Below are positions 1 through 64,000 of a stretch of DNA of 64,000 nucleotides, piece after piece (the first letter of the stretch is position 1; the number at the start of each line of letters is the position of its first letter). Below the pieces are notes generated by a model that was not told where the DNA came from, made no database searches, and saw nothing but the letters and a program-made list of their open reading frames with translations. The translations under genes and the position numbers were made by a program. Origin of the DNA: Todiramphus chloris collaris (taxonomy: Eukaryota; Chordata; Aves; Coraciiformes; Alcedinidae); NCBI GenBank assembly GCA_025345505.1, contig JANVCC010009742.1:885220-949219 (forward strand). The letters run 5' to 3'.

Positions 1-197
1 GATGCTGCGTTTGCCACGAGCTGGGCACCACCGGCGCCAAGGTATTGCGTCAAGTAGCCACCCACTAGTCCACCAACGCCGCCGGCAATCGTGTTGCCAG
101 TCGGGCCAAGAGTCAGGTTCTTGAGAATACCGCCGACAATATTGCCGCCGACAGCCCCTGAGATCAGTTGGATGATGAGAGGAAGAAGTGCACCCAT
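1..197 (-). CDS. Small glycine-rich membrane protein, 3' end cut by window edge
   Basis: The minus strand opens with ATG at 197 and stays open for 65 codons to the window edge, so the C-terminus is missing. The start reads MGALLPLIIQLISGAVGGN and goes on with repeated GG pairs (GNIVGGI, NTIAGGVGGLVGG), a pattern of glycine-zipper-like hydrophobic helices. Short proteins of this type, starting with MGAL and followed by a hydrophobic GG-rich stretch, are common and uncharacterised in Rhizobiales. No function can be given; an inner-membrane location is inferred from the hydrophobicity. Confidence 0.6.
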   Translation of the reverse strand, partial: MGALLPLIIQLISGAVGGNIVGGILKNLTLGPTGNTIAGGVGGLVGGYLTQYLGAGGAQLVANAA

Positions 198-273
198 AAT
201 TGACACCCCGTCAACGTTTCGCGTCAGACTCATGCCTGACACTGGCATGTTGACTAAGTTTTGGGCAATGTCA

Positions 274-311
274 AACCGGTTGATGCCTCAATAAAGAGGT
301 ATCAACCGGTT
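274..311. terminator. Strong hairpin downstream of ilvE
   Basis: The arms AACCGGTTGATGCCTC (274-289) and GAGGTATCAACCGGTT (296-311) form a 16-bp stem, with one G-U pair, around an AATAAA loop. It lies between the ilvE stop and the start of the next minus-strand gene. The short T-run (GTTTTC) is on the plus-strand side, so it is not a textbook terminator for ilvE; it may act as a 3'-end stabiliser or a weak bidirectional terminator. Confidence 0.45.
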
Positions 312-375
312 GTTTTCGTTAGCAAGCTTGCAGTATCGGGCTGAGCGCGCCTTATTTGCGCTCTGATACTGCGAG

Positions 376-1266
376 TTATTCCGCCGCTGCTTTCTTCGGT
401 GTTACTTCGGCGGCGTAATCGTTCATCAGGTTGATTGCGATCTCGCCAACGGTGAAGCGGTGTGGCCCGATCTCCGAGACCGGCGTCACTTCCGCAGCCG
501 TCCCGGTCAGGAAGCACTGTTCGAAACCTTCCAGTTCTTCCGGCATGATCGCCCGTTCGACAACCTCATAGCCGCGGCGCTTGGCCAGCTCGATGACCGT
601 GCGGCGGGTGATGCCGTCGAGGAAGCAATCCGGCTTCGGCGTGTGAATGACACCGTCCTTGACGAAGAACACGTTGGCGCCGGTGGCTTCGGCCACCTGG
701 CCGCGCCAGTCGAGCATCAGCGCGTCCGCATAGCCCTTGGCTTCAGCGGCGTGCTTGGAGATCGTGCAGATCATGTACAGGCCGGCGGCCTTGGACTTGG
801 AGGGAGCCGTCTTCGGATCCGGGCGGCGATATTCCGCCATATCCAGACGAATACCCTTGAGCTTCTGCGCCGGGTCGAAATAGCTTGGCCACTGCCAGAT
901 GGCGATGGCCACGTTGATCCTGTTGTTCTGGGCCGAAACGCCCATCGACTCACTGCCGCGCCACGCGATCGGGCGCACATAGGCATCCTGAAAGCCCTGC
1001 TTGGCAAGGAGCTTGCGGCAGGCATCGTTCAGTTCTTCGACCGAATAGGGAATGGTGAAGCCAAGAATACGCGCCGATTCGTGCAGACGCTCCGTGTGTT
1101 CGTTGAGCTTGAAGATTTCGCCGCCATAGGCGCGCTCACCTTCAAAGACCGAGCTTGCATAATGCAGGCCATGAGTCAGCACGTGAACCTTAGCATCTGC
1201 CCAGCGAACGAATTCGCCATTCATCCAGATGTAACCTTCAAGCTGATCAAATGGTACGGATGCCAT
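376..1266 (-). CDS. ilvE: Branched-chain amino acid aminotransferase
   Basis: A 296-residue fold-type IV PLP aminotransferase, which makes the last step of Leu, Ile and Val synthesis and the first step of their breakdown, in the cytosol. The PLP lysine is K159 in SKSKAAGLY; the N-terminal block HGLHYASSVFEGERAY and the EATGANVFFV and FLTGTAAEVTPV motifs are those of the BCAT family, and the length is standard. ATG 1266 is preceded by CTGGAGGAAAAC, a strong ribosome binding site. It is transcribed away from the MarR/two-component genes across a 361-bp intergenic region that holds three perfect inverted repeats. leuA at 46-48 kb belongs to the same pathway but is not linked. Confidence 0.95.
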   Translation of the reverse strand: MASVPFDQLEGYIWMNGEFVRWADAKVHVLTHGLHYASSVFEGERAYGGEIFKLNEHTERLHESARILGFTIPYSVEELNDACRKLLAKQGFQDAYVRPIAWRGSESMGVSAQNNRINVAIAIWQWPSYFDPAQKLKGIRLDMAEYRRPDPKTAPSKSKAAGLYMICTISKHAAEAKGYADALMLDWRGQVAEATGANVFFVKDGVIHTPKPDCFLDGITRRTVIELAKRRGYEVVERAIMPEELEGFEQCFLTGTAAEVTPVSEIGPHRFTVGEIAINLMNDYAAEVTPKKAAAE

Positions 1267-1627
1267 GTTTTCCTCCAGGCGTTTGATTCCTGATCGTTTG
1301 ACGGGTTTGAGACGACGCCAATTGTTCCCGTTTCACAATTGGTGAACCTTGGCTCCCGACAGCGCCGCGCGTTCTTCTTGAACGCGCAAAGGATGCTGTC
1401 CATTTCGAATTCACGCCTGATCCCCGATGAAAATCGTACCGATTTTCGGACCATGCGTGGCAGCAATAGGCGTTTCGATGAGGAAAAATGTCCCGGAAAC
1501 ACTTATTGGCTTTTCGTTTCATTCAAAATGCGGCCAACAGCTTGCCAAAAATTATCAGCAGTCTAAAATTAAGTCAACAAGACTGACATATTATTCGGCG
1601 ACACATGAATGAGAGCGGGAGCCCTGC
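1267..1627. promoter_or_regulatory. ilvE/MarR divergent intergenic region with inverted repeats
   Basis: No gene is supported in these 361 bases. Three perfect inverted repeats are visible on the ilvE side: CCAATTGT/ACAATTGG (1318-1325 and 1335-1342), GCGCGTTC/GAACGCGC (1367-1374 and 1380-1387) and GAAAATCG/CGATTTTC (1429-1436 and 1440-1447). They could be operators or 5'-UTR hairpins for ilvE. On the MarR side, GTCA-N7-TGAC (1573-1587) in an AT-rich context is a candidate MarR autoregulatory site. No amino-acid-rich leader peptide was found in front of ilvE. Confidence 0.45.
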
Positions 1628-2131
1628 ATGAAACCTTATACACCGGATCGGCATATTGAGACAGCCCTGACCAAGGCGGATGCGCGCGAACTCGACCTCA
1701 TCGAGCTGTTTTTCTTTGCCTACCGTGACTTCACCGCCGACCCGGATCTGATTCTGGAAAAGCTGGCTTTCGGCCGCGCCCATCACCGGGTTCTCTACTT
1801 CATCAACCGTAAGCCGGGCATGACCGTTGCGGAACTGCTGGATGTGCTGCAAATCACCAAGCAGAGTCTCGCCCGTGTTCTCAAGCAGCTGATCGACACG
1901 GGCCATGTCGTGCAGATACCCGGCCCGCGCGACCGGCGGCAGCGCGAACTCTATCCCACCATGAAGGGCAGAGAACTCGCGCTTGAGCTTGCCGCACCGC
2001 AATCACGCCGCATTGGCAGTGCATTGGAGCAAATCGGTCTGGCTGACCGGGCCGTGATCGAACATTTCCTCAAAGCGATGGTCAATCCGGGCCAAAGGCA
2101 ACAGATCGACAGTCTGCCACAGGCAGGTTAG
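1628..2131 (+). CDS. MarR family transcriptional regulator
   Basis: A 167-residue winged-helix regulator. The central part (about residues 50-110) carries the MarR DNA-binding core: MTVAELLDVLQITKQSLARV is the helix-turn-helix, followed by the wing GPRDRRQRELYPT with the usual D-x-R-R signature. The length is typical. It precedes the response regulator and histidine kinase on the same strand (62-bp gap), an order often seen in Rhizobiales, and is divergent from ilvE. The ligand is unknown. An AT-rich dyad 40-55 bp upstream of the start is a plausible operator. Confidence 0.9.
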   Translation: MKPYTPDRHIETALTKADARELDLIELFFFAYRDFTADPDLILEKLAFGRAHHRVLYFINRKPGMTVAELLDVLQITKQSLARVLKQLIDTGHVVQIPGPRDRRQRELYPTMKGRELALELAAPQSRRIGSALEQIGLADRAVIEHFLKAMVNPGQRQQIDSLPQAG

Positions 2132-2193
2132 TTTATGCCGGATAGGGACGTCCGGGGACCAAGGGCGGGCGCCAATGCCCGGAGAGAGAAGGA

Positions 2194-2904
2194 ATGATTT
2201 TGGTGAGTGAAGAACTTCCGCTTTCAGACGATGCGCCGCACCTGCTCATTGTCGACGATGACACCCGGATTCGAAACTTGCTGTCGCAATATCTGACCGG
2301 CAGCGGCTTTCGCATTACGGTGGCTGCCAATGCGGACGAGGCCAGGCGCAAGCTTGCCGGCATTGACTATGATCTGCTGATCCTCGATGTGATGATGCCG
2401 GGTGAAAGCGGCGTGGCCCTCACCCAGTCCCTGCGCCAGGAAAAGAGCGTTCCCATCCTGATGCTCACGGCCCTATCGGAAACCGACAGCCGCATCAGCG
2501 GTCTGGAAGCGGGTGCGGATGATTATCTGCCGAAACCTTTCGATCCGCGCGAACTGATCCTGCGCATCAACAATATCCTGCGCCGCGGCGCCCCGGCATC
2601 GCAGGCCAAGATCGAGCAGATCGTTTTCGGGCCCTACACCTTCGTCATCGCCAAGCGCGAATTGAAGCGTTCGGGTGAACTGATCCGCCTGACCGACCGC
2701 GAGCAGGATATCATGGCGATATTCGCGGCCCGTGCCGGTGAAACCGTGCCCCGGCATGAGCTGACCGGCCAGGAAGGCGATGTCGGTGAACGGACAATCG
2801 ACGTGCAGATCAACCGGCTGCGCCGCAAGATAGAAAATGACCCGGCCAATCCGGTTTGGTTGCAGACGGTGCGCGGCGTCGGCTATAAATTGAGCGTGGA
2901 GTAA
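2194..2904 (+). CDS. OmpR/PhoB-type response regulator
   Basis: A 236-residue two-component regulator with a receiver domain (about 15-128) and an OmpR winged helix (about 140-235). The acidic pocket is DDD (21-23), the phosphoacceptor is D65 in LILDVMMPG, and K114 in LPKPFDP is the conserved switch lysine. The C-terminus shows the typical NRLRRKIENDP and TVRGVGYKL motifs. GGAGAGAGAAGGA precedes the ATG. The cognate kinase starts about 60 bp downstream. The pair resembles an envelope-stress system known in Brucella, but identity cannot be settled from sequence alone, so no symbol is given. Confidence 0.93.
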   Translation: MILVSEELPLSDDAPHLLIVDDDTRIRNLLSQYLTGSGFRITVAANADEARRKLAGIDYDLLILDVMMPGESGVALTQSLRQEKSVPILMLTALSETDSRISGLEAGADDYLPKPFDPRELILRINNILRRGAPASQAKIEQIVFGPYTFVIAKRELKRSGELIRLTDREQDIMAIFAARAGETVPRHELTGQEGDVGERTIDVQINRLRRKIENDPANPVWLQTVRGVGYKLSVE

Positions 2905-2962
2905 ACGTCCCGATCCGCGGGATCAGGACGCAATAACCAATGCGCGAGTGGGCACCGATCAT

Positions 2963-4375
2963 ATGGCACAAACGGACAGTGCAAAACGCGCATTGGCAGT
3001 CAGGCAGCGGCATTGGCGCCGCCGCCGCAGCACGCTGCTCGGCCCCTGGCGGAAATTTTCCCGCTGGCTGGCGCAGTGGATGCCGAAACGGCTCTATGCC
3101 CGCTCGCTGATCATCATCATCGCACCCATGGTGCTGCTGCAGTCGGTCATCGCCTTCGTGTTCATGGAGCGTTACTGGCAGACGGTCACCCAGCGCCTGT
3201 CGACGGCCGTGGTGCGCGACATCTCCGGCATCATCGACCTGATGGACACCTATCCGCAGGACCCCGGCTATGAAAACCTCATCCGCATTGCGCGCGAGAG
3301 GTTGTCGCTCAACATCTCCATCCTGCCGCCCGACCCCCTGCCTGCACCCGGTCCGAAGCCGTTCTTTTCCATTCTTGACGAACCGCTGAGCGCCGAGATC
3401 ACCAAGCAGATCAACCGCCCGTTCTGGATCGACACAATAGGCGATTCCGATCTCGTCGAAATCCGCATCCAGCTGGAAGGCAAGGTTCTGCGGGTCTTTG
3501 CCCGCCGCAGCCAGGCCTATGCCTCGAACACGCTGATTCTCCTGGTCTGGATGTCCGGCTCGGCGCTGGTGCTGCTGGCGATCGCCATCCTGTTCCTGCG
3601 CAACCAGATCAAGCCGATCCAGCAACTGGCCGCGGCCGCCGACAGTTTCGGCAAGGGCCGGGCGACACCGCCCGATTTCAAGCCGCGCGGCGCGGAGGAA
3701 GTCCGGCGGGCGGGCGCGGCCTTCATCGTCATGCGCGAGCGCATCGAACGCCAGATCGAGCAGCGCACCACCATGCTGAGCGGCGTCAGTCACGACCTGC
3801 GGACAATCCTCACCCGCTTCAAGCTGCAGCTTGCGCTGGTCGGCCACAAGGTCGATACGGAAGCGATGGAGCAGGATATCGAGGACATGCAGTCCATGCT
3901 GGAGGGCTATCTCGCCTTTGCCCGCAGCGAGGCGGAGGAAGAAACCGGCACCTTCAACCTGGAACGCCTCTTCGCCAAGCTGAAAGAGGAAGGCACCCTG
4001 CTGGAGCGCGGCTTCAAGTCCAGCATTCGCGGCGAACCGGAGATTCAGGTCCGGCCCAATGCCTTCTCGCGGCTGATCTCCAACCTGGTATCGAACTCGT
4101 TCCGCTATGCCAAGAATGTCGTCGTCACCGCCGATCACCGCGACGGCTGGCTGAGCATCACCATCGACGATGACGGCTCCGGCATCCCCAAGGAGATGCG
4201 CGACGAGGTGTTCAAGCCATTCTTCCGGCTGGATGAGGCGCGCAATCAGGATGCCAGCGGCACCGGGCTCGGGCTTGCCATCGCGCTTGACATTGCCCGC
4301 AGCCATGGCGGCGATATCACCCTGGACGAAAGCCCCATGGGCGGCCTGCGCGCCGTCGTGCGTATTCCCGCCTGA
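2963..4375 (+). CDS. Membrane sensor histidine kinase (EnvZ-like)
   Basis: An inner-membrane kinase of about 470 residues. TM1 is LIIIIAPMVLLQSVIAFVF, then a periplasmic loop of about 110 residues, TM2 is TLILLVWMSGSALVLLAIAI, followed by HAMP, HisKA and HATPase_c. The H-box reads SGVSHDLRTILTRFKLQL with the phosphoacceptor at H277; the usual proline after LRT is isoleucine here. The N-box (NLVSNSFRYAKN), G1 (DDDGSGIP), F-box (FKPFFRLDEARN) and G2 (GTGLGLAI) are intact. An in-frame GTG at 2948 is an alternative start; neither start has a clear ribosome binding site. It pairs with the response regulator just upstream. Confidence 0.92.
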   Translation: MAQTDSAKRALAVRQRHWRRRRSTLLGPWRKFSRWLAQWMPKRLYARSLIIIIAPMVLLQSVIAFVFMERYWQTVTQRLSTAVVRDISGIIDLMDTYPQDPGYENLIRIARERLSLNISILPPDPLPAPGPKPFFSILDEPLSAEITKQINRPFWIDTIGDSDLVEIRIQLEGKVLRVFARRSQAYASNTLILLVWMSGSALVLLAIAILFLRNQIKPIQQLAAAADSFGKGRATPPDFKPRGAEEVRRAGAAFIVMRERIERQIEQRTTMLSGVSHDLRTILTRFKLQLALVGHKVDTEAMEQDIEDMQSMLEGYLAFARSEAEEETGTFNLERLFAKLKEEGTLLERGFKSSIRGEPEIQVRPNAFSRLISNLVSNSFRYAKNVVVTADHRDGWLSITIDDDGSGIPKEMRDEVFKPFFRLDEARNQDASGTGLGLAIALDIARSHGGDITLDESPMGGLRAVVRIPA

Positions 4376-4378
4376 TCG

Positions 4379-4690
4379 TCAGGCGGCCCGGTTGCCGATC
4401 GGCGTCACGCAGGAGGTTTCGGCGGTTGCCTGGACACCGCGCAAATACAGCGCACAGGTGGTGCGCAGCATCGAGGCGAAATTCGGAATCTCGCCATTGG
4501 CCTGCAGGGCCTCATCGTAGAGCGTCGAGATGAAGCGCGGCGTCGTCATGTTCTGACTGACGGCGATCTCGTCCAGAAGCTTCCAGAACGTGACTTCCAG
4601 CTGGATGCTGGTGGAATGCCCGGCAATGCGCACAGAACGGTTGATCTGCCGGTAGCCTTCCGGATCCTGTTCTGCAAATACCTTACACAT
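4379..4690 (-). CDS. Ribbon-helix-helix domain protein
   Basis: A 103-residue protein whose middle (about 18-68) matches the RHH_4 type found in alphaproteobacteria: RSVRIAGHSTSIQLEVTFWK forms the strand and start of the first helix, then LLDEIAVSQNMTTPRFISTL. Such proteins bind DNA as dimers and are usually small regulators; the target is unknown. It is convergent with the histidine kinase, with 3 bp between the stop codons. The C-terminal 30 residues carry two cysteines and no known motif. The start is supported by GGGAGGTTCG upstream of the ATG at 4690. Confidence 0.8.
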   Translation of the reverse strand: MCKVFAEQDPEGYRQINRSVRIAGHSTSIQLEVTFWKLLDEIAVSQNMTTPRFISTLYDEALQANGEIPNFASMLRTTCALYLRGVQATAETSCVTPIGNRAA

Positions 4691-4920
4691 CCAACGAACC
4701 TCCCTTTTCTGCTTCGCCCTCGGCCATCCCCTTGATGCGCTTCATCCCGGCAGGTGAAATTTTGCGCACCGGATCGGTTTCCGGCGAAAATTATTCCGCT
4801 CTTCCGGCGGTGTGGTAGCCGATTGCCACCCATTCTGTTTTCCCGGGTCCATAATCGCCGACATGCCCTGCAACTGCAACCGAAGTTTTGCCGCGGGGCG
4901 CAACGTCAAAGGAGGTCTTT

Positions 4921-5416
4921 TTGGCAAAAGCCATCCATTCCATGATCCGCGTGCTNNNNNNNNNNNNNNNNNNNNNNNNNNNNNNNNNNNNNNNNNNNNN
5001 NNNNNNNNNNNNNNNNNNNNNNNNNNNNNNNNNNNNNNNNNNNNNNNNNNNNNNNNNNNNNNNNNNNNNNNNNNNNNNNNNNNNNNNNNNNNNNNNNNNN
5101 NNNNNNNNNNNNNNNNNNNNNNNNNNNNNNNNNNNNNNNNNNNNNNNNNNNNNNNNNNNNNNNNNNNNNNNNNNNNNNNNNNNNNNNNNNNNNNNNNNNN
5201 NNNNNNNNNNNNNNNNNNNNNNNNNNNNNNNNNNNNNNNNNNNNNNNNNNNNNNNNNNNNNNNNNNNNNNNNNNNNNNNNNNNNNNNNNNNNNNNNNNNN
5301 NNNNNNNNNNNNNNNNNNNNNNNNNNNNNNNNNNNNNNNNNNNNNNNNNNNNNNNCGTCGAAGACCCGGACGGCTACAAGATTGAAGTCCTGCAACAACA
5401 GGGCCGGTTCGTCTGA
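4921..5416 (+). CDS. VOC/glyoxalase-family protein interrupted by an assembly gap
   Basis: Two ends of one gene flank the run of N. On the left, AAAGGAGG lies 5 nt before TTG (4921), which opens MAKAIHSMIRV. On the right, after the gap, VEDPDGYKIEVLQQQGRFV ends at TGA 5414-5416. Both are characteristic of lactoylglutathione-lyase-like VOC proteins of alphaproteobacteria (about 140-150 residues), including the metal-ligand Glu in KIEVLQ. The frames do not match across 400 N (4921 and 5357 fall in different frames), so the gap length is an estimate. A TTG start is unusual but has the only good ribosome binding site. A role in methylglyoxal or related detoxification is inferred from the family. 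Confidence 0.75.
4956..5355. other. Assembly gap of 400 N
   Basis: All bases are N. The flanking sequence belongs to one VOC-family gene whose usual length suggests that about 330-360 bases are really missing. The exact figure of 400 looks like a scaffolding estimate. Confidence 0.99.
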
Positions 5417-5503
5417 AACCGGCTGAACGGCGTTGGAGGACGCCATCAGCCAGCAAGGGCGCGCTCGGGGGAGAGCGCCGATAGCAAGCAAGGGAGGAAA
5501 TCC

Positions 5504-6079
5504 ATGGTAACGATATTCAACCGCAAGGCCGCGGAGCCGGGCAAATCCGGCAGCGCCGCGCAGGCGGGCCTGTCGCGGCGTGAACTGCTCAAACGGGGCG
5601 GCATGGCCAGCCTCGGCGCTCTGCTGGTCATCAGCGGCAATTCCATCATCCATCCGCAGCAGGCCTGGGGCCTCGAGACATCCAGTCTCAAGCCCGAGAC
5701 CATGGCGACGCTAATCCAGCTGGCGCGCGATATCTACCCGCATGACAACATTCCGGACCGCTTCTACGCCATTGCCGTCAAACCCTACGACGCCAAGGCA
5801 GGGTCCGATCCCAAGCAGAAGGAGCTGATCGAGACCGGCATCGCCGACCTCGACAGGCGGGCCGGCAAAGGCGGCTATCTCGGTCTCGACTGGGAAGAGC
5901 ACCGGTTGAAACTGCTGCGCCAGATCGAGGACACGCCGTTCTTCCAGACAATTCGAGGTGGTCTTGTCACCGGGCTCTACAACCAGAAGGAGCTGTGGCC
6001 ACTCTTTGGCTATGAAGGCGAATCCTACTCGAAGGGCGGCTATATCGCCCGCGGCTTCAGCGACATCGAGTGGCTTTGA
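5504..6079 (+). CDS. Tat-exported small subunit of a GMC dehydrogenase (gluconate 2-dehydrogenase subunit 3 family)
   Basis: A 191-residue protein with a twin-arginine signal: SRRELLK at 24-30 followed by the hydrophobic stretch MASLGALLVISG. The mature part (LKPETMATLIQLARDIYPHD, then QIEDTPFFQTIRGGLVTGLY and LWPLFGYEGESYSKGGYIARGF) matches the subunit-3 family that escorts FAD-dependent GMC dehydrogenases to the periplasm. The GMC flavoprotein follows after 48 bp. GGGAGGAAATCC precedes the ATG. No cytochrome c subunit is found nearby, so the electron acceptor is unclear. The substrate is unknown. Confidence 0.85.
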   Translation: MVTIFNRKAAEPGKSGSAAQAGLSRRELLKRGGMASLGALLVISGNSIIHPQQAWGLETSSLKPETMATLIQLARDIYPHDNIPDRFYAIAVKPYDAKAGSDPKQKELIETGIADLDRRAGKGGYLGLDWEEHRLKLLRQIEDTPFFQTIRGGLVTGLYNQKELWPLFGYEGESYSKGGYIARGFSDIEWL

Positions 6080-6127
6080 GCCGTCTCGGCCATCGCACAT
6101 TGTTCTTCAGCCTATCGGGAGGAAACC

Positions 6128-7699
6128 ATGGCTGCACCTTATGATCTCAAGGACGACCACGTTGTCGTCATCATCGGTTCCGGCGCCGGCGGCGGTACGC
6201 TTGGCAACGAACTCGCGCAGAAGGGCATCGACGTCGTCATACTCGAAGCCGGCGCCCGGCATGAATATGAAGACTTCATCAATGACGAATGGGACAGTTT
6301 CGGCCAGCTTGCCTGGGTCGACAAACGCAGCACATCCGGCGACTGGCGGGTCGCCAAGGATTTTCCCAACCTTCCCGCGTGGATCGTCAAGTCGGTTGGC
6401 GGCACCACCACCCATTGGGCCGGTGCCTCGCTGCGTTTGCAGGAGCACGAATTCCGCACCCTGAGCCATTACGGCAAGCTTGAGGGCGCCAATCTGCTCG
6501 ACTGGCCTCTCACCCTGAAGGAGCTCGAGCCCTACTACGCCAAGGCCGAGGACAAGATGGGCGTGACCCGCACCAATGGCATTGCCGGCCTGCCGGGCAA
6601 CAACAACTTCAAGGTGCTGAAAGCCGGGGCCGACAAGCTCGGCTACAAGGAATGCCACACCGGCAACATGGCGATCAACTCCGCCGAGCGGGATGACCGC
6701 ATGGCGTGTCAGCAGACAGGGTTCTGTTTCCAGGGGTGCAAATGGGGCGCCAAATGGTCGACGCTCTATACGGAAATCCCCAAGGGGGAAGCCACCGGCA
6801 GGCTGGAAGTCCGCCCCAATGCGATGGTGCAGAAGATCGAGCACGACAAGAGCGGCAAGGTGACCGGCGTGCTCTATGTCGACAAGGACGGCAAGCAGCA
6901 TGTGCAGAAGGCCCGCATCGTTGCCGTGGCCGGCAATTCGATCGAGAGTCCGCGCCTGCTGCTGAATTCCGCCTCGACGATGTTCCCCGATGGACTGGCG
7001 AACTCCTCCGGCCAGGTCGGGCGCAACTACATGCGCCACACCACCGGCTCGGTCTACGGCGTCTTCGAAAAGCCCGTGCACATGTATCGCGGCACCACTA
7101 TGGCCGGTATCATCCGCGACGAGGCACGGCATGACCCGGCGCGCGGCTTTGTCGGCGGCTATGAAATGGAAACGCTGTCGCTCGGCCTGCCCTTCATGGC
7201 GGCGTTTCTCGATCCGGGCGGCTGGGGCCGTTCCTTCACCTCGGCGCTCGATGAATATGCCAACATGGCCGGCCTGTGGATCGTCGGCGAGGACATGCCG
7301 CAGGAGAACAACCGCATCACCCTGCACAAGGAGGAGAAGGACCAGTACGGCCTGCCCATCGCCAATGTGAACTTCAGCGACCACCCCAACGACACCGCGA
7401 TGCGCAACCATGCCTACAAACAGGGTCAGGCCCTCTACAAGGCCGTCGGCGCAACCCGCACCTTGCCGACACCGCCCTACCCGTCAACCCATAATCTGGG
7501 CACCAACCGCATGAGCGAGAAGCCGAAGGATGGCGTGGTCAACAAGTTCGGCCAGAGCCACGACATCAAGAATCTCTTCGTCTCCGACGGCAGCCAATTC
7601 ACCTCGGGCGGGGCGGAAAACCCGACATTGACGATTGTCACGCTTGCCATCCGGCAGGCGGACTACATCGCCAAGGAGATGGCGGCGAAGACGATCTAG
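6128..7699 (+). CDS. GMC family FAD-dependent oxidoreductase
   Basis: A 523-residue flavoprotein. The FAD Rossmann motif is VVVIIGSGAGGGTLGNELA (about 12-30), with ILEAGARHE ending the second strand. GGTTTHWAGASLR is the GMC flavin-contact loop, and the C-terminal THNLGTNRM and NLFVSDGSQFTSGGAENPTL region carries the catalytic-domain signature. It has no signal peptide of its own, so it probably travels with the Tat-bearing partner upstream, as in gluconate and sorbitol dehydrogenases. GGGAGGAAACC precedes the ATG. Oxidation of a sugar or polyol in the periplasm is inferred; the substrate cannot be told. Confidence 0.9.
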   Translation: MAAPYDLKDDHVVVIIGSGAGGGTLGNELAQKGIDVVILEAGARHEYEDFINDEWDSFGQLAWVDKRSTSGDWRVAKDFPNLPAWIVKSVGGTTTHWAGASLRLQEHEFRTLSHYGKLEGANLLDWPLTLKELEPYYAKAEDKMGVTRTNGIAGLPGNNNFKVLKAGADKLGYKECHTGNMAINSAERDDRMACQQTGFCFQGCKWGAKWSTLYTEIPKGEATGRLEVRPNAMVQKIEHDKSGKVTGVLYVDKDGKQHVQKARIVAVAGNSIESPRLLLNSASTMFPDGLANSSGQVGRNYMRHTTGSVYGVFEKPVHMYRGTTMAGIIRDEARHDPARGFVGGYEMETLSLGLPFMAAFLDPGGWGRSFTSALDEYANMAGLWIVGEDMPQENNRITLHKEEKDQYGLPIANVNFSDHPNDTAMRNHAYKQGQALYKAVGATRTLPTPPYPSTHNLGTNRMSEKPKDGVVNKFGQSHDIKNLFVSDGSQFTSGGAENPTLTIVTLAIRQADYIAKEMAAKTI

Positions 7700-7721
7700 T
7701 TTTAGGAACTGAAAAAGCTCT

Positions 7722-7747
7722 GGGCGCAAAAGCCGACTTTTGCGCCC
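7722..7747. terminator. Bidirectional terminator between GMC gene and csaA
   Basis: A perfect 11-bp inverted repeat, GGGCGCAAAAG/CTTTTGCGCCC with a CCGA loop, lies between the convergent genes. On the minus strand it is followed by AGAGCTTTTTC, so it best terminates csaA. Confidence 0.75.
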
Positions 7748-7771
7748 ATGAATCTCATCAAGAGCTCGTAT

Positions 7772-8110
7772 TTAGAACAGCTTGCCGCCGTTCGGCACCG
7801 GCTTGCTGATGGCGGCCAGAACAACGCCGCCCTCCTCGTCCGGAAAACCCAGTGTCAGAACTTCCGACATGAACGGGCCGATCTGGCGCGGCGGGAAGTT
7901 GACCACCGCCATCACCTGGCGGCCTTTCAGTTCGTCCAGCGTATGGTGCTTGGTGATCTGCGCGGAGGACTTCTTCACCCCGATTTCCGGGCCGAAATCG
8001 ATCTTGAGCTTGAAGGCCGGCTTGCGCGCTTCCGGGAAGGTTTCCGCCTCGACGATGGTGCCGACGCGGATATCCACTTTCTCAAAATCATCAAAACTGA
8101 TGGTCATCAT
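7772..8110 (-). CDS. csaA: CsaA-like tRNA-binding/chaperone protein
   Basis: A 112-residue single-domain OB-fold protein. TISFDDFEKVDIRVGTI, EARKPAFKLKIDFGPEIG, KKSSAQIT and VVNFPPRQIGPFMSEVLTLG are the conserved core of CsaA, a homodimeric relative of the tRNA-binding domain of methionyl-tRNA synthetase with reported chaperone activity. The frame is open well upstream into ybjN, but homology begins at the double ATG (8110/8107), so the start is set there. The ribosome binding site is weak; translation may be coupled to ybjN, which ends 31 bp upstream. Confidence 0.9.
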   Translation of the reverse strand: MMTISFDDFEKVDIRVGTIVEAETFPEARKPAFKLKIDFGPEIGVKKSSAQITKHHTLDELKGRQVMAVVNFPPRQIGPFMSEVLTLGFPDEEGGVVLAAISKPVPNGGKLF

Positions 8111-8141
8111 ATTCAACTCAAACAAACCGACATGCTTCAGG

Positions 8142-8642
8142 TCAGGCGGAACCGACCGTCTCGAACAGAATGCTATCGAGCGATTCCCGTGCTGTCGAGC
8201 CCGACCAGACAACAAACTGGAATGCCTGGAAATAGGTCTCGCAGGCATCCAGCGCACTGGACAGAAGCACTTCCACCTGTTTGCTCGTCGGTTCCGCACC
8301 GCCGGACAGAAGCAGCGACTGGCGGTACATCACCGCGCCTTCCTGGCGCCACAGATCGAAATGCCCCATCAGCAGCTGTTCGTTGATCAGCGACAGCAAT
8401 CGCATCACTTCGTTGACGCGCGGTTCGCTGACCGCGATGTCAAAGGCGCAGGCCAGATGCAGCGCCTCGAAATCTTCCATCCACGAGAAGGAAATCTGGT
8501 AATCGGTCCAGTTGCCCTCGACCGTAATGGCAATCTCGTCGTCCCCGGTGCGCTCGAAAGCCCATTCATTGGCATGGGCCACATGTTCAATCACATCGAC
8601 CGGATGCAAATCACGCGCAATCTCTATTTCCAGAAGGCTCAT
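8142..8642 (-). CDS. YbjN domain-containing protein
   Basis: A protein of 166 residues (168 if the ATG at 8648 is used; GCAGG is better spaced for 8642). HPVDVIEHVAHANEWAFERT, ISFSWMEDFEALHLACAFD and NEVMRLLSLINEQLLMGHFD are typical of the YbjN family, whose fold resembles type III secretion chaperones and whose role is unsettled (possibly a general stress or sensory function). It is transcribed with csaA. Confidence 0.85.
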   Translation of the reverse strand: MSLLEIEIARDLHPVDVIEHVAHANEWAFERTGDDEIAITVEGNWTDYQISFSWMEDFEALHLACAFDIAVSEPRVNEVMRLLSLINEQLLMGHFDLWRQEGAVMYRQSLLLSGGAEPTSKQVEVLLSSALDACETYFQAFQFVVWSGSTARESLDSILFETVGSA

Positions 8643-8648
8643 CGCCAT

Positions 8649-9129
8649 TACCTGCTCAATCGAATCTCATCTGACGCTGCGGGAGCACAGCGCACCCACC
8701 CAAAGGACACCTAACGCTTGAAAACTCACCGGCAGGCAGTACGCACCAGCCGGACCACGGATATGAACTTGTTACCCGCTGCATGACCATTGAAACGAAT
8801 CATGCTGTAATTTCAGTGTATTGATGCTGAGTCCGAGCGCCAGTCCCCTTTTGACCAAATGGCGCGAATGGGTGTGGACAGATGTTATGAAAATGATTCA
8901 CGACCAGCCTTTAACTGACTCTAAGAAAACGATTTTCGGCGATTTCCACCTGTTGATAATTTCTTAAGATTTATTTTGGGGACAGCCCGAATATGCCGGA
9001 TAAATCACCGCGAAACGGCGCCCGTGCGCCCCGCAGAGCGTGTCCGCGATTCCGGAGCGGTCAAAAATGCAAAAGGCCCACTGCCCGGACACGGGCAATG
9101 GGCCTGCAAAAATGCGATTCTTTTGACGG
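8649..9129. other. 481-bp intergenic region
   Basis: No reading frame with coding character and a ribosome binding site was found on either strand. The right end holds the ubiK-like gene's terminator (9075-9104). The middle is AT-richer than its surroundings (about 8860-8980) and may hold the promoter for ybjN-csaA, but no clear -35/-10 pair is visible. A small RNA cannot be excluded. Confidence 0.4.
9075..9104 (-). terminator. Rho-independent terminator of the UbiK-like gene
   Basis: The stem GGCCCA-C-TGCCCG/CGGGCA-A-TGGGCC has a GACA loop and one mismatch. On the minus strand it runs into TTTTGCATTTTTG, directly downstream of the UbiK-like gene. Confidence 0.8.
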
Positions 9130-9453
9130 TCAGTCCTTCTTGGCGCGCGTGCCGGACGCCGCTGCCTTTGCCGGTTTTGCCGCATCGGCGGCGGGCTTTT
9201 CCTTGTGACCGACGAGCGCTTCCAGCGCTTCTATACGGGCGAGCAGCGCCGTGTTTTCGGCACGGGCACGGATGGCCATTTCGCGCACCGCTTCGAAGTC
9301 CTCGCGCTGCACCACATCCATGGTGTTGAGCAGCCGTTCAGCCTGCCCACGGAAAGCGGTTTCGACTTCGCGGCGGACGCCCTGCGCTGCACCGGCGGCG
9401 TCGGTCACGAGCTTGGCCAGTTCATCAAGAACGCGGTTTGATCCATTGGTCAT
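9130..9453 (-). CDS. UbiK/BMFP-domain accessory factor
   Basis: A 107-residue protein. RVLDELAKLVTDAAGAAQGV, REVETAFRGQAERLL and VVQREDFEAVREMAIRAR form the amphipathic, membrane-fusogenic BMFP region; ENTALLARIEALEALVG is a coiled coil used for trimerisation; the tail is Lys/Ala-rich. In gammaproteobacteria the family member UbiK assists aerobic ubiquinone synthesis by helping UbiJ; whether the alphaproteobacterial homologue does the same is inference. The start at 9453 (MTNGSN) is chosen for AGAGGT upstream and family length, over the ATG at 9483. Divergent from lgt. Confidence 0.85.
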   Translation of the reverse strand: MTNGSNRVLDELAKLVTDAAGAAQGVRREVETAFRGQAERLLNTMDVVQREDFEAVREMAIRARAENTALLARIEALEALVGHKEKPAADAAKPAKAAASGTRAKKD

Positions 9454-9615
9454 GGCAGATACCTCTGTTGCTTTCCCCATCAAATAATCGCCGCGGCAGG
9501 CGATTGCAAGCGAAGGTCATAATTGCGCAAATGTTACCGGACAGGCGGCTTGACGCTGTTCCTGCCCTCGCGCATGGTCCGCGCCGATGAACCAGATGAT
9601 GACGGAGTGCCTATT

Positions 9616-10467
9616 GTGAGCGAAATACTTGTCCCGACGATGGCCGCGATCGCATTTCCCAATATCGATCCGGTGATCTTTTCCATCGGGCCGTTCTCCG
9701 TTCACTGGTATGGCCTCGGCTATGTCGTCGGCATTCTCTTCGCCTGGTGGTACGGCAAGAGACTCATCAGCAAGCCGCGCCTATGGGCCAACAACACGCC
9801 GCCGATGAAGCCCAACGATCTCGACGACTTCGTCCTGTGGGCTGCGCTCGGCGTGGTTCTGGGCGGACGCATCGGCTATATCCTGTTCTACGATCTCGCC
9901 CGCTACATCAGCCACCCCTTCGACATCTTCAAGGTGTGGGAAGGCGGCATGTCCTTCCATGGCGGGTTGATCGGCACCACGCTGGCGATGATTCTTTTCG
10001 CCCGCTCGCGCAAGATCAAGGTGTTCAGCATGATCGACACCATCGCCGCGGGCGTTCCTGTCGGCCTCGGGCTGGTCCGGGTTGCCAATTTCATCAATGG
10101 CGAACTCTGGGGCCGCATCACCGATGTGCCCTGGGGCATGATCTTCCCGACCGGCGGCCCGTTCGTCCGCCATCCGAGCCAGCTGTACGAGGCGGCGCTG
10201 GAAGGCATCGTCCTGTTCGCCACCCTGGCGCTGCTGATCTTTTACGGCCGCAAGCTGAAGAGCCCGCGCTTTATCGGCGGCGCCTTCATCACCGGCTATG
10301 GCCTGTCGCGCATCTTTGTCGAGTTCTTCCGCGAGCCGGATGCCCAGCTCGGTTATCTCTATGGCGGCTGGCTGACGATGGGCATGATCCTGTCCGTTCC
10401 CATGGTGCTTGTCGGCCTGTGGGCGCTGCTGACCGCCCGCAACCCGGAAGTTTCCACCGGACGATGA
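9616..10467 (+). CDS. lgt: Prolipoprotein diacylglyceryl transferase
   Basis: A 283-residue inner-membrane enzyme that moves diacylglyceryl from phosphatidylglycerol to the lipobox cysteine of prolipoproteins. [23 protein letters not shown] (the Lgt signature with the essential Arg), [25 protein letters not shown] and RHPSQLYEA are all present, with about seven hydrophobic segments. The GTG at 9616 is chosen because GGAG lies at good spacing and homology starts there; the in-frame ATGs at 9523 and 9640 are alternatives. It overlaps the methyltransferase gene by 4 nt (ATGA). A lipoprotein substrate gene lies about 3 kb downstream. Confidence 0.95.
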
Positions 10468-11546
10468 CACTGAAACAACGCATCATCCGGCAGATCGGGC
10501 TGACCGGCCCGATCAGCGTTGCCGACTACATGGCGCTGTGCCTGTTCGATCCGGATGCCGGCTATTACACGACGCGCGAACCGTTCGGCCGCGAGGGCGA
10601 TTTCATCACCGCCCCGGAAGTCAGCCAGATGTTCGGCGAGCTTGCCGGCGTCTGGTGTGTCAGTGCCTGGCAGGCGATGGGATCGCCCGCCGCATTCATT
10701 CTGTGCGAGATGGGGCCCGGACGCGGCACGCTGATGCAGGACGTGCTGCGCACGGCATTAAAGCTTGCTCCGGATTTCATCGCGGCGGCACAGATCCGCA
10801 TGGTCGAGATCAGCCCGCGCCTCGTGCAGATCCAGAAAGAGACACTCGCGCCATCGGGCCTAGAAATCCAGTGGCATGCGCAGTTCGGCGATTTGCCATC
10901 CGGTCCGCTGGTTCTCTTGGCCAACGAGCTGTTCGATGCCATTCCGGTCCGCCAGTACGTCAAATCGGGCGGGCGTTTCGTCGACCGCATCGTCACCGTC
11001 GACGACGGCGGCAACCTGGCATTTGCGGCGGGAAGCGGATCGATCGATACGGCGCTCTTGCCCGCCGGATACAGCACGGCACCCGATGGCAGCGTTGTCG
11101 AGATTGCCCCGGCACGCAGCGCGCTGATGCAGGATATCGCCGAACGCCTGCACCGCGCGCGCGGCGCGGCGCTGCTCTTCGACTACGGCCATCTGCAGCA
11201 GGGTTTCGGCGATACGCTGCAGGCGCTGCGCAGCCATACGCCTGTTGATGTGCTGGACACGCCGGGTGAAGCCGACCTGACCAGCCATGTGGATTTTGCC
11301 ATGCTGGCAAAGGCCGCGCGTTCTGAAGGCTGCACGGCGAATGCCATGACGCAGGGAGATTTTCTCATCGCCATGGGCTTGCTCGACCGCGCCGGTGCCC
11401 TCGGCCGCGGCAAGCCGGCGGCGTTCCAGGAGCAGATCCGCGCCGATGTCGAGCGGTTGGCAGGCCCCGATCAGATGGGCACGCTGTTCAAGGTGCTTTG
11501 CGTCGCGGACTCCGCCACACATTTGTTTCCATTCGAATCCATATGA
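10464..11546 (+). CDS. MidA/NDUFAF7-type SAM-dependent methyltransferase
   Basis: A 360-residue class I methyltransferase of COG1565. [20 protein letters not shown] at the N-terminus, [31 protein letters not shown] (SAM-binding loop), [15 protein letters not shown] and LLFDYGH are the family blocks. The mitochondrial relative NDUFAF7 dimethylates an arginine of complex I subunit NDUFS2; a similar role is plausible here because alphaproteobacterial complex I is close, but it is inference. The start overlaps the lgt stop (ATGA), pointing to translational coupling. Confidence 0.9.
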
Positions 11547-11612
11547 CGGAAGCAATTGACTTCGCGTCGATGCTCCACCACCATCCGCAGCCTTGAGAAA
11601 GAGCAATCCGGC

Positions 11613-12410
11613 ATGATCACGTCTGAAAAACCAGTAGCGCTGCACGCTTCCCTGCTGGGGTCTCCCGAGAAAGATCGAATCGCTCACGGGTTCTTCACCC
11701 GTATCGGCGGTGTTTCCACAGGTATCTACGCCGGATTGAACGTCGGCAGCGGCTCCAACGACAATCAGGACCATGTCCGGGAAAACCGCAGGCGCGTCGC
11801 CAATGCTTTGGGCGCCGACCTCTCTCATCTCGTCACCGTGCATCAGGTGCATTCGCCCGATGTCATCACGGTTACGGCGCCGCTCACCGGCGAGCGGCCC
11901 AAGGCCGACGCCATGGTGACGGCGACACCCGGCCTTGTCATCGGTGCGCTGTCGGCCGATTGCGGCCCGATCCTGTTTGCCGACCGCGATGCGAAAGTCA
12001 TCGGCGCGGCCCATGCGGGCTGGCGCGGCGCCCTTGGCGGGGTACTGGAAAACACCATCGACGCGATGATTGCGCTCGGTGCGAAACGCGGCAACATCCA
12101 GGCGGTGCTGGGACCAACGATCGGCCCCGACAATTACGAAGTCGGCGCGGAATTCTATGATCAGTTCACCGGAACCGACCCGTCCTACACCCGTTTTTTC
12201 CGCGACTCCGCCAAAGAAAACCACAAGATGTTCGATCTCTGGGCTTTCATCACCATGCGGCTGGGCAATGCCGGGGTGAACGCCGCCGCACTGGAGAAAT
12301 GCACCTATGCCGAGGAAGACCAGTTTTTCTCCTACCGGCGCACCACCCACCGCAAGGAACCGGACTATGGTCGCCAGATCTCGGCGATCACCATTCTAGA
12401 GGAACAATGA
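11613..12410 (+). CDS. pgeF: PgeF family (YlmD/LACC1) purine nucleoside phosphorylase / polyphenol oxidase-like protein
   Basis: A 265-residue protein. HGFFTRIGGVSTGIYAGLN, TVHQVHSPDV, LSADCGPILFAD and AAHAGWRGALGG hold the His/Cys/His metal-binding site typical of the family; GPTIGPDNYEVG and FFSYRRTTHRKEPDYGRQ follow. Members were first called laccases and later shown to be purine nucleoside phosphorylases/adenosine deaminases, and in E. coli are linked to peptidoglycan fidelity. The frame is open from 11556, but homology begins at ATG 11613. It sits in the lgt-methyltransferase-pgeF-M24 gene string and its stop overlaps the next start. Confidence 0.9.
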   Translation: MITSEKPVALHASLLGSPEKDRIAHGFFTRIGGVSTGIYAGLNVGSGSNDNQDHVRENRRRVANALGADLSHLVTVHQVHSPDVITVTAPLTGERPKADAMVTATPGLVIGALSADCGPILFADRDAKVIGAAHAGWRGALGGVLENTIDAMIALGAKRGNIQAVLGPTIGPDNYEVGAEFYDQFTGTDPSYTRFFRDSAKENHKMFDLWAFITMRLGNAGVNAAALEKCTYAEEDQFFSYRRTTHRKEPDYGRQISAITILEEQ

Positions 12411-13561
12411 TGGCCCTTCATTTCGAGCCCGAGGAATTTGCGGCACGCCGCGACCGCCTGATGATGGTGATGGCCGAGCAGAAGCTGGATGCCATTCTGC
12501 TCTTCGCGCAGGAGAGCATGTACTGGCTGACCGGCTATGACACGTTCGGCTTCTGCTTCTTCCAGTGTCTCGTCGTCAAGTCCGATGGCAGCCAGGTGCT
12601 GATGACCCGCTCGGCCGATTTGCGCCAGGCCCGCCAGACCTCGAACATCGAAAACATCGTGATCTGGGCCGACCGCGACAATGCCAATCCGGCAGCGGAT
12701 TTGCGCGAACTCCTCAACGATCTCGACCTGCTCGGCAAACGCATCGGCGTCGAATACCAGACCCATGGCCTGACCGCCGCCAATGGCCGCAAGCTCGATG
12801 AGCAACTCGCCGCCTTTGGCCAAATCGTCGACGCATCCGGTCTTGTCGACAGGCTGCGCGTGCTGAAAAGCCCGGCTGAAATCGCCTATAGCCGCAAGGC
12901 GGCCGAACTTGGCGACGAGGCGCTGGATGCAGCGTTGAAGCTCATCAAGGCCGGTGCCGACGAAGGCGACATCCTCGCGGCCATGCAGGGCGCCATCTTC
13001 GCCGGCGGCGGCGATTACCCGGCCAACGAATTCATCATCGGTTCGGGCGAAGATGCCCTGCTGTGCCGGTACAAGGCCGGGCGGCGCAAGCTCACGAAAA
13101 ACGACCAGCTCACGCTGGAATGGGCCGGTGTCTATCGCCATTACCACGCGGCAATGATGCGCACCGTGCTGACCGGCAAGGCGTCGAAACGCCATCTGGA
13201 GCTCTATGACGCGGCCCGCGAGGCGCTCGAGGCAGTTGAAGAGGCGATGACTCCGGCATCAACTTTCGGTGATGTGTTTGACGCGCATTCCCAGGTGATG
13301 GAGGCGCATGACCTGACGCGGCACCGGCTCAATGCCTGTGGCTATTCGCAAGGCGCGCGCTTCACACCCTCATGGATGGACATGCCGATGTTCTATGCCG
13401 GCAATCCGGAGCGGATACAGCCCGACATGACGCTTTTTGCCCATATGATCATTATGGATTCCGACAGCGGTACGGCCATGACATTGGGACGGACCTACCT
13501 CACGACCAATGGCGCTGCCGAGCCACTTTCGCGCCAACCTCTTGACTTGATCGTAAAATAA
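12410..13561 (+). CDS. M24-fold (creatinase/aminopeptidase P-like) protein lacking canonical metal ligands
   Basis: A 383-residue protein with a creatinase N-terminal domain (about 1-140: LDAILLFAQESMYWLTGYD) and a pita-bread C-terminal domain (RVLKSPAEIAYSRKAAELGD onward). At the places where metal-dependent M24 peptidases have two Asp, it has E237 and A248 (in LEWAGVYRHYHAAMMRT), and the later metal Glu positions read LFAHMIIM and TLGRTYL. It therefore more likely works like metal-free creatinase-type hydrolases than as a peptidase. Two adjacent ATGs (12407, 12410) both overlap the pgeF TGA; GAGGAA fits the second better. Substrate unknown. Confidence 0.85.
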   Translation: MALHFEPEEFAARRDRLMMVMAEQKLDAILLFAQESMYWLTGYDTFGFCFFQCLVVKSDGSQVLMTRSADLRQARQTSNIENIVIWADRDNANPAADLRELLNDLDLLGKRIGVEYQTHGLTAANGRKLDEQLAAFGQIVDASGLVDRLRVLKSPAEIAYSRKAAELGDEALDAALKLIKAGADEGDILAAMQGAIFAGGGDYPANEFIIGSGEDALLCRYKAGRRKLTKNDQLTLEWAGVYRHYHAAMMRTVLTGKASKRHLELYDAAREALEAVEEAMTPASTFGDVFDAHSQVMEAHDLTRHRLNACGYSQGARFTPSWMDMPMFYAGNPERIQPDMTLFAHMIIMDSDSGTAMTLGRTYLTTNGAAEPLSRQPLDLIVK

Positions 13562-13627
13562 AACTTTTGTCAGCTTTCGTTTTTTCGAGATGGCACAACT
13601 ATGGCTCATGATGGGGTTAGACCAAAG

Positions 13628-14287
13628 ATGATGTCTCGCAAATCACTGACCTATACCTGTGTGGCGCTGGCGGCTCTTGGCCTCAGTGCCTGCAACAGCG
13701 CCGAATCGCCGATGGGCGTGACAAAGAAAGACCTTCCGGCAGCGCAAGGCACAGCTGCAGCGCCGGGAACGGTCACGCCGGGCACCACGCCGGCAACGGT
13801 GACCACCGCGACGCCGACGGCCACGGCGCCAGGGACACCCGCAGCAACGCCGCAACCGGGAACCGCAACGTCCGCTGGCACCGCCGTTGCATCGGGCGCC
13901 GCGCAGCCGGGTGTGTCCCGCACGGCAAAACTGCGTTTCGCCCCGATCGTCGGCGCCCCGATTGCCGCCGCCACACCCTTGTCGCAACGGCTCTCGGCGC
14001 TGGCCAAGGCCAAGGGCATCGTTCTGGGTACGGCCGCCGATACCGACAACACGCATATCATGAAGGGCTACTTCTCCGCCCTGCCTGACGGCAACCAGAC
14101 GACGATCATCTATGTCTGGGACGTGCTCGACCCTGCGGGAACCCGGCTTCACCGTATCCAGGGACAGGAAATCGTCCCCGGCAACGGAACGGACCCTTGG
14201 AGCACCGTGCCGCCGAAGGTGATGGAATCAATCGCCGACAAGGCCATCGACGGCTATCTGAAATGGGTATCCGGCGCCAAGACGTGA
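13628..14287 (+). CDS. Lipoprotein with Pro/Thr/Ala linker
   Basis: About 219 residues. MMSRK is followed by a hydrophobic stretch and the lipobox LSAC, with the lipidated cysteine at about position 22. Residues about 40-100 are a low-complexity linker of Ala, Thr, Pro and Gly. The C-terminal 120 residues (PLSQRLSALAKAKGIVL, YFSALPDGNQTTIIYVWDVL, PPKVMESIADKAIDGYLKWV) form a compact domain seen in Rhizobiales lipoproteins of unknown role. The frame also has an ATG at 13601; the double ATG at 13628/13631 is nearer the signal sequence. It is probably a substrate of Lgt, encoded 3 kb upstream. Confidence 0.8.
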   Translation: MMSRKSLTYTCVALAALGLSACNSAESPMGVTKKDLPAAQGTAAAPGTVTPGTTPATVTTATPTATAPGTPAATPQPGTATSAGTAVASGAAQPGVSRTAKLRFAPIVGAPIAAATPLSQRLSALAKAKGIVLGTAADTDNTHIMKGYFSALPDGNQTTIIYVWDVLDPAGTRLHRIQGQEIVPGNGTDPWSTVPPKVMESIADKAIDGYLKWVSGAKT

Positions 14288-14420
14288 CATATTTACGCGT
14301 TTGACGCGATATTAGCGAGGAACTGTGCATGAATCTGCCCTGCCCGCTTGCAATGTGCGTCAGGCACAGTAAAAGGCCCCGCATATCCTTCACTTGGCTG
14401 GCACCGGGGAAAATACGGGC

Positions 14421-14795
14421 ATGAAACTATTCGCGGGCAATTCCAATCGCGTTCTCGCTGAATCTGTCGCCAAATATCTCAATATTCCGCTTGGAAAGGC
14501 CAGCGTCCGGCGCTTCGCCGACGAGGAGATATTTGTCGAGATCCAGGAAAACGTGCGCGGCGAAGATGTCTTCGTCATGCAGTCGACGTCCTTCCCGGCC
14601 AATGATCACCTGATGGAACTGCTCATCATGATCGATGCCTTCCGCCGGTCCTCGGCAAAGCGCATCACCGCAGTCCTTCCGTATTTCGGCTATGCCCGCC
14701 AGGACCGCAAGCCCGGTCCGCGCACCCCGATCTCCGCCAAGCTGGTTGCCAATCTGATCACCGAAGCCGGTGCAAACCGCGTGCTGACGCTCGAT

Positions 14796-14827
<32 letters not shown>

Positions 14828-15353
14828 TATCCCGACCGACAACCTCTATGCCGTTCCGGTCATCGCCCGCGATGTCCGCGCTCATTACGGCACATCGAAT
14901 GTCATGGTCGTCTCGCCCGACGTCGGCGGTGTGGTTCGTGCCCGTTCGCTGGCCAAGCGCATCGACGCGCAGCTTGCCATCGTCGACAAGCGCCGCGACC
15001 GTCCCGGTGAATCGGAAGTCATGAACGTTATCGGTGAAGTCACCGGCAAGGATTGTCTGCTGTTCGACGATATCGTCGATTCCGGCGGCACATTGTGCAA
15101 CGCGGCCGAAGCGCTTCTTGCCAAGGGTGCTACCAGCGTCACCGCCTACATCACCCACGGCGTGCTTTCCGGCGGTGCGGTCGCCCGTATTGCCGGCTCG
15201 AAGCTGAAGGAACTGGTGATCACCGACTCCATCCAGCCGACACCGGCCATCGAAGCGGCGCACAATATCCGTGTCCTGTCGATTTCCGATCTGATCGGTG
15301 AAGCGGTTTCGCGCACAGCCTCGGAAGAATCGGTTTCCAGCCTGTTCGACTAG
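14421..15353 (+). CDS. prs: Ribose-phosphate pyrophosphokinase
   Basis: A 310-residue enzyme making PRPP from ribose 5-phosphate and ATP in the cytosol. [51 protein letters not shown] (ATP site), [18 protein letters not shown] and the PRPP loop [12 protein letters not shown] are all present at the usual length. The start at 14421 is set by homology and an upstream GGGGA. Its TAG stop shares the tetranucleotide CTAG (15350-15353) with the stop of convergent chrA. PRPP feeds apt and trpE pathway enzymes found elsewhere in the window. Confidence 0.96.
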
Positions 15354-16657
15354 AGCCGGAGCAGGATTCCGGCCAGCGCTGCCAATCCCAGCACAACAAG
15401 CATGTTGAAGCGCAGCGCAATCAGTGCGACTGCCGCTCCCGACGCTATGGCTGCCGCCGCCCAGTCAAAGGCGGCGAGGTCCAATACCGGCAGATGCAGC
15501 GGCCCAACCAGCCTTTCCTGAAACGCACCAAACAGCACATGCAGGCCGAACCATACGGCAAGATTGGCGATGACACCGACGACGGCGGCGGTGATCGCCG
15601 CCAGCGAGGCTTTCAGCCAGCCGACATGGCGCAGCCGCTCGACAAAGGGCGCACCGGCAAAAATCCAGAGAAAACACGGTGCGAAGGTGAACCACAGCGC
15701 CGTCAGCCCGCCAAGCAGCCCGCCGGTGAGCGGATCGAAGCCGGACAGGCGCGCGCCGCCGACGAAACCGACAAAGGCCAGCACCAGGATGAGCGGTCCG
15801 GGGGTGGTTTCAGCCAGCCCCAGCCCGGTGAGCATTTCGTCAGGCTTCAGCCAGCCATAATAGTCCACCGCCTGCTGCGCCACATAAGCCAGTACCGCAT
15901 AGGCGCCGCCGAAGGTGACGACGGCCATCTTGGAGAAGAACGCTGCTTCGGCGGCAAAGACATTGCTCTGCCCCAGCCCGGCCAGCAAGAGCGCAAGCGG
16001 CCCCAGCCAGAGCACGGTCCACATCAGGACGGACCGGAAAGCACCGCGCGCCGCGGGTTCGACAATGGTTCTGTCGGGCAATGACGGGGACACTCTGTTG
16101 GTCAGGCGATAGCGCGCAAAGCCGAAAATCCCCGCGATCAGGATGACCAGCGGAAACGGCATCTTGATGAGGGCAATGGCGACAAATGCGCAAACCGCGA
16201 CGCCATAGGCGGGATAGTCGGTCAGGGCGCGCTTGCCGACCTTGATCAGGGCCTCGAGCACAATCGCCAGCACGGCCGCTTTCAGACCAAACAGCAGCCC
16301 TTCGACGACGGGCACCTGCCCGAAACTGACATAAAGCGCCGACAGCGCCAGCATCACGCACGCGCCCGGCAGGATAAACAGAAGCCCGGCGACAACACCG
16401 CCCCTCACCCCGTGAAACAGCCAGCCGAGATAGGTGGCAAGCTGCATCGCTTCGGGACCGGGCAGCAGCATGCAGAAATTCAGCGCATGCAGGAAGCGTT
16501 CCTCACTGATCCACTGCTTTTCATCAACCAGCACGCGGTGCATCATCGCGATCTGGCCGGCCGGACCGCCGAAGGACAGAAGGCCGATCTTGCCGAAGGT
16601 ATAAAACGCGTCGCGCGCCTCGATTTTTTGCTGTTCCAGCGCTATTGTCCCGGCCAT
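15350..16657 (-). CDS. chrA: Chromate transporter, ChrA family
   Basis: A 435-residue inner-membrane protein with two homologous halves (about 20-190 and 210-430). Each half carries the family motifs: [14 protein letters not shown] and [16 protein letters not shown] in the first, [14 protein letters not shown] and [15 protein letters not shown] in the second. About ten to twelve hydrophobic segments. The family exports chromate, probably by proton antiport, though many members have no tested substrate. No chrB regulator is nearby. It is convergent with prs and divergent from rplY. Confidence 0.92.
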
Positions 16658-16746
16658 CGCCCGTCCCTGTTCCGTTGTCCCGCCCTAAACAGCGCCTATG
16701 ACGGTGGAATGACAGACTTTCCCGGCATACCGGTCAAGCAACAAAC

Positions 16747-16775
16747 TTGCACATAGCGTCTCTTTCCGTTATAGA
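16747..16775 (+). promoter_or_regulatory. rplY: Sigma-70-like promoter of rplY-pth-ychF
   Basis: TTGCAC (16747-16752), a 17-bp spacer and TATAGA (16770-16775). The spacing is ideal and it is followed by an unusually long leader of about 150 nt before the rplY start. Confidence 0.6.
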
Positions 16776-16929
16776 GCCGCCATCCGCGTAGACACCCTTG
16801 GAGGCAACGCGGAATGGGGCGGTCATTTCATCCGGTTCCGGATGGCCATGCGACCGCTTCATGTTTTTTGGGCTTTCTTTGCAGACAACCCGGAAAACAC
16901 TCCAGATTTGAACCTCGAAAGGAAATGCC

Positions 16930-17568
16930 ATGAGCGAAGCATACGAGCTCAAGGCCGAGGCGCGCGAACGGGTTGGTAAGGGGTCCTCCCGGGAAATTCG
17001 CCGCAACGGTAAAGTGCCAGCAGTCATCTATGGTGACAAGCAGGCACCAATCTCGATTACCCTCGACTACAAGACACTCTACTACAAGATTCACGGCGGC
17101 GGCTTCAAGACGACGATCGCGAACATCCAGCTGGATGGCAAGACCATTCAGGTCCTTCCCAAGGACTTCCAGCTCGATCCGGTCAGCGACAAGCCAGTGC
17201 ATGTTGACTTCCTGCGTGTGTCGGCAAAGTCGGTTGTGAACGTGAACGTCCCTGTTCACTTCCTCAACGAAGAACTGTCCCCAGGCATCAAGCGCGGCGG
17301 CGTTCTCAACATCGTTCGTCACGATGTCGAACTGCATGCCCCGGCAAATGCAATTCCGGATGCGATCGAAATCGATCTGACCGGCCTGCAGATCGGTGAC
17401 TCGATCCACATTTCCGCTGTTACACTGCCGAAGGGCGTAACATCGGTTATCCACGATCGTGACTTCACCATTGCCACGATTGCCGCTCCGGCTGTTCTCG
17501 CTGCAGAAGACGAGACCGTTGAGGCAGCAGCCGAGACCACTGAAACGGCAGAAAAAGACGGCGAGTAA
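16930..17568 (+). CDS. rplY: 50S ribosomal protein L25/Ctc (TL5 form)
   Basis: A 212-residue long-form L25 that binds 5S rRNA. The N-terminal L25 domain (about 1-95: [52 protein letters not shown]) is followed by the beta domain of the TL5/Ctc type (about 100-185) and an acidic Ala/Glu/Thr tail. GAAAGGAAATGCC precedes the ATG. pth follows 26 bp later and ychF 12 bp after that, a conserved order that groups ribosome-related functions. Confidence 0.96.
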
Positions 17569-17594
17569 TCGTCTCTATTGGGAGCTATGGCACC

Positions 17595-18308
17595 GTGCTG
17601 CTCATCGCAGGTCTTGGCAATCCCGGCTCCCAATATGCTGCAAACCGGCATAATATCGGTTTCATGGCGGCGGATGAAATACACCGTCGCCATCGTTTTT
17701 CTCCCTGGACCAAGAAGTTCCAGGCCCTGATCGCCGACGGCACGATCGACGGCGAAAAGGTCATTCTGATCAAACCCCAGACGTTCATGAATCTGTCCGG
17801 CCAGTCCGTTGGCGAGGCCATGCGCTTCTACAAGCTGGCGCTGGGCGATCTCGTCGTCATCTATGATGAACTGGACCTGCCGCCGGGCAAGCTGCGCGTG
17901 AAGACGGGCGGCGGTTCGGGCGGGCACAACGGCATCAAGTCCATCGATGCCCATTGCGGCAAGGACTACCGGCGCATTCGTGTCGGGATCGGTCATCCCG
18001 GCGTCAAGGAGATGGTGACACACCATGTCCTCGGCAATTTTTCCAAGGCGGACGGGGAATGGGTCGAACCCATTCTCGGGGCCATCGCCGACAATACGGG
18101 TTTGCTCGTCAACAAGGACGATGCCGGGTTCATGAACCGTGTGGCGCTCGCCACCGGCAGCGGCCACAGGAACGAGCCGAATCCGGTTGCAAAACCGGCG
18201 GGTCAAAGCCATATCCGGCAGGCACGTCCGGCCAAGCCGAACGTCAACATTCCAAAAACCGGCCCGATGGCCGACATGCTGAACAAGCTCTTCGGCAAGA
18301 AAGAATAA
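17595..18308 (+). CDS. pth: Peptidyl-tRNA hydrolase
   Basis: A 237-residue enzyme that frees tRNA from stalled peptidyl-tRNA. [20 protein letters not shown] holds the active-site Asn and the catalytic His; [13 protein letters not shown] and [12 protein letters not shown] are the other conserved blocks. The C-terminal 45 residues extend beyond the usual ~195 and are basic with a [15 protein letters not shown] end, a feature of rhizobial Pth. The start is GTG (17595) with GGGAG upstream; no ATG fits. Confidence 0.96.
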
Positions 18309-18320
18309 GGATCGCAGATT

Positions 18321-19424
18321 ATGGGTTTCAAATGCGGCATCGTTGGCTTGCCCAATGTTGGCAAATCGACGCTTTTCAACGCCTTGACCAAGACAGCTGC
18401 CGCGCAGGCTGCGAACTATCCGTTCTGCACCATCGAGCCGAACACCGGCGAAGTTGCCGTGCCTGACCCGCGCCTGCAGGCCATCGCCAAGATCGGCAAA
18501 TCCGCCAACATCGTCCCGACCCGTATCAGCTTTGTCGATATCGCTGGCCTCGTGCGCGGCGCGTCCAAGGGTGAAGGCCTCGGCAACCAGTTCCTTGCCA
18601 ACATCCGCGAAGTCGACGCCGTGGTGCACGTGCTGCGCTGCTTTGAAGATGACGACATCACCCATGTGGAAGGCCGGATCGATCCCGTCTCCGACGCGGA
18701 AACCGTCGAGACGGAACTGATGCTTTCCGACCTCGATAGTCTCGAGCGCCGCATCGTGCAGTTCCGCAAGCGCGCTGGCGTCAAGGACAAGGAAGCCCTC
18801 ACCGTTCTTCCCGTCATGGAGCAGGCACTGTCCCTGCTGCAGGGCGGCAAGCCGGTGCGCTTCATGCTGAACGGCATTGCGCCGGACGACCTCCTCATTC
18901 TGCAGGGCCTCAATCTCCTGACCTCAAAGCCTGTGCTCTACGTTTGCAACGTCGCCGAAAGCGATGCGGCAACCGGCAACGAACACACGGAAGCCGTCGA
19001 GGAAATGGCAACGGCCCAGGGCGCCGAGACGGTGACGATCTCCGCTGCCATCGAAGCGGAAGTCGCTCAGTTGCCGGATGAAGAGGCCAAAGAATATCTG
19101 GACGCGATGAACCTGGACGAGCCCGGTCTCGATCGCCTGATCCGTGCCGGTTACAAGCTCCTGCACCTGATCACCTATTTCACCGTCGGACCGAAGGAGG
19201 CCCGCGCCTGGACCGTTGAACGCGGCTCAAAGGCGCCGCAGGCCGCCGGCGTCATCCACACGGATTTCGAGCGCGGCTTCATCCGCGCGCAGACCATCGC
19301 CTATAATGACTATGTCACCCTCGGCGGCGAAGTGCCCGCCAAGGAAGCCGGCAAGGCGCGCGACGAAGGCAAGGAATATGTAGTGCAGGACGGCGATATC
19401 ATGCTGTTCCGTTTCAATACATAA
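18321..19424 (+). CDS. ychF: Redox-regulated ATPase YchF (Obg-like)
   Basis: A 367-residue P-loop NTPase. G1 is GLPNVGKST (residues 9-17), the switch region is NYPFCTIEPNTGEV, G3 is DIAGLVRGASKGEGLGNQFL, and the C-terminal TGS domain is YFTVGPKEARAWTVERGSKA through VQDGDIMLFRFNT. YchF/OLA1 proteins prefer ATP over GTP, bind ribosomes and act in stress responses. It is the third gene of the rplY-pth-ychF string; AAGGA lies upstream of the ATG. Confidence 0.96.
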   Translation: MGFKCGIVGLPNVGKSTLFNALTKTAAAQAANYPFCTIEPNTGEVAVPDPRLQAIAKIGKSANIVPTRISFVDIAGLVRGASKGEGLGNQFLANIREVDAVVHVLRCFEDDDITHVEGRIDPVSDAETVETELMLSDLDSLERRIVQFRKRAGVKDKEALTVLPVMEQALSLLQGGKPVRFMLNGIAPDDLLILQGLNLLTSKPVLYVCNVAESDAATGNEHTEAVEEMATAQGAETVTISAAIEAEVAQLPDEEAKEYLDAMNLDEPGLDRLIRAGYKLLHLITYFTVGPKEARAWTVERGSKAPQAAGVIHTDFERGFIRAQTIAYNDYVTLGGEVPAKEAGKARDEGKEYVVQDGDIMLFRFNT

Positions 19425-19474
19425 GACGCGCTTCTGCCTCTTGAACCAAATGCGCTCATGCCTATTATGGTGGC

Positions 19475-19945
19475 ATGAGCGACTACAATCCCCGATATGC
19501 CTATGAGGATTTCACGGTCGGCAGCGAATGGCTGCTCCCCGCGAAATCCGTCGAAGCCGGTGAAATCATCGATTTCGCCACCCAGTTCGATCCCCAGCCC
19601 TTCCATCTGGACGAGGCTGCGGGCAAGGCCAGCATCCTTGGCGGCCTTGCCGCCTCCGGCTGGCACACGGTTTCCATGTTCATGCGCATGATGTGCGATG
19701 CCTATCTCCTCGATTCCACATCGCAGGGTGCGCCGGGCATCGACTACGCCAAGTGGAAGAAGCCGGTTCTTGCCGGGGACACGCTGACCGGCAAGAGTAC
19801 GGTCATCGAACGGCGCGTATCCAAATCCAAGCCGGACCTCGGCTTCATCGTTCTGCACCACGCCATCTCCAATCAGCATGGCGAAGTGGTCTGCGAACTG
19901 CAGAACACCGGCATGTTCACATTGCGGGAGCCCGCCGCAGCATGA
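19475..19945 (+). CDS. MaoC family dehydratase (first of tandem pair)
   Basis: A 156-residue hot-dog fold protein. FATQFDPQPFHLDEAAGKAS carries the Asp/His pair of the hydratase site, followed by FGG-like GGLAASGWHTVSMFMRM and IDYAKWKKPVLAGDTLTGKS. MaoC dehydratases act on (R)-3-hydroxyacyl-CoA or related thioesters. It overlaps the next gene, also 156 codons and a paralogue, by 4 nt (ATGA), so the two may form a heterodimer equal to a double hot-dog enzyme. It lies 50 bp after ychF and may be read from the same transcript. Confidence 0.88.
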   Translation: MSDYNPRYAYEDFTVGSEWLLPAKSVEAGEIIDFATQFDPQPFHLDEAAGKASILGGLAASGWHTVSMFMRMMCDAYLLDSTSQGAPGIDYAKWKKPVLAGDTLTGKSTVIERRVSKSKPDLGFIVLHHAISNQHGEVVCELQNTGMFTLREPAAA

Positions 19946-20412
19946 GCGCAGCCCTCACCGCCCTTATCGGGATCGAACGCGATCTCGGCACGCACACATT
20001 CACCGCCGAAGAGATCGTCACCTTTGCCAGGAAGTACGATCCGCAGCGTTTCCACGTGGATCCGGAAGCGGCCAAACATAGCAATTTCGGGGCACTGTGT
20101 GCCTCCGGCTGGCATACGACGGCCATTTGGATGCGGCTGAATGTCGAGGACATGAAACGCCAGATCAAGGCGGCCATGGAGCGGGGCGAAACGCCGCCGC
20201 AATTCGGCCCCTCGCCCGGCTTTGAAAACCTGAAATGGCTGAAGCCTGTTTATGCCGGGGACACGATCCGTTTTACCCGGACGCTGAACGGGTTTCGCGC
20301 GCTGCAATCGCGCCCCGGCTGGGCGATGATGCAGATGTCATCCGCAGCCTATAACCAGAACGAACAGAAGGTCCTGGAGTTCAACAGCGCCGCGTTGATA
20401 GGATTAGCCTAG
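19942..20412 (+). CDS. MaoC family dehydratase (second of tandem pair)
   Basis: A 156-residue paralogue of the preceding gene. TFTAEEIVTFARKYDPQRFH with VDPEAA gives the catalytic Asp/His motif, and GALCASGWHTTAIWMRLNV the hydratase core; FENLKWLKPVYAGDTIRFTR matches the first copy in position. The start ATG overlaps the upstream TGA, and there is no separate ribosome binding site, so translation is probably coupled. Convergent with apt, with a GAAGGCC/GGCCTTC hairpin at 20425-20444 between them. Confidence 0.88.
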   Translation: MSAALTALIGIERDLGTHTFTAEEIVTFARKYDPQRFHVDPEAAKHSNFGALCASGWHTTAIWMRLNVEDMKRQIKAAMERGETPPQFGPSPGFENLKWLKPVYAGDTIRFTRTLNGFRALQSRPGWAMMQMSSAAYNQNEQKVLEFNSAALIGLA

Positions 20413-20432
20413 TAAGGGGCCGCAGAAGGCCC

Positions 20433-20978
20433 TCAGTGGCCTTCATAGGCGATGAGCGTGCGCACGTTGACGCCGAGCGCTTCGAGCTTCCTGCGCCCGC
20501 CCAGATCAGGCAGATCGATGATGAAGCAGGCGCTGACAATATCGGCACCCATCTGCTGCAACAGTTTCACCGCAGCTTCGGCCGTGCCGCCCGTTGCGAT
20601 CAGGTCATCGACGAGAATGACCTTCTCGCCGGGCACGATGGCATCCCGGTGCATCTCCATTTCATCGACGCCATATTCCAGGCTGTAGGCGATGCGCACC
20701 GTGTCATGCGGCAGCTTGCCCTTCTTGCGGATCGGCACGAAACCGGAGGACAGCTGGTGCGCCATGGCGCCGCCGATGATGAAGCCGCGCGCTTCCACGC
20801 CGGCAACCTTGTCGACCTTGCCGCCCGCATAGGGATGGACCAGTTCATCGACGGCCCGGCGAAAGGCGCGTGCATTGCCAAGCAGGGTCGTGATGTCGCG
20901 AAACATGACACCGGGTTTGGGGTAATCGGGGATATTCCGAATGGCATCCACCAGCGTCTGCTTCAGCGTCGAATCCAT
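20433..20978 (-). CDS. apt: Adenine phosphoribosyltransferase
   Basis: A 181-residue purine salvage enzyme making AMP from adenine and [24 protein letters not shown] is the N-terminal signature, [13 protein letters not shown] the hood/active-site region, and [18 protein letters not shown] the PRPP loop. The start at 20978 is chosen over 21002 because AAGGAGTG sits just before it. It lies downstream of petC on the same strand, but a strong terminator (21045-21065) separates them. Confidence 0.95.
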
Positions 20979-21044
20979 GTCGTCACTCCTTTGTGCCTGC
21001 AAGGCGCACAGCGGTGCAGTCTAATAGACCACCACCGCAAAAGA

Positions 21045-21065
21045 AAAGGGCGCAAGGCGCCCTTT
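21045..21065 (-). terminator. Terminator of the petABC operon
   Basis: A perfect 9-bp stem AAAGGGCGC/GCGCCCTTT with a 3-nt loop; on the minus strand it is followed by TTCTTTTGC. It lies 25 bp after the petC stop. Confidence 0.8.
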
Positions 21066-21090
21066 CCGGATCAGATATTGTCAGAGCCGA

Positions 21091-21960
21091 TCAATGTTCG
21101 ATGTCGGCCCAGATTCGGCGCTTGGCGACGTAGAGGAGACCCGCAAACAGAACAAGGAAGATCATGACGCGGAAACCGGTCTTCTTGCGGTCTTCCAGGT
21201 GCGGTTCAGCGGCCCACATCAGGAATGCCGATACGTCCTTCGAATACTGCGCCAGTGTCTGCGGCGAACCGTCATCATAGGTCACCTGGCCATCCTGCAA
21301 CGGCTGGGCCATGGCCAATGACTTGGCGGCGATGAAGTAAGGGTTGTAGTGCGTGCCCTCGGGGATCTTCATGCCTTCCGGCGGTGTTTCGCCGAAGCCG
21401 GTCAGCAGCGCGTGAATATAGTCCGGTCCGCCTTCCTGATACTGTCCCCAGAAGATGTCGATCAGGAACTGCGGGAAGCCGCGCTCGACAGCACGAGCCT
21501 TGGCGATGAGCGAGAAGTCGGGCGGAGCGGCACCATTGTTGGCGGCAGCCGCTGCCTGTTCATTGGCGAACGGCGCCGGGAAATGATCGGCCGGAATAGC
21601 CTTGCGGGTGAACATCTCACCTTCCGCATTGGGGCCGTCCTTCACTTCATATTCCGCGGCGAATGCCTTGACCTGCGCTTCGCTGTAACCGAGTTCCGAA
21701 AGCGAACGGAAAGCCACCAGCTTCATCGAATGACAGGCGGAGCAGACTTCCTTGTAGATCTTCAGACCGCGCTGAAGCTGCTGCTTGTCATAGGTGCCGA
21801 AGGGGCCGGCGAAGGACCACTTCATCTGTTCCGGATGCTTGATCGGGAAGTGCGTCGGCTCAGCAGCATTGTGGGCTGCTTCTTCCGCAAACGCACCGCC
21901 GCCGAAAGCCAGCATGGTACCGAGACCGGCAGCTGCGAGACCGAGGAGGATTTTTTTCAT
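21091..21960 (-). CDS. petC: Cytochrome c1 of the bc1 complex
   Basis: A 289-residue protein with a signal peptide (MKKILLGLAAAGLGTMLAFG, cleavage near AFAEEA). Haem attachment is CSACH (C73, C76, H77) and the distal Met ligand lies in the C-terminal half; one anchor helix (VMIFLVLFAGLLYVAKRR) near the C-terminus holds it on the periplasmic face. The frame is open further upstream, but the start is set by the signal peptide and AAGGA. It passes electrons from the Rieske protein to cytochrome c. Third gene of petA-petB-petC; it is not fused to petB, unlike in Bradyrhizobium. Confidence 0.96.
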   Translation of the reverse strand: MKKILLGLAAAGLGTMLAFGGGAFAEEAAHNAAEPTHFPIKHPEQMKWSFAGPFGTYDKQQLQRGLKIYKEVCSACHSMKLVAFRSLSELGYSEAQVKAFAAEYEVKDGPNAEGEMFTRKAIPADHFPAPFANEQAAAAANNGAAPPDFSLIAKARAVERGFPQFLIDIFWGQYQEGGPDYIHALLTGFGETPPEGMKIPEGTHYNPYFIAAKSLAMAQPLQDGQVTYDDGSPQTLAQYSKDVSAFLMWAAEPHLEDRKKTGFRVMIFLVLFAGLLYVAKRRIWADIEH

Positions 21961-21980
21961 CGGAGAGTCCTTCACGTTTC

Positions 21981-23279
21981 TCAGCCTTTGGTTTCCGGAG
22001 CCGCCGCAACACCCGCGGGCTGACCGCCGCTCTTGGTCTTGGCAAGCACAGCTTCGGTAATCGAGTTTGGTATGCGGCGCGGCGTTTCGATCAGGCCGAG
22101 CAACGGCATGATGATGATGAAGAAGCCGAAGTAGAAGGCTGTGCCAAGCTGCGAAAGGATCGTGTAGATGCCTTCGGCAGGACGCGAACCGAGCCAGCCG
22201 AGCATGATGGCATTGGCAACGAAGATCCAGAAGAACAGCTTGTACCAGGGACGATAGACGGCCGAACGCACCTTCGATGTATCGAGCCATGGCACGATGA
22301 ACAGGATCGCGATCGAGCCGAACATGGTCAGAACGCCGCCGAGCTTCGAGTTGATCGGTCCGATGTTGAAGGTGATGGCGCGCAGCATCGCGTAGAATGG
22401 CAGGAAGTACCATTCAGGAACGATGTGGGCTGGCGTCTTCAGCGAGTCAGCCGGGATGTAGTTGTCCGGATGGCCCATGTAGTTCGGCATGTAGAAGACG
22501 AAATAGGCAAAGAGGATCAGGAAGAGCGACAGCGCAAATGCATCCTTGATGGTTGCATAGGGTGTGAACGCCACCGTGTCCGTCTTCGACTTGACTTCAA
22601 TACCGGTCGGGTTGGTCTGGCCGGTCACGTGCAGGGCCCAGACGTGCAGGATAACAACACCGGCAATCATGAAGGGCAGCAGGTAATGCAGCGAGAAGAA
22701 GCGGTTGAGGGTCGGATTATCCACGGCAAAACCGCCGAGCAGCAGCTGCTGGATCGGGTCACCGATGATCGGAAACGCCGTGAAGAAGCCGGTGATAACG
22801 GTTGCACCCCAGAAGGACATCTGGCCCCAGGGCAGGACGTAGCCCATGAAGGCGGTCGCCATCATCAGGAGAAGGATGATCACGCCGAGAATCCACAACA
22901 GCTCGCGCGGCGCCTTGTAGGAACCGTAGTAGAGCCCGCGGAAAATATGCACCCAGACCGCAAGGAAGAACATCGATGCGCCGTTGGAATGCAGGTAGCG
23001 CAGCAGCCAGCCCGAATTCACGTCGCGCATGATCTTTTCAACGGAGTTGAATGCCAGTCCCGTCTCAGCCGCATAATGCATGGCCAGAACGACACCGGTA
23101 ATGATCTGCGCCACCAGCATGATCGCCAGAATGCCACCGAAGGCATAGGCGTAGTTGAGATTGCGCGGAACAGGATAGGCAACGAATGAATCATAGATCA
23201 GACGCGGCAACGGAAGTCGCGCATCGACCCATTTTTCGATACCTGTGTTCGGCGTATAGGATGAATGTCCACCGCTCAT
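21981..23279 (-). CDS. petB: Cytochrome b of the bc1 complex
   Basis: A 432-residue protein with about eight transmembrane helices. The four haem-ligand His lie in [31 protein letters not shown] and [25 protein letters not shown] is the quinol-site cd1 helix, and [13 protein letters not shown] is the ef-loop PEWY motif of the Qo site. Its length covers the undivided cytochrome b of proteobacteria. It sits 21 bp downstream of petA and 20 bp upstream of petC. Confidence 0.97.
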
Positions 23280-23300
23280 GTCGTGTCTCCCCCTGGAACC

Positions 23301-23864
23301 TTAGCCGATCTTGATGACGGTGTCGGAAATGAATGAAAGTGGCGGGACGGGCAGGTTTTCCGGTGCGGGACCGGAACGGATGCGCCCGGCAGTATCGTAT
23401 TGCGAGCCGTGGCATGGGCAGAACCAGCCGCCGAAATCCCCCTGCTGGCCGAGCGGAATGCAACCCAGATGGGTGCACACGCCGATCATGACCAGCCAGT
23501 TTTCCTTGCCTTTGCCTGCACCGCGATCAGCATCGGTCGCCTGGGCATCGCTCGGCAGATTGGCGTTACGCGCAATCGGATCCTTGAGCTGGCTCAGCTG
23601 GACGTTTTTGGCATCCTCGATTTCCTTCGGCGTACGATTGCGAATGAAAACGGGTTTACCGCGCCATTTGACCGTCAGGGACATGCCCGGTGTCAGCGCT
23701 GAAACATCAACTTCGATGGACGAGACTGCCAGCGTGGATGCGTCCGGTCTCATCTGGTCGATGAAGGGCCATGCAAAGGCTCCCGCTCCGACCACACCGG
23801 CCATACCTGTCGCAATATAGAGGAAGTCACGCCGTGTTGGCTCGGTCGTATCGTGTGCGCTCAC
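23301..23864 (-). CDS. petA: Ubiquinol-cytochrome c reductase Rieske iron-sulfur subunit
   Basis: A 187-residue protein. A Tat-type anchor ([20 protein letters not shown]) is at the N-terminus. The 2Fe-2S cluster ligands are C130 and H132 in CTHLGC and C149 and H152 in CPCHGS, with the disulfide partners C135 and C151. It transfers electrons from quinol at the Qo site to cytochrome c1. First gene of the operon; the 235 bp upstream, before the ABC gene, should hold the promoter, but no clear box is visible. Confidence 0.97.
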
Positions 23865-24099
23865 GGGGCCTGTTCCTTTCCGAATAACAACGCAGCAGGA
23901 GAGTCCACTTTGTCACCACAATACACGACTGGCCCATAGAATGAGCCTCGCGGATTCCCCAGCATATTGCGTGGTTTCTAAGCATGTCGCATGAGCTTGT
24001 CCAGCCTGACAGAGCCACAAGGGCAGGATGTCGCAGGGATAAGTCGCCACACCTTTTCCACTCTTTGGCCATGAATCTGTTTGCATTTTCGCAGCGGCC

Positions 24100-25950
24100 T
24101 CACAGCCGCCCGATAAAGCCGCCGGATTGGCGCGCCCAAAGTCCGGCGTAGAGCCCGTTGGCGGCGATCAGCGCGTCGTGGCTGCCGCTCTCGACAATGC
24201 GTCCGCCATCCATGACCACAAGCCGGTCGAGCGCAGCGATGGTCGACAGGCGGTGCGCGATGGCGATGACGGTTTTGCCGCGCATCAGCCGGTAGAGATT
24301 GTCCTGGATAGCCGCTTCCACTTCCGAATCGAGTGCCGACGTCGCCTCGTCGAGAATGAGAATCGGTGCGTCCTTCAGCATGACCCGCGCAATGGCGATG
24401 CGCTGCCGCTGGCCGCCGGACAGCTTGACGCCGCGTTCGCCCACATGGGCATCGAAGCCCCGCCTGCCCTTGGGATCGGTCAAGGCGGCAATGAAGGTGT
24501 CGGCCTGCGCATTCTCCACGGCCTGCCGCATCAGTTCATCGGATGCCTCGGGACGGCCGTACAGGATGTTGTCACGCACAGAGCGATGCAGCAGCGAGGT
24601 GTCTTGCGTTACCATGCCGATATGCGCGCGCAACGAGTCCTGTGTTACCTCCGCAATATCCTGTCCGTCGATCAGAATGCGCCCGGCCTGCACGTCGTAG
24701 AAACGCAGGAGCAGGTTGACCAGGGTGGACTTGCCCGCACCGGAACGCCCGACAAGCCCGACCTTTTCGCCGGGAAGAATGTTCAGCGACAGATTGTCGA
24801 AGACCGGCTTCGAGCGGTCATAGTGGAACTGCACATTGTCGAAACGGATGGCGCCTGCGGGTACCGCAAGCTGTGCCGCACGGGGTTTGTCGACAACGGT
24901 GACCGGCCGCGCCAGCAGTTCCATCGAATTCTGGATGGTACCGTAATTGCGCAGGAGACCGTTGAGGTTGGCCATGGTCCGTCCCAAAAGCATGCTTAAC
25001 CGCAGGACAAGGCCGATGGTGAAGGCGATGGCGCCAGGCGATATTTCCGACTTCAACCACAGATCGATGGAAACAATCGCCACGGCGCAGATCATCACAC
25101 CGCTGGTTGCGCCGAGTGCAATGCGGATGCCGCTCAGGCCGCGCGTCAGCGGAATGATGGCATCGAGCCAGCGCTGCATGCCCTGCCGCATATAGGCGTC
25201 GTCGCGCTCCGCACTGCCGAACAGCTTCAGCGTCTGGATATTGCTGTAACCATCGACCAGCCGCCCGGTGACGACGGAGCTCGCTTCGGCTGTTTCCGCC
25301 GCGGCCCGGCGCACACGCGGCAGGAAATAGCGGGCAATCAGGCTGAACACAGCGAGCCAGACGACGACGATCGTTGCCAGCCGCCAGTCAAGGTCGCCGA
25401 TCAGCGCGATGGTGGTGACGCTGTAGACGATGCAGATCCAGATGGCCTGCAGAAGCGTCATCATAAAATCGCCGACAGCCTGCCCGGTCGCCCAGACCTT
25501 GGTGACGATGCGGCCGGAAAAGTCATTCTGGAAGAAGGCGAGGCTCTGGCGATAGGTGTGCAGATGCGCCTGCCAGCGCACCAGATTAAAGAAGCCCGGC
25601 ACGACGGTCTGCTCCTCGACCAGTGCCGACAGCGTCAGGATGATCGTCCGGGCGATCAGGACACCCGCCAGCATCAGAAGGAGCGGCGTGCCGTGATCCT
25701 GCATCAGGCCTTGCCAGCCCTTTGCCGGGTTGACCGATGCCAGAATATCGACGAGCCCGCCGAGAAACCAGAACAGGCCCGCTTCCGTCAAAGCGACCAG
25801 CCCGCCCAGCACCAGCACGGCGAAAAACGCGGCCTTGGCCTGCCGGACATAGAACCAGATGAACGGGAACGGCCGCGACGGGACATGATCCGCCGGCGGT
25901 GCGGCGTAAGGATCGATCCAGCTTTCGAACAGACGGAAGATATTTCTCAT
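24100..25950 (-). CDS. ABC transporter, fused permease/ATPase (exporter type), copy 2
   Basis: About 616 residues. The N-terminal half is a six-helix exporter domain (ABC_membrane), the C-terminal half the ATPase: Walker A GLVGRSGAGKSTLVN, Q-loop MVTQDTSLLH, signature LSGGQRQRIAIARVML, Walker B APILILDEATSALDSE, H-loop IAIAHRLSTI. It is a close paralogue of the neighbour at 26130-27980, and the ATPase halves are almost identical. The two probably form a heterodimer or arose by recent duplication. A GTG at 25959 is an alternative start. Substrate unknown; lipid or drug export is possible from the family. Confidence 0.9.
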   Translation of the reverse strand: MRNIFRLFESWIDPYAAPPADHVPSRPFPFIWFYVRQAKAAFFAVLVLGGLVALTEAGLFWFLGGLVDILASVNPAKGWQGLMQDHGTPLLLMLAGVLIARTIILTLSALVEEQTVVPGFFNLVRWQAHLHTYRQSLAFFQNDFSGRIVTKVWATGQAVGDFMMTLLQAIWICIVYSVTTIALIGDLDWRLATIVVVWLAVFSLIARYFLPRVRRAAAETAEASSVVTGRLVDGYSNIQTLKLFGSAERDDAYMRQGMQRWLDAIIPLTRGLSGIRIALGATSGVMICAVAIVSIDLWLKSEISPGAIAFTIGLVLRLSMLLGRTMANLNGLLRNYGTIQNSMELLARPVTVVDKPRAAQLAVPAGAIRFDNVQFHYDRSKPVFDNLSLNILPGEKVGLVGRSGAGKSTLVNLLLRFYDVQAGRILIDGQDIAEVTQDSLRAHIGMVTQDTSLLHRSVRDNILYGRPEASDELMRQAVENAQADTFIAALTDPKGRRGFDAHVGERGVKLSGGQRQRIAIARVMLKDAPILILDEATSALDSEVEAAIQDNLYRLMRGKTVIAIAHRLSTIAALDRLVVMDGGRIVESGSHDALIAANGLYAGLWARQSGGFIGRL

Positions 25951-26076
25951 GCGGTGCACATCGGATCAGGAGCCTTTCAGGGTCAGACGTGCAGCGCGCG
26001 ACTGAAAGAATACTCTTGAGCGAGTCCCCTCGCCGGTCAAATTAAAGTTCATTCAGATATTTCCCGGCAAAGAAAA

Positions 26077-26103
26077 ATGCTCCCCGGCGGAACCGGGAAG
26101 CAT
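26077..26103 (-). terminator. Terminator of the upstream ABC exporter gene
   Basis: An 11-bp stem, ATGCTCCCCGG/CCGGGAAGCAT with one G-U pair. On the minus strand it is followed by TTTTTCTTTG, 27 bp beyond the stop at 26130. The two ABC genes may thus be separate transcripts. Confidence 0.75.
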
Positions 26104-26129
26104 TGGTGCAGTGTGACTGTTGAAGGCAG

Positions 26130-26450
26130 CTATTCCGCCGCTTCCTGCTCGTCATCCAGCCCGAGGAAGCCACCGGACTGCCGGGCCCAGAGGTTGGCGT
26201 AGATGCCGTCGGCGGCAATCAGTTCCTCATGGCTGCCGCTCTCCACGATCCTGCCCTTGTCCATCACCACGAGACGGTCGAGCGCCGCAATGGTGGAGAG
26301 GCGGTGCGCGATGGCAATGACCGTCTTTCCCTGCATCAGCCGGTAAAGATTGTCCTGGATGGCCGCTTCCACTTCCGAATCAAGCGCGGAGGTTGCCTCG
26401 TCCATGATGAGAATCGGCGCGTCCTTCAGCATGACCCGGGCAATGGCGAT

Positions 26451-26483
<33 letters not shown>

Positions 26484-27980
26484 CCGCTCGCCCACATGCG
26501 CATCGAACCCGCGCCGTCCCTTGGGATCGGACGCCGCTTCGATGAATGTCTCCGCCTGCGCATTCTGCACGGCCTGGCGCATCAGTTCCTCGGAGGCATC
26601 GGGCTTGCCGTACAGCACATTGTCGCGGATGGAGCGGTGCAGCAGCGAGGTATCCTGCGTGATCATGCCGATATGCTCGCGCAGCGAGTCCTGCTTCACC
26701 TTGGCGATGTCCTGGCCATCGATGGTGATACGGCCGCTCTCCAGATCGTAGAACCGCAGGAGCAGGTTGACGAGCGTCGACTTGCCCGCACCCGACCGTC
26801 CGACCAGCCCGATCTTTTCGCCCGGGCGAATGTCGAGGGACAGCCTGTCGATGACGCCCGCCCCCTTGCCGTAGTGGAAACCGATGGCTTCGAAGCGGAT
26901 CGCACCGGCGCTGACGGCCAGTTCTGGCGCATTGGGGACATCGGTGACAAGGCGCGGCAGCGAGATGGAGGTAATGCCGTCTTCCACTGTTCCGATATTC
27001 TCGAACAGCGCCGACATTTCCCACATGATCCATTGCGACATGCCGTTGAGACGCAGCACAAGGCCGATGCCCACCGCCACGGCGCCAACGGAGATGGCCG
27101 AACCCAGCCACAGCCAGATCGCAATGCTGCTCACCGAGAACAACAGAAGGCAGTTCATCGCATAGAGCATGACATGGAATCCCGTCACCATGCGCATCTG
27201 CCTATAGGCGGTGGACAGGAACTCCTCCATTCCCTCGCGGGCATAGTTCTCTTCCCGCTTGGAATGGGAGAAGAGCTTGACCGTGGCAATGTTCGTATAG
27301 CTGTCGACGATGCGGCCGGTCATGGATGAGCGCGAATCTGCCTGCGCCTTGGATGCCACCTGCAGCTTCGGGATGAAATACCACATCAGCCCGACATAGG
27401 CGGCCAGCCAGATCAGGAACGGCACCATGAGACGCAGATCCGCAGCGGCGGCGATGATGAGCGTGCCGCTGAAATAGACGATCACATAGTTCAGGACGTC
27501 GAGCAGCTTCATCACCGCCTCGCGCACGGCGAGCGATGTCTGCATCAGCTTGGTGGAAATCCGCCCGGCAAACTCGTCCTGGAAGAACGTCATGGACTGG
27601 CGGACGACATAGCGATGCACCATCCAGCGGATGCGCATGGGGTAATTGCTCAACAGGGTCTGGTGAATGACCAGCGAATCGAGCAGCACGATGCCGGGCA
27701 TGACGATCAGCACGACACCGGCAAGCAGTGCCAGCTTCCAGCCTTCCTGCGCAATGAAGGTTTCACGCGACTGGTTGGACAGCCAGTCGACGACATTGCC
27801 CATGAATGCATACATCGACACTTCAAGGACGGCGATCGACGCCGTGCACACCGCCATGACGGCGAGCCATGGCCAGGCGCCGCGCGTGTAGTGCAAACAG
27901 AATGCAACCAGTGTCTTGGGTGGCTCACCGGGCTCGGCGGATGGAAACGCCTCAAGCCTTTTTTCAAACCAGCGAAACAT
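26130..27980 (-). CDS. ABC transporter, fused permease/ATPase (exporter type), copy 1
   Basis: A 616-residue exporter half-transporter. The membrane domain spans about residues 40-330; the ATPase has Walker A GLVGRSGAGKSTLVN, Q-loop MITQDTSLLH, signature LSGGQRQRIAIARVML, Walker B APILIMDEATSALDSE and H-loop IAIAHRLSTI. The start at 27980 has AAGAGGT upstream; a longer frame to 28013 lacks one. It is paralogous to the next gene downstream on the same strand. The tandem pair sits between petA and trmL. Substrate unknown. Confidence 0.9.
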
Positions 27981-28387
27981 TATCAAACCTCTTTCGGGCG
28001 ACGGTCTCGGCATGACGCGCGAGACGAAAATGATTCCGACGCAGCGTGGCGGTTACTGCGCTTGGGTTGCCGGAGCATGATGGAAACAGAGAAAGACAAA
28101 CATGCAAACGCCAACCATGGGACGATTGCGACTTGTGTCAGGGAAGAAAACTACGCGGAAAGAACAGACACAAGACCGCCAACGACACCGGGCACGGCTT
28201 CATCGGGAGAAACCATCCGGTTTGGAAGAAGTCGGAAAAATTCAGTCATCGACACCTCCAAAGTTTGTGTTGGCAAAGTTAGCGTTGCGGTCGAAACCCT
28301 ATACCTATTATGAACGGAAAAAGCGAGAGCCTATTCTCAGGAAATACATGCGCCTGAGCAAAATATTGCCAACGGAGCCCACCGGTT
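27981..28387. other. 407-bp divergent intergenic region (ABC exporter/trmL)
   Basis: Several overlapping short plus-strand frames are open here, but none shows a ribosome binding site together with family resemblance. The region must hold the promoters of the ABC gene and trmL; AT-rich stretches near 28250-28350 are candidates, with no convincing -35/-10 pair. Confidence 0.4.
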
Positions 28388-28864
28388 GTGATTGAAAACA
28401 AACCCGACCTGCGCATTGCGCTCTACCAGCCGGATATTCCGGGCAATACCGGCACGATCCTGCGCATGGCCGCCTGTTTCGGGATCGGGGTCGATCTCAT
28501 CGAGCCCGCGGGCTTCGACGTGTCCGACCGGTCGCTCAAACGCGCCGGGATGGATTACCTCGAACAGGCCGCGCTCACCCGCCATGCCGACTGGCAGCAC
28601 TTCCAGAACTGGCGCCAGGGCGAACAGCGCCGCCTGCTGCTGTTTTCCACCAAGGCGGCTGTGCCCTACACGCAATTCACCTTTCGACAGGGCGACATCC
28701 TGCTGCTTGGACGCGAATCGGCCGGCGTGCCGGATGAGGTGCACCAGTCGGCCGATGCCAGATTGATCATCCCGATGGTGCCGGGGGCGCGGTCGCTCAA
28801 CCTGGCACTGTCCGCGGCCATCGCCACCGGTGAAGCCTTGCGGCAGTTCTCGCTGCCCGCATGA
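28388..28864 (+). CDS. trmL: tRNA (cytidine/uridine-34-2'-O)-methyltransferase
   Basis: A 158-residue SPOUT methyltransferase that methylates the ribose at the wobble base of tRNA-Leu. LRIALYQPDIPGNTGTILRM is motif 1 (with the conserved Asn-Thr-Gly), LLLGRESAGVPDEV motif 2, and IIPMVPGARSLNLALSAAIA motif 3, which forms the deep knot. It is the minimal, single-domain form. The start is GTG (28388). It precedes bc1 genes in related genomes; here two ABC genes lie between. Confidence 0.94.
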   Translation: MIENKPDLRIALYQPDIPGNTGTILRMAACFGIGVDLIEPAGFDVSDRSLKRAGMDYLEQAALTRHADWQHFQNWRQGEQRRLLLFSTKAAVPYTQFTFRQGDILLLGRESAGVPDEVHQSADARLIIPMVPGARSLNLALSAAIATGEALRQFSLPA

Positions 28865-28891
28865 AAAACGCCGGCCATTTCTGACCGGCGT
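28864..28891 (-). terminator. Terminator of the LivJ-type gene
   Basis: The stem ACGCCGGCCA/TGACCGGCGT (one mismatch) is followed on the minus strand by a run of T (28864-28868). It lies between the convergent trmL and the LivJ-type gene. Confidence 0.8.
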
Positions 28892-28913
28892 CCTCATTCA
28901 CCTGACAGGAAGC

Positions 28914-30017
28914 TTACTTGACTTCGGCTGCCTTGCCGTCTTCCCACTTGTAGAGAACGAAGGTCGGCGTCGTCAGATCGCCGGTCTTTGCATAGGTCAG
29001 GTCGCCGACGACGGTCGAAACCGGTGCGCCGGAATGCAGTGCCGCAGCAACCGCTGCCGGATCGGCGGAGCCGGCCTTTTCAATGCCGGCCTTGATGACC
29101 TGCAGCGCCGCATAGGCATTGAGCGTGAAGGCTTCAGCCGGAATGTTCTTGGCCTTCAAAGCTTCCATGATCTTCGCAGCGGATGGGTTCTTTGTCGGAT
29201 CGGCACTGTTGGTGAACAGCGTACCGGCAGCGGCAGCGCCGCCAATGGCCCAATATTCCGTGTTCGACAGGCCTTCGGCACCGATGATCTGGGCCTTGAT
29301 GCCCTGATCCGCAAGCTGGCGGGCAATCAGGCCGCCTTCCGGATGGTAACCGCCGAAATAGATCACGTCGGCTTTTTCCGACTTCAGGCGGGTAATGAGC
29401 GCGCTGTAGTCCTTTTCACCGGCATTGATGCCCTGATCGACAACTTCCTTGACGCCGCCCTTGTTGAGCGTTGCCTTCAGATTGTTGGCCAGACCCGTGC
29501 CATAGGTGTTCTTGTCATAGACAACCGCGACGCGCTTATCCTTGTAGTGCTTGAGAATGTACTGGGCAGCAACTTCAGCCTGCTGGTCATCGCGGCCGCA
29601 GGTGCGGAACACGGTGTCCAGGCCACGCGTCGTCAGATCCGGCGTGGTGGAGGTCGGGGTGATCATCAGGATGCCGTTTTCAGCCAGTACATCGGAAACC
29701 GGCATCGAAACACCTGATGTGACCGGGCCGACCACGAACTTGATGCCTTCGCCGACCACCTGGTTGGCAACCGACACACCCTGCTTCGGCTCACCGGCAT
29801 CATCGAAAAGCTTGATGACGATCTTCTCGCCCTTGATGCCGCCTTCGGCATTGATGGCTTCCGCAGCCGCAGCAACACCGTTCTTCACCTGCATGCCATA
29901 GGCAGCCACAGGGCCGGTTACAGGCGCGATGTTGCCGATGACGATGTCAGCACGGGCGAATGAAGTCATCGCCATGACAGCCGTCAACGCCACGCCAGAG
30001 ATCAACGATAAGCGCAT
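28914..30017 (-). CDS. Branched-chain amino acid ABC transporter substrate-binding protein (LivJ-like)
   Basis: A 367-residue periplasmic protein with a signal peptide ([23 protein letters not shown]). [40 protein letters not shown] and [20 protein letters not shown] are typical of the type I periplasmic-binding fold of Leu/Ile/Val-binding proteins. No permease or ATPase gene is adjacent, so it must serve a transporter encoded elsewhere or act alone. AAGGAGGACACT precedes the ATG; the frame's upstream extension is not used. A CTGACA-17-TAGAAC promoter lies about 70 bp upstream. Confidence 0.93.
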
Positions 30018-30083
30018 AGTGTCCTCCTTGAATTTTTTATTGCGCGGATTGCGCGGCCGGAAGATTCTCCGGCGCTGCAAAAA

Positions 30084-30112
30084 GTTCTACTGTCTTTATG
30101 GCAGGCTGTCAG
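30084..30112 (-). promoter_or_regulatory. Candidate promoter of the LivJ-type gene
   Basis: On the minus strand, CTGACA (30107-30112), a 17-bp spacer and TAGAAC (30084-30089). A GCCGGA/TCCGGC hairpin lies in the predicted 5' UTR. Confidence 0.4.
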
Positions 30113-30255
30113 CCACGATTCATGACAATCCTGAATCCATCATTGAAATAATTTGATGCCATTTATGAAGAAAAGTGTTCGGTTGTTGACAATTCACGCC
30201 GGTTTTTCCTGGAAATTCGAGATTTCCGCACGCGCAGCGGTCTTTTCAGCCGATT

Positions 30256-30528
30256 TTAGTCGGCATTGGGCAAACGGCGCATGGTGAATTCGATGATGTC
30301 GCCAGGCCGTTCGTACCAGCTTTCGATTTCCGTCCAGTAGGCTGCTTTCGGGTATTGGTCGAACCACTCCTTCGCCTTCTCCCGGGCGGCAAGACGCGGC
30401 AGGCGGAAGCTCTCGCGGATGAATGCGCCACGCTGCCGGGGGGCTTCGCCCCGGCTTTCCTTCAGCTGCTTGCGCAAGCCGTCGAGCGGCGGCTTGGGAA
30501 AGTGTGTCCTGGGTACTTTGGAGACCAT
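30256..30528 (-). CDS. Conserved hypothetical small protein
   Basis: A 90-residue protein with no domain I can name. MVSKVPRTHFPKPPLDGLRK starts it; the body is rich in Arg, Lys, Glu and Trp (AKEWFDQYPKAAYWTEIESW) and it has no signal or membrane segment. GAAGGGATG precedes the ATG with good spacing, which supports real translation. It is divergent from hemF across about 150 bp. Function unknown. Confidence 0.65.
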   Translation of the reverse strand: MVSKVPRTHFPKPPLDGLRKQLKESRGEAPRQRGAFIRESFRLPRLAAREKAKEWFDQYPKAAYWTEIESWYERPGDIIEFTMRRLPNAD

Positions 30529-30675
30529 TTTGCATCCCTTCCTGAACCCTGTACGGCAGAGAGTAGATCAAACCCCGCCCCGAAAACGAGTCATTTTTTT
30601 GGGATAGCCCAAACACCACCTTCCTTTGCCGCGCCCCGGATGTGATAAAGTATACAGCAAGAAGGATTCGCTAAT

Positions 30676-31590
30676 ATGGACCGCCCGGATATTCCCGCCA
30701 TCCTGCCCGAAGCACTTGAAGACAAGAAGACAGCCGCCACCGCGTGGTTTGCCGAATTGCGCGACAAGATTTGCGCCAGTTTCGAGCAACTCGAGGACGA
30801 TCTGGAAGGCCCTCTCTCCGACCGGCCGGCGGGCCGTTTCATACAGACGCCATGGCAGCGCGACGAAGGCAATGGCGGCGGCGGGATCATGTCCATCATG
30901 CATGGCCGGGTCTTCGAGAAGGTCGGGGTTCACACCTCCACCGTCCATGGCGAATTTTCCCAGGAATTCCGTAAGCAGATACCCGGTGCGGATGAAGATC
31001 CGCGCTTCTGGGCCTCGGGCATCTCGCTGATTGCCCATCCGCAGAACCCGTTCGTCCCGGCAGTGCACATGAACACGCGCATGGTTGTCACCACCCGCCA
31101 GTGGTTCGGCGGCGGCGCTGACCTGACGCCGGTTCTCGACCGCAAACGGACACAGGAAGACCCGGATACCGCCGCCTTCCACAAGGCGATGAAATTCGTC
31201 TGCGACAAGCATGCGGCGGTCGCCAACCACGAGAAATTCAAGGACTGGTGCGACGAGTATTTTTATCTGCCGCACCGCAAGGAGCCGCGCGGCACGGGCG
31301 GCATTTTCTATGACTGGCTGCATTCTTCCGACGAAAATGGCGGCTGGGATGCCGACTTTGCCTTCACCCGCGACGTCGGCCGGGCCTTTTCGGTGGTCTA
31401 CCCCTATCTCGTCCGGCAGAATTTCAACCGGGACTGGAGTTCCGAAGACCGGCAGGAACAGCTGGTCCGGCGCGGACGCTACGTTGAATTCAACCTGCTC
31501 TACGACCGCGGCACGATCTTCGGCCTGAAGACCGGCGGCAACGTGGATTCGATCCTTTCGTCCATGCCGCCAACGGTCAAATGGCCGTGA
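30676..31590 (+). CDS. hemF: Oxygen-dependent coproporphyrinogen III oxidase
   Basis: A 304-residue enzyme that converts coproporphyrinogen III to protoporphyrinogen IX with O2, in haem synthesis. [60 protein letters not shown] and [20 protein letters not shown] are the family blocks with the catalytic His and Asp. Length is standard. AGAAGGATT precedes the ATG. No FixK/FnrL box (TTGAT-N4-ATCAA) was seen upstream, although anaerobic control of haem genes is common in the order. Confidence 0.96.
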
Positions 31591-31714
31591 TGTGATTTTT
31601 TCAGGGATCAATCCCGGCTTTCATGCGTTATGGTGCTGCCGGTACGGTATCTGAAGCCGTATCTCGATGGAGAGGGCTCGCGTCGCACCGGGCCCACAAC
31701 AGGGAGAAAAGGCC

Positions 31715-31897
31715 ATGAAAGAACTTCATTGCATCGTTCCCGGTTGCCAGTGGCATACCCGTCACGACACCGAAGCCGAGATCATCCGCCGCGCCACCGA
31801 GCACCTTCGCGAAACCCACGGCGAAACGGCCATCCGCGAAGCCATGCTCGAAACGATCAAGGCCAATATCCAGCCTGAAAAGGGCAAGGCTGCTTAG
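31715..31897 (+). CDS. DUF1059 domain protein
   Basis: A 60-residue protein. MKELHCIVPGCQWHTRHDTE holds the two Cys and two His of the conserved N-terminal motif, which could bind a metal, followed by AEIIRRATEHLRETHGETAI. Members of DUF1059 are small, single-domain and of unknown function. AGGGAGAAAAGG precedes the ATG. Its TAG stop overlaps the TAA stop of convergent cca within TTAG. Confidence 0.85.
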   Translation: MKELHCIVPGCQWHTRHDTEAEIIRRATEHLRETHGETAIREAMLETIKANIQPEKGKAA

Positions 31898-33162
31898 ACA
31901 GGCTTTCCTGTCAGGTCGGGAATTCTGGCAAGCAGTTCATCACGGTCCAGCTTAAAGCCCGAGTCAATCCAAGCATCCTCGAGCGCGCGGTGCAGCTTGC
32001 CCACGTCGGGGCCCTTTTCCAGACCGGCAGCGATGAGATCGCCGCCGGAAACGGGGAATTTGGGCTTCTCATACTGTCCGGCAAATTCCAGCAATTTTGA
32101 CAGATGACCGGCACGCATCATGGCGGCATTGTCGTTGAGCGCTTCCATGCGCGCTGAAACCAGCGCAAGGCGCAGGCGGTCCATCATGCCCTGCCGGTCG
32201 CTGCGATAAAGCCGCTTGGCAAAACCCGCCTCGGAAATTTCGGCATTGGGCAGGACGGCACCAGCCCAGGCTTCCAGCCGCTCGCGCTCCTGATTGGAAA
32301 GCTTGAGGCGCACCGCCATGGCATGGATGCGCTCCGCATCGGGCGGGATCATGCTGGCAAGGCGCAGCAGCGGATCAGCCGGCCAGCCAAGTTCCTTTTC
32401 CGTTTTGACGAGACCGTGGATCGCATCGATGCCCCATTTCTCGCTCTCGGGCAGAACCGCGGTCAGCACGCCCGCCTGACGCATCCACAGCAGGGCGCGC
32501 GAAGGATCCGGCGCCGCCAGCATCTTCTTCAGCTCCGACCAGATGCGCTCCGCCGACAGCTGTGCCAGACCGTCCTTCAGGCGGGCACAGGCCTTCAGGC
32601 CTTCGCTCTCTGGACGGCCATGGCCATACCAGGCAAAAAACCGGAAGAAGCGCAGGATGCGCAGGTAATCCTCGCGGATGCGCTGTTCCGCATCGCCGAT
32701 GAAGCGCAGGGTCCGGCTTTCAATATCGGCAAGACCGCCGACCAGATCGACGATCGTGCCATCCGCTTCGACGTAGAGCGCATTGATGGTGAAATCGCGC
32801 CGGTCCGCATCGACCTGCCAGTCGCGGCCGAAGGCTACGGCTGCATGGCGCCCGTCAGTCTCGACATCGGCGCGCAGCGTGGTCACCTCGAACGGCCGCT
32901 TGTCGGCGACAACGGTCACCGTGCCATGGCTGATACCGGTCGGCACGGTCTTGAACCCCGCCGCCTGCGCCCGGTGAATCGTTTCATCCGGCACACAGGT
33001 GGTTGCGATATCGAGATCGGACACCTCCTGCCCGAGGAGCGCATTGCGCACCGCGCCGCCGACAATGCGCGCGCCCTCGCCATCGGCGGAAAGGGCGGCG
33101 AGCAGCCTTTGCAAAGCCTCGTTCTTCAGCCATGGGGCCTTGCCGGCAATCGATACTGTCAT
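31894..33162 (-). CDS. cca: CCA tRNA nucleotidyltransferase / poly(A) polymerase family
   Basis: A 422-residue class II nucleotidyltransferase. RIVGGAVRNALLGQEVSDLD carries the GG and DxD motifs, RRDFTINALYVEADG is motif C and EDYLRILRFFRFFAWYG motif E, with a helical C-terminal RNA-binding domain. It adds or repairs the 3'-CCA of tRNA; a poly(A) polymerase role cannot be excluded. The ATG at 33162 lies just after the NUDIX stop; a TTG at 33168 overlaps it. Last gene of DUF1285-NUDIX-cca. Confidence 0.94.
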   Translation of the reverse strand: MTVSIAGKAPWLKNEALQRLLAALSADGEGARIVGGAVRNALLGQEVSDLDIATTCVPDETIHRAQAAGFKTVPTGISHGTVTVVADKRPFEVTTLRADVETDGRHAAVAFGRDWQVDADRRDFTINALYVEADGTIVDLVGGLADIESRTLRFIGDAEQRIREDYLRILRFFRFFAWYGHGRPESEGLKACARLKDGLAQLSAERIWSELKKMLAAPDPSRALLWMRQAGVLTAVLPESEKWGIDAIHGLVKTEKELGWPADPLLRLASMIPPDAERIHAMAVRLKLSNQERERLEAWAGAVLPNAEISEAGFAKRLYRSDRQGMMDRLRLALVSARMEALNDNAAMMRAGHLSKLLEFAGQYEKPKFPVSGGDLIAAGLEKGPDVGKLHRALEDAWIDSGFKLDRDELLARIPDLTGKPV

Positions 33163-33164
33163 GC

Positions 33165-33806
33165 TCAAGAATAGAGCCTTTCATAAAGTGTGCGGATGAT
33201 GCCCGCCGTAACGCCCCAGATGAAGCGGTCGCCGAACGGCATCGTATAATAGAAGCGTTCCTTGTCCTGCCATATCCGGCTTTCCCTGCGGTGGTTGGCA
33301 GGATTCATCAGAAAGGACAATGGCACTTCGAACACATCGGCGACCTCATCCGGATTGGGCGTCAGGTCGAAGGGCGGATGAACGAGCCCAAGCACCGGGG
33401 TGATGGAATAGCCCGTCGTGGTGAGATAGCGCGGCAGACGGCCGAGCAGCTCGACATGCCGCCCTTCCAGACCGATCTCCTCATGCGCTTCCCGCAGCGC
33501 CGCCTTTTCCGGCTGGAAATCGTCTTCCGGATCGATGGCGCCGCCGGGAAACGCCACCTGGCCCGAATGCTTGCGCATGTTGGCATTGCGCAGTGTGAGA
33601 ATGACGCCCGCTTCATCCCCGTGATCGACGATGGGGATCAGCACCGCCGCCTCGCGCAGTTTGGTCGCCGCGATCAGGGCATCGAGGTCGGGATTGAGCA
33701 GGTGGTCGCCATGATCGATGCTCAGCGTCTCATGGCCCTTCGCCGCGACGCGCTGCGCAAAGGCCCGGGCGGAAAAGCCGTCATCCCTCAATACTGTCTG
33801 GTTCAT
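33165..33806 (-). CDS. NUDIX hydrolase, CoA pyrophosphatase type
   Basis: A 213-residue protein. The NUDIX box is GGAIDPEDDFQPEKAALREA followed by HEEIGLEG, with all catalytic residues, and it is preceded by LRNANMRKHSGQVAFPG, the element that marks NudL/CoA diphosphatases (Nudt7-like). It probably splits CoA into phosphopantetheine and 3',5'-ADP. Start ATG 33806 overlaps the DUF1285 stop by 4 nt (ATGA), and its own stop abuts cca, so the three are one operon. Confidence 0.92.
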   Translation of the reverse strand: MNQTVLRDDGFSARAFAQRVAAKGHETLSIDHGDHLLNPDLDALIAATKLREAAVLIPIVDHGDEAGVILTLRNANMRKHSGQVAFPGGAIDPEDDFQPEKAALREAHEEIGLEGRHVELLGRLPRYLTTTGYSITPVLGLVHPPFDLTPNPDEVADVFEVPLSFLMNPANHRRESRIWQDKERFYYTMPFGDRFIWGVTAGIIRTLYERLYS

Positions 33807-34411
33807 AGGCTTTGCTCTTCCAGTTCGCCCGACGGCATGATCGGAAAGACCGTACCGCCGGAACGCACGGCAAACATGGATTTGCCGCCGACGACGATAT
33901 CTTCGCCATGGCTGACCAGTTCGTACATGACCGGGCGGGCCAGCAGCGCTTCCAGCCGTCCGCGCACCAGCACATAGGGCTTAAGCCCGCCATTGGCCGG
34001 ATCGATGACAAAGCGCAGGGGATTGTCGGCATTAGCCTCGACGATATCGCCGACATTGGTGCGGAAGGTCATGACCTGATCGGCGCCCTCGCCCGATACA
34101 TTAAGCTCGACACCAAGGAAGGGCGCATCCTCGACGCGGATACCGACTTTCTCGACGGGCGTGACCAGATAGGTCTTGCCATCGGCATCCCGGCGCAGCA
34201 CCGTGGAGAACAGCCGGACCAGCGGTGCGCGGCCGATGGGTGTTCCCATGTAGAACCAGGTGCCATCAGCCTTGATCTCCATATCGAGATCGCCGCAGAA
34301 GTCGGGGTTCCACTTTTCCACCGGCGGCAAGCCCTTGCCTTGCGCCGCGGCGCGCGAAATCAGCGCTTCAAGCCCTGCCGCATCGCGCAACGTGCCCTCT
34401 GACTGTGCCAT
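33803..34411 (-). CDS. DUF1285 domain protein
   Basis: A 202-residue protein of DUF1285. LPPVEKWNPDFCGDLDMEIK, GTWFYMGTPIGRAPLVRLFS and YLVTPVEKVGIRVEDAPFLG are the conserved blocks. Function unknown; in alphaproteobacteria it is regularly next to a NUDIX hydrolase and cca, as here. The start at 34411 is chosen for the AAGGTCTTGGT upstream; a GTG at 34438 is possible. Cytosolic by lack of signal or membrane segment. Confidence 0.88.
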   Translation of the reverse strand: MAQSEGTLRDAAGLEALISRAAAQGKGLPPVEKWNPDFCGDLDMEIKADGTWFYMGTPIGRAPLVRLFSTVLRRDADGKTYLVTPVEKVGIRVEDAPFLGVELNVSGEGADQVMTFRTNVGDIVEANADNPLRFVIDPANGGLKPYVLVRGRLEALLARPVMYELVSHGEDIVVGGKSMFAVRSGGTVFPIMPSGELEEQSL

Positions 34412-34460
34412 ACCAAGACCTTTTTGTTCATTCGTCACGAAATAGTCACCGTTAAACCGC

Positions 34461-34488
34461 TTGTCTGCATGTCATAGTGATCTAGACT
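34461..34488 (+). promoter_or_regulatory. Candidate promoter of the MoxR cluster
   Basis: TTGTCT (34461-34466), a 16-bp spacer and TAGACT (34483-34488), about 55 bp before the MoxR start and directed into it. Confidence 0.4.
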
Positions 34489-34545
34489 CATTTAAGTGTG
34501 AAGCTGACCATAAACCAGCTCCGCAGGCCAGAGACGAGGTAAACC

Positions 34546-34793
34546 ATGACAATCATCAAAACCGGGGAACCGTCCGATCCGAAGGCCATGATCGCAGAGG
34601 CCGAAAAGGCTCTGGCCGATATCTCCAGGGTACGCGCTGCCGTCGGCACTGTCATCTTCGGCCAGGAAAGCGTGATCGAGCGCACGCTCGTCGCGCTGCT
34701 TGCCGGCGGCCATGCCCTGCTCGTCGGCGTTCCCGGCCTTGCCAAGACCAAGCTGGTCGAAACCCTCGGCACGGTGCTTGGCCTCGACGAGCG

Positions 34794-34824
<31 letters not shown>

Positions 34825-35553
34825 TCGGACATTATCGGCTCGGAAGTCATGGAACAGGACGATCACGGCAAACGCTCGTTCCGCTATGTCAAAGGCCCGA
34901 TCTTCGCGCAGCTGCTGATGGCCGACGAAATCAACCGCGCCTCGCCGCGCACCCAGTCGGCCCTGCTCCAGTCCATGCAGGAATACCATGTAACCGTTGC
35001 CGGTGAACGGCACGACCTGCCCGCGCCGTTCCATGTACTGGCGACGCAAAATCCGCTGGAGCAGGAAGGCACCTATCCCCTGCCCGAGGCGCAGCTTGAC
35101 CGCTTTCTCATGCAGATCGATATCCTTTATCCGGAGCTGGAGGCGGAGCGCCGCGTCCTTCTCGAAACCACCGGCACCTCGGAAGCCCGGGCGGCCAAGA
35201 CCATCACTGCCGAGCGCCTGCGCGAAATGCAGCAGCTGATCCGCCGGATTCCCGTGGCGGAAGGCGTTGTCGAGGCCATCCTCAAGCTCGTGCGTTCGGC
35301 CCGCCCCGGTGCGGACAACGATATCGCGCAAAAATTCATCGCCTGGGGCCCCGGCCCCCGTGCGAGCCAGGCGCTGATGCTGTGCGCCCGCGCCCGCGCG
35401 CTCTATGACGGGCGTCTCGCGCCGTCGATTGACGATGTCAGGGCGCTGGCCGAGCCGGTTCTGCAGCACCGCATGGCACTGACCTTCGCCGCGCGCGCCG
35501 ACGGCATGAATGTGCGCGAGGTCATCGCCAATCTGACCAAGGCCGCACTCTGA
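34546..35553 (+). CDS. MoxR family AAA+ ATPase
   Basis: A 335-residue AAA+ protein. Walker A is GVPGLAKTK (61-69), Walker B and sensor region LLMADEINRASPRTQSALLQ, and VLATQNPLEQEGTYPLPEAQ is the MoxR signature with the sensor 1 Asn. MoxR ATPases act as chaperones for the assembly of complexes or activation of partners with vWA domains. GACGAGGTAAACC precedes the ATG. First of four packed genes (MoxR, DUF58, DUF4159 membrane protein, second membrane protein). Confidence 0.94.
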
Positions 35554-36467
35554 TGGCAGCCATCGGCGCGCAGGTCCAGAAGACCGCGACACGCGAGGCG
35601 CTGGCGCGTGCACGCCAGCGCGCCGCGTTGTTGCCCGATCTTCTGGTCGAAGCCCGCCGCATTGCCAACACCACGAATACCGGCTGGCATGGCCGCCGCA
35701 AGAGCGGCGTCGGCGAGACGTTCTGGCAGTTCCGGCCCTACACGGACGGCGAAGCCATCGCGCGCATCGACTGGCGCCGTTCGGCGCGCGATGACCGCAC
35801 CTATGTCAGGGATCAGGAATGGGAAGCCGCCCATACGGTCTGGCTGTGGGCCGATTCCTCGGCCTCCATGCTCTACAAATCGGATATGGCGCAGGTGTCG
35901 AAGGAATCGCGCGCGCTTGTGCTTACCCTAGCATTGGCCGAACTTTTGTCGCGCAGCGGCGAGCGCATCGCCTTTCCCGACGTGACCGATCCGACCTCCG
36001 CCGCCAATGGCGCGGAGCGGTTGGCGGTTGCGCTCTCGCATGTCATCGATCTGCCGAAGCAACCGGATTTCAGCAAGGTCCGGCGCTTTTCCGATGTGGT
36101 GCTGGTCAGCGATTTTCTCGAGCCGGTCAGCGAGACCCTTGCCCTGCTCGAGCAGATTGCCCAGCGCGGCGCCCGCGCGCATCTGGTCGAAATCTACGAT
36201 CCGGCCGAAGCGGATTTCCCCTACAAGCGGCGCACGGAATTCGTCGATCCGGAATCCGGCGCGATGCTGACCGTCGGCCGGGCGCAGGACTATGCCGAGG
36301 AATACAAGCGCCTGTTCCTTGCACGGCGTGAAACACTCAGCGCCTATTGCCGCCGGATCGGCTGGAGCTACACCGCCAACCGCACCGACCGTCTTGCCTC
36401 CGAAGCGCTGGTTTCCGTGCATCTGAACATGACCGCCGATGCCGGGTATCAGAGGACGGGCCTATGA
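35553..36467 (+). CDS. DUF58 domain protein
   Basis: A 304-residue soluble protein. GWHGRRKSGVGETFWQFRPY, GEAIARIDWRRSARDDRTYV and REQEWE-like RDQEWEAAHTVWLWADSSAS form the DUF58 core, in which the last stretch is a vWA-like metal-binding site (DSSAS). Proteins of this family are the usual partners of MoxR ATPases. Its ATG overlaps the MoxR TGA by one base, and its TGA overlaps the next ATG. Confidence 0.92.
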   Translation: MAAIGAQVQKTATREALARARQRAALLPDLLVEARRIANTTNTGWHGRRKSGVGETFWQFRPYTDGEAIARIDWRRSARDDRTYVRDQEWEAAHTVWLWADSSASMLYKSDMAQVSKESRALVLTLALAELLSRSGERIAFPDVTDPTSAANGAERLAVALSHVIDLPKQPDFSKVRRFSDVVLVSDFLEPVSETLALLEQIAQRGARAHLVEIYDPAEADFPYKRRTEFVDPESGAMLTVGRAQDYAEEYKRLFLARRETLSAYCRRIGWSYTANRTDRLASEALVSVHLNMTADAGYQRTGL

Positions 36468-39298
36468 TGGGTGCCTTTCCCCTTGCCCTCGGTGCACCGG
36501 CAATCCTTTTCGGCCTTCTGGCCCTGCCTGTCATCTGGTGGCTGCTGCGGGCAACGCCGCCGCGGCCGGTCCGGGAATCCTTCCCGCCGCTGAAAATTCT
36601 GGCCCAGATCCTCAAGAAAGAGGAAACGCCGGACCGCAGCCCGTGGTGGCTGACGCTGCTGCGGCTTGTGCTGGCTGCGCTCGTCATTCTGGCGCTCGCC
36701 GAACCCGTCTGGAATCCGCGCGCCGAGACCTTGAGCGGCAAGGAGCCGGTCGCCATCGTGCTCGACAATGGCTGGTCCTCCAATGAGGAATGGACCGCCC
36801 GCAAGGAAACGGCAGAACGGCTCATCGCCGATGCCAATGCCTCCGGCGCGCTGATCTATATCCTGGGTACGGCCGAGAAACTGAATGCCGATGTTGGCCC
36901 GTTCGATGCTGCAACCGCGCTTGAGCGGCTGCGCGCGCTGAATGTCCGGCCGATTCCCGTCAACCGCGGGGCAGCCTTCGACCGGCTGAAGGCCGTCCTT
37001 GCCAATGTCAAAGGCGTGCGCGTCGCCTATCTCAACGACGGTGTCGACACCCCGCAGGCGGCGACGGCCATCAAATCCATGGAAGGGAGCGGGATCGCCT
37101 CGGTGATCTGGTATCAGCCGTCGATCGCGGCCCTTTCTGCCATACGGCAGGTGGAGAACAATGCGAACGGGCTCACGGTCCACGCCGTGCGTTCCGATGA
37201 CAGCCGCGCCTCGGGCGGCATCACCATCGGCGCCTATGATGAAAAGGGCCGCCGTATCGCCGAAACCGGACTGGTTTTCCGGGCCAATGAAGCGACCGGC
37301 GAAGCCGTCATCGCGGCGCCCTACGAACTGCGCAACGACTTTCACAGCCTGCGCATCGACAATGCCCCGCATGCGGGCGCCACGTTCCTTGTCGACGACA
37401 ACAACAAGCGCCGCCGCGTCGCCCTGCTGTCCGGTTCCGAAGCGGATCAGTCGCAGCCGCTGCTGTCGCCGCTCTACTACATTTCGCGCGCGCTTGAGCC
37501 CTTCGCCGATCTCCTGCGGCCACGCAACGCGGAGCTGATCAAGGCCATTCCGGAACTTCTGGAACAGAAGCCGTCCGTCATCATCATGGCCGATATCGGC
37601 AAACTGCCCGGCGAGACCGAACAGGCCATGGTGGACTGGGTCGCCAAGGGCGGGACACTGATCCGCTTTGCCGGGCCACGCCTTGCGGGCAACAGCGAGC
37701 ACGACCCGCTTCTGCCGGTCAACCTGCGCAAGGGCGAACGTTCCCTGGGCGGCGCCCTGTCGTGGAAGGAATCCCAGCCGGTTGCCGCATTCCCGGATAC
37801 GGGTCCGTTTGCCGGGCTGCCGACGCCGCAGGATGTCACCGTCAACCGCCAGGTTCTGGCGGAGCCCGCCATCGACCTCTTCGAGAAGAGCTGGGCCAAT
37901 CTTGCCGACGGCACGCCACTGGTGACGGGCGAGACCCGCGGGCGCGGCCAGCTCGTCCTCTTCCACGTCACGCCGGAAGCCACATGGTCGAACCTGCCGA
38001 TCAGCGGCAGTTTTGTCGACATGCTGCACCGCATCGTTACCCTGTCGCGCAACACCGGACCGTCGCCGCAGGAAAACGGCGCTGGGGCTTCCCGCGCCTT
38101 TCCGCCCTATCTAACATTGAACGCCGAAGGGGCTTTGACCCCTCCGGGTGCGGATGCCAAACCGCTTATCCTCAAGCCGGGCGAAACCGGCATGGTGAGC
38201 TTTGACAATCCGCCCGGCTTTTATGGCGTTGAGGATTCCATGACTGCCCTCAACCTTTTCAAGCCGGACAGCGTTATCAAGCCTCTGGTCCGTCCCGAGC
38301 TTGCCATTCCCGTGACCACGGCACGCTATGCCGTCGATGAATCGGTGCCGCTGCGTGGCCCGCTCTTCGGGCTCGCCGCCCTGCTGCTGGCACTCGACGC
38401 GCTTGCCATTCTCTGGCTTGGCGGGCATTTGCGCCGCCGCTTCAAGACGGTTACCGCCGCCTCCCTGGCGATCCTGCTCATTCCCGCCATCCTGGCATTC
38501 GGCCCCTCTCCAGCCCATGCCCAGCAGAACGACAGCAAACCGGGCGACCAGACGATCCTGGACGCGGTCAATGCCACGCACCTCGCCTATATCATCACCG
38601 GGGATCGTGCCGTTGACGACATCAGCAAGGCGGGCCTTTTCGGGCTTTCCAGGGCACTTGCCGACAGCACGGCGCTGGAGCCCGGCGAGCCCATAGGCGT
38701 CAACCCTGAAACCGATGAGCTCGCCTTCTTTCCGCTGATCTACTGGCCCGTCGACCCCGCGGCCAAAATGCCGTCGCAGGCCGCGATTGCCAAGATCGAC
38801 GCCTATATGCAGCAGGGCGGAACCGTTCTGTTCGACACGCGCGATCAGGATGCCGCCGCCATCAGCTTTGACAACAGCTCGACACCGGCCAATGCGCGCT
38901 TGCGCGACATTCTTTCCGGCATGAACATACCGGCGCTGGAACCGGTCCCCAATGACCATGTGCTGACCAAGGCCTTCTATATCCTGCAGGATTTTCCCGG
39001 CCGGTTCCGCGGCAGCCAGCTGTGGGTGCAGGCCTCGCAGGCACCCGAAGCCAACAAGGACCGCCCGGTGCGGGTCGGCGACGGCGTTTCGCCCATCATG
39101 ATAACCGGCAATGATCTCGCGGGCGCCTGGGCCGTCAACGCCAGCGGCGCTCCCCTGCTCCCGACGATCCCCAATGACCCGGATCAGCGGGTTCTCGCCT
39201 ATCGCGCGGGCATCAACATCGTCATGTACATGCTGACCGGCAACTACAAATCCGATCAGGTGCACGTGCCCGATCTCCTGAAGCGGCTGGCGAACTGA
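36464..39298 (+). CDS. BatA-like/DUF4159 membrane protein
   Basis: A 944-residue protein. The N-terminal Aerotolerance/BatA region has two membrane segments (APAILFGLLALPVIWWLL and LTLLRLVLAALVILALAEP). A vWA-like and class I amidotransferase-like part fills the middle, followed by two further helices (LFGLAALLLALDALAILWL and ASLAILLIPAILAFGPSPAHA). The C-terminal DUF4159 domain (about 715-940) reads THLAYIITGDRAVDDISKAG and TVLFDTRDQDAA. Double ATG start overlapping the DUF58 stop. It is probably the inner-membrane partner on which MoxR and DUF58 act; the biological role is unknown. Confidence 0.88.
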   Translation: MMGAFPLALGAPAILFGLLALPVIWWLLRATPPRPVRESFPPLKILAQILKKEETPDRSPWWLTLLRLVLAALVILALAEPVWNPRAETLSGKEPVAIVLDNGWSSNEEWTARKETAERLIADANASGALIYILGTAEKLNADVGPFDAATALERLRALNVRPIPVNRGAAFDRLKAVLANVKGVRVAYLNDGVDTPQAATAIKSMEGSGIASVIWYQPSIAALSAIRQVENNANGLTVHAVRSDDSRASGGITIGAYDEKGRRIAETGLVFRANEATGEAVIAAPYELRNDFHSLRIDNAPHAGATFLVDDNNKRRRVALLSGSEADQSQPLLSPLYYISRALEPFADLLRPRNAELIKAIPELLEQKPSVIIMADIGKLPGETEQAMVDWVAKGGTLIRFAGPRLAGNSEHDPLLPVNLRKGERSLGGALSWKESQPVAAFPDTGPFAGLPTPQDVTVNRQVLAEPAIDLFEKSWANLADGTPLVTGETRGRGQLVLFHVTPEATWSNLPISGSFVDMLHRIVTLSRNTGPSPQENGAGASRAFPPYLTLNAEGALTPPGADAKPLILKPGETGMVSFDNPPGFYGVEDSMTALNLFKPDSVIKPLVRPELAIPVTTARYAVDESVPLRGPLFGLAALLLALDALAILWLGGHLRRRFKTVTAASLAILLIPAILAFGPSPAHAQQNDSKPGDQTILDAVNATHLAYIITGDRAVDDISKAGLFGLSRALADSTALEPGEPIGVNPETDELAFFPLIYWPVDPAAKMPSQAAIAKIDAYMQQGGTVLFDTRDQDAAAISFDNSSTPANARLRDILSGMNIPALEPVPNDHVLTKAFYILQDFPGRFRGSQLWVQASQAPEANKDRPVRVGDGVSPIMITGNDLAGAWAVNASGAPLLPTIPNDPDQRVLAYRAGINIVMYMLTGNYKSDQVHVPDLLKRLAN

Positions 39299-39299
39299 C

Positions 39300-41381
39300 A
39301 TGTATCTCTCCCTCGATTTCCAGCCCCTGCTGTCGACCCCGCTGCTGGCCTTGCTGCTCCTGCCTCTGCTGGCGCTAGCATTGGCAGGCCTGTACCTGCG
39401 CCAGCGTGGCAGCGTGATCCGTCTTCTCGCCGTGGCCGCGCTCGCCATGGCCCTGTTCAATCCCGTTGTCATCAACGAGGAACGCGAGCCGCTCAAAAGC
39501 GTCGTCGCCGTGATCGCCGACCGCAGCCAGAGCCAGGATATCGGCGACCGCACCGCCGATACGACCGAGGCGCTCAAGCAGGTCCAGGCCGCGCTGGCGC
39601 GCCTGCCGCAGTTCGAGGTGCGGACCGTCGAGACCAACCGCGCCAGCGAAACCGACGATGCCACGGCCACGCGGCTGTTCCAGGCCATGAACGGTGCATT
39701 CCGCGATGTTCCGCCCTCGCGCATCGGCGGCGCCATCATGATCACCGACGGGCAGATCCACGATATCCCGAACAATGTTGCGGCGCTGGGTTTCAACGCG
39801 CCGATCCATGGCCTGATCACCGGCAGGCCGGGCGAGATCGACCGGCGCATCCAGTTTGTCCGGGCGCCGCGCTTCGGCATCACCGGCAAGCCGCAGCAGA
39901 TGACCTACAAGGTCACGGCCGCCGGTGAACCCCAGGGCGGCCGGGCGCGCGTCACCGTGCGGGTGAACGGCAACGAGGTATTGTCGCAGGATGCCGTCAT
40001 CGGCAAGGAAATGCCGCTTGAGGTGACGCTGCCGCGCGCCGGCGTCAATATTGTCGAGCTGGCAGTCGATGCCGTTCCCAATGAGCTGACCGAAATCAAC
40101 AACCGCGCCGTCGCCATGGTCGATGGCATCCGCGAGAACCTGAAAGTACTGCTGGTTTCCGGCGAGCCGCACAATGGCGAGCGCACATGGCGCAACCTGC
40201 TGAAATCCGATGCTTCTGTGGATCTCGTCCACTTCACCATTCTGCGCCCGCCGGAAAAACAGGACAGCACGCCGATCAATGAACTGTCGCTGATCGCCTT
40301 CCCGACGCGGGAATTGTTCGTCGAGAAGATCGACCAGTTCGATCTCATCATCTTCGATCGCTATCAGCATCGGGACGTGCTGCCGCTGCTCTATTACGAC
40401 TACATCAACGACTATGTGCAGAAGGGCGGCGCATTGTTGATTGCCGCCGGTCCCGAATATGCCGGCAACGTCTCCATCGCCAACACGCCGCTCCTGACCA
40501 TCCTGCCGGCTACGCCGACGGGCGACGTTACCGAAAAAGCCTTCTATCCGCGCCTGAGCGACGACGGCAAGCGCCATCCCGTGACGCGCGGGCTTGAAGG
40601 CAGCACGCAGGAACCGCCACAGTGGAGCCGCTGGTTCCGCGTGATCGATGTCAACAAGCCGGATGGCACGGTGGTGATGAATGCCGGCGACAAGCCGTTG
40701 CTCGTGCTCAACCGTATGGGCGAAGGCCGGGTCGGCATGTTCCTGTCCGATCAGGGCTGGCTGTGGGCGCGCGGCTTTGAAGGCGGCGGCCCGCATGCCG
40801 CGCTCTACCGCCGGATTGCCCATTGGCTGATGAAGGAACCGGAACTGGAAGAGGAAGCCCTGACCGCAACGGGCAGCGGCCGCAATCTGGAAATCCGCCG
40901 TCAGACGATGAAGAAGACCGCCCAGCAGGCCAGCATCATCACGCCATCCGGCAAGAAACAGGACATCCCGCTCACCGAGACCGAACCCGGCGTGTTCACC
41001 GCCTCGGTACCGACAACGGAAATCGGCTTGTTTCAGGTTGCCAATGGCGATCTGACGACGCTGGCCCATGTCGGGCCGGTCGATGCGCCGGAGTTTGCCG
41101 ATTACATATCGACGACAGCCAAGCTCGACGGCTTCGCCCGCGAAACCGGCGGCGGTGCCCGCCGCCTGCGGGCAACCGCAGACCAGACATCGATTGAAGT
41201 GCCCAGCATCGTCGCCTCGCGCAGCTTTGCCAGTGCCAGCGGCGACAACTGGATCGGCTTGCGCCCAACCAGTGAAACGGTGCTGAAAAGCGTCAACCGC
41301 CTGCCGCTGTTCTCCGGCTTCCTCGGCCTTGCCGCAATGATCCTTGTCCTTGGCAGCATGTGGTACCGCGAAGGCCGGTGA
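39300..41381 (+). CDS. Membrane protein with vWA-like/amidotransferase-like domains
   Basis: A 693-residue protein with two N-terminal membrane segments (STPLLALLLLPLLALALAGL and VIRLLAVAALAMALFNPVVI), a large middle part with vWA-like features (VVAVIADRSQSQDIGDRTAD, GGAIMITDGQIHDIP), and a class I glutamine amidotransferase-like stretch (DLIIFDRYQHRDVLPLLYYD, GALLIAAGPEY). A final helix (LPLFSGFLGLAAMILVLGSM) ends it. It starts one base after the DUF4159 stop. Related in plan to its neighbour, it closes the MoxR cluster. Function unknown; the amidotransferase-like part has no clear catalytic Cys. Confidence 0.85.
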   Translation: MYLSLDFQPLLSTPLLALLLLPLLALALAGLYLRQRGSVIRLLAVAALAMALFNPVVINEEREPLKSVVAVIADRSQSQDIGDRTADTTEALKQVQAALARLPQFEVRTVETNRASETDDATATRLFQAMNGAFRDVPPSRIGGAIMITDGQIHDIPNNVAALGFNAPIHGLITGRPGEIDRRIQFVRAPRFGITGKPQQMTYKVTAAGEPQGGRARVTVRVNGNEVLSQDAVIGKEMPLEVTLPRAGVNIVELAVDAVPNELTEINNRAVAMVDGIRENLKVLLVSGEPHNGERTWRNLLKSDASVDLVHFTILRPPEKQDSTPINELSLIAFPTRELFVEKIDQFDLIIFDRYQHRDVLPLLYYDYINDYVQKGGALLIAAGPEYAGNVSIANTPLLTILPATPTGDVTEKAFYPRLSDDGKRHPVTRGLEGSTQEPPQWSRWFRVIDVNKPDGTVVMNAGDKPLLVLNRMGEGRVGMFLSDQGWLWARGFEGGGPHAALYRRIAHWLMKEPELEEEALTATGSGRNLEIRRQTMKKTAQQASIITPSGKKQDIPLTETEPGVFTASVPTTEIGLFQVANGDLTTLAHVGPVDAPEFADYISTTAKLDGFARETGGGARRLRATADQTSIEVPSIVASRSFASASGDNWIGLRPTSETVLKSVNRLPLFSGFLGLAAMILVLGSMWYREGR

Positions 41382-41389
41382 AGACCGGC

Positions 41390-41917
41390 CTACTGACCGT
41401 CAATCCCCGCATGCCGCACCCGGCCCTGCACGTCTTTCAGGGCGCGCGGCGTGAGTTCGCAGGCAAGGAACCGCGATGGCTCGACCGGCGCGGGCATTTC
41501 GATCTGATGCCCGACAATGGGGCGGAAACCGAACGGCGCATAATAGGGCTCGTCGCCCACCAGAATGACAAGCTTGTGTCCGGCAAGCCGGGCGGCTTCC
41601 ATGGACATGCGCATGAGAGCCGCACCGATGCCCTGCTTCTTCCAGGCCGGCCGGACCGCCAGCGGACCGAGCAGCATCGCCGGTGTCTTGCCGATCAGGA
41701 TGGGCGTCAACCGCACCGACCCCACGACATGTTCGCCGTTCAGTGCGACAAAGGACAGGGTGCTGTCATGCGGACCGCCTTCGCGGATGCGATAGGCGGC
41801 ACGGGTGAAACGGCCAGGGCCGAATGCTTCCTTGTTGATGTCTTCGATGGCAGCGTCATGCACCGGTTCTTCCGGTGCGTAGGTCACGACATGGGTCAGC
41901 ATGCTGGGTATCTTCAT
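41390..41917 (-). CDS. GNAT family N-acetyltransferase
   Basis: A 175-residue acetyltransferase of the YhbS type. VVGSVRLTPILIGKTPAMLL, GPLAVRPAWKKQGIGAALMR (the acetyl-CoA P-loop, Q/R-x-x-G-x-G/A) and LVILVGDEPYYAPFGFRPIV are the family blocks. The acceptor is unknown. It is convergent with the MoxR cluster, 8 bp from its stop. The start has no clear ribosome binding site; the ATG at 41902 is an alternative. Confidence 0.88.
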   Translation of the reverse strand: MKIPSMLTHVVTYAPEEPVHDAAIEDINKEAFGPGRFTRAAYRIREGGPHDSTLSFVALNGEHVVGSVRLTPILIGKTPAMLLGPLAVRPAWKKQGIGAALMRMSMEAARLAGHKLVILVGDEPYYAPFGFRPIVGHQIEMPAPVEPSRFLACELTPRALKDVQGRVRHAGIDGQ

Positions 41918-42209
41918 AAAGGAGTAGACAATGGCCTTTGGCCAACACAGGAAAGTCCGCCGCGCTGTTCAAGCGCCGGTTCGGGTTTCATCGTCGGATG
42001 AAGAGGAATCCTGTCACAAAATGTCTCCTTTTTTTCCGCGTAGCATCTCAGCCGCCCGCCGTAAACCGATTTTCGCGCGTCCATGGCAAAAAGTGACACT
42101 CTGTTCACCTGGACCGGGGTGGTTTGGACGGCATTTGTGTCTAGGTATAGGCAATCGGCAATAAACGCAGTTACCGTTGCACGCAGGTTTACGCGCCAAG
42201 GAGTATGAA

Positions 42210-43187
42210 ATGGGTCTTCTGATTGACGGCAAGTGGCACGACCAGTGGTATGACACCAAGGACAGCGGCGGGCGCTTCATCCGTTCGGAGTCGCAGTTCC
42301 GCAACTGGGTGACGGCGGATGGCTCTGCCGGCCCTTCCGGCAAGGGCGGTTTCAAGGCCGAGGCCGGGCGCTATCACCTCTATGTTTCCTATGCCTGCCC
42401 CTGGGCTCACCGCACGCTGATCTTTCGCGCGTTGAAGAAGCTCGAGGATGTCATTTCCGTTTCGGTCGTCGATCACTTCATGGGCGCCGAAGGCTGGACC
42501 TTCCATGCCGTGGATGGAGCCACACCGGATCATCTGTTCGGTTCGAAACGGCTTCACGAAATCTACACGCGCGCGGACCCTTCCTATTCCGGCCGCGTGA
42601 CCGTACCTGTTCTGTGGGACAAGCAGCAGAACACCATTGTTTCGAACGAGTCCTCCGAAATCATCCGCATGCTCAACACGGCGTTCGATGCCTTTGGCGA
42701 TGCATCGCGGGATTTCTACCCCGAAGCCCTGCGTGGCGAGATCGACGCCGTCAATGCGCTGGTCTATCCCAATATCAACAATGGCGTGTACCGCGCAGGC
42801 TTTGCCACCACGCAGGAAGCCTACGGAGAAGCGTTCGACCAGCTGTTTGCCACGCTCGACCAACTGGAAGAGCGTCTCGGCAGGCAGCGCTATCTCGCGG
42901 GCAATCGGGTTACCGAGGCGGACTGGCGGCTGTTCACCACCCTGCTGCGCTTCGATCCGGTTTATGTCGGGCATTTCAAATGCAACCGGCAGCGCATTGC
43001 CGACTATCCGAACCTGTCCAACTATACCCGCGATCTCTATCAGGTGCCTGATGTGGCCGGGACCGTGAACATGCTGCACATCAAGGCGCATTATTACGGC
43101 AGCCACAAAACCATCAACCCGACGGGCATCGTCCCCAAGGGGCCGCAGCTGGATTTTGCCGCCCCCCACGACCGCGACCGGTTCTGA
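42210..43187 (+). CDS. Xi-class glutathione S-transferase (glutathionyl-hydroquinone reductase)
   Basis: A 325-residue protein. The catalytic Cys is C63 in SYACPWAHRTLIFRAL, the Xi-class CPWA motif; WTFHAVDGATPDHLFGSKRL, GRVTVPVLWDKQQNTIVSNE and YVGHFKCNRQRI are also typical of YqjG/GS-HQR enzymes, which reduce glutathionyl-hydroquinones. The length fits. CAAGGAG precedes ATG 42210; the upstream open frame is not part of the protein. Possible role in quinone or xenobiotic detoxification (inferred). Confidence 0.93.
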   Translation: MGLLIDGKWHDQWYDTKDSGGRFIRSESQFRNWVTADGSAGPSGKGGFKAEAGRYHLYVSYACPWAHRTLIFRALKKLEDVISVSVVDHFMGAEGWTFHAVDGATPDHLFGSKRLHEIYTRADPSYSGRVTVPVLWDKQQNTIVSNESSEIIRMLNTAFDAFGDASRDFYPEALRGEIDAVNALVYPNINNGVYRAGFATTQEAYGEAFDQLFATLDQLEERLGRQRYLAGNRVTEADWRLFTTLLRFDPVYVGHFKCNRQRIADYPNLSNYTRDLYQVPDVAGTVNMLHIKAHYYGSHKTINPTGIVPKGPQLDFAAPHDRDRF

Positions 43188-43189
43188 AC

Positions 43190-43660
43190 TCACCAGGTGA
43201 GCGATATCTCGGCGCCGTCGAGAATTTCGGCAAGCCGCCGCCGCGTTGCGGCGGTGGTGCCTTCCGGCAGGGCATCGAGCCGGAAAAATCCGGTCTCGGC
43301 GATTTCGCGGTCCGGCAGGCGCGGTGCGGTCTGCCGGAACGAACGGCAGACATAGAGCGCGACGTGGTCGCGCTTTGAGGCATGCGCATTGTGATAGATG
43401 GCAAAAAGCTGCGGCCTGGCCGTCAGTTCGATATTGCCTTCTTCCATCAACTCTTTCGCCAGCGTGTGCTCGATCGTATGGCCGGTTTCCACGCCGCCGC
43501 CGGGAAACTGCCAGCCGGGCACATAGGTATGCCTGATGAGAAAGACCGACCGCGCCGCTTCGTCGAGGATCACGCCACGCGCGCCCAACGTCATCGGGCG
43601 CCGCAGGAGAAAATAGGTGTGAAACAGGCGATGCCGCCATTTCACGCTTTTGTCAGCCAT
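43190..43660 (-). CDS. NUDIX hydrolase
   Basis: A 156-residue protein. The box runs GGGVETGHTIEHTLAKELME-EGNIEL: the catalytic EE pair is present, but the usual Arg of REL is Lys (KEL). LGARGVILDEAARSVFLIRH and TYVPGWQFPGG precede it. Substrate unknown; the conservative change may keep activity. Convergent with the GST, stops 2 bp apart. Confidence 0.88.
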   Translation of the reverse strand: MADKSVKWRHRLFHTYFLLRRPMTLGARGVILDEAARSVFLIRHTYVPGWQFPGGGVETGHTIEHTLAKELMEEGNIELTARPQLFAIYHNAHASKRDHVALYVCRSFRQTAPRLPDREIAETGFFRLDALPEGTTAATRRRLAEILDGAEISLTW

Positions 43661-43745
43661 TTCACCGGTCCTAAATGGGAACCCAGTAACGATACAAAGG
43701 TTCTAACACTGGATTCCTACGCTACACTCTCTTAAAGCTGAAATA

Positions 43746-44669
43746 ATGTTCCGTCTTGCACATATCTCCGACATTCACCTGTCGCCCCTGCCCGCGCTGA
43801 GCCTGCGTGAGCTCGTGTCGAAACGCATCACCGGCTATATCAACTGGCGGTCCAACCGCAAGGGCTCGATGACGGAAGGCACGCTCGATACCCTGGTTGC
43901 CGATCTGAAGGCGCAGGCGCCGGACCATCTGGCGGTGACGGGTGATCTCGTCAACCTGGCGCTGGATGAGGAACTGGAGACCGCCGAACGCTGGCTCAAA
44001 ACCCTGGGCAATCCGCATGACGTGTCCGTTGTCCCCGGCAATCACGACGCCTATGTGCCCGGCGCTTTGAAAAAAACCCGGCGTTACTGGGCACCATGGA
44101 TGCTGGGCGACCGCGAGGCAGCCGAACAGCGTCCGGTTGAGTTCCCTTACCTGCGGGTTCGCGGCGATGTCGCCCTGATCGGGGTGTCATCGGCCCGCGC
44201 CACCGCACCGTTCATGGCAACCGGCGATCTGCGCGACCGGCAGGCACGCCGCCTCGGCGAAATTCTCGATGAAACCGCCAAGCGCGGCCTGTTCCGGGTG
44301 ATCATGATCCATCACCCGCCGGTGCGCGGTGCAGCGCCGTCGCACAAGCGGCTGCTCGGCATCGGCCTGTTCCAGCGGACCGTGCGGCGGCACGGGGCGG
44401 AACTTGTCCTGCATGGCCATACGCATCTGGCGACACGCTACGCAATCGACGGCCCCGGCTGGAAGATACCCGTTGTTTGCGTGCCTTCCGCCAGCCAGAG
44501 CTTCGGCGGCCACAAGCCAGCGGCCCGTTTCAACATCTTTGCCATCGCGAAGACCGCTTCCGGCTGGTCATGCCGCATGACGGAGCGCGGCATCGTGGAT
44601 GCCGCCATGACCGTCGAGACGATAGCCGAGCACGAACTTCATGTCGGCGCTGTTTCCGCGCCCGCCTGA
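43746..44669 (+). CDS. Calcineurin-like metallophosphoesterase
   Basis: A 307-residue phosphoesterase with the full dinuclear site: DIH (D9, H11), GDLVNLA, GNHD in VVPGNHDAYV, the later His in MIHHPPV and the terminal GHTH in LHGHTHLATRY. It resembles the cAMP phosphodiesterase/Icc and LpxH-like class, but which substrate is split cannot be told. No signal peptide. It stands alone, divergent from the NUDIX gene and convergent with the next gene by 3 bp. Confidence 0.9.
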   Translation: MFRLAHISDIHLSPLPALSLRELVSKRITGYINWRSNRKGSMTEGTLDTLVADLKAQAPDHLAVTGDLVNLALDEELETAERWLKTLGNPHDVSVVPGNHDAYVPGALKKTRRYWAPWMLGDREAAEQRPVEFPYLRVRGDVALIGVSSARATAPFMATGDLRDRQARRLGEILDETAKRGLFRVIMIHHPPVRGAAPSHKRLLGIGLFQRTVRRHGAELVLHGHTHLATRYAIDGPGWKIPVVCVPSASQSFGGHKPAARFNIFAIAKTASGWSCRMTERGIVDAAMTVETIAEHELHVGAVSAPA

Positions 44670-44672
44670 GCG

Positions 44673-45305
44673 TTAGAAATAGGGTGAAAGCCGGTCCCAG
44701 AAAAAGGCGAGCAGTGCACCCGCACCCGCGAAAGCACCGATCAGCAGCCAGATGACCGCATTGACGAAATCATTCGCCATCGAGCGGTGCTGCCGAAACT
44801 GGACCGCCGGTGCCGCCGCCGATTGCGGGGCGGGCTCGGCCGGACCGGATGGCGCAGCAACAGCCGTGGAGCGCAGGCTGACCCGTTCGCCCTCCATCAT
44901 GCGCTGCCGTTCGACGATCCGCTCGGCAATGTAGGTGGTGACCGCGTCGGAGATCGGCTTCACTTCGGGCGACTCCGCCAGAACGCTCCGCCCAAGCCTT
45001 GTATCCCTGACAAAGCGATAGGTGCGCCTGTCCCGGCCCATCATCACATGCGCGGTGGCATCGATCCACAGGCGCGGCTGCAAGCCGGTGGAAATGGCAA
45101 AATCCCACTGCTCGTCATCGGCAGGAACTTCATCGAAAACCGGCTTCAGATCCTGCGCCAGGATTTCGATCCGGGCGAGATCGGCTTCCTTCATGTCGAT
45201 AACGACATCGCCGCGGTCGGCCGCTGCCACCTGCGCACCGCGAATGGCATCGCCCAGCCTGCGCCTGGCATCCATCGGGCTGATCTTGTCGTGCATCTCA
45301 CTCAT
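44673..45305 (-). CDS. Hypothetical protein with C-terminal membrane anchor
   Basis: A 210-residue protein without a named domain. The first 130 residues are soluble (MDARRRLGDAIRGAQVAAAD, RLWIDATAHVMMGRDRRTYR, SDAVTTYIAERIVERQRMME); then comes an Ala/Pro-rich linker, and the last 30 residues form one hydrophobic helix (FVNAVIWLLIGAFAGAGALL). It is thus a tail-anchored inner-membrane protein facing the cytosol. Similar proteins occur in Rhizobiales. The start is set at 45305 (MSEMHD) rather than 45320. Function unknown. Confidence 0.7.
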   Translation of the reverse strand: MSEMHDKISPMDARRRLGDAIRGAQVAAADRGDVVIDMKEADLARIEILAQDLKPVFDEVPADDEQWDFAISTGLQPRLWIDATAHVMMGRDRRTYRFVRDTRLGRSVLAESPEVKPISDAVTTYIAERIVERQRMMEGERVSLRSTAVAAPSGPAEPAPQSAAAPAVQFRQHRSMANDFVNAVIWLLIGAFAGAGALLAFFWDRLSPYF

Positions 45306-45381
45306 AGGCGTTTCCGGCAAGGTGGGGTTAAGGCATCATTAACAATATGCGTCCGTCGTTGCATCACAAACTTGTCCGAAT

Positions 45382-46146
45382 TCAGCCTGTGCGCACAGTT
45401 GTCGAAATGAGACTGATGACCTCGCCCGGAATCTCCTCGATCAGCATATGTCCGGCCCCGTCAAAACGATGTATCGAAAAACGCGGCGGCAGCCCTTCCG
45501 ATTGATACACCGGCAAGACATTGTCCAGCCGCCCCCATGCAACGGTGACCGGCATGGTGAAAGCCTGCAGGAAATCTCTGGGAATAGTCCCCTGCAAACC
45601 GTCTTTCATCATGCGCGCGAGAATGGCATCGAGCCGTTCGATCTGTCCCGGCTTGCGGCGCAGGTCCACGTCGCGCCGGATCATCTCTTCAGGAACAGGA
45701 TTGCGCCAGCCGAACATGCCCTCCAACGCCGCCTGAAGCGCGTCGTATATTCGCGCCGCCGCATAATGCCGAAGCAACCGCCCATTGATATCGGGACCGA
45801 AGCCGCCCGGAGCCAGCAAAGTCAGCGAGGCCACTTTTTCAGCGGCAAAGGCGGCAACCAGCGCGGCGGTTGCGCCGCCCATGGAGTGGCCGACCAGATG
45901 AACCCTTGGAATATCGCGCCTGTTGATGTCCTCAACAACCGCCTGCGCAAAATGGCGGGCGGTCACCGCATCGGGGTAATCCAGCGATGCACCATGGCCG
46001 GGCAGATCGAATGCAAGGGTCGGATGATCAGCGGAAATCGCCATTTGCACGGCATGCCAGACGGCGGCGGTTCCGCCAAACCCATGCAGGAAGACGACGG
46101 GTGTTCCATTCCCCTCACCCATCTCGATTGCGTGCAACTGATGCAT
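45382..46146 (-). CDS. Alpha/beta fold hydrolase
   Basis: A 254-residue hydrolase. The oxyanion motif is VFLHGFGG, the nucleophile S88 in LVGHSMGGATA, the acid probably in AWGRLDNVLP, and the His in FDGAGHMLIEE, giving a complete triad. The cap region is helical and short. No signal peptide. The substrate cannot be told. It lies downstream of leuA, but a strong terminator (46164-46189) separates them. Confidence 0.9.
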   Translation of the reverse strand: MHQLHAIEMGEGNGTPVVFLHGFGGTAAVWHAVQMAISADHPTLAFDLPGHGASLDYPDAVTARHFAQAVVEDINRRDIPRVHLVGHSMGGATAALVAAFAAEKVASLTLLAPGGFGPDINGRLLRHYAAARIYDALQAALEGMFGWRNPVPEEMIRRDVDLRRKPGQIERLDAILARMMKDGLQGTIPRDFLQAFTMPVTVAWGRLDNVLPVYQSEGLPPRFSIHRFDGAGHMLIEEIPGEVISLISTTVRTG

Positions 46147-46163
46147 GAAACGCTCCCAATAGA

Positions 46164-46189
46164 AAAAGGCCGCTTCGCAGCGGCCTTTT
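46164..46189 (-). terminator. leuA: Rho-independent terminator of leuA
   Basis: A perfect 11-bp stem AAAAGGCCGCT/AGCGGCCTTTT with a 4-nt loop; the minus-strand transcript ends in TTTTTC, 13 bp after the leuA stop. Confidence 0.9.
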
Positions 46190-46202
46190 GCAGATGTCCG
46201 GC

Positions 46203-47903
46203 TTATTTGCCGATGATGCGGTTGGCCGCCGAGACAATGCCCTCAAGCGAGGCGGCAACAATGCTCTTGTTGATGCCTGCACCGAAAATCTTGCCGTTCG
46301 GATGCTCGATTTCCATGTAGCTGATAGCCGCAGCATCGGAACCATGCTGGAGCGAGTGCTCCGAATAGTTGACGACCGAGAGCCTGAAACCGAGATAGTG
46401 CGACAGGGCATCGATGAAGCCGTCGACCGGACCTGTTCCCCTGCCCTCGATCCGCTTTGTCTCGCCGCGGTCGGTAATCTCCGCCGAGAGGATGCGCATG
46501 CCCTTGTGCTCCGTATCGGGATAGGTGTGGTGATCGACGAATTTCAACCGGGCATCCGGCTGATCGACATAAAGCTCGAGGAACCGCTGATAAATCTGCT
46601 TGGATGGCATCTCTTTGCCTTCCTCGTCAGTGATCTGCTGGATGTCATCGCGGAACTCAACCTGCATGCCACGCGGCAGATTGATGCCATAGTCAGCCTG
46701 CAGGATATAGGCGAGTCCGCCCTTGCCCGACTGGGAGTTGATGCGGATGATCGCCTCGTAGCTGCGGCCGACGTCTTGCGGATCGATGGGCAGGTAAGGC
46801 ACTTCCCACAGGGTCTTGTTGGCCTGCTTGATCGCCTTCATGCCCTTGTTGATCGCGTCCTGATGCGAACCGGAGAAGGCCGTATAGACCAGCTCGCCCA
46901 CATAGGGATGACGTTCCGGAATCACCAGCTGATTGGAATATTCGTAGACTTCCTTCATCCGGTTGATATCGGAGCAGTCGATTTCCGGATCGACGCCCTG
47001 CGTGAACATGTTGAGCGCCAAAGTCACGATGTCGACATTACCCGTCCGCTCGCCATTGCCGAACAAGGTGCCTTCCACGCGGTCGGCACCGGCCATCAGA
47101 CCGAGTTCCGTCGTGGCGATACCCGTTCCGCGATCATTGTGCGGATGCAACGAAATGATCAGGTTTTCACGGTTGTCGAGCTGGCGGCACATCCACTCGA
47201 TACGGTCCGCATAGACATTCGGCGTCGACATCTCGACCGTCGACGGCAGATTGATGATCAGCTTGTTGTCAGGGGTCGGCTTGACGATTTCCGTGACCGC
47301 ATTGCAGATCTCCAGCGCCACGTCGAGTTCCGTTCCGGTAAAGCTTTCCGGCGAATATTCGAAGCGGAAACCGCCGCCGGCCTTTGCCGCCATGTCGGTG
47401 ATCATCTTGGCCGCATCGGTGGCAATGGTTTTGATGCCGCCGACATCCTTGTTGAACACAACCCGGCGCTGCAATTCGCTGGTCGAGTTGTAGAAATGGA
47501 TGATCGGCTTGGTTGCGCCCTGCAGGGATTCAAAGGTACGGGTGATCAATTCGGGACGGCACTGCACCAGGACCTGCAGGGATACATCGTCGGAAATATT
47601 GCCTTCCTCGACACACCAGCGGGCAAAGTCGAAATCCGTCTGCGACGCCGAGGGAAAGCCGATCTCGATTTCTTTGAAACCCATGTCGAGCAACAGGGCG
47701 AACATCCGCACCTTGCGGTCGTGGCCCATCGGGTCGATCAATGCCTGGTTGCCATCGCGCAAATCGACGGAACACCAGATCGGCGCTTTTTCGATGCGCT
47801 TGGACGGCCATTGCCGGTCCTTCAGATCAACCAGCGGATACGGTTCATATTTCTTGCGGGCATCGGGCATGCCCATGGTGCGGGGAGCGGTCATATCGGT
47901 CAT
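46203..47903 (-). CDS. leuA: 2-isopropylmalate synthase
   Basis: A 566-residue type 2 (long) LeuA, the first enzyme of leucine synthesis, condensing acetyl-CoA with 2-oxoisovalerate. IWCSVDLRDGNQALIDPM holds the metal-binding Asp and catalytic Arg, ISLHPHNDRGTGIATTEL the two metal His, and GNGERTGNVD the acetyl-CoA region. The C-terminal domain after residue 430 is the leucine-sensing LeuA dimer domain (IEGRGTGPVDGFIDAL). Start at 47903 with GAGAAG upstream. It is preceded by a Leu-rich leader and an attenuator-like terminator (47994-48152). Confidence 0.96.
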   Translation of the reverse strand: MTDMTAPRTMGMPDARKKYEPYPLVDLKDRQWPSKRIEKAPIWCSVDLRDGNQALIDPMGHDRKVRMFALLLDMGFKEIEIGFPSASQTDFDFARWCVEEGNISDDVSLQVLVQCRPELITRTFESLQGATKPIIHFYNSTSELQRRVVFNKDVGGIKTIATDAAKMITDMAAKAGGGFRFEYSPESFTGTELDVALEICNAVTEIVKPTPDNKLIINLPSTVEMSTPNVYADRIEWMCRQLDNRENLIISLHPHNDRGTGIATTELGLMAGADRVEGTLFGNGERTGNVDIVTLALNMFTQGVDPEIDCSDINRMKEVYEYSNQLVIPERHPYVGELVYTAFSGSHQDAINKGMKAIKQANKTLWEVPYLPIDPQDVGRSYEAIIRINSQSGKGGLAYILQADYGINLPRGMQVEFRDDIQQITDEEGKEMPSKQIYQRFLELYVDQPDARLKFVDHHTYPDTEHKGMRILSAEITDRGETKRIEGRGTGPVDGFIDALSHYLGFRLSVVNYSEHSLQHGSDAAAISYMEIEHPNGKIFGAGINKSIVAASLEGIVSAANRIIGK

Positions 47904-47993
47904 TTGCTTCTCGTTTCCGGCCGTCTGCGCATCTCTGGCGCTCGTGCGGCACTTTTTCAAGCGTTGGAATGGTCTTGTAAAGGGGTAAGGAGC

Positions 47994-48023
47994 AAAAAGC
48001 CTGGCGGCACTTTCGACCGCCGG
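47994..48023 (-). terminator. leuA: Attenuator (leu leader terminator)
   Basis: On the minus strand, CCGGCGG (48017-48023) pairs with CCGCC-A-GG across an 8-9 nt loop and is followed by CTTTTTG. The segment CGCCGG within the end of the leader coding region (48042-48047) is complementary to the 5' arm CCGGCG, giving a competing antiterminator. Stalling at the Leu codons would favour read-through into leuA. Confidence 0.7.
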
Positions 48024-48032
48024 ACGCTCCTC

Positions 48033-48152
48033 TCAACGAGCCCGGCGATCGCCGATAAGGTCGAGAAGAAGCGGAAGGAGATGGGCGCGGCTGGTCAAAC
48101 CCGCAAAAGCGGATTTGGCAAAAGACGACAAATGTGTCTGGCGCGTTTCCAT
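48033..48152 (-). CDS. Leucine-rich leader peptide of leuA (leuL-like)
   Basis: A 39-codon frame from ATG 48152 to TGA 48033-48035. Eight codons are Leu, six of them in a row of eight residues (HLLPLLLDLI at 24-33, codons CTC CTT CCG CTT CTT CTC GAC CTT). It lies just before a terminator with a competing antiterminator and about 130 bp before leuA. There is no Shine-Dalgarno site; the promoter's -10 ends about 9 bp before the ATG, so the mRNA is likely leaderless. This matches the arrangement of trpL in the same window. Deduced from sequence alone. Confidence 0.7.
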   Translation of the reverse strand: METRQTHLSSFAKSAFAGLTSRAHLLPLLLDLIGDRRAR

Positions 48153-48161
48153 GGGCCAGAC

Positions 48162-48189
48162 AATTAAACGACTGTCCGGCCGGATGCAA
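48162..48189 (-). promoter_or_regulatory. Promoter of the leu leader
   Basis: On the minus strand, TTGCAT (48184-48189), a 16-bp spacer and TTAATT (48162-48167). The -10 is 9 bp before the leader ATG, so transcription should begin at or next to that codon. Confidence 0.5.
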
Positions 48190-48207
48190 GAGGTGTTCGC
48201 AGGGAAC

Positions 48208-49152
48208 TCAGTTCTTCTTCAACTCGGCGCTCGTTCCCGAAAGCCACTCGCTGACAACCCGCACGTCGTCATTGCCGAGGCCATGATCGGATTTGATCGA
48301 CTTCGCCTCGACCGTTGCCCCGTGCGCGCGCAGCAGGGTCGCAAGCGCCGGTGCGAACGGCGCATAGGTCTGGTCGGCAACGCCGGAAACCGTCAGAACC
48401 CGCGCACCCGCGAGATTGGCATCGGTATTTTCCGTCAGCACCGGCATGGAGCGCAGCAGCACCGCCTGCTTGACCATATCCGGATAGAGCATCATCACCG
48501 CGCCAACCAGGTTGGCGCCGTTCGAATAGCCGAGGAACGTCGTGCGGTTGAGATCGATCTTGTACTTCTCCGTCGCCTGTTTCAGGAAACCGGCGAAGGC
48601 CTTGGCCTCGACATGAATGTCCTTCTGGTCGAAGCTGACCGCCGTCAGACGGCGGTACCACCGGCTGGTGCCATCCTGCATGATCCGGCCGCGAACGGCG
48701 AGCAGAAGCGCATGCGGCGCGATCTTGGTGGCGAGGGAAACAAGGCTGGTTTCGTCCTGGCCCGAACCGTGCAGGAGAACCATCGCATCGCCATTGGGCT
48801 CATCTGGCCGGTAGAGCCGGTATTTGAACGCAAGGTCGTCCCGCAGCGCGCTCTCGCCCTGTGGAAGAATCTCGCCCTTCACTGCTTTTTTCAACATGCC
48901 TGCACCGCCTGTTGCAACGATATTGATGGGCTGCGCCTTCTCTGGCGCGGGCACCACGGCCTGCAGCTTCTGCCCACAGGCGGCCGTGCTAGTTTTACCG
49001 GTAACCGCAAGCGGATCAACCGGGTTCGCCGGGGCCGGTACCTTCGCTGCCGCCGGCTTCTCACAGTCGATGATGATCCGTGCGCTGGCGGGATAGGCCG
49101 CAGCCATCAATGAAAGTCCGGTGAGAAGTGCGTAGAGGGTCGGTTTACCCAT
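48208..49152 (-). CDS. Exported alpha/beta hydrolase (phospholipase/carboxylesterase-like)
   Basis: A 314-residue protein with a signal peptide (YALLTGLSLMAAAYPASA). After a Pro/Ala-rich stretch, the hydrolase domain (about 95-310) has the oxyanion motif VLLHGSGQDE, nucleophile S210 in FLGYSNGANLV, and a probable Asp in VSGVADQTYAP with His in KSDHGLGND. The fold and motifs are those of the YpfH/dienelactone hydrolase-type esterases. A periplasmic esterase is inferred; substrate unknown. AGGAT precedes the ATG. Confidence 0.85.
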   Translation of the reverse strand: MGKPTLYALLTGLSLMAAAYPASARIIIDCEKPAAAKVPAPANPVDPLAVTGKTSTAACGQKLQAVVPAPEKAQPINIVATGGAGMLKKAVKGEILPQGESALRDDLAFKYRLYRPDEPNGDAMVLLHGSGQDETSLVSLATKIAPHALLLAVRGRIMQDGTSRWYRRLTAVSFDQKDIHVEAKAFAGFLKQATEKYKIDLNRTTFLGYSNGANLVGAVMMLYPDMVKQAVLLRSMPVLTENTDANLAGARVLTVSGVADQTYAPFAPALATLLRAHGATVEAKSIKSDHGLGNDDVRVVSEWLSGTSAELKKN

Positions 49153-49456
49153 AAGTTAATCCTGACAGTTAAAGGTTAACTAATTTTGTAAACAGCCGCG
49201 GTTGTCCGCCCGGCGCTGCCTGCGTTTTCGGCGCTCGATTCCCTGGAGAATGGATGCTTGCCGCCAAATCCTGTGTCCCCTGACTGACGCCCCCGGCGCT
49301 GCATCATTGATGGAGAAATTGCTTTGCTTGATGATGGTGTCATTCAGCGGCTCTGCTATGTCAATATAATTGTAACAAAATCATGACAGCTCGAAACATT
49401 GCGTGACAAATGTTGCTGCCGTGCACCGGTTTTTGTAGTTCTCCAAACCATATCCA
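49153..49456. other. 304-bp intergenic region
   Basis: No gene is seen. The right part (49350-49440) is AT-rich relative to the chromosome and lies beyond the 3' end of the DUF4143 gene; the left part must hold the esterase promoter. No terminator was recognised after the DUF4143 gene. Confidence 0.4.
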
Positions 49457-50689
49457 TCAGTTCCAGAGATGCGAGACCGGCACGGCAAACATGTCGGAAC
49501 CGAATGGAACGATCTTATCGCCATCATAGATGAGTATGCCCGCGATGAACCGGCCCTTGGTTACCTCTGAAAGCTTACGCATTCCACGAAAATCCTCAGA
49601 TAGCACGGTAGCCGATGCTTTGACTTCAATACCCACTATCCCGCCCCGATTGCCTTCAAGAACAAAATCAACCTCTTCCTGGATCCTGGTTGTCGTTCTG
49701 AAATGATGAATGGATATTCCTCGCGCCTGCATCCATCCGACCTGTTTAAGAAGCTCGCCAAAAACAAAGCTTTCCAGCAAGTGGCCAAACACATTCCGGT
49801 CTGACCTGATTCCATCCATTGTAACGCCGAGTACGGAAGCAAGGAGCCCGCTATCAAGAAAGTGAAGTTTTGGTGACTTGGTCAGCCGCGATATCTGATT
49901 GTTATGCCATGGTTCCACTGAGTGAGTGATATACAAGGCCGTGAAAATATCGAGATAGCGTTGGACGGTCTTGCGATCCATCGCCAGAGCGACGCCGATT
50001 TCACTGAAATTGATGAGTTTTGCCGAATAGTTTGCAAAGAGACGTATCAGCCGCGGCATGTCACCAATACGGGTGATATCAGCGATGTCGCGCACGTCCC
50101 GCTGAATGATCGCGTTTATATAATCGAGATACCATTTGGTGCGTCGCTCTGGCGTGGAGCGTGCAATTGCTTCGGGATAACCGCCCGCCAGGACAATCTC
50201 GATTAATTCCGGGCCTGAAACAGATATTCCCTTGACTGGCGCCACCTGGCCTTGAAAAGCCAGTTCAAGGAAGGTTGGCTTCTGCCCGCTTATTTCGCCC
50301 CGCGCCAACGGCATCAACGTAATCACTTCCATCCGTCCCGCCAGGGAATCGGCGACTGTTGGCAGCGTCATGATGTTGGCCGAACCGGTCAGCAAGAAGC
50401 GTCCCGGGCGCGGATCTTCATCAACACTTTCCTTGATAGCGAGCAATAAACCAGGCGCTCGTTGAATCTCGTCAATCGTCACGCGATCCAGGCCTCTTAT
50501 GAAACCTTTGGGATCAGCTTTGGCAGCATTCAATATCGTTGCATCGTCGAGCGTAAAATAGCTCCTCGACGAGTCTGACACAGACTTTGCCAAGGTCGAT
50601 TTTCCCGCCTGACGCGGTCCTGCAATCAGCACCACCCGACTGTCCGTCAGAGCAGACCTTATATCCTGTGCAGAAAATCTCGGATACAT
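49457..50689 (-). CDS. AAA_14/DUF4143 ATP-binding protein
   Basis: A 410-residue ATPase. Walker A is GPRQAGKS (24-31), Walker B RVTIDEIQRAPGLLLAIK, then LLTGSANIMTLPTVADSLAG (sensor 1 region). The C-terminal DUF4143 domain includes KSPKLHFLDSGLLASVLGV and IQEEVDFVLEGNRGGIVGIE-VK, the latter with the D-x-E-V-K pattern of a PD-(D/E)XK nuclease-like fold. Such genes are widespread, scattered and often horizontally moved. The codon use is less GC-rich than in its neighbours. Three phased repeats lie just upstream (50727-50786). Function unknown; defence or DNA-related roles are speculative. Confidence 0.88.
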   Translation of the reverse strand: MYPRFSAQDIRSALTDSRVVLIAGPRQAGKSTLAKSVSDSSRSYFTLDDATILNAAKADPKGFIRGLDRVTIDEIQRAPGLLLAIKESVDEDPRPGRFLLTGSANIMTLPTVADSLAGRMEVITLMPLARGEISGQKPTFLELAFQGQVAPVKGISVSGPELIEIVLAGGYPEAIARSTPERRTKWYLDYINAIIQRDVRDIADITRIGDMPRLIRLFANYSAKLINFSEIGVALAMDRKTVQRYLDIFTALYITHSVEPWHNNQISRLTKSPKLHFLDSGLLASVLGVTMDGIRSDRNVFGHLLESFVFGELLKQVGWMQARGISIHHFRTTTRIQEEVDFVLEGNRGGIVGIEVKASATVLSEDFRGMRKLSEVTKGRFIAGILIYDGDKIVPFGSDMFAVPVSHLWN

Positions 50690-50726
50690 TTTCCAACTGC
50701 GTGAACGACTTGCAAATTGACCCTAA

Positions 50727-50786
50727 GACACAAAACGGGATTCTACAAGACACAAAACGGGAATCAAAGTGACGCAAAAGGGGATT
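50727..50786. repeat. Three 22-bp-phased direct repeats upstream of the DUF4143 gene
   Basis: GACACAAAACGGGA at 50727, the same 14-mer at 50749, and GACGCAAAAGGGGA at 50771, each followed by A/T-T. The spacing is exactly 22 bp, two helix turns, so a protein would meet all three on one face. They sit 38-97 bp upstream of the DUF4143 start, as expected for an operator or iteron array. Confidence 0.75.
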
Positions 50787-50849
50787 TAAAACACCAGATT
50801 ACCGTCCCAACCAAGAGCCTTGCCCGCATCGCCCACAAGGTTGGATCGC

Positions 50850-51758
50850 TCAGGCGAAGGGAACGGCAGCCGTGCCGATCGGCAGTTTGGCCTCTTCTTC
50901 CGGTTCGACGTGAATGACGACACTCGAATCGGGAATCTGCTGCATCAGCGCATTTTCCATCCGGTCGCAGATGACATGGGCGTCGCCGACGCTCATGCTG
51001 GCATGAACGACCAGATGAAACTCGATGAACGTTACCCGCCCGGCAATGCGCGTCTTCAGGTCATGCACCTCAAGCGCACCGTCGGCATTGGCCGAGATGA
51101 CGTCGCGGATGCGCATGGTTTCCTCGGTGGGAACACCCACATCCATCAGGCCCTGCACGGACGACCCGATCACACTCCAGCCTTGCCAGAGGATGTTGAG
51201 CGCAACGATCATCGCAAGCAGCGGATCGAGGAACGTCCAGCCGGTGATCACGGCACCGACGAGACCGATGAACACACCGATGGAGGTCACCACATCGGTC
51301 ATGATGTGCTTGCCGTCCGCCAGCAAAGCCGGCGATTTGTGCCGGCGACCACGGCTGATCAGCAGCGTGGCCCACAGGGCGTTCACAAGCGAGGCACCGC
51401 CATTGATCGCCAGACCCAGCCATGGTTCCTCCATGACCTTGGGCATCTCCCAGGCGGACCAGACTTCCCGCAGGATCAAGAGCGCCGCCACGACGATCAG
51501 CACTCCCTCGAGCACCGCCGAAAAATACTCGGCCTTGTGGTGCCCGAACGGGTGATTCTGGTCGGCGGGCTTGTGGCTGACACGGATCGCCCACCAGGCG
51601 GCAAGCGCCGCCACGACATTCACGATCGATTCCAATGCGTCGGAGTAGAGCGCAACGGAACCGGTGACGTGATAGGCGGCATATTTCAGTGCCAGCACGC
51701 CCATGCCGACGAAAATCGACCAGAATGCCAGTCGCTGGACGACGTTTTCACCTTCCAT
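50850..51758 (-). CDS. Cation diffusion facilitator (CDF) metal transporter
   Basis: A 302-residue inner-membrane protein with about six helices and a cytosolic C-terminal domain (about 210-295: VISANADGALEVHDLKTRIA). The metal-site motifs are YSDALESIVN in TM2 and DGKHIMTDVVTS in TM5; HPFGHHKAEYFSA is the His-rich cytosolic loop. The family exports Zn, Fe, Cd, Co or Mn; this one's metal is unknown. Its ATG (51758-51756) overlaps the trpE(G) TGA by one base, so it is probably translated from the trp transcript. Confidence 0.93.
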   Translation of the reverse strand: MEGENVVQRLAFWSIFVGMGVLALKYAAYHVTGSVALYSDALESIVNVVAALAAWWAIRVSHKPADQNHPFGHHKAEYFSAVLEGVLIVVAALLILREVWSAWEMPKVMEEPWLGLAINGGASLVNALWATLLISRGRRHKSPALLADGKHIMTDVVTSIGVFIGLVGAVITGWTFLDPLLAMIVALNILWQGWSVIGSSVQGLMDVGVPTEETMRIRDVISANADGALEVHDLKTRIAGRVTFIEFHLVVHASMSVGDAHVICDRMENALMQQIPDSSVVIHVEPEEEAKLPIGTAAVPFA

Positions 51759-53947
51759 CAGGCAGCTCGCTCCTTGGCCTTGCGCGGCAGATGCGCCACG
51801 ATGTTTTCAATCATGCGCATGCCCGCATTATGCCCGAGGGTCATAATCGATTCCGGATGGAATTGCACCGCCGCAATCGGTTCGCTCTTGTGTTCGAAGG
51901 CCATGATGACCCCGTCTTCGGTCTCCGCCGTCACGATGAACTCATCCGGCAGCCGCACCGGATCGGCAAAGATCGAGTGATAACGGCCAACTGTGACCTC
52001 CTTCGGCAGCCCCGAAAAAATCCTGCCCTGCTTTGTAATCCGGATACGTGACGGTTTTCCATGCATCGGAACGTGCAACTGCCGCAGCGTGCCGCCATAG
52101 GCTTCCGCCAGCGCCTGCAAGCCGAGGCAGACACCGAAGATCGGCAGGTCGCGCTTGCGCGCGTTCTTGATGGTCGCCTTGCAGTCGAAATCCTCCGGCG
52201 TGCCCGGCCCCGGCGAAAGCACCACCAGATCAGGCTTCAAACGGTCGAAGATTTCATCGGGCACCGGCGTGCGAACGGTGGTCACGGTGGCGCCCGTCTG
52301 CCGGAAATAATTGGCGAGCGTATGGACGAACGAATCCTCGTGGTCGACAAGCAGAATCGACAGCCCCTCGCCGACCCGCGCAACGGCGCGTTCTTCCACG
52401 GGGATATTGCTCTTGTGCGCCTCGCGCACCGCCGCAATCATCGCGGAAGCCTTGAGTTCGGTTTCCGCCTCTTCCTCTTCAGGAATGGAATCGAACAGCA
52501 GCGTCGCGCCCGCCCGTACCTGTGCGATGCCGTCCTTGATGCGGATGGTGCGCAGGGTCAGGCCGGTGTTCATGTCGCCATTGAAATTGACCATGCCGAT
52601 GGCACCGCCGTACCAGGCGCGCGGGCTGCGTTCGTTCTCTTCGATGAAGCGCATGGCCCAGAGCTTTGGCGCACCCGTCACCGTTACGGCCCATGCATGC
52701 GACAGGAAGCCGTCAAAGGCGTCCATATCCTCGCGCAGACGGCCCTCGATATGGTCTACGGTGTGAATGAGCCGGGAATACATTTCGATCTGGCGGCGGC
52801 CGATGACGCGCACGGAACCCGGCTCGCACACCCGGCTTTTGTCATTGCGGTCCACGTCCGAGCACATGGTGAGTTCGGACTCGTCCTTCTTGGAATTGAG
52901 CAGCTTGATGATCTGCTCGGCATCGGCAATCGCATCCTCGCCGCGCTTGATCGTTCCTGAAATCGGGCAGGTCTCGATACGGCGGCCAACCACGCGCACG
53001 AACATCTCGGGCGAAGCGCCGACGAGATATTCGTTGTCGCCCAGATTGATGTAGAAGGAATAGGGCGACGGGTTGATGGCTTTCAGACGGCGCGAAATCA
53101 CCGAAGGCTTGGTCTCGCAGCGCTCGTAGAATGTCTGGCCCGGCACCACTTCGAAGAGATCACCGCGCTTGAAGCTTTCCTTGGCTTTCTTGACGAGTTC
53201 CGCATAATCGCCGGGATTGTGGTCGCCGCGACCCGGGATCATGCTCGTCGGCTTGAATGCCCTGGCTTCGGTTTCCCGCGACAGGCCTTCCGTGGAAGCA
53301 CCCTCGAACGCGTATTCATACCGGTCAAGCCATGCCTTGGCGGCGTGGTGATCGACGACCAGAATTTCGTCCGGGAGATAGAGCACGATGTCGCGCTGGT
53401 CATCCGGCCGCTTCAACTTGTACTGGATCGGATCGAACTGGAACGCGAGATCATAGCCGAACGCGCCATACAGGCCGAGATTGGCATCCTCCTCGCTGAA
53501 GAACAGGGCGACGATGCCGCGCAACACCGTGAAAACCGAAGGGATGCGCGAGCGCTCTTCTTCGGTGAACGGACGGCTCGGCAGGGCGATTTCAAGGTCA
53601 AGCTTCGTTGCGCCTGCGGCGGAAACCGACACTTCGGCAAGGGCAGAAACCGCCCTGTGGATCGGGCGCAACAGGATTTCACCGCGCTTGTTCAGCGCCT
53701 CGATCGTCATATGCCGGCCATTGGAGGTGATGACAACCGGAGGATCGATAATGGCCGTATCCCACCGCGTGTAACGGCCGGGATATTCATAGTTGGACGA
53801 GAAAACTGCCCCGCGCCGTTCATCCAGCCCGTCGACATAGCTGTCGATGGCGCTGGCATAGGCAGTCGCAATGCGTGACCGGGAGATGGTAACACCGCCT
53901 GCCGTGTCGAATATTTCCACGTCGCCCTCAATTCTATGCATCATCAT
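51758..53947 (-). CDS. trpE(G): Fused anthranilate synthase TrpE(G)
   Basis: A 729-residue fusion of both anthranilate synthase subunits, the first step of tryptophan synthesis. The TrpE part (about 1-500) has the chorismate-binding blocks [42 protein letters not shown]-like [20 protein letters not shown] and [13 protein letters not shown]. The TrpG part (about 535-729) has the amidotransferase Cys in [16 protein letters not shown] and the His/Glu in VQFHPES. Such fusions are the rule in Rhizobiales. Three consecutive ATGs follow GGAG; the first (53947) or second is the start. Controlled by trpL attenuation. Confidence 0.95.
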
Positions 53948-53991
53948 TTCCACTCCGTTGCATTTGGCTTTGCGGGCTTCTGGCGGTCAAA

Positions 53992-54023
53992 CAAAAAGGC
54001 CGCCCGGAAAACCCGTTGCGGCC
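53992..54023 (-). terminator. trpE(G): trp attenuator
   Basis: On the minus strand, GGCCGC (54018-54023) and GCGGCC (53998-54003) form the stem, with an inner CGG/CCG, followed by TTTTTG. GCGGCC just after the leader stop (54057-54062) is complementary to the 5' arm and can form the antiterminator. Confidence 0.88.
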
Positions 54024-54064
54024 CTGATCCCTTTACGTGCGTGCAAAAGGCTGCGTGGCCGCGA

Positions 54065-54112
54065 TCAGCGAGCCCACCACCAGCCATTTGACATAATAAC
54101 GCGCGTGTTCAT
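54065..54112 (-). CDS. trpL: trp leader peptide
   Basis: A 15-residue peptide, MNTRVIMSNGWWWAR, with three consecutive Trp codons. The Sinorhizobium trpL peptide likewise has three Trp followed by Ala-Arg, and there it is translated from a leaderless transcript. Here too the -10 ends 8 bp before the ATG and no Shine-Dalgarno site exists. Ribosome stalling at the Trp codons should prevent formation of the terminator at 53992-54023 and allow trpE(G) and the CDF gene to be read. Confidence 0.92.
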   Translation of the reverse strand: MNTRVIMSNGWWWAR

Positions 54113-54120
54113 GGCGGTGA

Positions 54121-54149
54121 TTGTTAGCGTTACGCGGCGGCGCTTGCAA
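54121..54149 (-). promoter_or_regulatory. trpL: Promoter of trpL-trpE(G)
   Basis: On the minus strand, TTGCAA (54144-54149), exactly 17 bp, then TAACAA (54121-54126). It sits 8 bp before the leader ATG, which predicts a leaderless transcript, and starts just after the end of fhs. Confidence 0.75.
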
Positions 54150-54177
54150 CAGCAAAAATCACCGGCCTGAAAATCGC

Positions 54178-55857
54178 TCAGAACAGCCCTTCGATCAAAC
54201 CCTGCCCGTTGAGATGAATGCGTTCCGCCGAAGGCGATTTCGGCAGACCCGGCATGGTCATGATCTCACCGCAGATCGCGACGACGAAGCCGGCGCCAGC
54301 CGAAAGGCGCACCTCCCGCACATGGACCACATGATTGACCGGTGCGCCGCGCAGGTGCGAATCCGTCGAGAACGAATATTGTGTCTTGGCCATGCAGACG
54401 GGAAGATGGCCGTACCCGGCGGCCTCCCATTGCCGCAACTGCTCCCGCACGCTGGCATCGGCATCCGCCTCCGCACCGCGATAGATGCGCTTGACCACCG
54501 TCTCGATCTTGTCGAACAGAGAGAGCTCATCCTCATAGAGCGGCGAGAACTGGGCTGAACCGCTCTCGGCGAGAGACACCACCTTGTGCGCCAGCTCTTC
54601 GATCCCGGCCGATCCCAGCGCCCAGTGTTTGCACAGGATGGCTTGCGCGCCATGGGCCGCAACGAAGTTCTTCACGGTTTCGATCTCGGCATCGGTATCG
54701 GCGCTGAAATGATTGATCGCCACGACAACAGGCACACCGAACTGCCGCACATTTTCCATGTGGCGGCCAAGATTGGCACAGCCCGCCTTTACCGCAGCAA
54801 CATTCTCAAGACCGAGATCGTCCCTGGCAACGCCGCCATGCATCTTCATGGCGCGGACCGTGGCAACGATGACGGCAGCGGCCGGTTTCAATCCGGCCTT
54901 GCGGCATTTGATGTTGAAGAATTTCTCTGCGCCGAGATCGGCACCGAAACCGGCTTCTGTCACCACGTAATCCGCAAGCTTGAGCGCAGTCGTCGTGGCA
55001 ACGACAGAGTTGCAGCCGTGGGCAATATTGGCGAAGGGGCCGCCATGCACAAAGGCCGGATTGTTTTCCAGCGTCTGCACCAGATTGGGCTGCATGGCAT
55101 CCTTCAGGAGGACGGCCATCGCCTTGTCGGCCTTGAGGTCCCGGGCATAGACGGCGGTCTTGTCGAAACGATAGCCGATAATAATATCGCCCAGCCGCCG
55201 CTCAAGATCTTCGAGATCGGTTGCAAGGCAGAGAATGGCCATGACTTCCGAAGCCACGGTGATGTCAAAACCCGATTCACGCGGAAAGCCGTTGGCCACG
55301 CCGCCCAGGGAAGACGCGATATCGCGCAGCGCGCGGTCGTTCATGTCCATGACCCGCCGCCAGGTCACGCGGCGCGTATCGAGATTGAGTTCATTGCCCC
55401 AATAGACGTGATTGTCGATCAGGGCTGCCAGCAGATTGTGCGCCGCAGTGATGGCGTGAAAATCGCCGGTGAAATGCAGGTTGATGTCTTCCATCGGGAT
55501 GACCTGCGCATAGCCGCCGCCGGCGGCGCCGCCTTTCACGCCGAAACAGGGCCCGAGCGACGCCTCGCGGATGCAGACAATCGCGCTCTTGCCGATGCGG
55601 TTGAGACCATCGCCGAGACCGACGGTCGTCGTCGTCTTGCCTTCACCCGCCGGTGTCGGGCTGACCGCCGTCACGAGGATCAGCTTGCCATCCGGAGCAC
55701 CGCGCTTCGAGCGGATGAATTCCGCCGAGAGTTTTGCCTTGTCGTGCCCGTAGGGAACGAGGTGTTCCGGCGCAATGCCAATCTTTGCACCTATCTCGAA
55801 AACCGGTTTCTTGGTTGCAGCGCGGGCGATCTCAATATCGGACTTCACGACAGCCAT
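54178..55857 (-). CDS. fhs: Formate-tetrahydrofolate ligase
   Basis: A 559-residue enzyme making 10-formyl-THF from formate, THF and ATP. The P-loop is [40 protein letters not shown] and [20 protein letters not shown] are the classical signatures. The length is typical. Two ATGs are possible; GGGGAGGAT is better spaced for the second (55857) than the first (55863). It supplies one-carbon units for purine and methionine synthesis. The trp promoter begins within 30 bp after its stop; no terminator is seen between them. Confidence 0.95.
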
Positions 55858-55938
55858 CGGCATATCCTCCCCATTTTAGGGTTGCGCCCTATTTATCGGT
55901 TACCATTCTGAATACGCCAAATAGCATCGTAGAAGCGA

Positions 55939-55971
55939 ATTGGGGATAGTGAGTGCCCCACTATCCCCAAT
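55939..55971. repeat. Perfect 13-bp inverted repeat between fhs and putA
   Basis: ATTGGGGATAGTG (55939-55951) and CACTATCCCCAAT (55959-55971) with a 7-nt loop. It lies 30 bp after the putA stop and about 80 bp upstream of the fhs start. Neither side has a T-run, so it may be a 3'-end hairpin of putA mRNA, or an operator for fhs. Confidence 0.6.
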
Positions 55972-56000
55972 CGCGCATCTGATTTCAGCCGTTTTCCCGC

Positions 56001-59000
56001 TTATTCGCCCATGGCGATGAGGCTGGCATTGCCCCCGGCTGCAGCCGTGTTGACCGAGACCACCTGTTCCAGCGCAAACCGCGTCAGGTACGACGGACCG
56101 CCCGCCTTGGGACCTGTGCCGGAAAGACCCGAACCGCCGAAGGGCTGTGTCCCGACAACCGCGCCGATCGTGTTGCGGTTGACATAGACATTGCCGATGT
56201 CGAGCCGGTCGATGACTTTGGCGACTGTCGCCTCAATGCGCGTGTGCAGACCGAAGGTCAGGCCGTAACCGGTCGAGGCGATCTGGTCGAGTACCTTGTC
56301 CAGATCCTTGGCTTTCCAGCGCACCACGTGCAGAACCGGCCCGAACACCTCCTTCTCCAATGCTTCCGCATGATTGAGTTCAACAATATGCGGCGCAAAG
56401 AACAGGCCTTCGTCCGGTGCAGTGCCGGCATAGCGAACCTTCTGGCTCTTGCGCATCGCGGCAATGTGGGCTGCGAGCATGTCGCGTTGCGTCTGATCGA
56501 TGATCGGGCCGATATCGGTGGAGGCCAGCGAGGGATCGCCAAGCGTCAACTCACGTGCCGCGCCTTCGATCATCTCGAGCATGTTGTCGGCAATATCCTC
56601 CTGCAGGTAGAGAATTCGCAACGCAGAACAGCGCTGGCCTGCCGAACGGAACGCCGACATGACAACATCGTCGGCAACCTGTTCCGACAAGGCAGTGGCA
56701 TCGACGATCATCCCGTTGAGGCCGCCGGTTTCGGCGATCAGCGGAACAATCGGGCCTTTCTTCGCCGCCAGCGTACGGTTGATGGCCCAGGCCGTATCGG
56801 TCGAGCCGGTGAAGGCCACGCCGGCAATATCCGCATGGGATGTCAACGCCGCACCCACCGAGCCGTCACCCGGGACATAAAGCACGGCATCTTTCGGCAC
56901 ACCCGCTTCGTGGAGAAGCCGGATGGCTTCATAGGCGATCAGCGGCGTCTGTTCCGCCGGCTTCGCCACCACGGTGTTCCCCGCAGCAAGGGCCGCCGTG
57001 ACCTGACCCAGGAAAATCGCCAGCGGGAAATTCCACGGGCTGATGCAGACGAAGGCACCGCGACCGCGATGACGCAGCTTGTTGTCTTCGCCTGTCGGGC
57101 CGGGCATGGCCTTGTCGGTTGCAAACTGACGGCGCGCCTCGGCAGCGTAGTAGCGGCAGAAATCCACTGCCTCGCGAATTTCGGCAATGCCGTCATCGAG
57201 CGTCTTGCCCGCTTCACGGGAGAGAAGGTCCATCAGCAGATCACGATTGTTCTCCAGAAGGTCACCCGCCTTTTCCAGGGCCTTGGCGCGGGTTTCCACC
57301 GGAACACGCGACCACGAGACGAAAGCCCGTTTGGCAATGCCGACGGCCTTTGCCGCTTCGTCCGCCGTCGCAAACACAACCGTTCCGACGGTTGCACCGT
57401 TGACCGGCGAAATCACATTCTGGGCCTTGCCCGCAGCTTTCACGCCGTCGATCAGCGGAACAGCGTTGACCGTGCGGGATGCCTTGGCGATCCCGCCCAA
57501 AAGGGCGGCCAGTTCCTTGCGGTCACCCAGTTCCACGCCGGCCGAATTGGTGCGCTTGCCATAGATTTTGGCGGGCAGCGGGATATGCGGGTGACGATAG
57601 CCTTTGCCGTCATTGAGCTTTTCCGCCGGGCGCACCAGCAGGTCCGCTATCGGCACATTGCTGTCACCGACCACCGACACGAAAGACGAGTTGGCGCCGT
57701 TTTCAAGGAGGCGGCGAACCAGATAGGCCAGGAGATCGCGATAGCCGCCAACAGGCGCATAGATGCGGCAGGCGATTTTCTCGTCCTTTTCCGTGATCTG
57801 CTTGTAGAGGCTTTCACCCATGCCATGCAGCCGCTGGAACTCAAAACCTGTCTTGTCGTCGCCGGCCATTTCCAGGATCATGGCGACCGTCAGCGCATTG
57901 TGGGTGGCAAATTGCGGGAATATGCGGGGCCGGGCGTCAAGCATACGCTTGGCGCAGGCCATGTAGGACGCATCGGTTGCAGGCTTGCGGGTGAACACCG
58001 GGTAATCGGGCAGACCGCGCTCCTGCGTCCGCTTCACTTCCGTATCCCAATAGGCCCCCTTGACCAGCCGCACCATCATCTTACGGTTGTGGCGCGCCGC
58101 CAGCCGGTCGATGTGGTCGATCACCTCAAGCGCACGCTTCTGATAGGCCTGAATGGCCAGTCCGAATCCGTCCCATCCATCCAGCGACGGATCGGCAAAG
58201 ACGCGGTCGATCACATCCAACGACAGCTCAAGCCGGTCGGCTTCTTCGGCATCGACCGTGAAATTAAGATCGTAGGATTTGGCCTTCTGCGCCAATGCCA
58301 AAAGGTCCGGCACCAGTTCGGCCATGACCTGATCATGATGTGTGGCGAGATAACGCGGATGCAGGGCGGAGAGCTTGACGGAAATGCCCATGCGATCCGG
58401 CAGCTTCTTGTTGCCCGTGGCCCGGCCGATCGCGTCGATGGCATCGGAATAGGATTTGAAATAGCCGCGCGCGTCCTTGCGCGTCCGGGCGCCCTCACCC
58501 AGCATATCGAAGGAATGGCGATAACCCTTGGCTTCGTTGGAAGCAGCGCGCTTCAGCGCATCCTTGATGGTTTCGCCGAGAACGAAATGGTGGCCGAGAT
58601 AACGCATGGCCTGCTTGGTGGCGGTGCGGACCGTGGGAAGGCCGATACGCTTGACCAGCGAGGAAATCACCCCTTCCGGCGTCTCGCCCGGCTTGATCAC
58701 CTTGGCGGAAAGGCCGAGCGCCCAGGCTGATGCAGATACAAACCACGTATCGCCGCTCGGCTCGTGCTCCGACCACTTGCCCTGCTTCAGCTTGTCCTCG
58801 ATCAGCTTGTCCTGCGTGGCCGCATCCGGCACGCGCAGCAGGGCTTCGGCGAGAACCATCAGCGCCAGCCCTTCACGGGTGGACAAGCCATATTCGCGCA
58901 GGAAATCCTCCACACCGCCGATACCACTCGCTTCCTTGCGAATCGTGGCGATGTATTTGCTGGCACGTGCATCGATACGGCGGTTGACGTCTTCCGGCAG

Positions 59001-59093
59001 GACGATGGTTTTCAGCAAAGATGCGACCAGTTGCTGATCATCGACAGCATATGGCGCAGTAAAATCGTTTGAAGACGGCAATGGTCTGGTCAT
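56001..59093 (-). CDS. putA: Bifunctional proline dehydrogenase / glutamate semialdehyde dehydrogenase
   Basis: A 1030-residue PutA oxidising proline to glutamate in two steps. The proline dehydrogenase barrel (about 130-480) has RMGISVKLSALHPRY, RLVKGAYWDTEVKR and ATHNALTVAMIL. The aldehyde dehydrogenase (about 520-1010) has PWNFPLAIFLGQVTAALAAG, the general base in AETGGLNGM and the nucleophile near C822 in SAGQRCSALR. It lacks the N-terminal ribbon-helix-helix domain of trifunctional PutA, so it cannot repress itself; the divergent Lrp-type gene fits that role. It is shorter at the C-terminus than type B PutAs. Confidence 0.96.
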   Translation of the reverse strand: MTRPLPSSNDFTAPYAVDDQQLVASLLKTIVLPEDVNRRIDARASKYIATIRKEASGIGGVEDFLREYGLSTREGLALMVLAEALLRVPDAATQDKLIEDKLKQGKWSEHEPSGDTWFVSASAWALGLSAKVIKPGETPEGVISSLVKRIGLPTVRTATKQAMRYLGHHFVLGETIKDALKRAASNEAKGYRHSFDMLGEGARTRKDARGYFKSYSDAIDAIGRATGNKKLPDRMGISVKLSALHPRYLATHHDQVMAELVPDLLALAQKAKSYDLNFTVDAEEADRLELSLDVIDRVFADPSLDGWDGFGLAIQAYQKRALEVIDHIDRLAARHNRKMMVRLVKGAYWDTEVKRTQERGLPDYPVFTRKPATDASYMACAKRMLDARPRIFPQFATHNALTVAMILEMAGDDKTGFEFQRLHGMGESLYKQITEKDEKIACRIYAPVGGYRDLLAYLVRRLLENGANSSFVSVVGDSNVPIADLLVRPAEKLNDGKGYRHPHIPLPAKIYGKRTNSAGVELGDRKELAALLGGIAKASRTVNAVPLIDGVKAAGKAQNVISPVNGATVGTVVFATADEAAKAVGIAKRAFVSWSRVPVETRAKALEKAGDLLENNRDLLMDLLSREAGKTLDDGIAEIREAVDFCRYYAAEARRQFATDKAMPGPTGEDNKLRHRGRGAFVCISPWNFPLAIFLGQVTAALAAGNTVVAKPAEQTPLIAYEAIRLLHEAGVPKDAVLYVPGDGSVGAALTSHADIAGVAFTGSTDTAWAINRTLAAKKGPIVPLIAETGGLNGMIVDATALSEQVADDVVMSAFRSAGQRCSALRILYLQEDIADNMLEMIEGAARELTLGDPSLASTDIGPIIDQTQRDMLAAHIAAMRKSQKVRYAGTAPDEGLFFAPHIVELNHAEALEKEVFGPVLHVVRWKAKDLDKVLDQIASTGYGLTFGLHTRIEATVAKVIDRLDIGNVYVNRNTIGAVVGTQPFGGSGLSGTGPKAGGPSYLTRFALEQVVSVNTAAAGGNASLIAMGE

Positions 59094-59123
59094 CAGGCTT
59101 CCCCTTATTGATTTTTCCCATAT

Positions 59124-59152
59124 AATCTATTCCACTTGGTTCTTCTCACCAA
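59124..59152 (-). promoter_or_regulatory. putA: Promoter of putA
   Basis: On the minus strand, TTGGTG (59147-59152), a 17-bp spacer and TAGATT (59124-59129), about 30 bp before the putA ATG. Confidence 0.5.
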
Positions 59153-59182
59153 TGAACGCTCATAAAGCAGCGCAAAAAACTA

Positions 59183-59199
59183 AAAATATGGGGTATTTT
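59183..59199. promoter_or_regulatory. Candidate PutR operator
   Basis: AAAATA-TGGGG-TATTTT, a perfect 6-bp AT-rich dyad directly before the regulator's ATG (59204). AT-rich dyads of this size are the usual targets of Lrp-type proteins, so self-repression and control of putA are plausible. Confidence 0.45.
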
Positions 59200-59203
59200 A
59201 GAG

Positions 59204-59665
59204 ATGAAAAACCTGGACAGCCTTGACCGGCGCATCTTGCGCGAGCTGCAGAAGGACGGGCGGCTCTCCAACACCGAGTTATCCGAGCGTATCAGCCTGT
59301 CGCAAACGGCGACCACGGAACGGGTCAAGCGCCTGACAAGAGACGGCTATATCCTTGGTTATACCGCCAGACTGTCGCCGAAAAAGCTCGACCGCGCAAT
59401 GCTGGTCTTCGTGGAAATCAAGCTGGACCGCACCACCCCGGATGTTTTTGCCACCTTTGCGGCTGCGACACGGCGCAACCCCGATGTGATGGAATGCCAC
59501 ATGGTCGCCGGTGGTTTCGACTACCTGATCAAGGCGCGCGTCGCGGACATGGAGCACTACCGCCGCTTTCTCTCCGATGCCCTGCTGTCGCTGCCGGGCG
59601 TGCGCGAGACGCACACCTATGCCGTCATGGAGGAAGTCAAGGAAACCACCCACCTGCCGGTTTGA
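59204..59665 (+). CDS. putR: Lrp/AsnC family regulator of proline catabolism
   Basis: A 153-residue regulator. The N-terminal helix-turn-helix (LDSLDRRILRELQKDGRLSN through ERISLSQTATTERVKRL) is followed by the RAM ligand-binding domain (DVMECHMVAGGFDYLIKARV, LSLPGVRETHTYAVMEEVKE). It is divergent from putA with a 110-bp shared region, as for PutR of Agrobacterium and relatives, which activates putA in response to proline. The name rests on that context. AGAG is the only weak ribosome binding site. Confidence 0.88.
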   Translation: MKNLDSLDRRILRELQKDGRLSNTELSERISLSQTATTERVKRLTRDGYILGYTARLSPKKLDRAMLVFVEIKLDRTTPDVFATFAAATRRNPDVMECHMVAGGFDYLIKARVADMEHYRRFLSDALLSLPGVRETHTYAVMEEVKETTHLPV

Positions 59666-59846
59666 TCGACCTGCAACCGGATACCTATCGCGACACAACT
59701 CCCCGTTCGTTGCCGAACCGGTCGCATTTCATCATCAATGGACGGGTTGAGGGCAAAAGCAACAGCACCGGGCCAGCGGTGTATCGGAGGAGATGGGCTG
59801 CTCCGGCTGCGGCATCAGCCATGCTTTCAAACTTGGAGGTGATACG

Positions 59847-59933
59847 ATGTGGTTTAAACCCTTCAGCATCACCCTGGAAATGAAAAGGATCCGGAATCGC
59901 TGGCAAGTGATCCTCCGGATCCAATTCAGATAA
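59847..59933 (+). CDS. Possible 28-residue basic small protein
   Basis: ATG 59847 to TAA 59931-59933. The upstream GGAGGTGAT is an almost perfect Shine-Dalgarno match at 4-5 nt spacing. The peptide begins MWFKPFSITLEMKRIRNRW and is basic and amphipathic, with Trp at 2 and 19. It is followed by a hairpin (59948-59963). No homologue is known to me. The case rests on the ribosome binding site, the isolated position and the hairpin. Confidence 0.45.
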   Translation: MWFKPFSITLEMKRIRNRWQVILRIQFR

Positions 59934-59947
59934 CCAGGAAAGAGGGT

Positions 59948-59963
59948 GGGCGAAAGCTCGCCC
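59948..59963. terminator. Short GC hairpin
   Basis: GGGCGA/TCGCCC with an AAGC loop, just after the small frame at 59847 and before the convergent DUF2333 gene. There is no T-run on the plus strand; the minus strand gives ACCCTCTTTCC. Weak terminator at best. Confidence 0.4.
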
Positions 59964-60006
59964 TCACTCCAAGACTAAATATAGCATTTTACCCGCCCAA
60001 GTCCAC

Positions 60007-61131
60007 TTATTGCTGCAGCACCTGCTTGATATCGATCAGGTTGGAACGCACGCGCAGGATATAGAAACCCATGGTTGTCAGATGGTTGGGCAACAACCAA
60101 CCGCCCTCGCTGCCATTGGCGATGATCCATGGCGTTATGTTGAGCGCCGAACGGAGTTGTCCGTCCATGCCATCCCATAGGGGGGCCAGGTTCTTCTGCT
60201 GCACGACCTGCTTGAAGTCGACCTTTGCCGCATTCATCAGGCCGTAATAGGCGTAGAGCTGGCCATAGGCGAACCAGAACCGGTCATCCGCACGGGTATC
60301 GAACCAGCCATAATTGTTCTTCTCCGAGCGATCCTTCAGGATGGCGGAGGTGGAGCCGATATCATTGGCAATACGGTCGATGAACTGCATGAGATTGTCG
60401 GCACGTGCATCGAATACGGCATTGCAGGCTTCCAGCTTCGAATTGAACGTCCTGAGGTCTTTGACCGCCGAACGGTAATAGCTCGGGGTCGGGGTCTTGG
60501 GGCCAAACGGGTTCAGGCCAAAATACCATGCATCTTCGGTGAACTGCAGATTGCCGCGGGCCTTCTGCAGATCATTGTCGATCTGCGATGTGCCACGGAT
60601 ACGGCCAAGCGTGTCGACAAGCTCGACGGCCGTCCGGCGCACGGCGGAGTTGATGCCGCGCTGGAACGCCGCCTTGTTGTCGAGGAAAGGCGTATCGTCC
60701 CATGACATGCCGAAGAAGCCGAGCTTGAACAGCAGCATGGAGGAAATCCAGGCATTCTGGTTCACATTGAAATCGGTGAGGTCAGCCGTGACTTCCACAA
60801 TGGCCGAACGGGCGCAGCTCTTGGGCGCCGTTCCGACGGCTTGCGCAGCAACCGGTTCCCCAGCGGCAACATCACGCTTGTCGAAATTATAGACGGCGAC
60901 GTAATCCGGATTGAAATTCGTCCAGACCTGCGTGACCCAGAAGAAATAGCCGTAAAGCCCGACCCAGAGAATGAGTATCGCACCCACGACCGTCTTCAGG
61001 ATCCAGCCGCGCTGGGTGTACCAGCGCCCTGCCCACAGGAACGGCCACAGGATGATACCGACCGCATAGCCGATGCCACGTCCGATCAGATAGAAAATCC
61101 GGCTGAAGAAGTTGATGACGGGATCGAGCAT
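60007..61131 (-). CDS. DUF2333 family membrane protein
   Basis: A 374-residue protein of DUF2333. One or two N-terminal membrane segments (IFYLIGRGIGYAVGIILWPF and TVVGAILILWVGLYGYFFWV) anchor a periplasmic domain (TPFLDNKAAFQRGINSAVRR, VELVDTLGRIRGTSQIDNDL, DRFWFAYGQLYAYYGLMNAA, GWLLPNHLTTMGFYILRVRS). The family is common in alpha- and gammaproteobacteria and has no known role. It lies 12 bp after the DUF6638 gene and is the last gene of a three-gene operon. Confidence 0.85.
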   Translation of the reverse strand: MLDPVINFFSRIFYLIGRGIGYAVGIILWPFLWAGRWYTQRGWILKTVVGAILILWVGLYGYFFWVTQVWTNFNPDYVAVYNFDKRDVAAGEPVAAQAVGTAPKSCARSAIVEVTADLTDFNVNQNAWISSMLLFKLGFFGMSWDDTPFLDNKAAFQRGINSAVRRTAVELVDTLGRIRGTSQIDNDLQKARGNLQFTEDAWYFGLNPFGPKTPTPSYYRSAVKDLRTFNSKLEACNAVFDARADNLMQFIDRIANDIGSTSAILKDRSEKNNYGWFDTRADDRFWFAYGQLYAYYGLMNAAKVDFKQVVQQKNLAPLWDGMDGQLRSALNITPWIIANGSEGGWLLPNHLTTMGFYILRVRSNLIDIKQVLQQ

Positions 61132-61143
61132 TGTGCATCCTTG

Positions 61144-62430
61144 CTAGGAGGTGAGACCGTAGAGCCGCCTGCGCAGCCCTTCCTTATCCTTCAAATAGGT
61201 GGTTTTGAGTATATCGACAACGTGTTCCTGATAGGCGGGGCTCCAGCGGCCGTAGTCGGCGTAGAAACCCTGCTTGTTGAAAATATACCGCGACAGGAAA
61301 TCCCACGGGACAAAATCACCGATCAGCTGATTGACCAGCCAGGCATCGGGATGGCTTGGGAGCGCCCGCACCACCAGAAAACGGCGCGCCGGGTCGATCT
61401 CGGAGAGGTTGATCTGCCCCGTCTGGGCAATTTCACGTTTCACGGCGTTCAGGAACGGCCATGTCCCGTCATGATTGATCAGGCTGGCATTGGCGTGAAT
61501 CCAAGTCTGTAGCCAGATACGATCAATGCCGCTCAGATTGCGTTCCGGTTCAAGCGTCCGGATGAGATGGCGGATGATCATCTCACCGCGGTTTTCCAGA
61601 TAGCCCGACTGCTCGATCCACGAGCCGCGCGGCAACTCGATGCGCCCCGTCGCGGCAAGAAACTGGAACACCTGGTCGGCGTCCTTAATCGAGATGTAAT
61701 TGACCTGCCAGGGGCGCGAACGCCGGAAACCGGGAGCGGCGGGATCGCCGATGACCGTTGTCGTATTGTCATCGACAAAGATATAGATGCCGCCGAAATG
61801 ACTGGTCCAGAAGGCGCTGTGGCGGAACACCACCTTGTCGGGCACCAGTGAATTCTCGCGGATATCGCCGGTGACCTTGGCAAGTTCGACCATACGGTTG
61901 ATGAGATCGTCGTCGCGCCAGGTGTTCGGCTCGTTCTGCAGCCGGTCCACCAGCAGACGCAGTTCCGCCGCCTGCCCCATGACATTTTCAGCCGAAAGGA
62001 CGCGGAACTCGACCTGGTTGATCGACAGCAGATCCTCGATGTCGTTGACGATAGAAACACTGTCCTCGATCTCGCCGAAGATCACGTCCTTGATGGTCAG
62101 CGCGTTGATCGCCCGCGCATTGCTGCTGAAGAATTCATACATCAGCTGCGACGTGTTGGAGAACTGCGTGTGAACCACCGGCAGCATCGCCTGATCCGGC
62201 GTCAGAATGATGAAGCGGCGGTTGACGCCATTGGGATCGAGATAGGAAGGGTCCTTCAGTTCAGCGGCGATTTCCGGCGAAAAACCCGTCCGGTCAATAT
62301 TGAACCGGGTGAGTTCGGTTGCCTTGAATCCAAAAGCCGTCAGCGCCCGGTTATAGCGTTCGATCAGATGCGGCTGGTCGATCGTCAGCAAACGCCCGTA
62401 GATCAGTTCGTTTTCGTAGAGAAGGTCCAT
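61144..62430 (-). CDS. DUF6638-type conserved protein
   Basis: A 428-residue protein without signal or membrane segment, conserved in Rhizobiales beside an AAA ATPase and DUF2333, and as far as I recall grouped as DUF6638. MDLLYENELIYGRLLTIDQP starts it; notable parts are NRRFIILTPDQAMLPVVHTQ, WTSHFGGIYIFVDDNTTTVI and VVRALPSHPDAWLVNQLIGD. The start at 62430 overlaps the ATPase TGA by one base (TGATG), so the two are translationally coupled; the ATG at 62442 is less likely. Function unknown. Confidence 0.8.
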   Translation of the reverse strand: MDLLYENELIYGRLLTIDQPHLIERYNRALTAFGFKATELTRFNIDRTGFSPEIAAELKDPSYLDPNGVNRRFIILTPDQAMLPVVHTQFSNTSQLMYEFFSSNARAINALTIKDVIFGEIEDSVSIVNDIEDLLSINQVEFRVLSAENVMGQAAELRLLVDRLQNEPNTWRDDDLINRMVELAKVTGDIRENSLVPDKVVFRHSAFWTSHFGGIYIFVDDNTTTVIGDPAAPGFRRSRPWQVNYISIKDADQVFQFLAATGRIELPRGSWIEQSGYLENRGEMIIRHLIRTLEPERNLSGIDRIWLQTWIHANASLINHDGTWPFLNAVKREIAQTGQINLSEIDPARRFLVVRALPSHPDAWLVNQLIGDFVPWDFLSRYIFNKQGFYADYGRWSPAYQEHVVDILKTTYLKDKEGLRRRLYGLTS

Positions 62431-64000
62431 CAGGCGTCCCACTGCCCCCGCGCTTTCAGGGCTTCCACTTCCCGGATCGCCCGTTCGCGCAGGCGCGCAT
62501 CGCGGACGATCTTTTCCACGGCGGCATCGTCCGACTTGTCGGCATAGCGGAATTCCGAATCCGCATACCGGTTGGTTTCCTGCAGCACCATGTCCATGGT
62601 GAAGGGCTTGCGCAGTTCCTCCACCATTGCCTTTTTCTCATCATAGGGCTTGTGCATGAAGGTCTCGGGCTTTTCGAACCATGCATCCGGCAGTTCGATA
62701 TCCATGGCGCGCATCTTGATCGCATCCGTCACGTTCTTGATGGCACGGCCGGTGAAACGCGGCTCGCGTTCCTTGATCATGTGCAGATAGGTACCGATAT
62801 CGGCAAGCGTTTCCGGTTCGCCGTTCTCAGAAATGAAGCGCTCATACACCGCTTTCAGCCCGTCTTCCTGCGGCTTCGACAATTGGTCATAGGCGGCATC
62901 CACGGCGCGTTCGATCTGCTGGTCTTCGAACAGCTTGTGTTCGCCGAGCGGAATCCTGTGGTTCTTGCCGGCGAGCAGCGCAAAGATATCGATGTAATCG
63001 TTGCGGGTCTGCGGCCCGTCCACCAGCCAGCGCGCTCCGGCACGCTGGCGCAGCGCATCGTCGACATTCTCCGGATAGTTGGAGAACATGCCGAACGCGC
63101 AGTTGCCGCGCACCACGGTGGATGCGCCCGCAAACGCTTCCATCAGCACGCCGGTGATTTCCTGCTGGCCGGCAGACGCCCGGTCATCGGAACGCCGCGC
63201 GGCAACCTGATCGATATCATCGATGGTGCCGAAGCCGATCACGCGCGGATTGAGCACGTTGTTGACGAATTGCCGGCAATTCTGTCCGGATTTTCCCTGA
63301 TAGGAGGAAATCTGATCGACGCCGAAATTCTCGTAATGGAAGGCATAGCCCGCCACCTGGCAGTAATCGTTGACGAGACCGGCAATCATCTGGATCAGCG
63401 TCGTCTTGCCCGTCCCCGGTGCGCCGTCGCCGATGAATGTGAACAGAAAGCCGCCGAGTTCGACGAACGGGTTGAGCTGCCGGTCGAAATCATAGGCCAT
63501 CAGCATTTTTGACAGCTTCAGCGCCTGATATTTGGCAATGTGATTGCCGATGACTTCACCAGGCTTTTTGAAGGTCATCACCAAGGGCGTGCGCTTCTTG
63601 CCCGGCGCCACATCAAAGCCGTCAAGCGTGAAATCGTCGCTGTCGAGGCGCAGATGCGTGTCTTCAAAGCTGCCGAGCCCGTCAAAACGGCCCTTGCGCT
63701 GCAGCAGGCCTTCAATGGCCGCAGCAGCATAGGCTTTCGCCCGCGCCAGCATGGTCTGTTCATCGGCGGCACCGGCAATGGCCCGGTCCAAACCGCCGAC
63801 GATCGATTTCAAGGCATCCTGCGCCGTATCGAAATTGAATTCCGGAACCGTCACGTCATTGGCGGCCTGGCTATCCGCTTCGATCAGTTGCGAGAGGTAG
63901 GCAGCAAGCGCAAAGGCCGAGACATAGGCGGCGGCGGACAAAAGCTTCTTGAAATGGCTGGCATCTTCCCCCTGCAGGGGCGCCGAGGCATTGCGCGCCA
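62430..64000 (-). CDS. AAA family ATPase, 5' end beyond the window
   Basis: At least 522 codons; the frame stays open to the window edge (residues ARNASAPLQGEDASHFKKLL precede the internal TTG at 63941), so the N-terminus is missing. The ATPase has Walker A IGDGAPGTGKTTLIQ, a Walker B-like VIGFGTIDDIDQVAAR, and sensor region VVRGNCAFGMFSNYPENVDD followed by LRQRAGARWLVDGPQT. GVLMEAFAGASTVV fits the second region of homology. The C-terminal 130 residues are helical and charged. It leads the operon with DUF6638 and DUF2333. Target unknown. Confidence 0.85.
   Translation of the reverse strand, partial: ARNASAPLQGEDASHFKKLLSAAAYVSAFALAAYLSQLIEADSQAANDVTVPEFNFDTAQDALKSIVGGLDRAIAGAADEQTMLARAKAYAAAAIEGLLQRKGRFDGLGSFEDTHLRLDSDDFTLDGFDVAPGKKRTPLVMTFKKPGEVIGNHIAKYQALKLSKMLMAYDFDRQLNPFVELGGFLFTFIGDGAPGTGKTTLIQMIAGLVNDYCQVAGYAFHYENFGVDQISSYQGKSGQNCRQFVNNVLNPRVIGFGTIDDIDQVAARRSDDRASAGQQEITGVLMEAFAGASTVVRGNCAFGMFSNYPENVDDALRQRAGARWLVDGPQTRNDYIDIFALLAGKNHRIPLGEHKLFEDQQIERAVDAAYDQLSKPQEDGLKAVYERFISENGEPETLADIGTYLHMIKEREPRFTGRAIKNVTDAIKMRAMDIELPDAWFEKPETFMHKPYDEKKAMVEELRKPFTMDMVLQETNRYADSEFRYADKSDDAAVEKIVRDARLRERAIREVEALKARGQWDA

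Follow-up and report, generated by a model that had tools for sequence, protein, structure and literature searches.

A leucine-codon leader upstream of leuA in Alphaproteobacteria: a probable counterpart of the actinobacterial LEU element

The window, which is the entire 64,000-nucleotide stretch of DNA analysed here, is Phyllobacterium-like by its leuA gene, and the assembly that contains it comprises 1.17 Gb in 889 contigs. It is a bacterial contig, from a symbiont or a contaminant, and the assembly around it is probably that of a eukaryotic genome. Among the best 80 of 578 LeuA relatives, the nearest named ones are from Phyllobacterium (loci L001, L002, L003 and L012), with LeuA proteins that are 96–100% identical. 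The leuA product is above the cut-off for TIGR00970, PF00682, PF22615 and PF08502 and is a LeuA of the TIGR00970 type. The gene is preceded by a leader open reading frame with a promoter-like site, and by the segments designated A to F in Table 1. The leader peptide, METRQTHLSSFAKSAFAGLTSRAHLLPLLLDLIGDRRAR followed by a stop, has 39 codons of which eight encode leucine, six of these within the eight-codon stretch LLPLLLDL, exactly as the initial annotation had described it. The peptide has no Pfam or NCBIfam match up to an E value of 1.

On either side of this region lie two further features. The open reading frame upstream of the leader (48208–49152, minus strand) encodes an esterase-like alpha/beta hydrolase, which falls far under the cut-off of the MhqD family model and just under that of Pfam Abhydrolase_2. 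On the 3' side of leuA (46157–46234, minus strand), there is a GC hairpin followed by CTTTTTCT, which is likely the leuA terminator; the Rfam STnc50 model matches the same interval below threshold (E 0.16).

Table 1. Positions in the window of the leuA leader, its pairing segments and leuA.
Feature	Positions	Strand	Basis or remark
Promoter-like site of the leader, TTGCAT-N16-TTAATT	48162..48189	(-)	Direct reading; TTG spacing across loci
Hexamers and start codon	TTGCAT 48189-48184, 16 nt, TTAATT 48167-48162, 9 nt, ATG 48152-48150	(-)	Direct reading
Leader ORF, 39 codons and stop	48033..48152	(-)	Inferred transcript start at the ATG or no more than about 1 nt from it
A, Leu run CTC CTT CCG CTT CTT CTC GAC CTT	48057..48080	(-)	Control codons and anti-Shine-Dalgarno strand
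CTTCTCG within the Leu run	48062..48068	(-)	Complementary to the leuA Shine-Dalgarno region over 7 nt without mismatch
B, CGATCGCCGG, last leader codons	48042..48051	(-)	Partner C; 10 pairs, covariation
E, AGGAGC, directly 3' of the leader stop	48026..48031	(-)	Partner F; 6 pairs
C, CCGGCGGTCG	48014..48023	(-)	Partner B or D
D, 3' arm of the C:D hairpin (the supposed terminator)	48003..48008	(-)	Hairpin scan, folding
T-run TTTTT	47994..47998	(-)	Not conserved
F, GCTCCT	47988..47993	(-)	Partner E
leuA Shine-Dalgarno region CGAGAAG	47907..47913	(-)	Direct reading; coevolution with the Leu run
leuA, 2-isopropylmalate synthase, 566 aa	46203..47903	(-)	Start ATG 47903; profile matches

The leader was compared across 81 loci: the window and 80 named-genome leuA loci, the latter being the best 80 of the 578 LeuA relatives (LeuA 80–100% identical). 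A Leu leader with its Leu run at the end is present upstream of leuA in all 81 of these loci, which were found via LeuA, and the leader pattern was broadened twice after missing loci before this count was reached. The frame, which the initial annotation expected to be kept in relatives, is 38–41 codons long in this group, called here the Rhizobiaceae type. The expected synonymous change in the Leu run was also found in the main: related leaders differ there by 64 codon changes, of which 57 are synonymous. In the N-terminal part of the leader there are 925 synonymous versus 1563 non-synonymous changes (the pairs are not independent), and this part gives little sign of protein-level constraint. 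The Leu codons of the leader are mostly CTT and CTC; CTT alone accounts for 281 of the 417 Leu codons (67%) in the runs of the 81 leaders versus 100 of 3046 (3%) in leuA of 80 loci.

The start of the leader is likely leaderless, that is, the transcript would begin at the leader AUG. This follows from the promoter spacing: a TTG element lies 35–37 nt 5' of the leader ATG in 81/81 loci, accompanied by a -10 element beginning TA, which leaves hardly any room for a Shine-Dalgarno sequence. The ATG was chosen as the in-frame ATG that best fits this spacing, and a TTG..TA site at the right distance is found at 3.1% of positions displaced by 8–56 nt. The leaderless start proposed in the initial annotation is thereby strengthened. 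The promoter-like TTGCAT-16-TTAATT site with an ATG 9 bp further on, from the same source, can be read directly and has the conserved spacing, but a sigma-70 consensus scan of positions 47500–48700 returned 0 promoter-like sites (0.4 in shuffles) and missed it. A leaderless leader is described for Sinorhizobium meliloti trpL in PMC7298713 and PMC10117765.

A covariance model of the Rhizobiaceae-type leader (R1) has hits in 18 of 297 genomes sampled from the order. In the genome of S. meliloti there is a single strong copy, the next match having an E value of 0.29. When the leader peptide of S. meliloti was compared with known proteins, in a search that is weak for short peptides, two Sinorhizobium proteins were returned, both labelled 'hypothetical protein'. 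Two records of a plasmid collection carry leuA together with the full leader: L242, the Rhizobium leguminosarum plasmid pSK03, and L241, labelled S. meliloti pSymB, with R1 matches at E 1.7e-19 and 1.8e-22, respectively. Several of the leuA-bearing records in this collection are megabase-sized.

The conserved parts of the leader RNA occur in the order A-B-stop-E-C-F, with F situated about 20 nt beyond C. Alignment A1 contains the 63 distinct sequences among the 81 leaders, with the ends of L008 and L013 corrected by hand; F is still wrong for these two in the T-run counts, the stepwise folds, the helix source table and the shorter-RNA folds. The CGCCGG motif, which had been proposed to pair with the 5' arm of the terminator, is part of segment B, the 10-base complement of C, and all ten B:C pairs are formed in 60 of the 63 distinct sequences. 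The six pairs of E:F are complete in 63/63. Since B:C and E:F cross, they would together form a pseudoknot, and the nested alternative is C:D.

The covariation in the stems that the initial annotation predicted is seen in B:C, where alignment columns 38 and 71 hold A-U in 35 and G-C in 28 of the 63 sequences, and few independent events may lie behind it. For this helix, 99.5% of cells are paired versus 96.9% in shuffles (0/500 as high) and at most 53.5% when the strands are slid. Its covariation score was reached by 0/500 shuffles; its two doubly changed pairs were reached by 203/500. The helix E:F shows one compensatory change (in L063) and otherwise little variation, its covariation score is exceeded when it is slid by +2 or +3, and its support across the aligned leaders is mostly plain conservation. 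In a coevolution test on nine thinned loci, B:C gave 6/500 and C:D gave 49/500, which is weak.

Stepwise folding was used to follow these helices as a function of ribosome position. With the ribosome on the first, second, third or fourth Leu codon, B:C is predicted in 60, 57, 66 and 75 of the 81 leaders, respectively; on the fifth it is predicted in 22 of 78 and C:D in 56 of 78; and with the ribosome at the stop codon, C:D is predicted in 79 of 81. In the minimum-energy fold of the window, the Leu run pairs with E. The switch logic, in which exclusive helices are set by the position of the ribosome on the Leu codons, is real, and to this extent the leucine attenuator that had been proposed at this locus stands; the output of the switch is in question, and here the proposal of an intrinsic terminator does not hold up.

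A second leader type was found in the same order. Here, 79 further upstream regions were read: nine with a distant LeuA of the same type (49–60% identical) and 70 with LeuA of the TIGR00973 type, for which 90 genomes had been matched. A second Leu leader pattern occurs in 63 of the 79 loci (6 of the 9 distant TIGR00970-like and 57 of the 70 TIGR00973 loci). The search pattern required Leu codons, a final Pro codon with the stop, and GGGG or GAGGG downstream, so that these features were selected for; pairing of the stop codon itself was not. In this type, the Leu codons are followed by the Pro codon and stop, and CCCC plus the stop codon pair with a downstream CTCAGGGG-like arm. Alignment A2 comprises 58 of the 63 leaders (from L120–L198; L141, L162, L167, L187 and L191 were excluded), and the stop codon is UGA in 53, UAG in four and UAA in one of the 58. 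The stop codon is inside a covarying stem, the 3' arm matching whichever of UGA, UAG or UAA is present, and the predicted hairpin has double changes at 9 of 15 pairs. It also contains a strongly conserved 4-nt bulge, GRCN, with no settled partner.

As for a pseudoknot in the second type, the in-register helix is weak (63.8% of cells) and free-register duplexes coevolve (0/500). A leaderless start is unsupported in this type, with the promoter spacing in 7 of 63 loci versus 5.9% at displaced positions. The covariance model of the second type (R2) matches 89 of 385 genomes of the class and 39 of 299 of the phylum, the two samples overlapping. The 38 R2 matches that were fetched had been located from the RNA model only, and all 38 have LeuA within the same 2.3–3.1 kb locus. 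The Leu leaders precede two LeuA families, TIGR00970-like and TIGR00973 (L115–L158), and the leuA gene and its leader may have been exchanged independently.

The stepwise folds bear directly on classical ribosome-mediated transcription attenuation, in which C:D (with E:F) would terminate transcription when leucine is plentiful and B:C would be the antiterminator. Helix B:C prevails with the ribosome on the first four Leu codons and C:D with the ribosome at the stop, which speaks for this explanation, but the preponderance of C:D already at the fifth Leu codon goes against it. The distance between leader and leuA varies widely, and termination tolerates such variation. In the window, the hairpin GGCGG...CCGCC at 48021–48003 (minus strand) is indeed followed by TTTTT, so that the terminator with a T-run that the initial annotation described is physically present; a terminator scan of positions 47500–48700, however, found one terminator-like site versus 1.2 in shuffles, and the T-run is rare among the relatives. 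Four of the 81 loci have five consecutive T after C:D, namely the window, L001, L003 and L012. When a stem of 5 or more pairs with 5 or more T in the next 8 nt is required of both places, 5 of the 81 leader hairpins qualify (the same four and L060), compared with 22 of the 81 leuA 3' ends. Counting only the density of T, anywhere between C:D and a point 25 nt beyond F, a value of 5 in 8 is attained in 20 of 81 leaders and one of 6 in 8 in 5 of 81; four T directly follow F in L031 and L032. In the second type, the downstream arm is followed by 5 or more T in 8 in only 2 of 63 leaders.

The trpL attenuators of the same order were used for comparison (11 loci with TrpE above cut-off, of which the cut locus L095 yielded no trpL). 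By reading of the sequences, 8 of 10 finish with a GC hairpin that has a T-rich tail behind it; the exceptions are L093, which is without a terminator, and L094, with its T-rich stretch located elsewhere. The strict hairpin scanner is a poor yardstick, having recognised 2 of the 10 trpL terminators and the 22 of 81 leuA 3' ends. Lineages of this order do use U-tracts in an attenuator, namely trpL, and an intrinsic terminator as the conserved output of the leuA leader was rejected on the comparison of 5/81 leaders with 8/10 trpL attenuators. In most species, the leader hairpin would need to terminate without a U-tract, and transcription attenuation, which also leaves the coevolution of Leu run and Shine-Dalgarno described below unexplained, is an unlikely explanation. 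In the window clade, the T-run may add an intrinsic terminator or may be chance, and control there may have shifted. With no terminator conserved, nothing in the shared features of this leader gives reason to expect the trans-acting small RNA that had been suggested.

Loss of transcription could also depend on Rho, with a ribosome on the Leu codons barring Rho from the RNA, or with the hairpin pausing RNA polymerase for Rho. Such a scheme fits with the lack of a conserved U-tract and with a pyrimidine-rich Leu run, and in the Rhizobiaceae type, the C/G ratio after the hairpin is 1.28, versus 1.06 upstream and 1.07 in leuA. This excess of C is nevertheless small, is almost gone in the second type (1.11), and the match to the Shine-Dalgarno region is again left unexplained, making Rho-dependent attenuation quite improbable as the principal control.

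The match concerns the Leu codons themselves. A coevolution test was done in which Shine-Dalgarno regions were exchanged between loci and the pairing with the Leu run was compared; the leuA start of each locus was set by a rule that used the Shine-Dalgarno score or the purine content and was blind to the leader. For the second type, 0/1000 permutations reached the real pairing between Leu run and leuA ribosome-binding site, for 62 of the 63 loci as well as for 29 thinned loci (z -4.5). For the Rhizobiaceae type, the figures are 8/1000 with 14 thinned loci (6/1000 on repeat) and 8/300 with all 81. Controls taken from segments next to either partner, or from within leuA, gave z values of -0.4 to -1.5. 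The longest unbroken helix is at least 7 in 14 of the 29 thinned loci versus 32% of permuted pairs, a modest excess. Complements of the Leu codons at the leuA Shine-Dalgarno reach 10 nt in L137, 9 nt in L138, L142 (including a CTG codon) and L149 (including a neighbouring ATC codon), and 8 nt in L197; in these five, the Shine-Dalgarno complements the codons that the locus actually uses. In many of the 63 second-type loci, the Leu codon complements are short or misplaced. That the Leu codons coevolve with the Shine-Dalgarno region points to translation control and not to a terminator as the output. Biased leader codons are expected by attenuation theory, according to PMC1183508, and the Leu codon bias also suits pairing.

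Folding predictions with and without a ribosome mask were made for the Shine-Dalgarno region. Across the 81 leaders, its mean unpaired probability is 0.29 in the free RNA, 0.50 with the ribosome on the Leu codons and 0.31 with the ribosome at the stop; an equal-size mask displaced upstream gives 0.26, and 49 of the 81 loci gain more than 0.1 with the ribosome on the Leu codons. Shorter RNAs gave 0.26, 0.55 and 0.25, respectively, with a gain in 55 of 81. The second type gave 0.37 in the free RNA, 0.48 with the Leu-codon mask, 0.45 at the stop and 0.38 with the displaced mask; on stalling, 29 of 62 gain more than 0.1 and 5 of 62 lose. As a ribosome at the stop frees the Shine-Dalgarno almost as well as one on the Leu codons, the second type does not distinguish the stop position.

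The window clade responds differently in these predictions. The window has the 7-nt match of CTTCTCG with CGAGAAG, which nested folding does not form in this clade, and in the window, L001 and L012, the Shine-Dalgarno is mostly open (0.86–0.87) and falls to 0.63–0.69 with the ribosome on the Leu codons. For the window alone, the values are 0.87 free and 0.63 masked; in the shorter RNA the response is flat (0.60 and 0.57). This predicted response in the wrong direction is the main result against a LEU-type reading for the window itself.

The fold could instead be the binding site of a regulatory protein, the leader peptide being incidental, as proposed for the actinobacterial LEU element in PMC1262725. 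Core nucleotide conservation is high, with a mean column identity of 76% in A1, which would suit a protein site. Such a site does not account for Leu residues that are kept while their third bases vary, nor for an in-frame start codon at the promoter-like site in 81/81 loci; both observations suggest that translation of the leader frame serves a purpose. Joint selection on the Leu residues and on Shine-Dalgarno pairing, as far as it can be read from aligned loci, favours a ribosome-driven switch over a binding protein, and the latter is quite improbable.

The comparison of loci demonstrates conservation of the leader frame, the distance of the promoter site, helices B:C and E:F, and the locus-specific match of Leu codons and Shine-Dalgarno. 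The reading that best suits these sequence patterns, with a probability of roughly 0.6, is that the leader is a LEU element in an alphaproteobacterial form, which would sense leucine and act mainly on leuA translation. When charged tRNA-Leu is plentiful, ribosomes would traverse the leader and leave, whereupon B:C and E:F would form a compact, possibly pseudoknotted core. The core would place the Leu-codon strand beside the leuA start, and the Leu codons would mask the leuA Shine-Dalgarno by pairing with it. Under leucine shortage, a ribosome stalled on the CTT and CTC codons would cover the Leu-codon strand, the Shine-Dalgarno would be freed and leuA would be translated. Because the ribosome on the leader would cover the very strand that otherwise hides the Shine-Dalgarno, the Leu codons would be both sensor and blocking strand. 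Effects on transcript length, through Rho or decay, would be secondary.

Leucine attenuation in Gram-negative bacteria is taught as transcription termination. A broader proposal, put forward tentatively and at somewhat less than even odds, is that one device regulates leuA in two phyla and with two LeuA families, that its control codons also hide the Shine-Dalgarno, that it is a main leucine control in Alphaproteobacteria, and that it was overlooked for lack of a terminator. If the LEU-type reading is right, then many Alphaproteobacteria, including rhizobia, sense leucine via a halted ribosome that uncovers the ribosome-binding site of the next gene. In addition, a question that has been open since 2005 for the actinobacterial LEU element would become testable in a laboratory strain that is easy to work with, since in Alphaproteobacteria the Leu codons as well as their pairing show signs of selection.

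The LEU element of Actinobacteria was described by Seliverstov et al. (2005, PMC1262725), who found a leader that has a Leu-codon run and a conserved pseudoknot, where a base stem joins the Leu codons and the leuA Shine-Dalgarno; the available part of that paper names no terminator, and reports effects of leader-codon mutations that are at odds with classical attenuation. Four actinobacterial leuA loci (Nocardia, Nonomuraea, Tsukamurella and Microbacterium; LeuA 54–56% identical) were read here, these being the four listed records that were fetched, with the Streptomyces record H34 left out. They have the order A-B-stop-E-C-F-Shine-Dalgarno, as in the window. As best matches read with no control, B:C is 11–12 bp with the leader stop codon in its loop, the loop segment E matches F over 5–7 nt, and the Leu run matches the ribosome-binding site over 5–10 nt.

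The covariance models link the leader families weakly. R2 matches the Nonomuraea (E 1.3e-4) and Microbacterium (E 3.6e-4) leaders and R1 that of Nonomuraea (E 0.011), and the Nocardia and Tsukamurella leaders are matched by neither. Between the two alphaproteobacterial types, R2 reaches two of four leaders of the Rhizobiaceae type, with E values of only 0.19 and 0.6, and R1 matches 0 of 4 second-type leaders. Judged from these matches, common descent is possible and so is convergence.

Like the LEU element, the alphaproteobacterial leader lies upstream of leuA, has an open reading frame with a Leu codon run and a pseudoknot-capable core, and has a stem of Leu run and Shine-Dalgarno that is supported across loci by the permutation tests. 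It differs in its occurrence in Alphaproteobacteria, in the 38–41-codon, probably leaderless leader of the Rhizobiaceae type, in the sequences of E and F, and in the second type, where the stop codon is in the E:F-like stem. In the literature covered, no paper on an alphaproteobacterial leuA leader was identified. Vitreschak et al. (2004), reportedly a survey of attenuation in proteobacteria, may have predicted some of these leaders.

The leader shares a control-codon leader peptide and competing helices with the leu and trp transcription attenuators (RF00512; S. meliloti trpL/rnTrpL), and unlike these it has neither a conserved U-tract terminator nor an Rfam match. No Rfam match up to E 5 overlaps the leader in the window, RF00512 is absent among the four matches up to E 5 in positions 44000–52000, and its covariance model matches none of seven further loci up to E 1. 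In the translational attenuators of ermC-like resistance genes, a ribosome stalled on the leader opens the Shine-Dalgarno of the downstream gene. A stalled leader ribosome would likewise open the downstream Shine-Dalgarno of leuA; here, unlike in the ermC type, an amino acid would be sensed via its own codons, and these codons would themselves be the blocking strand.
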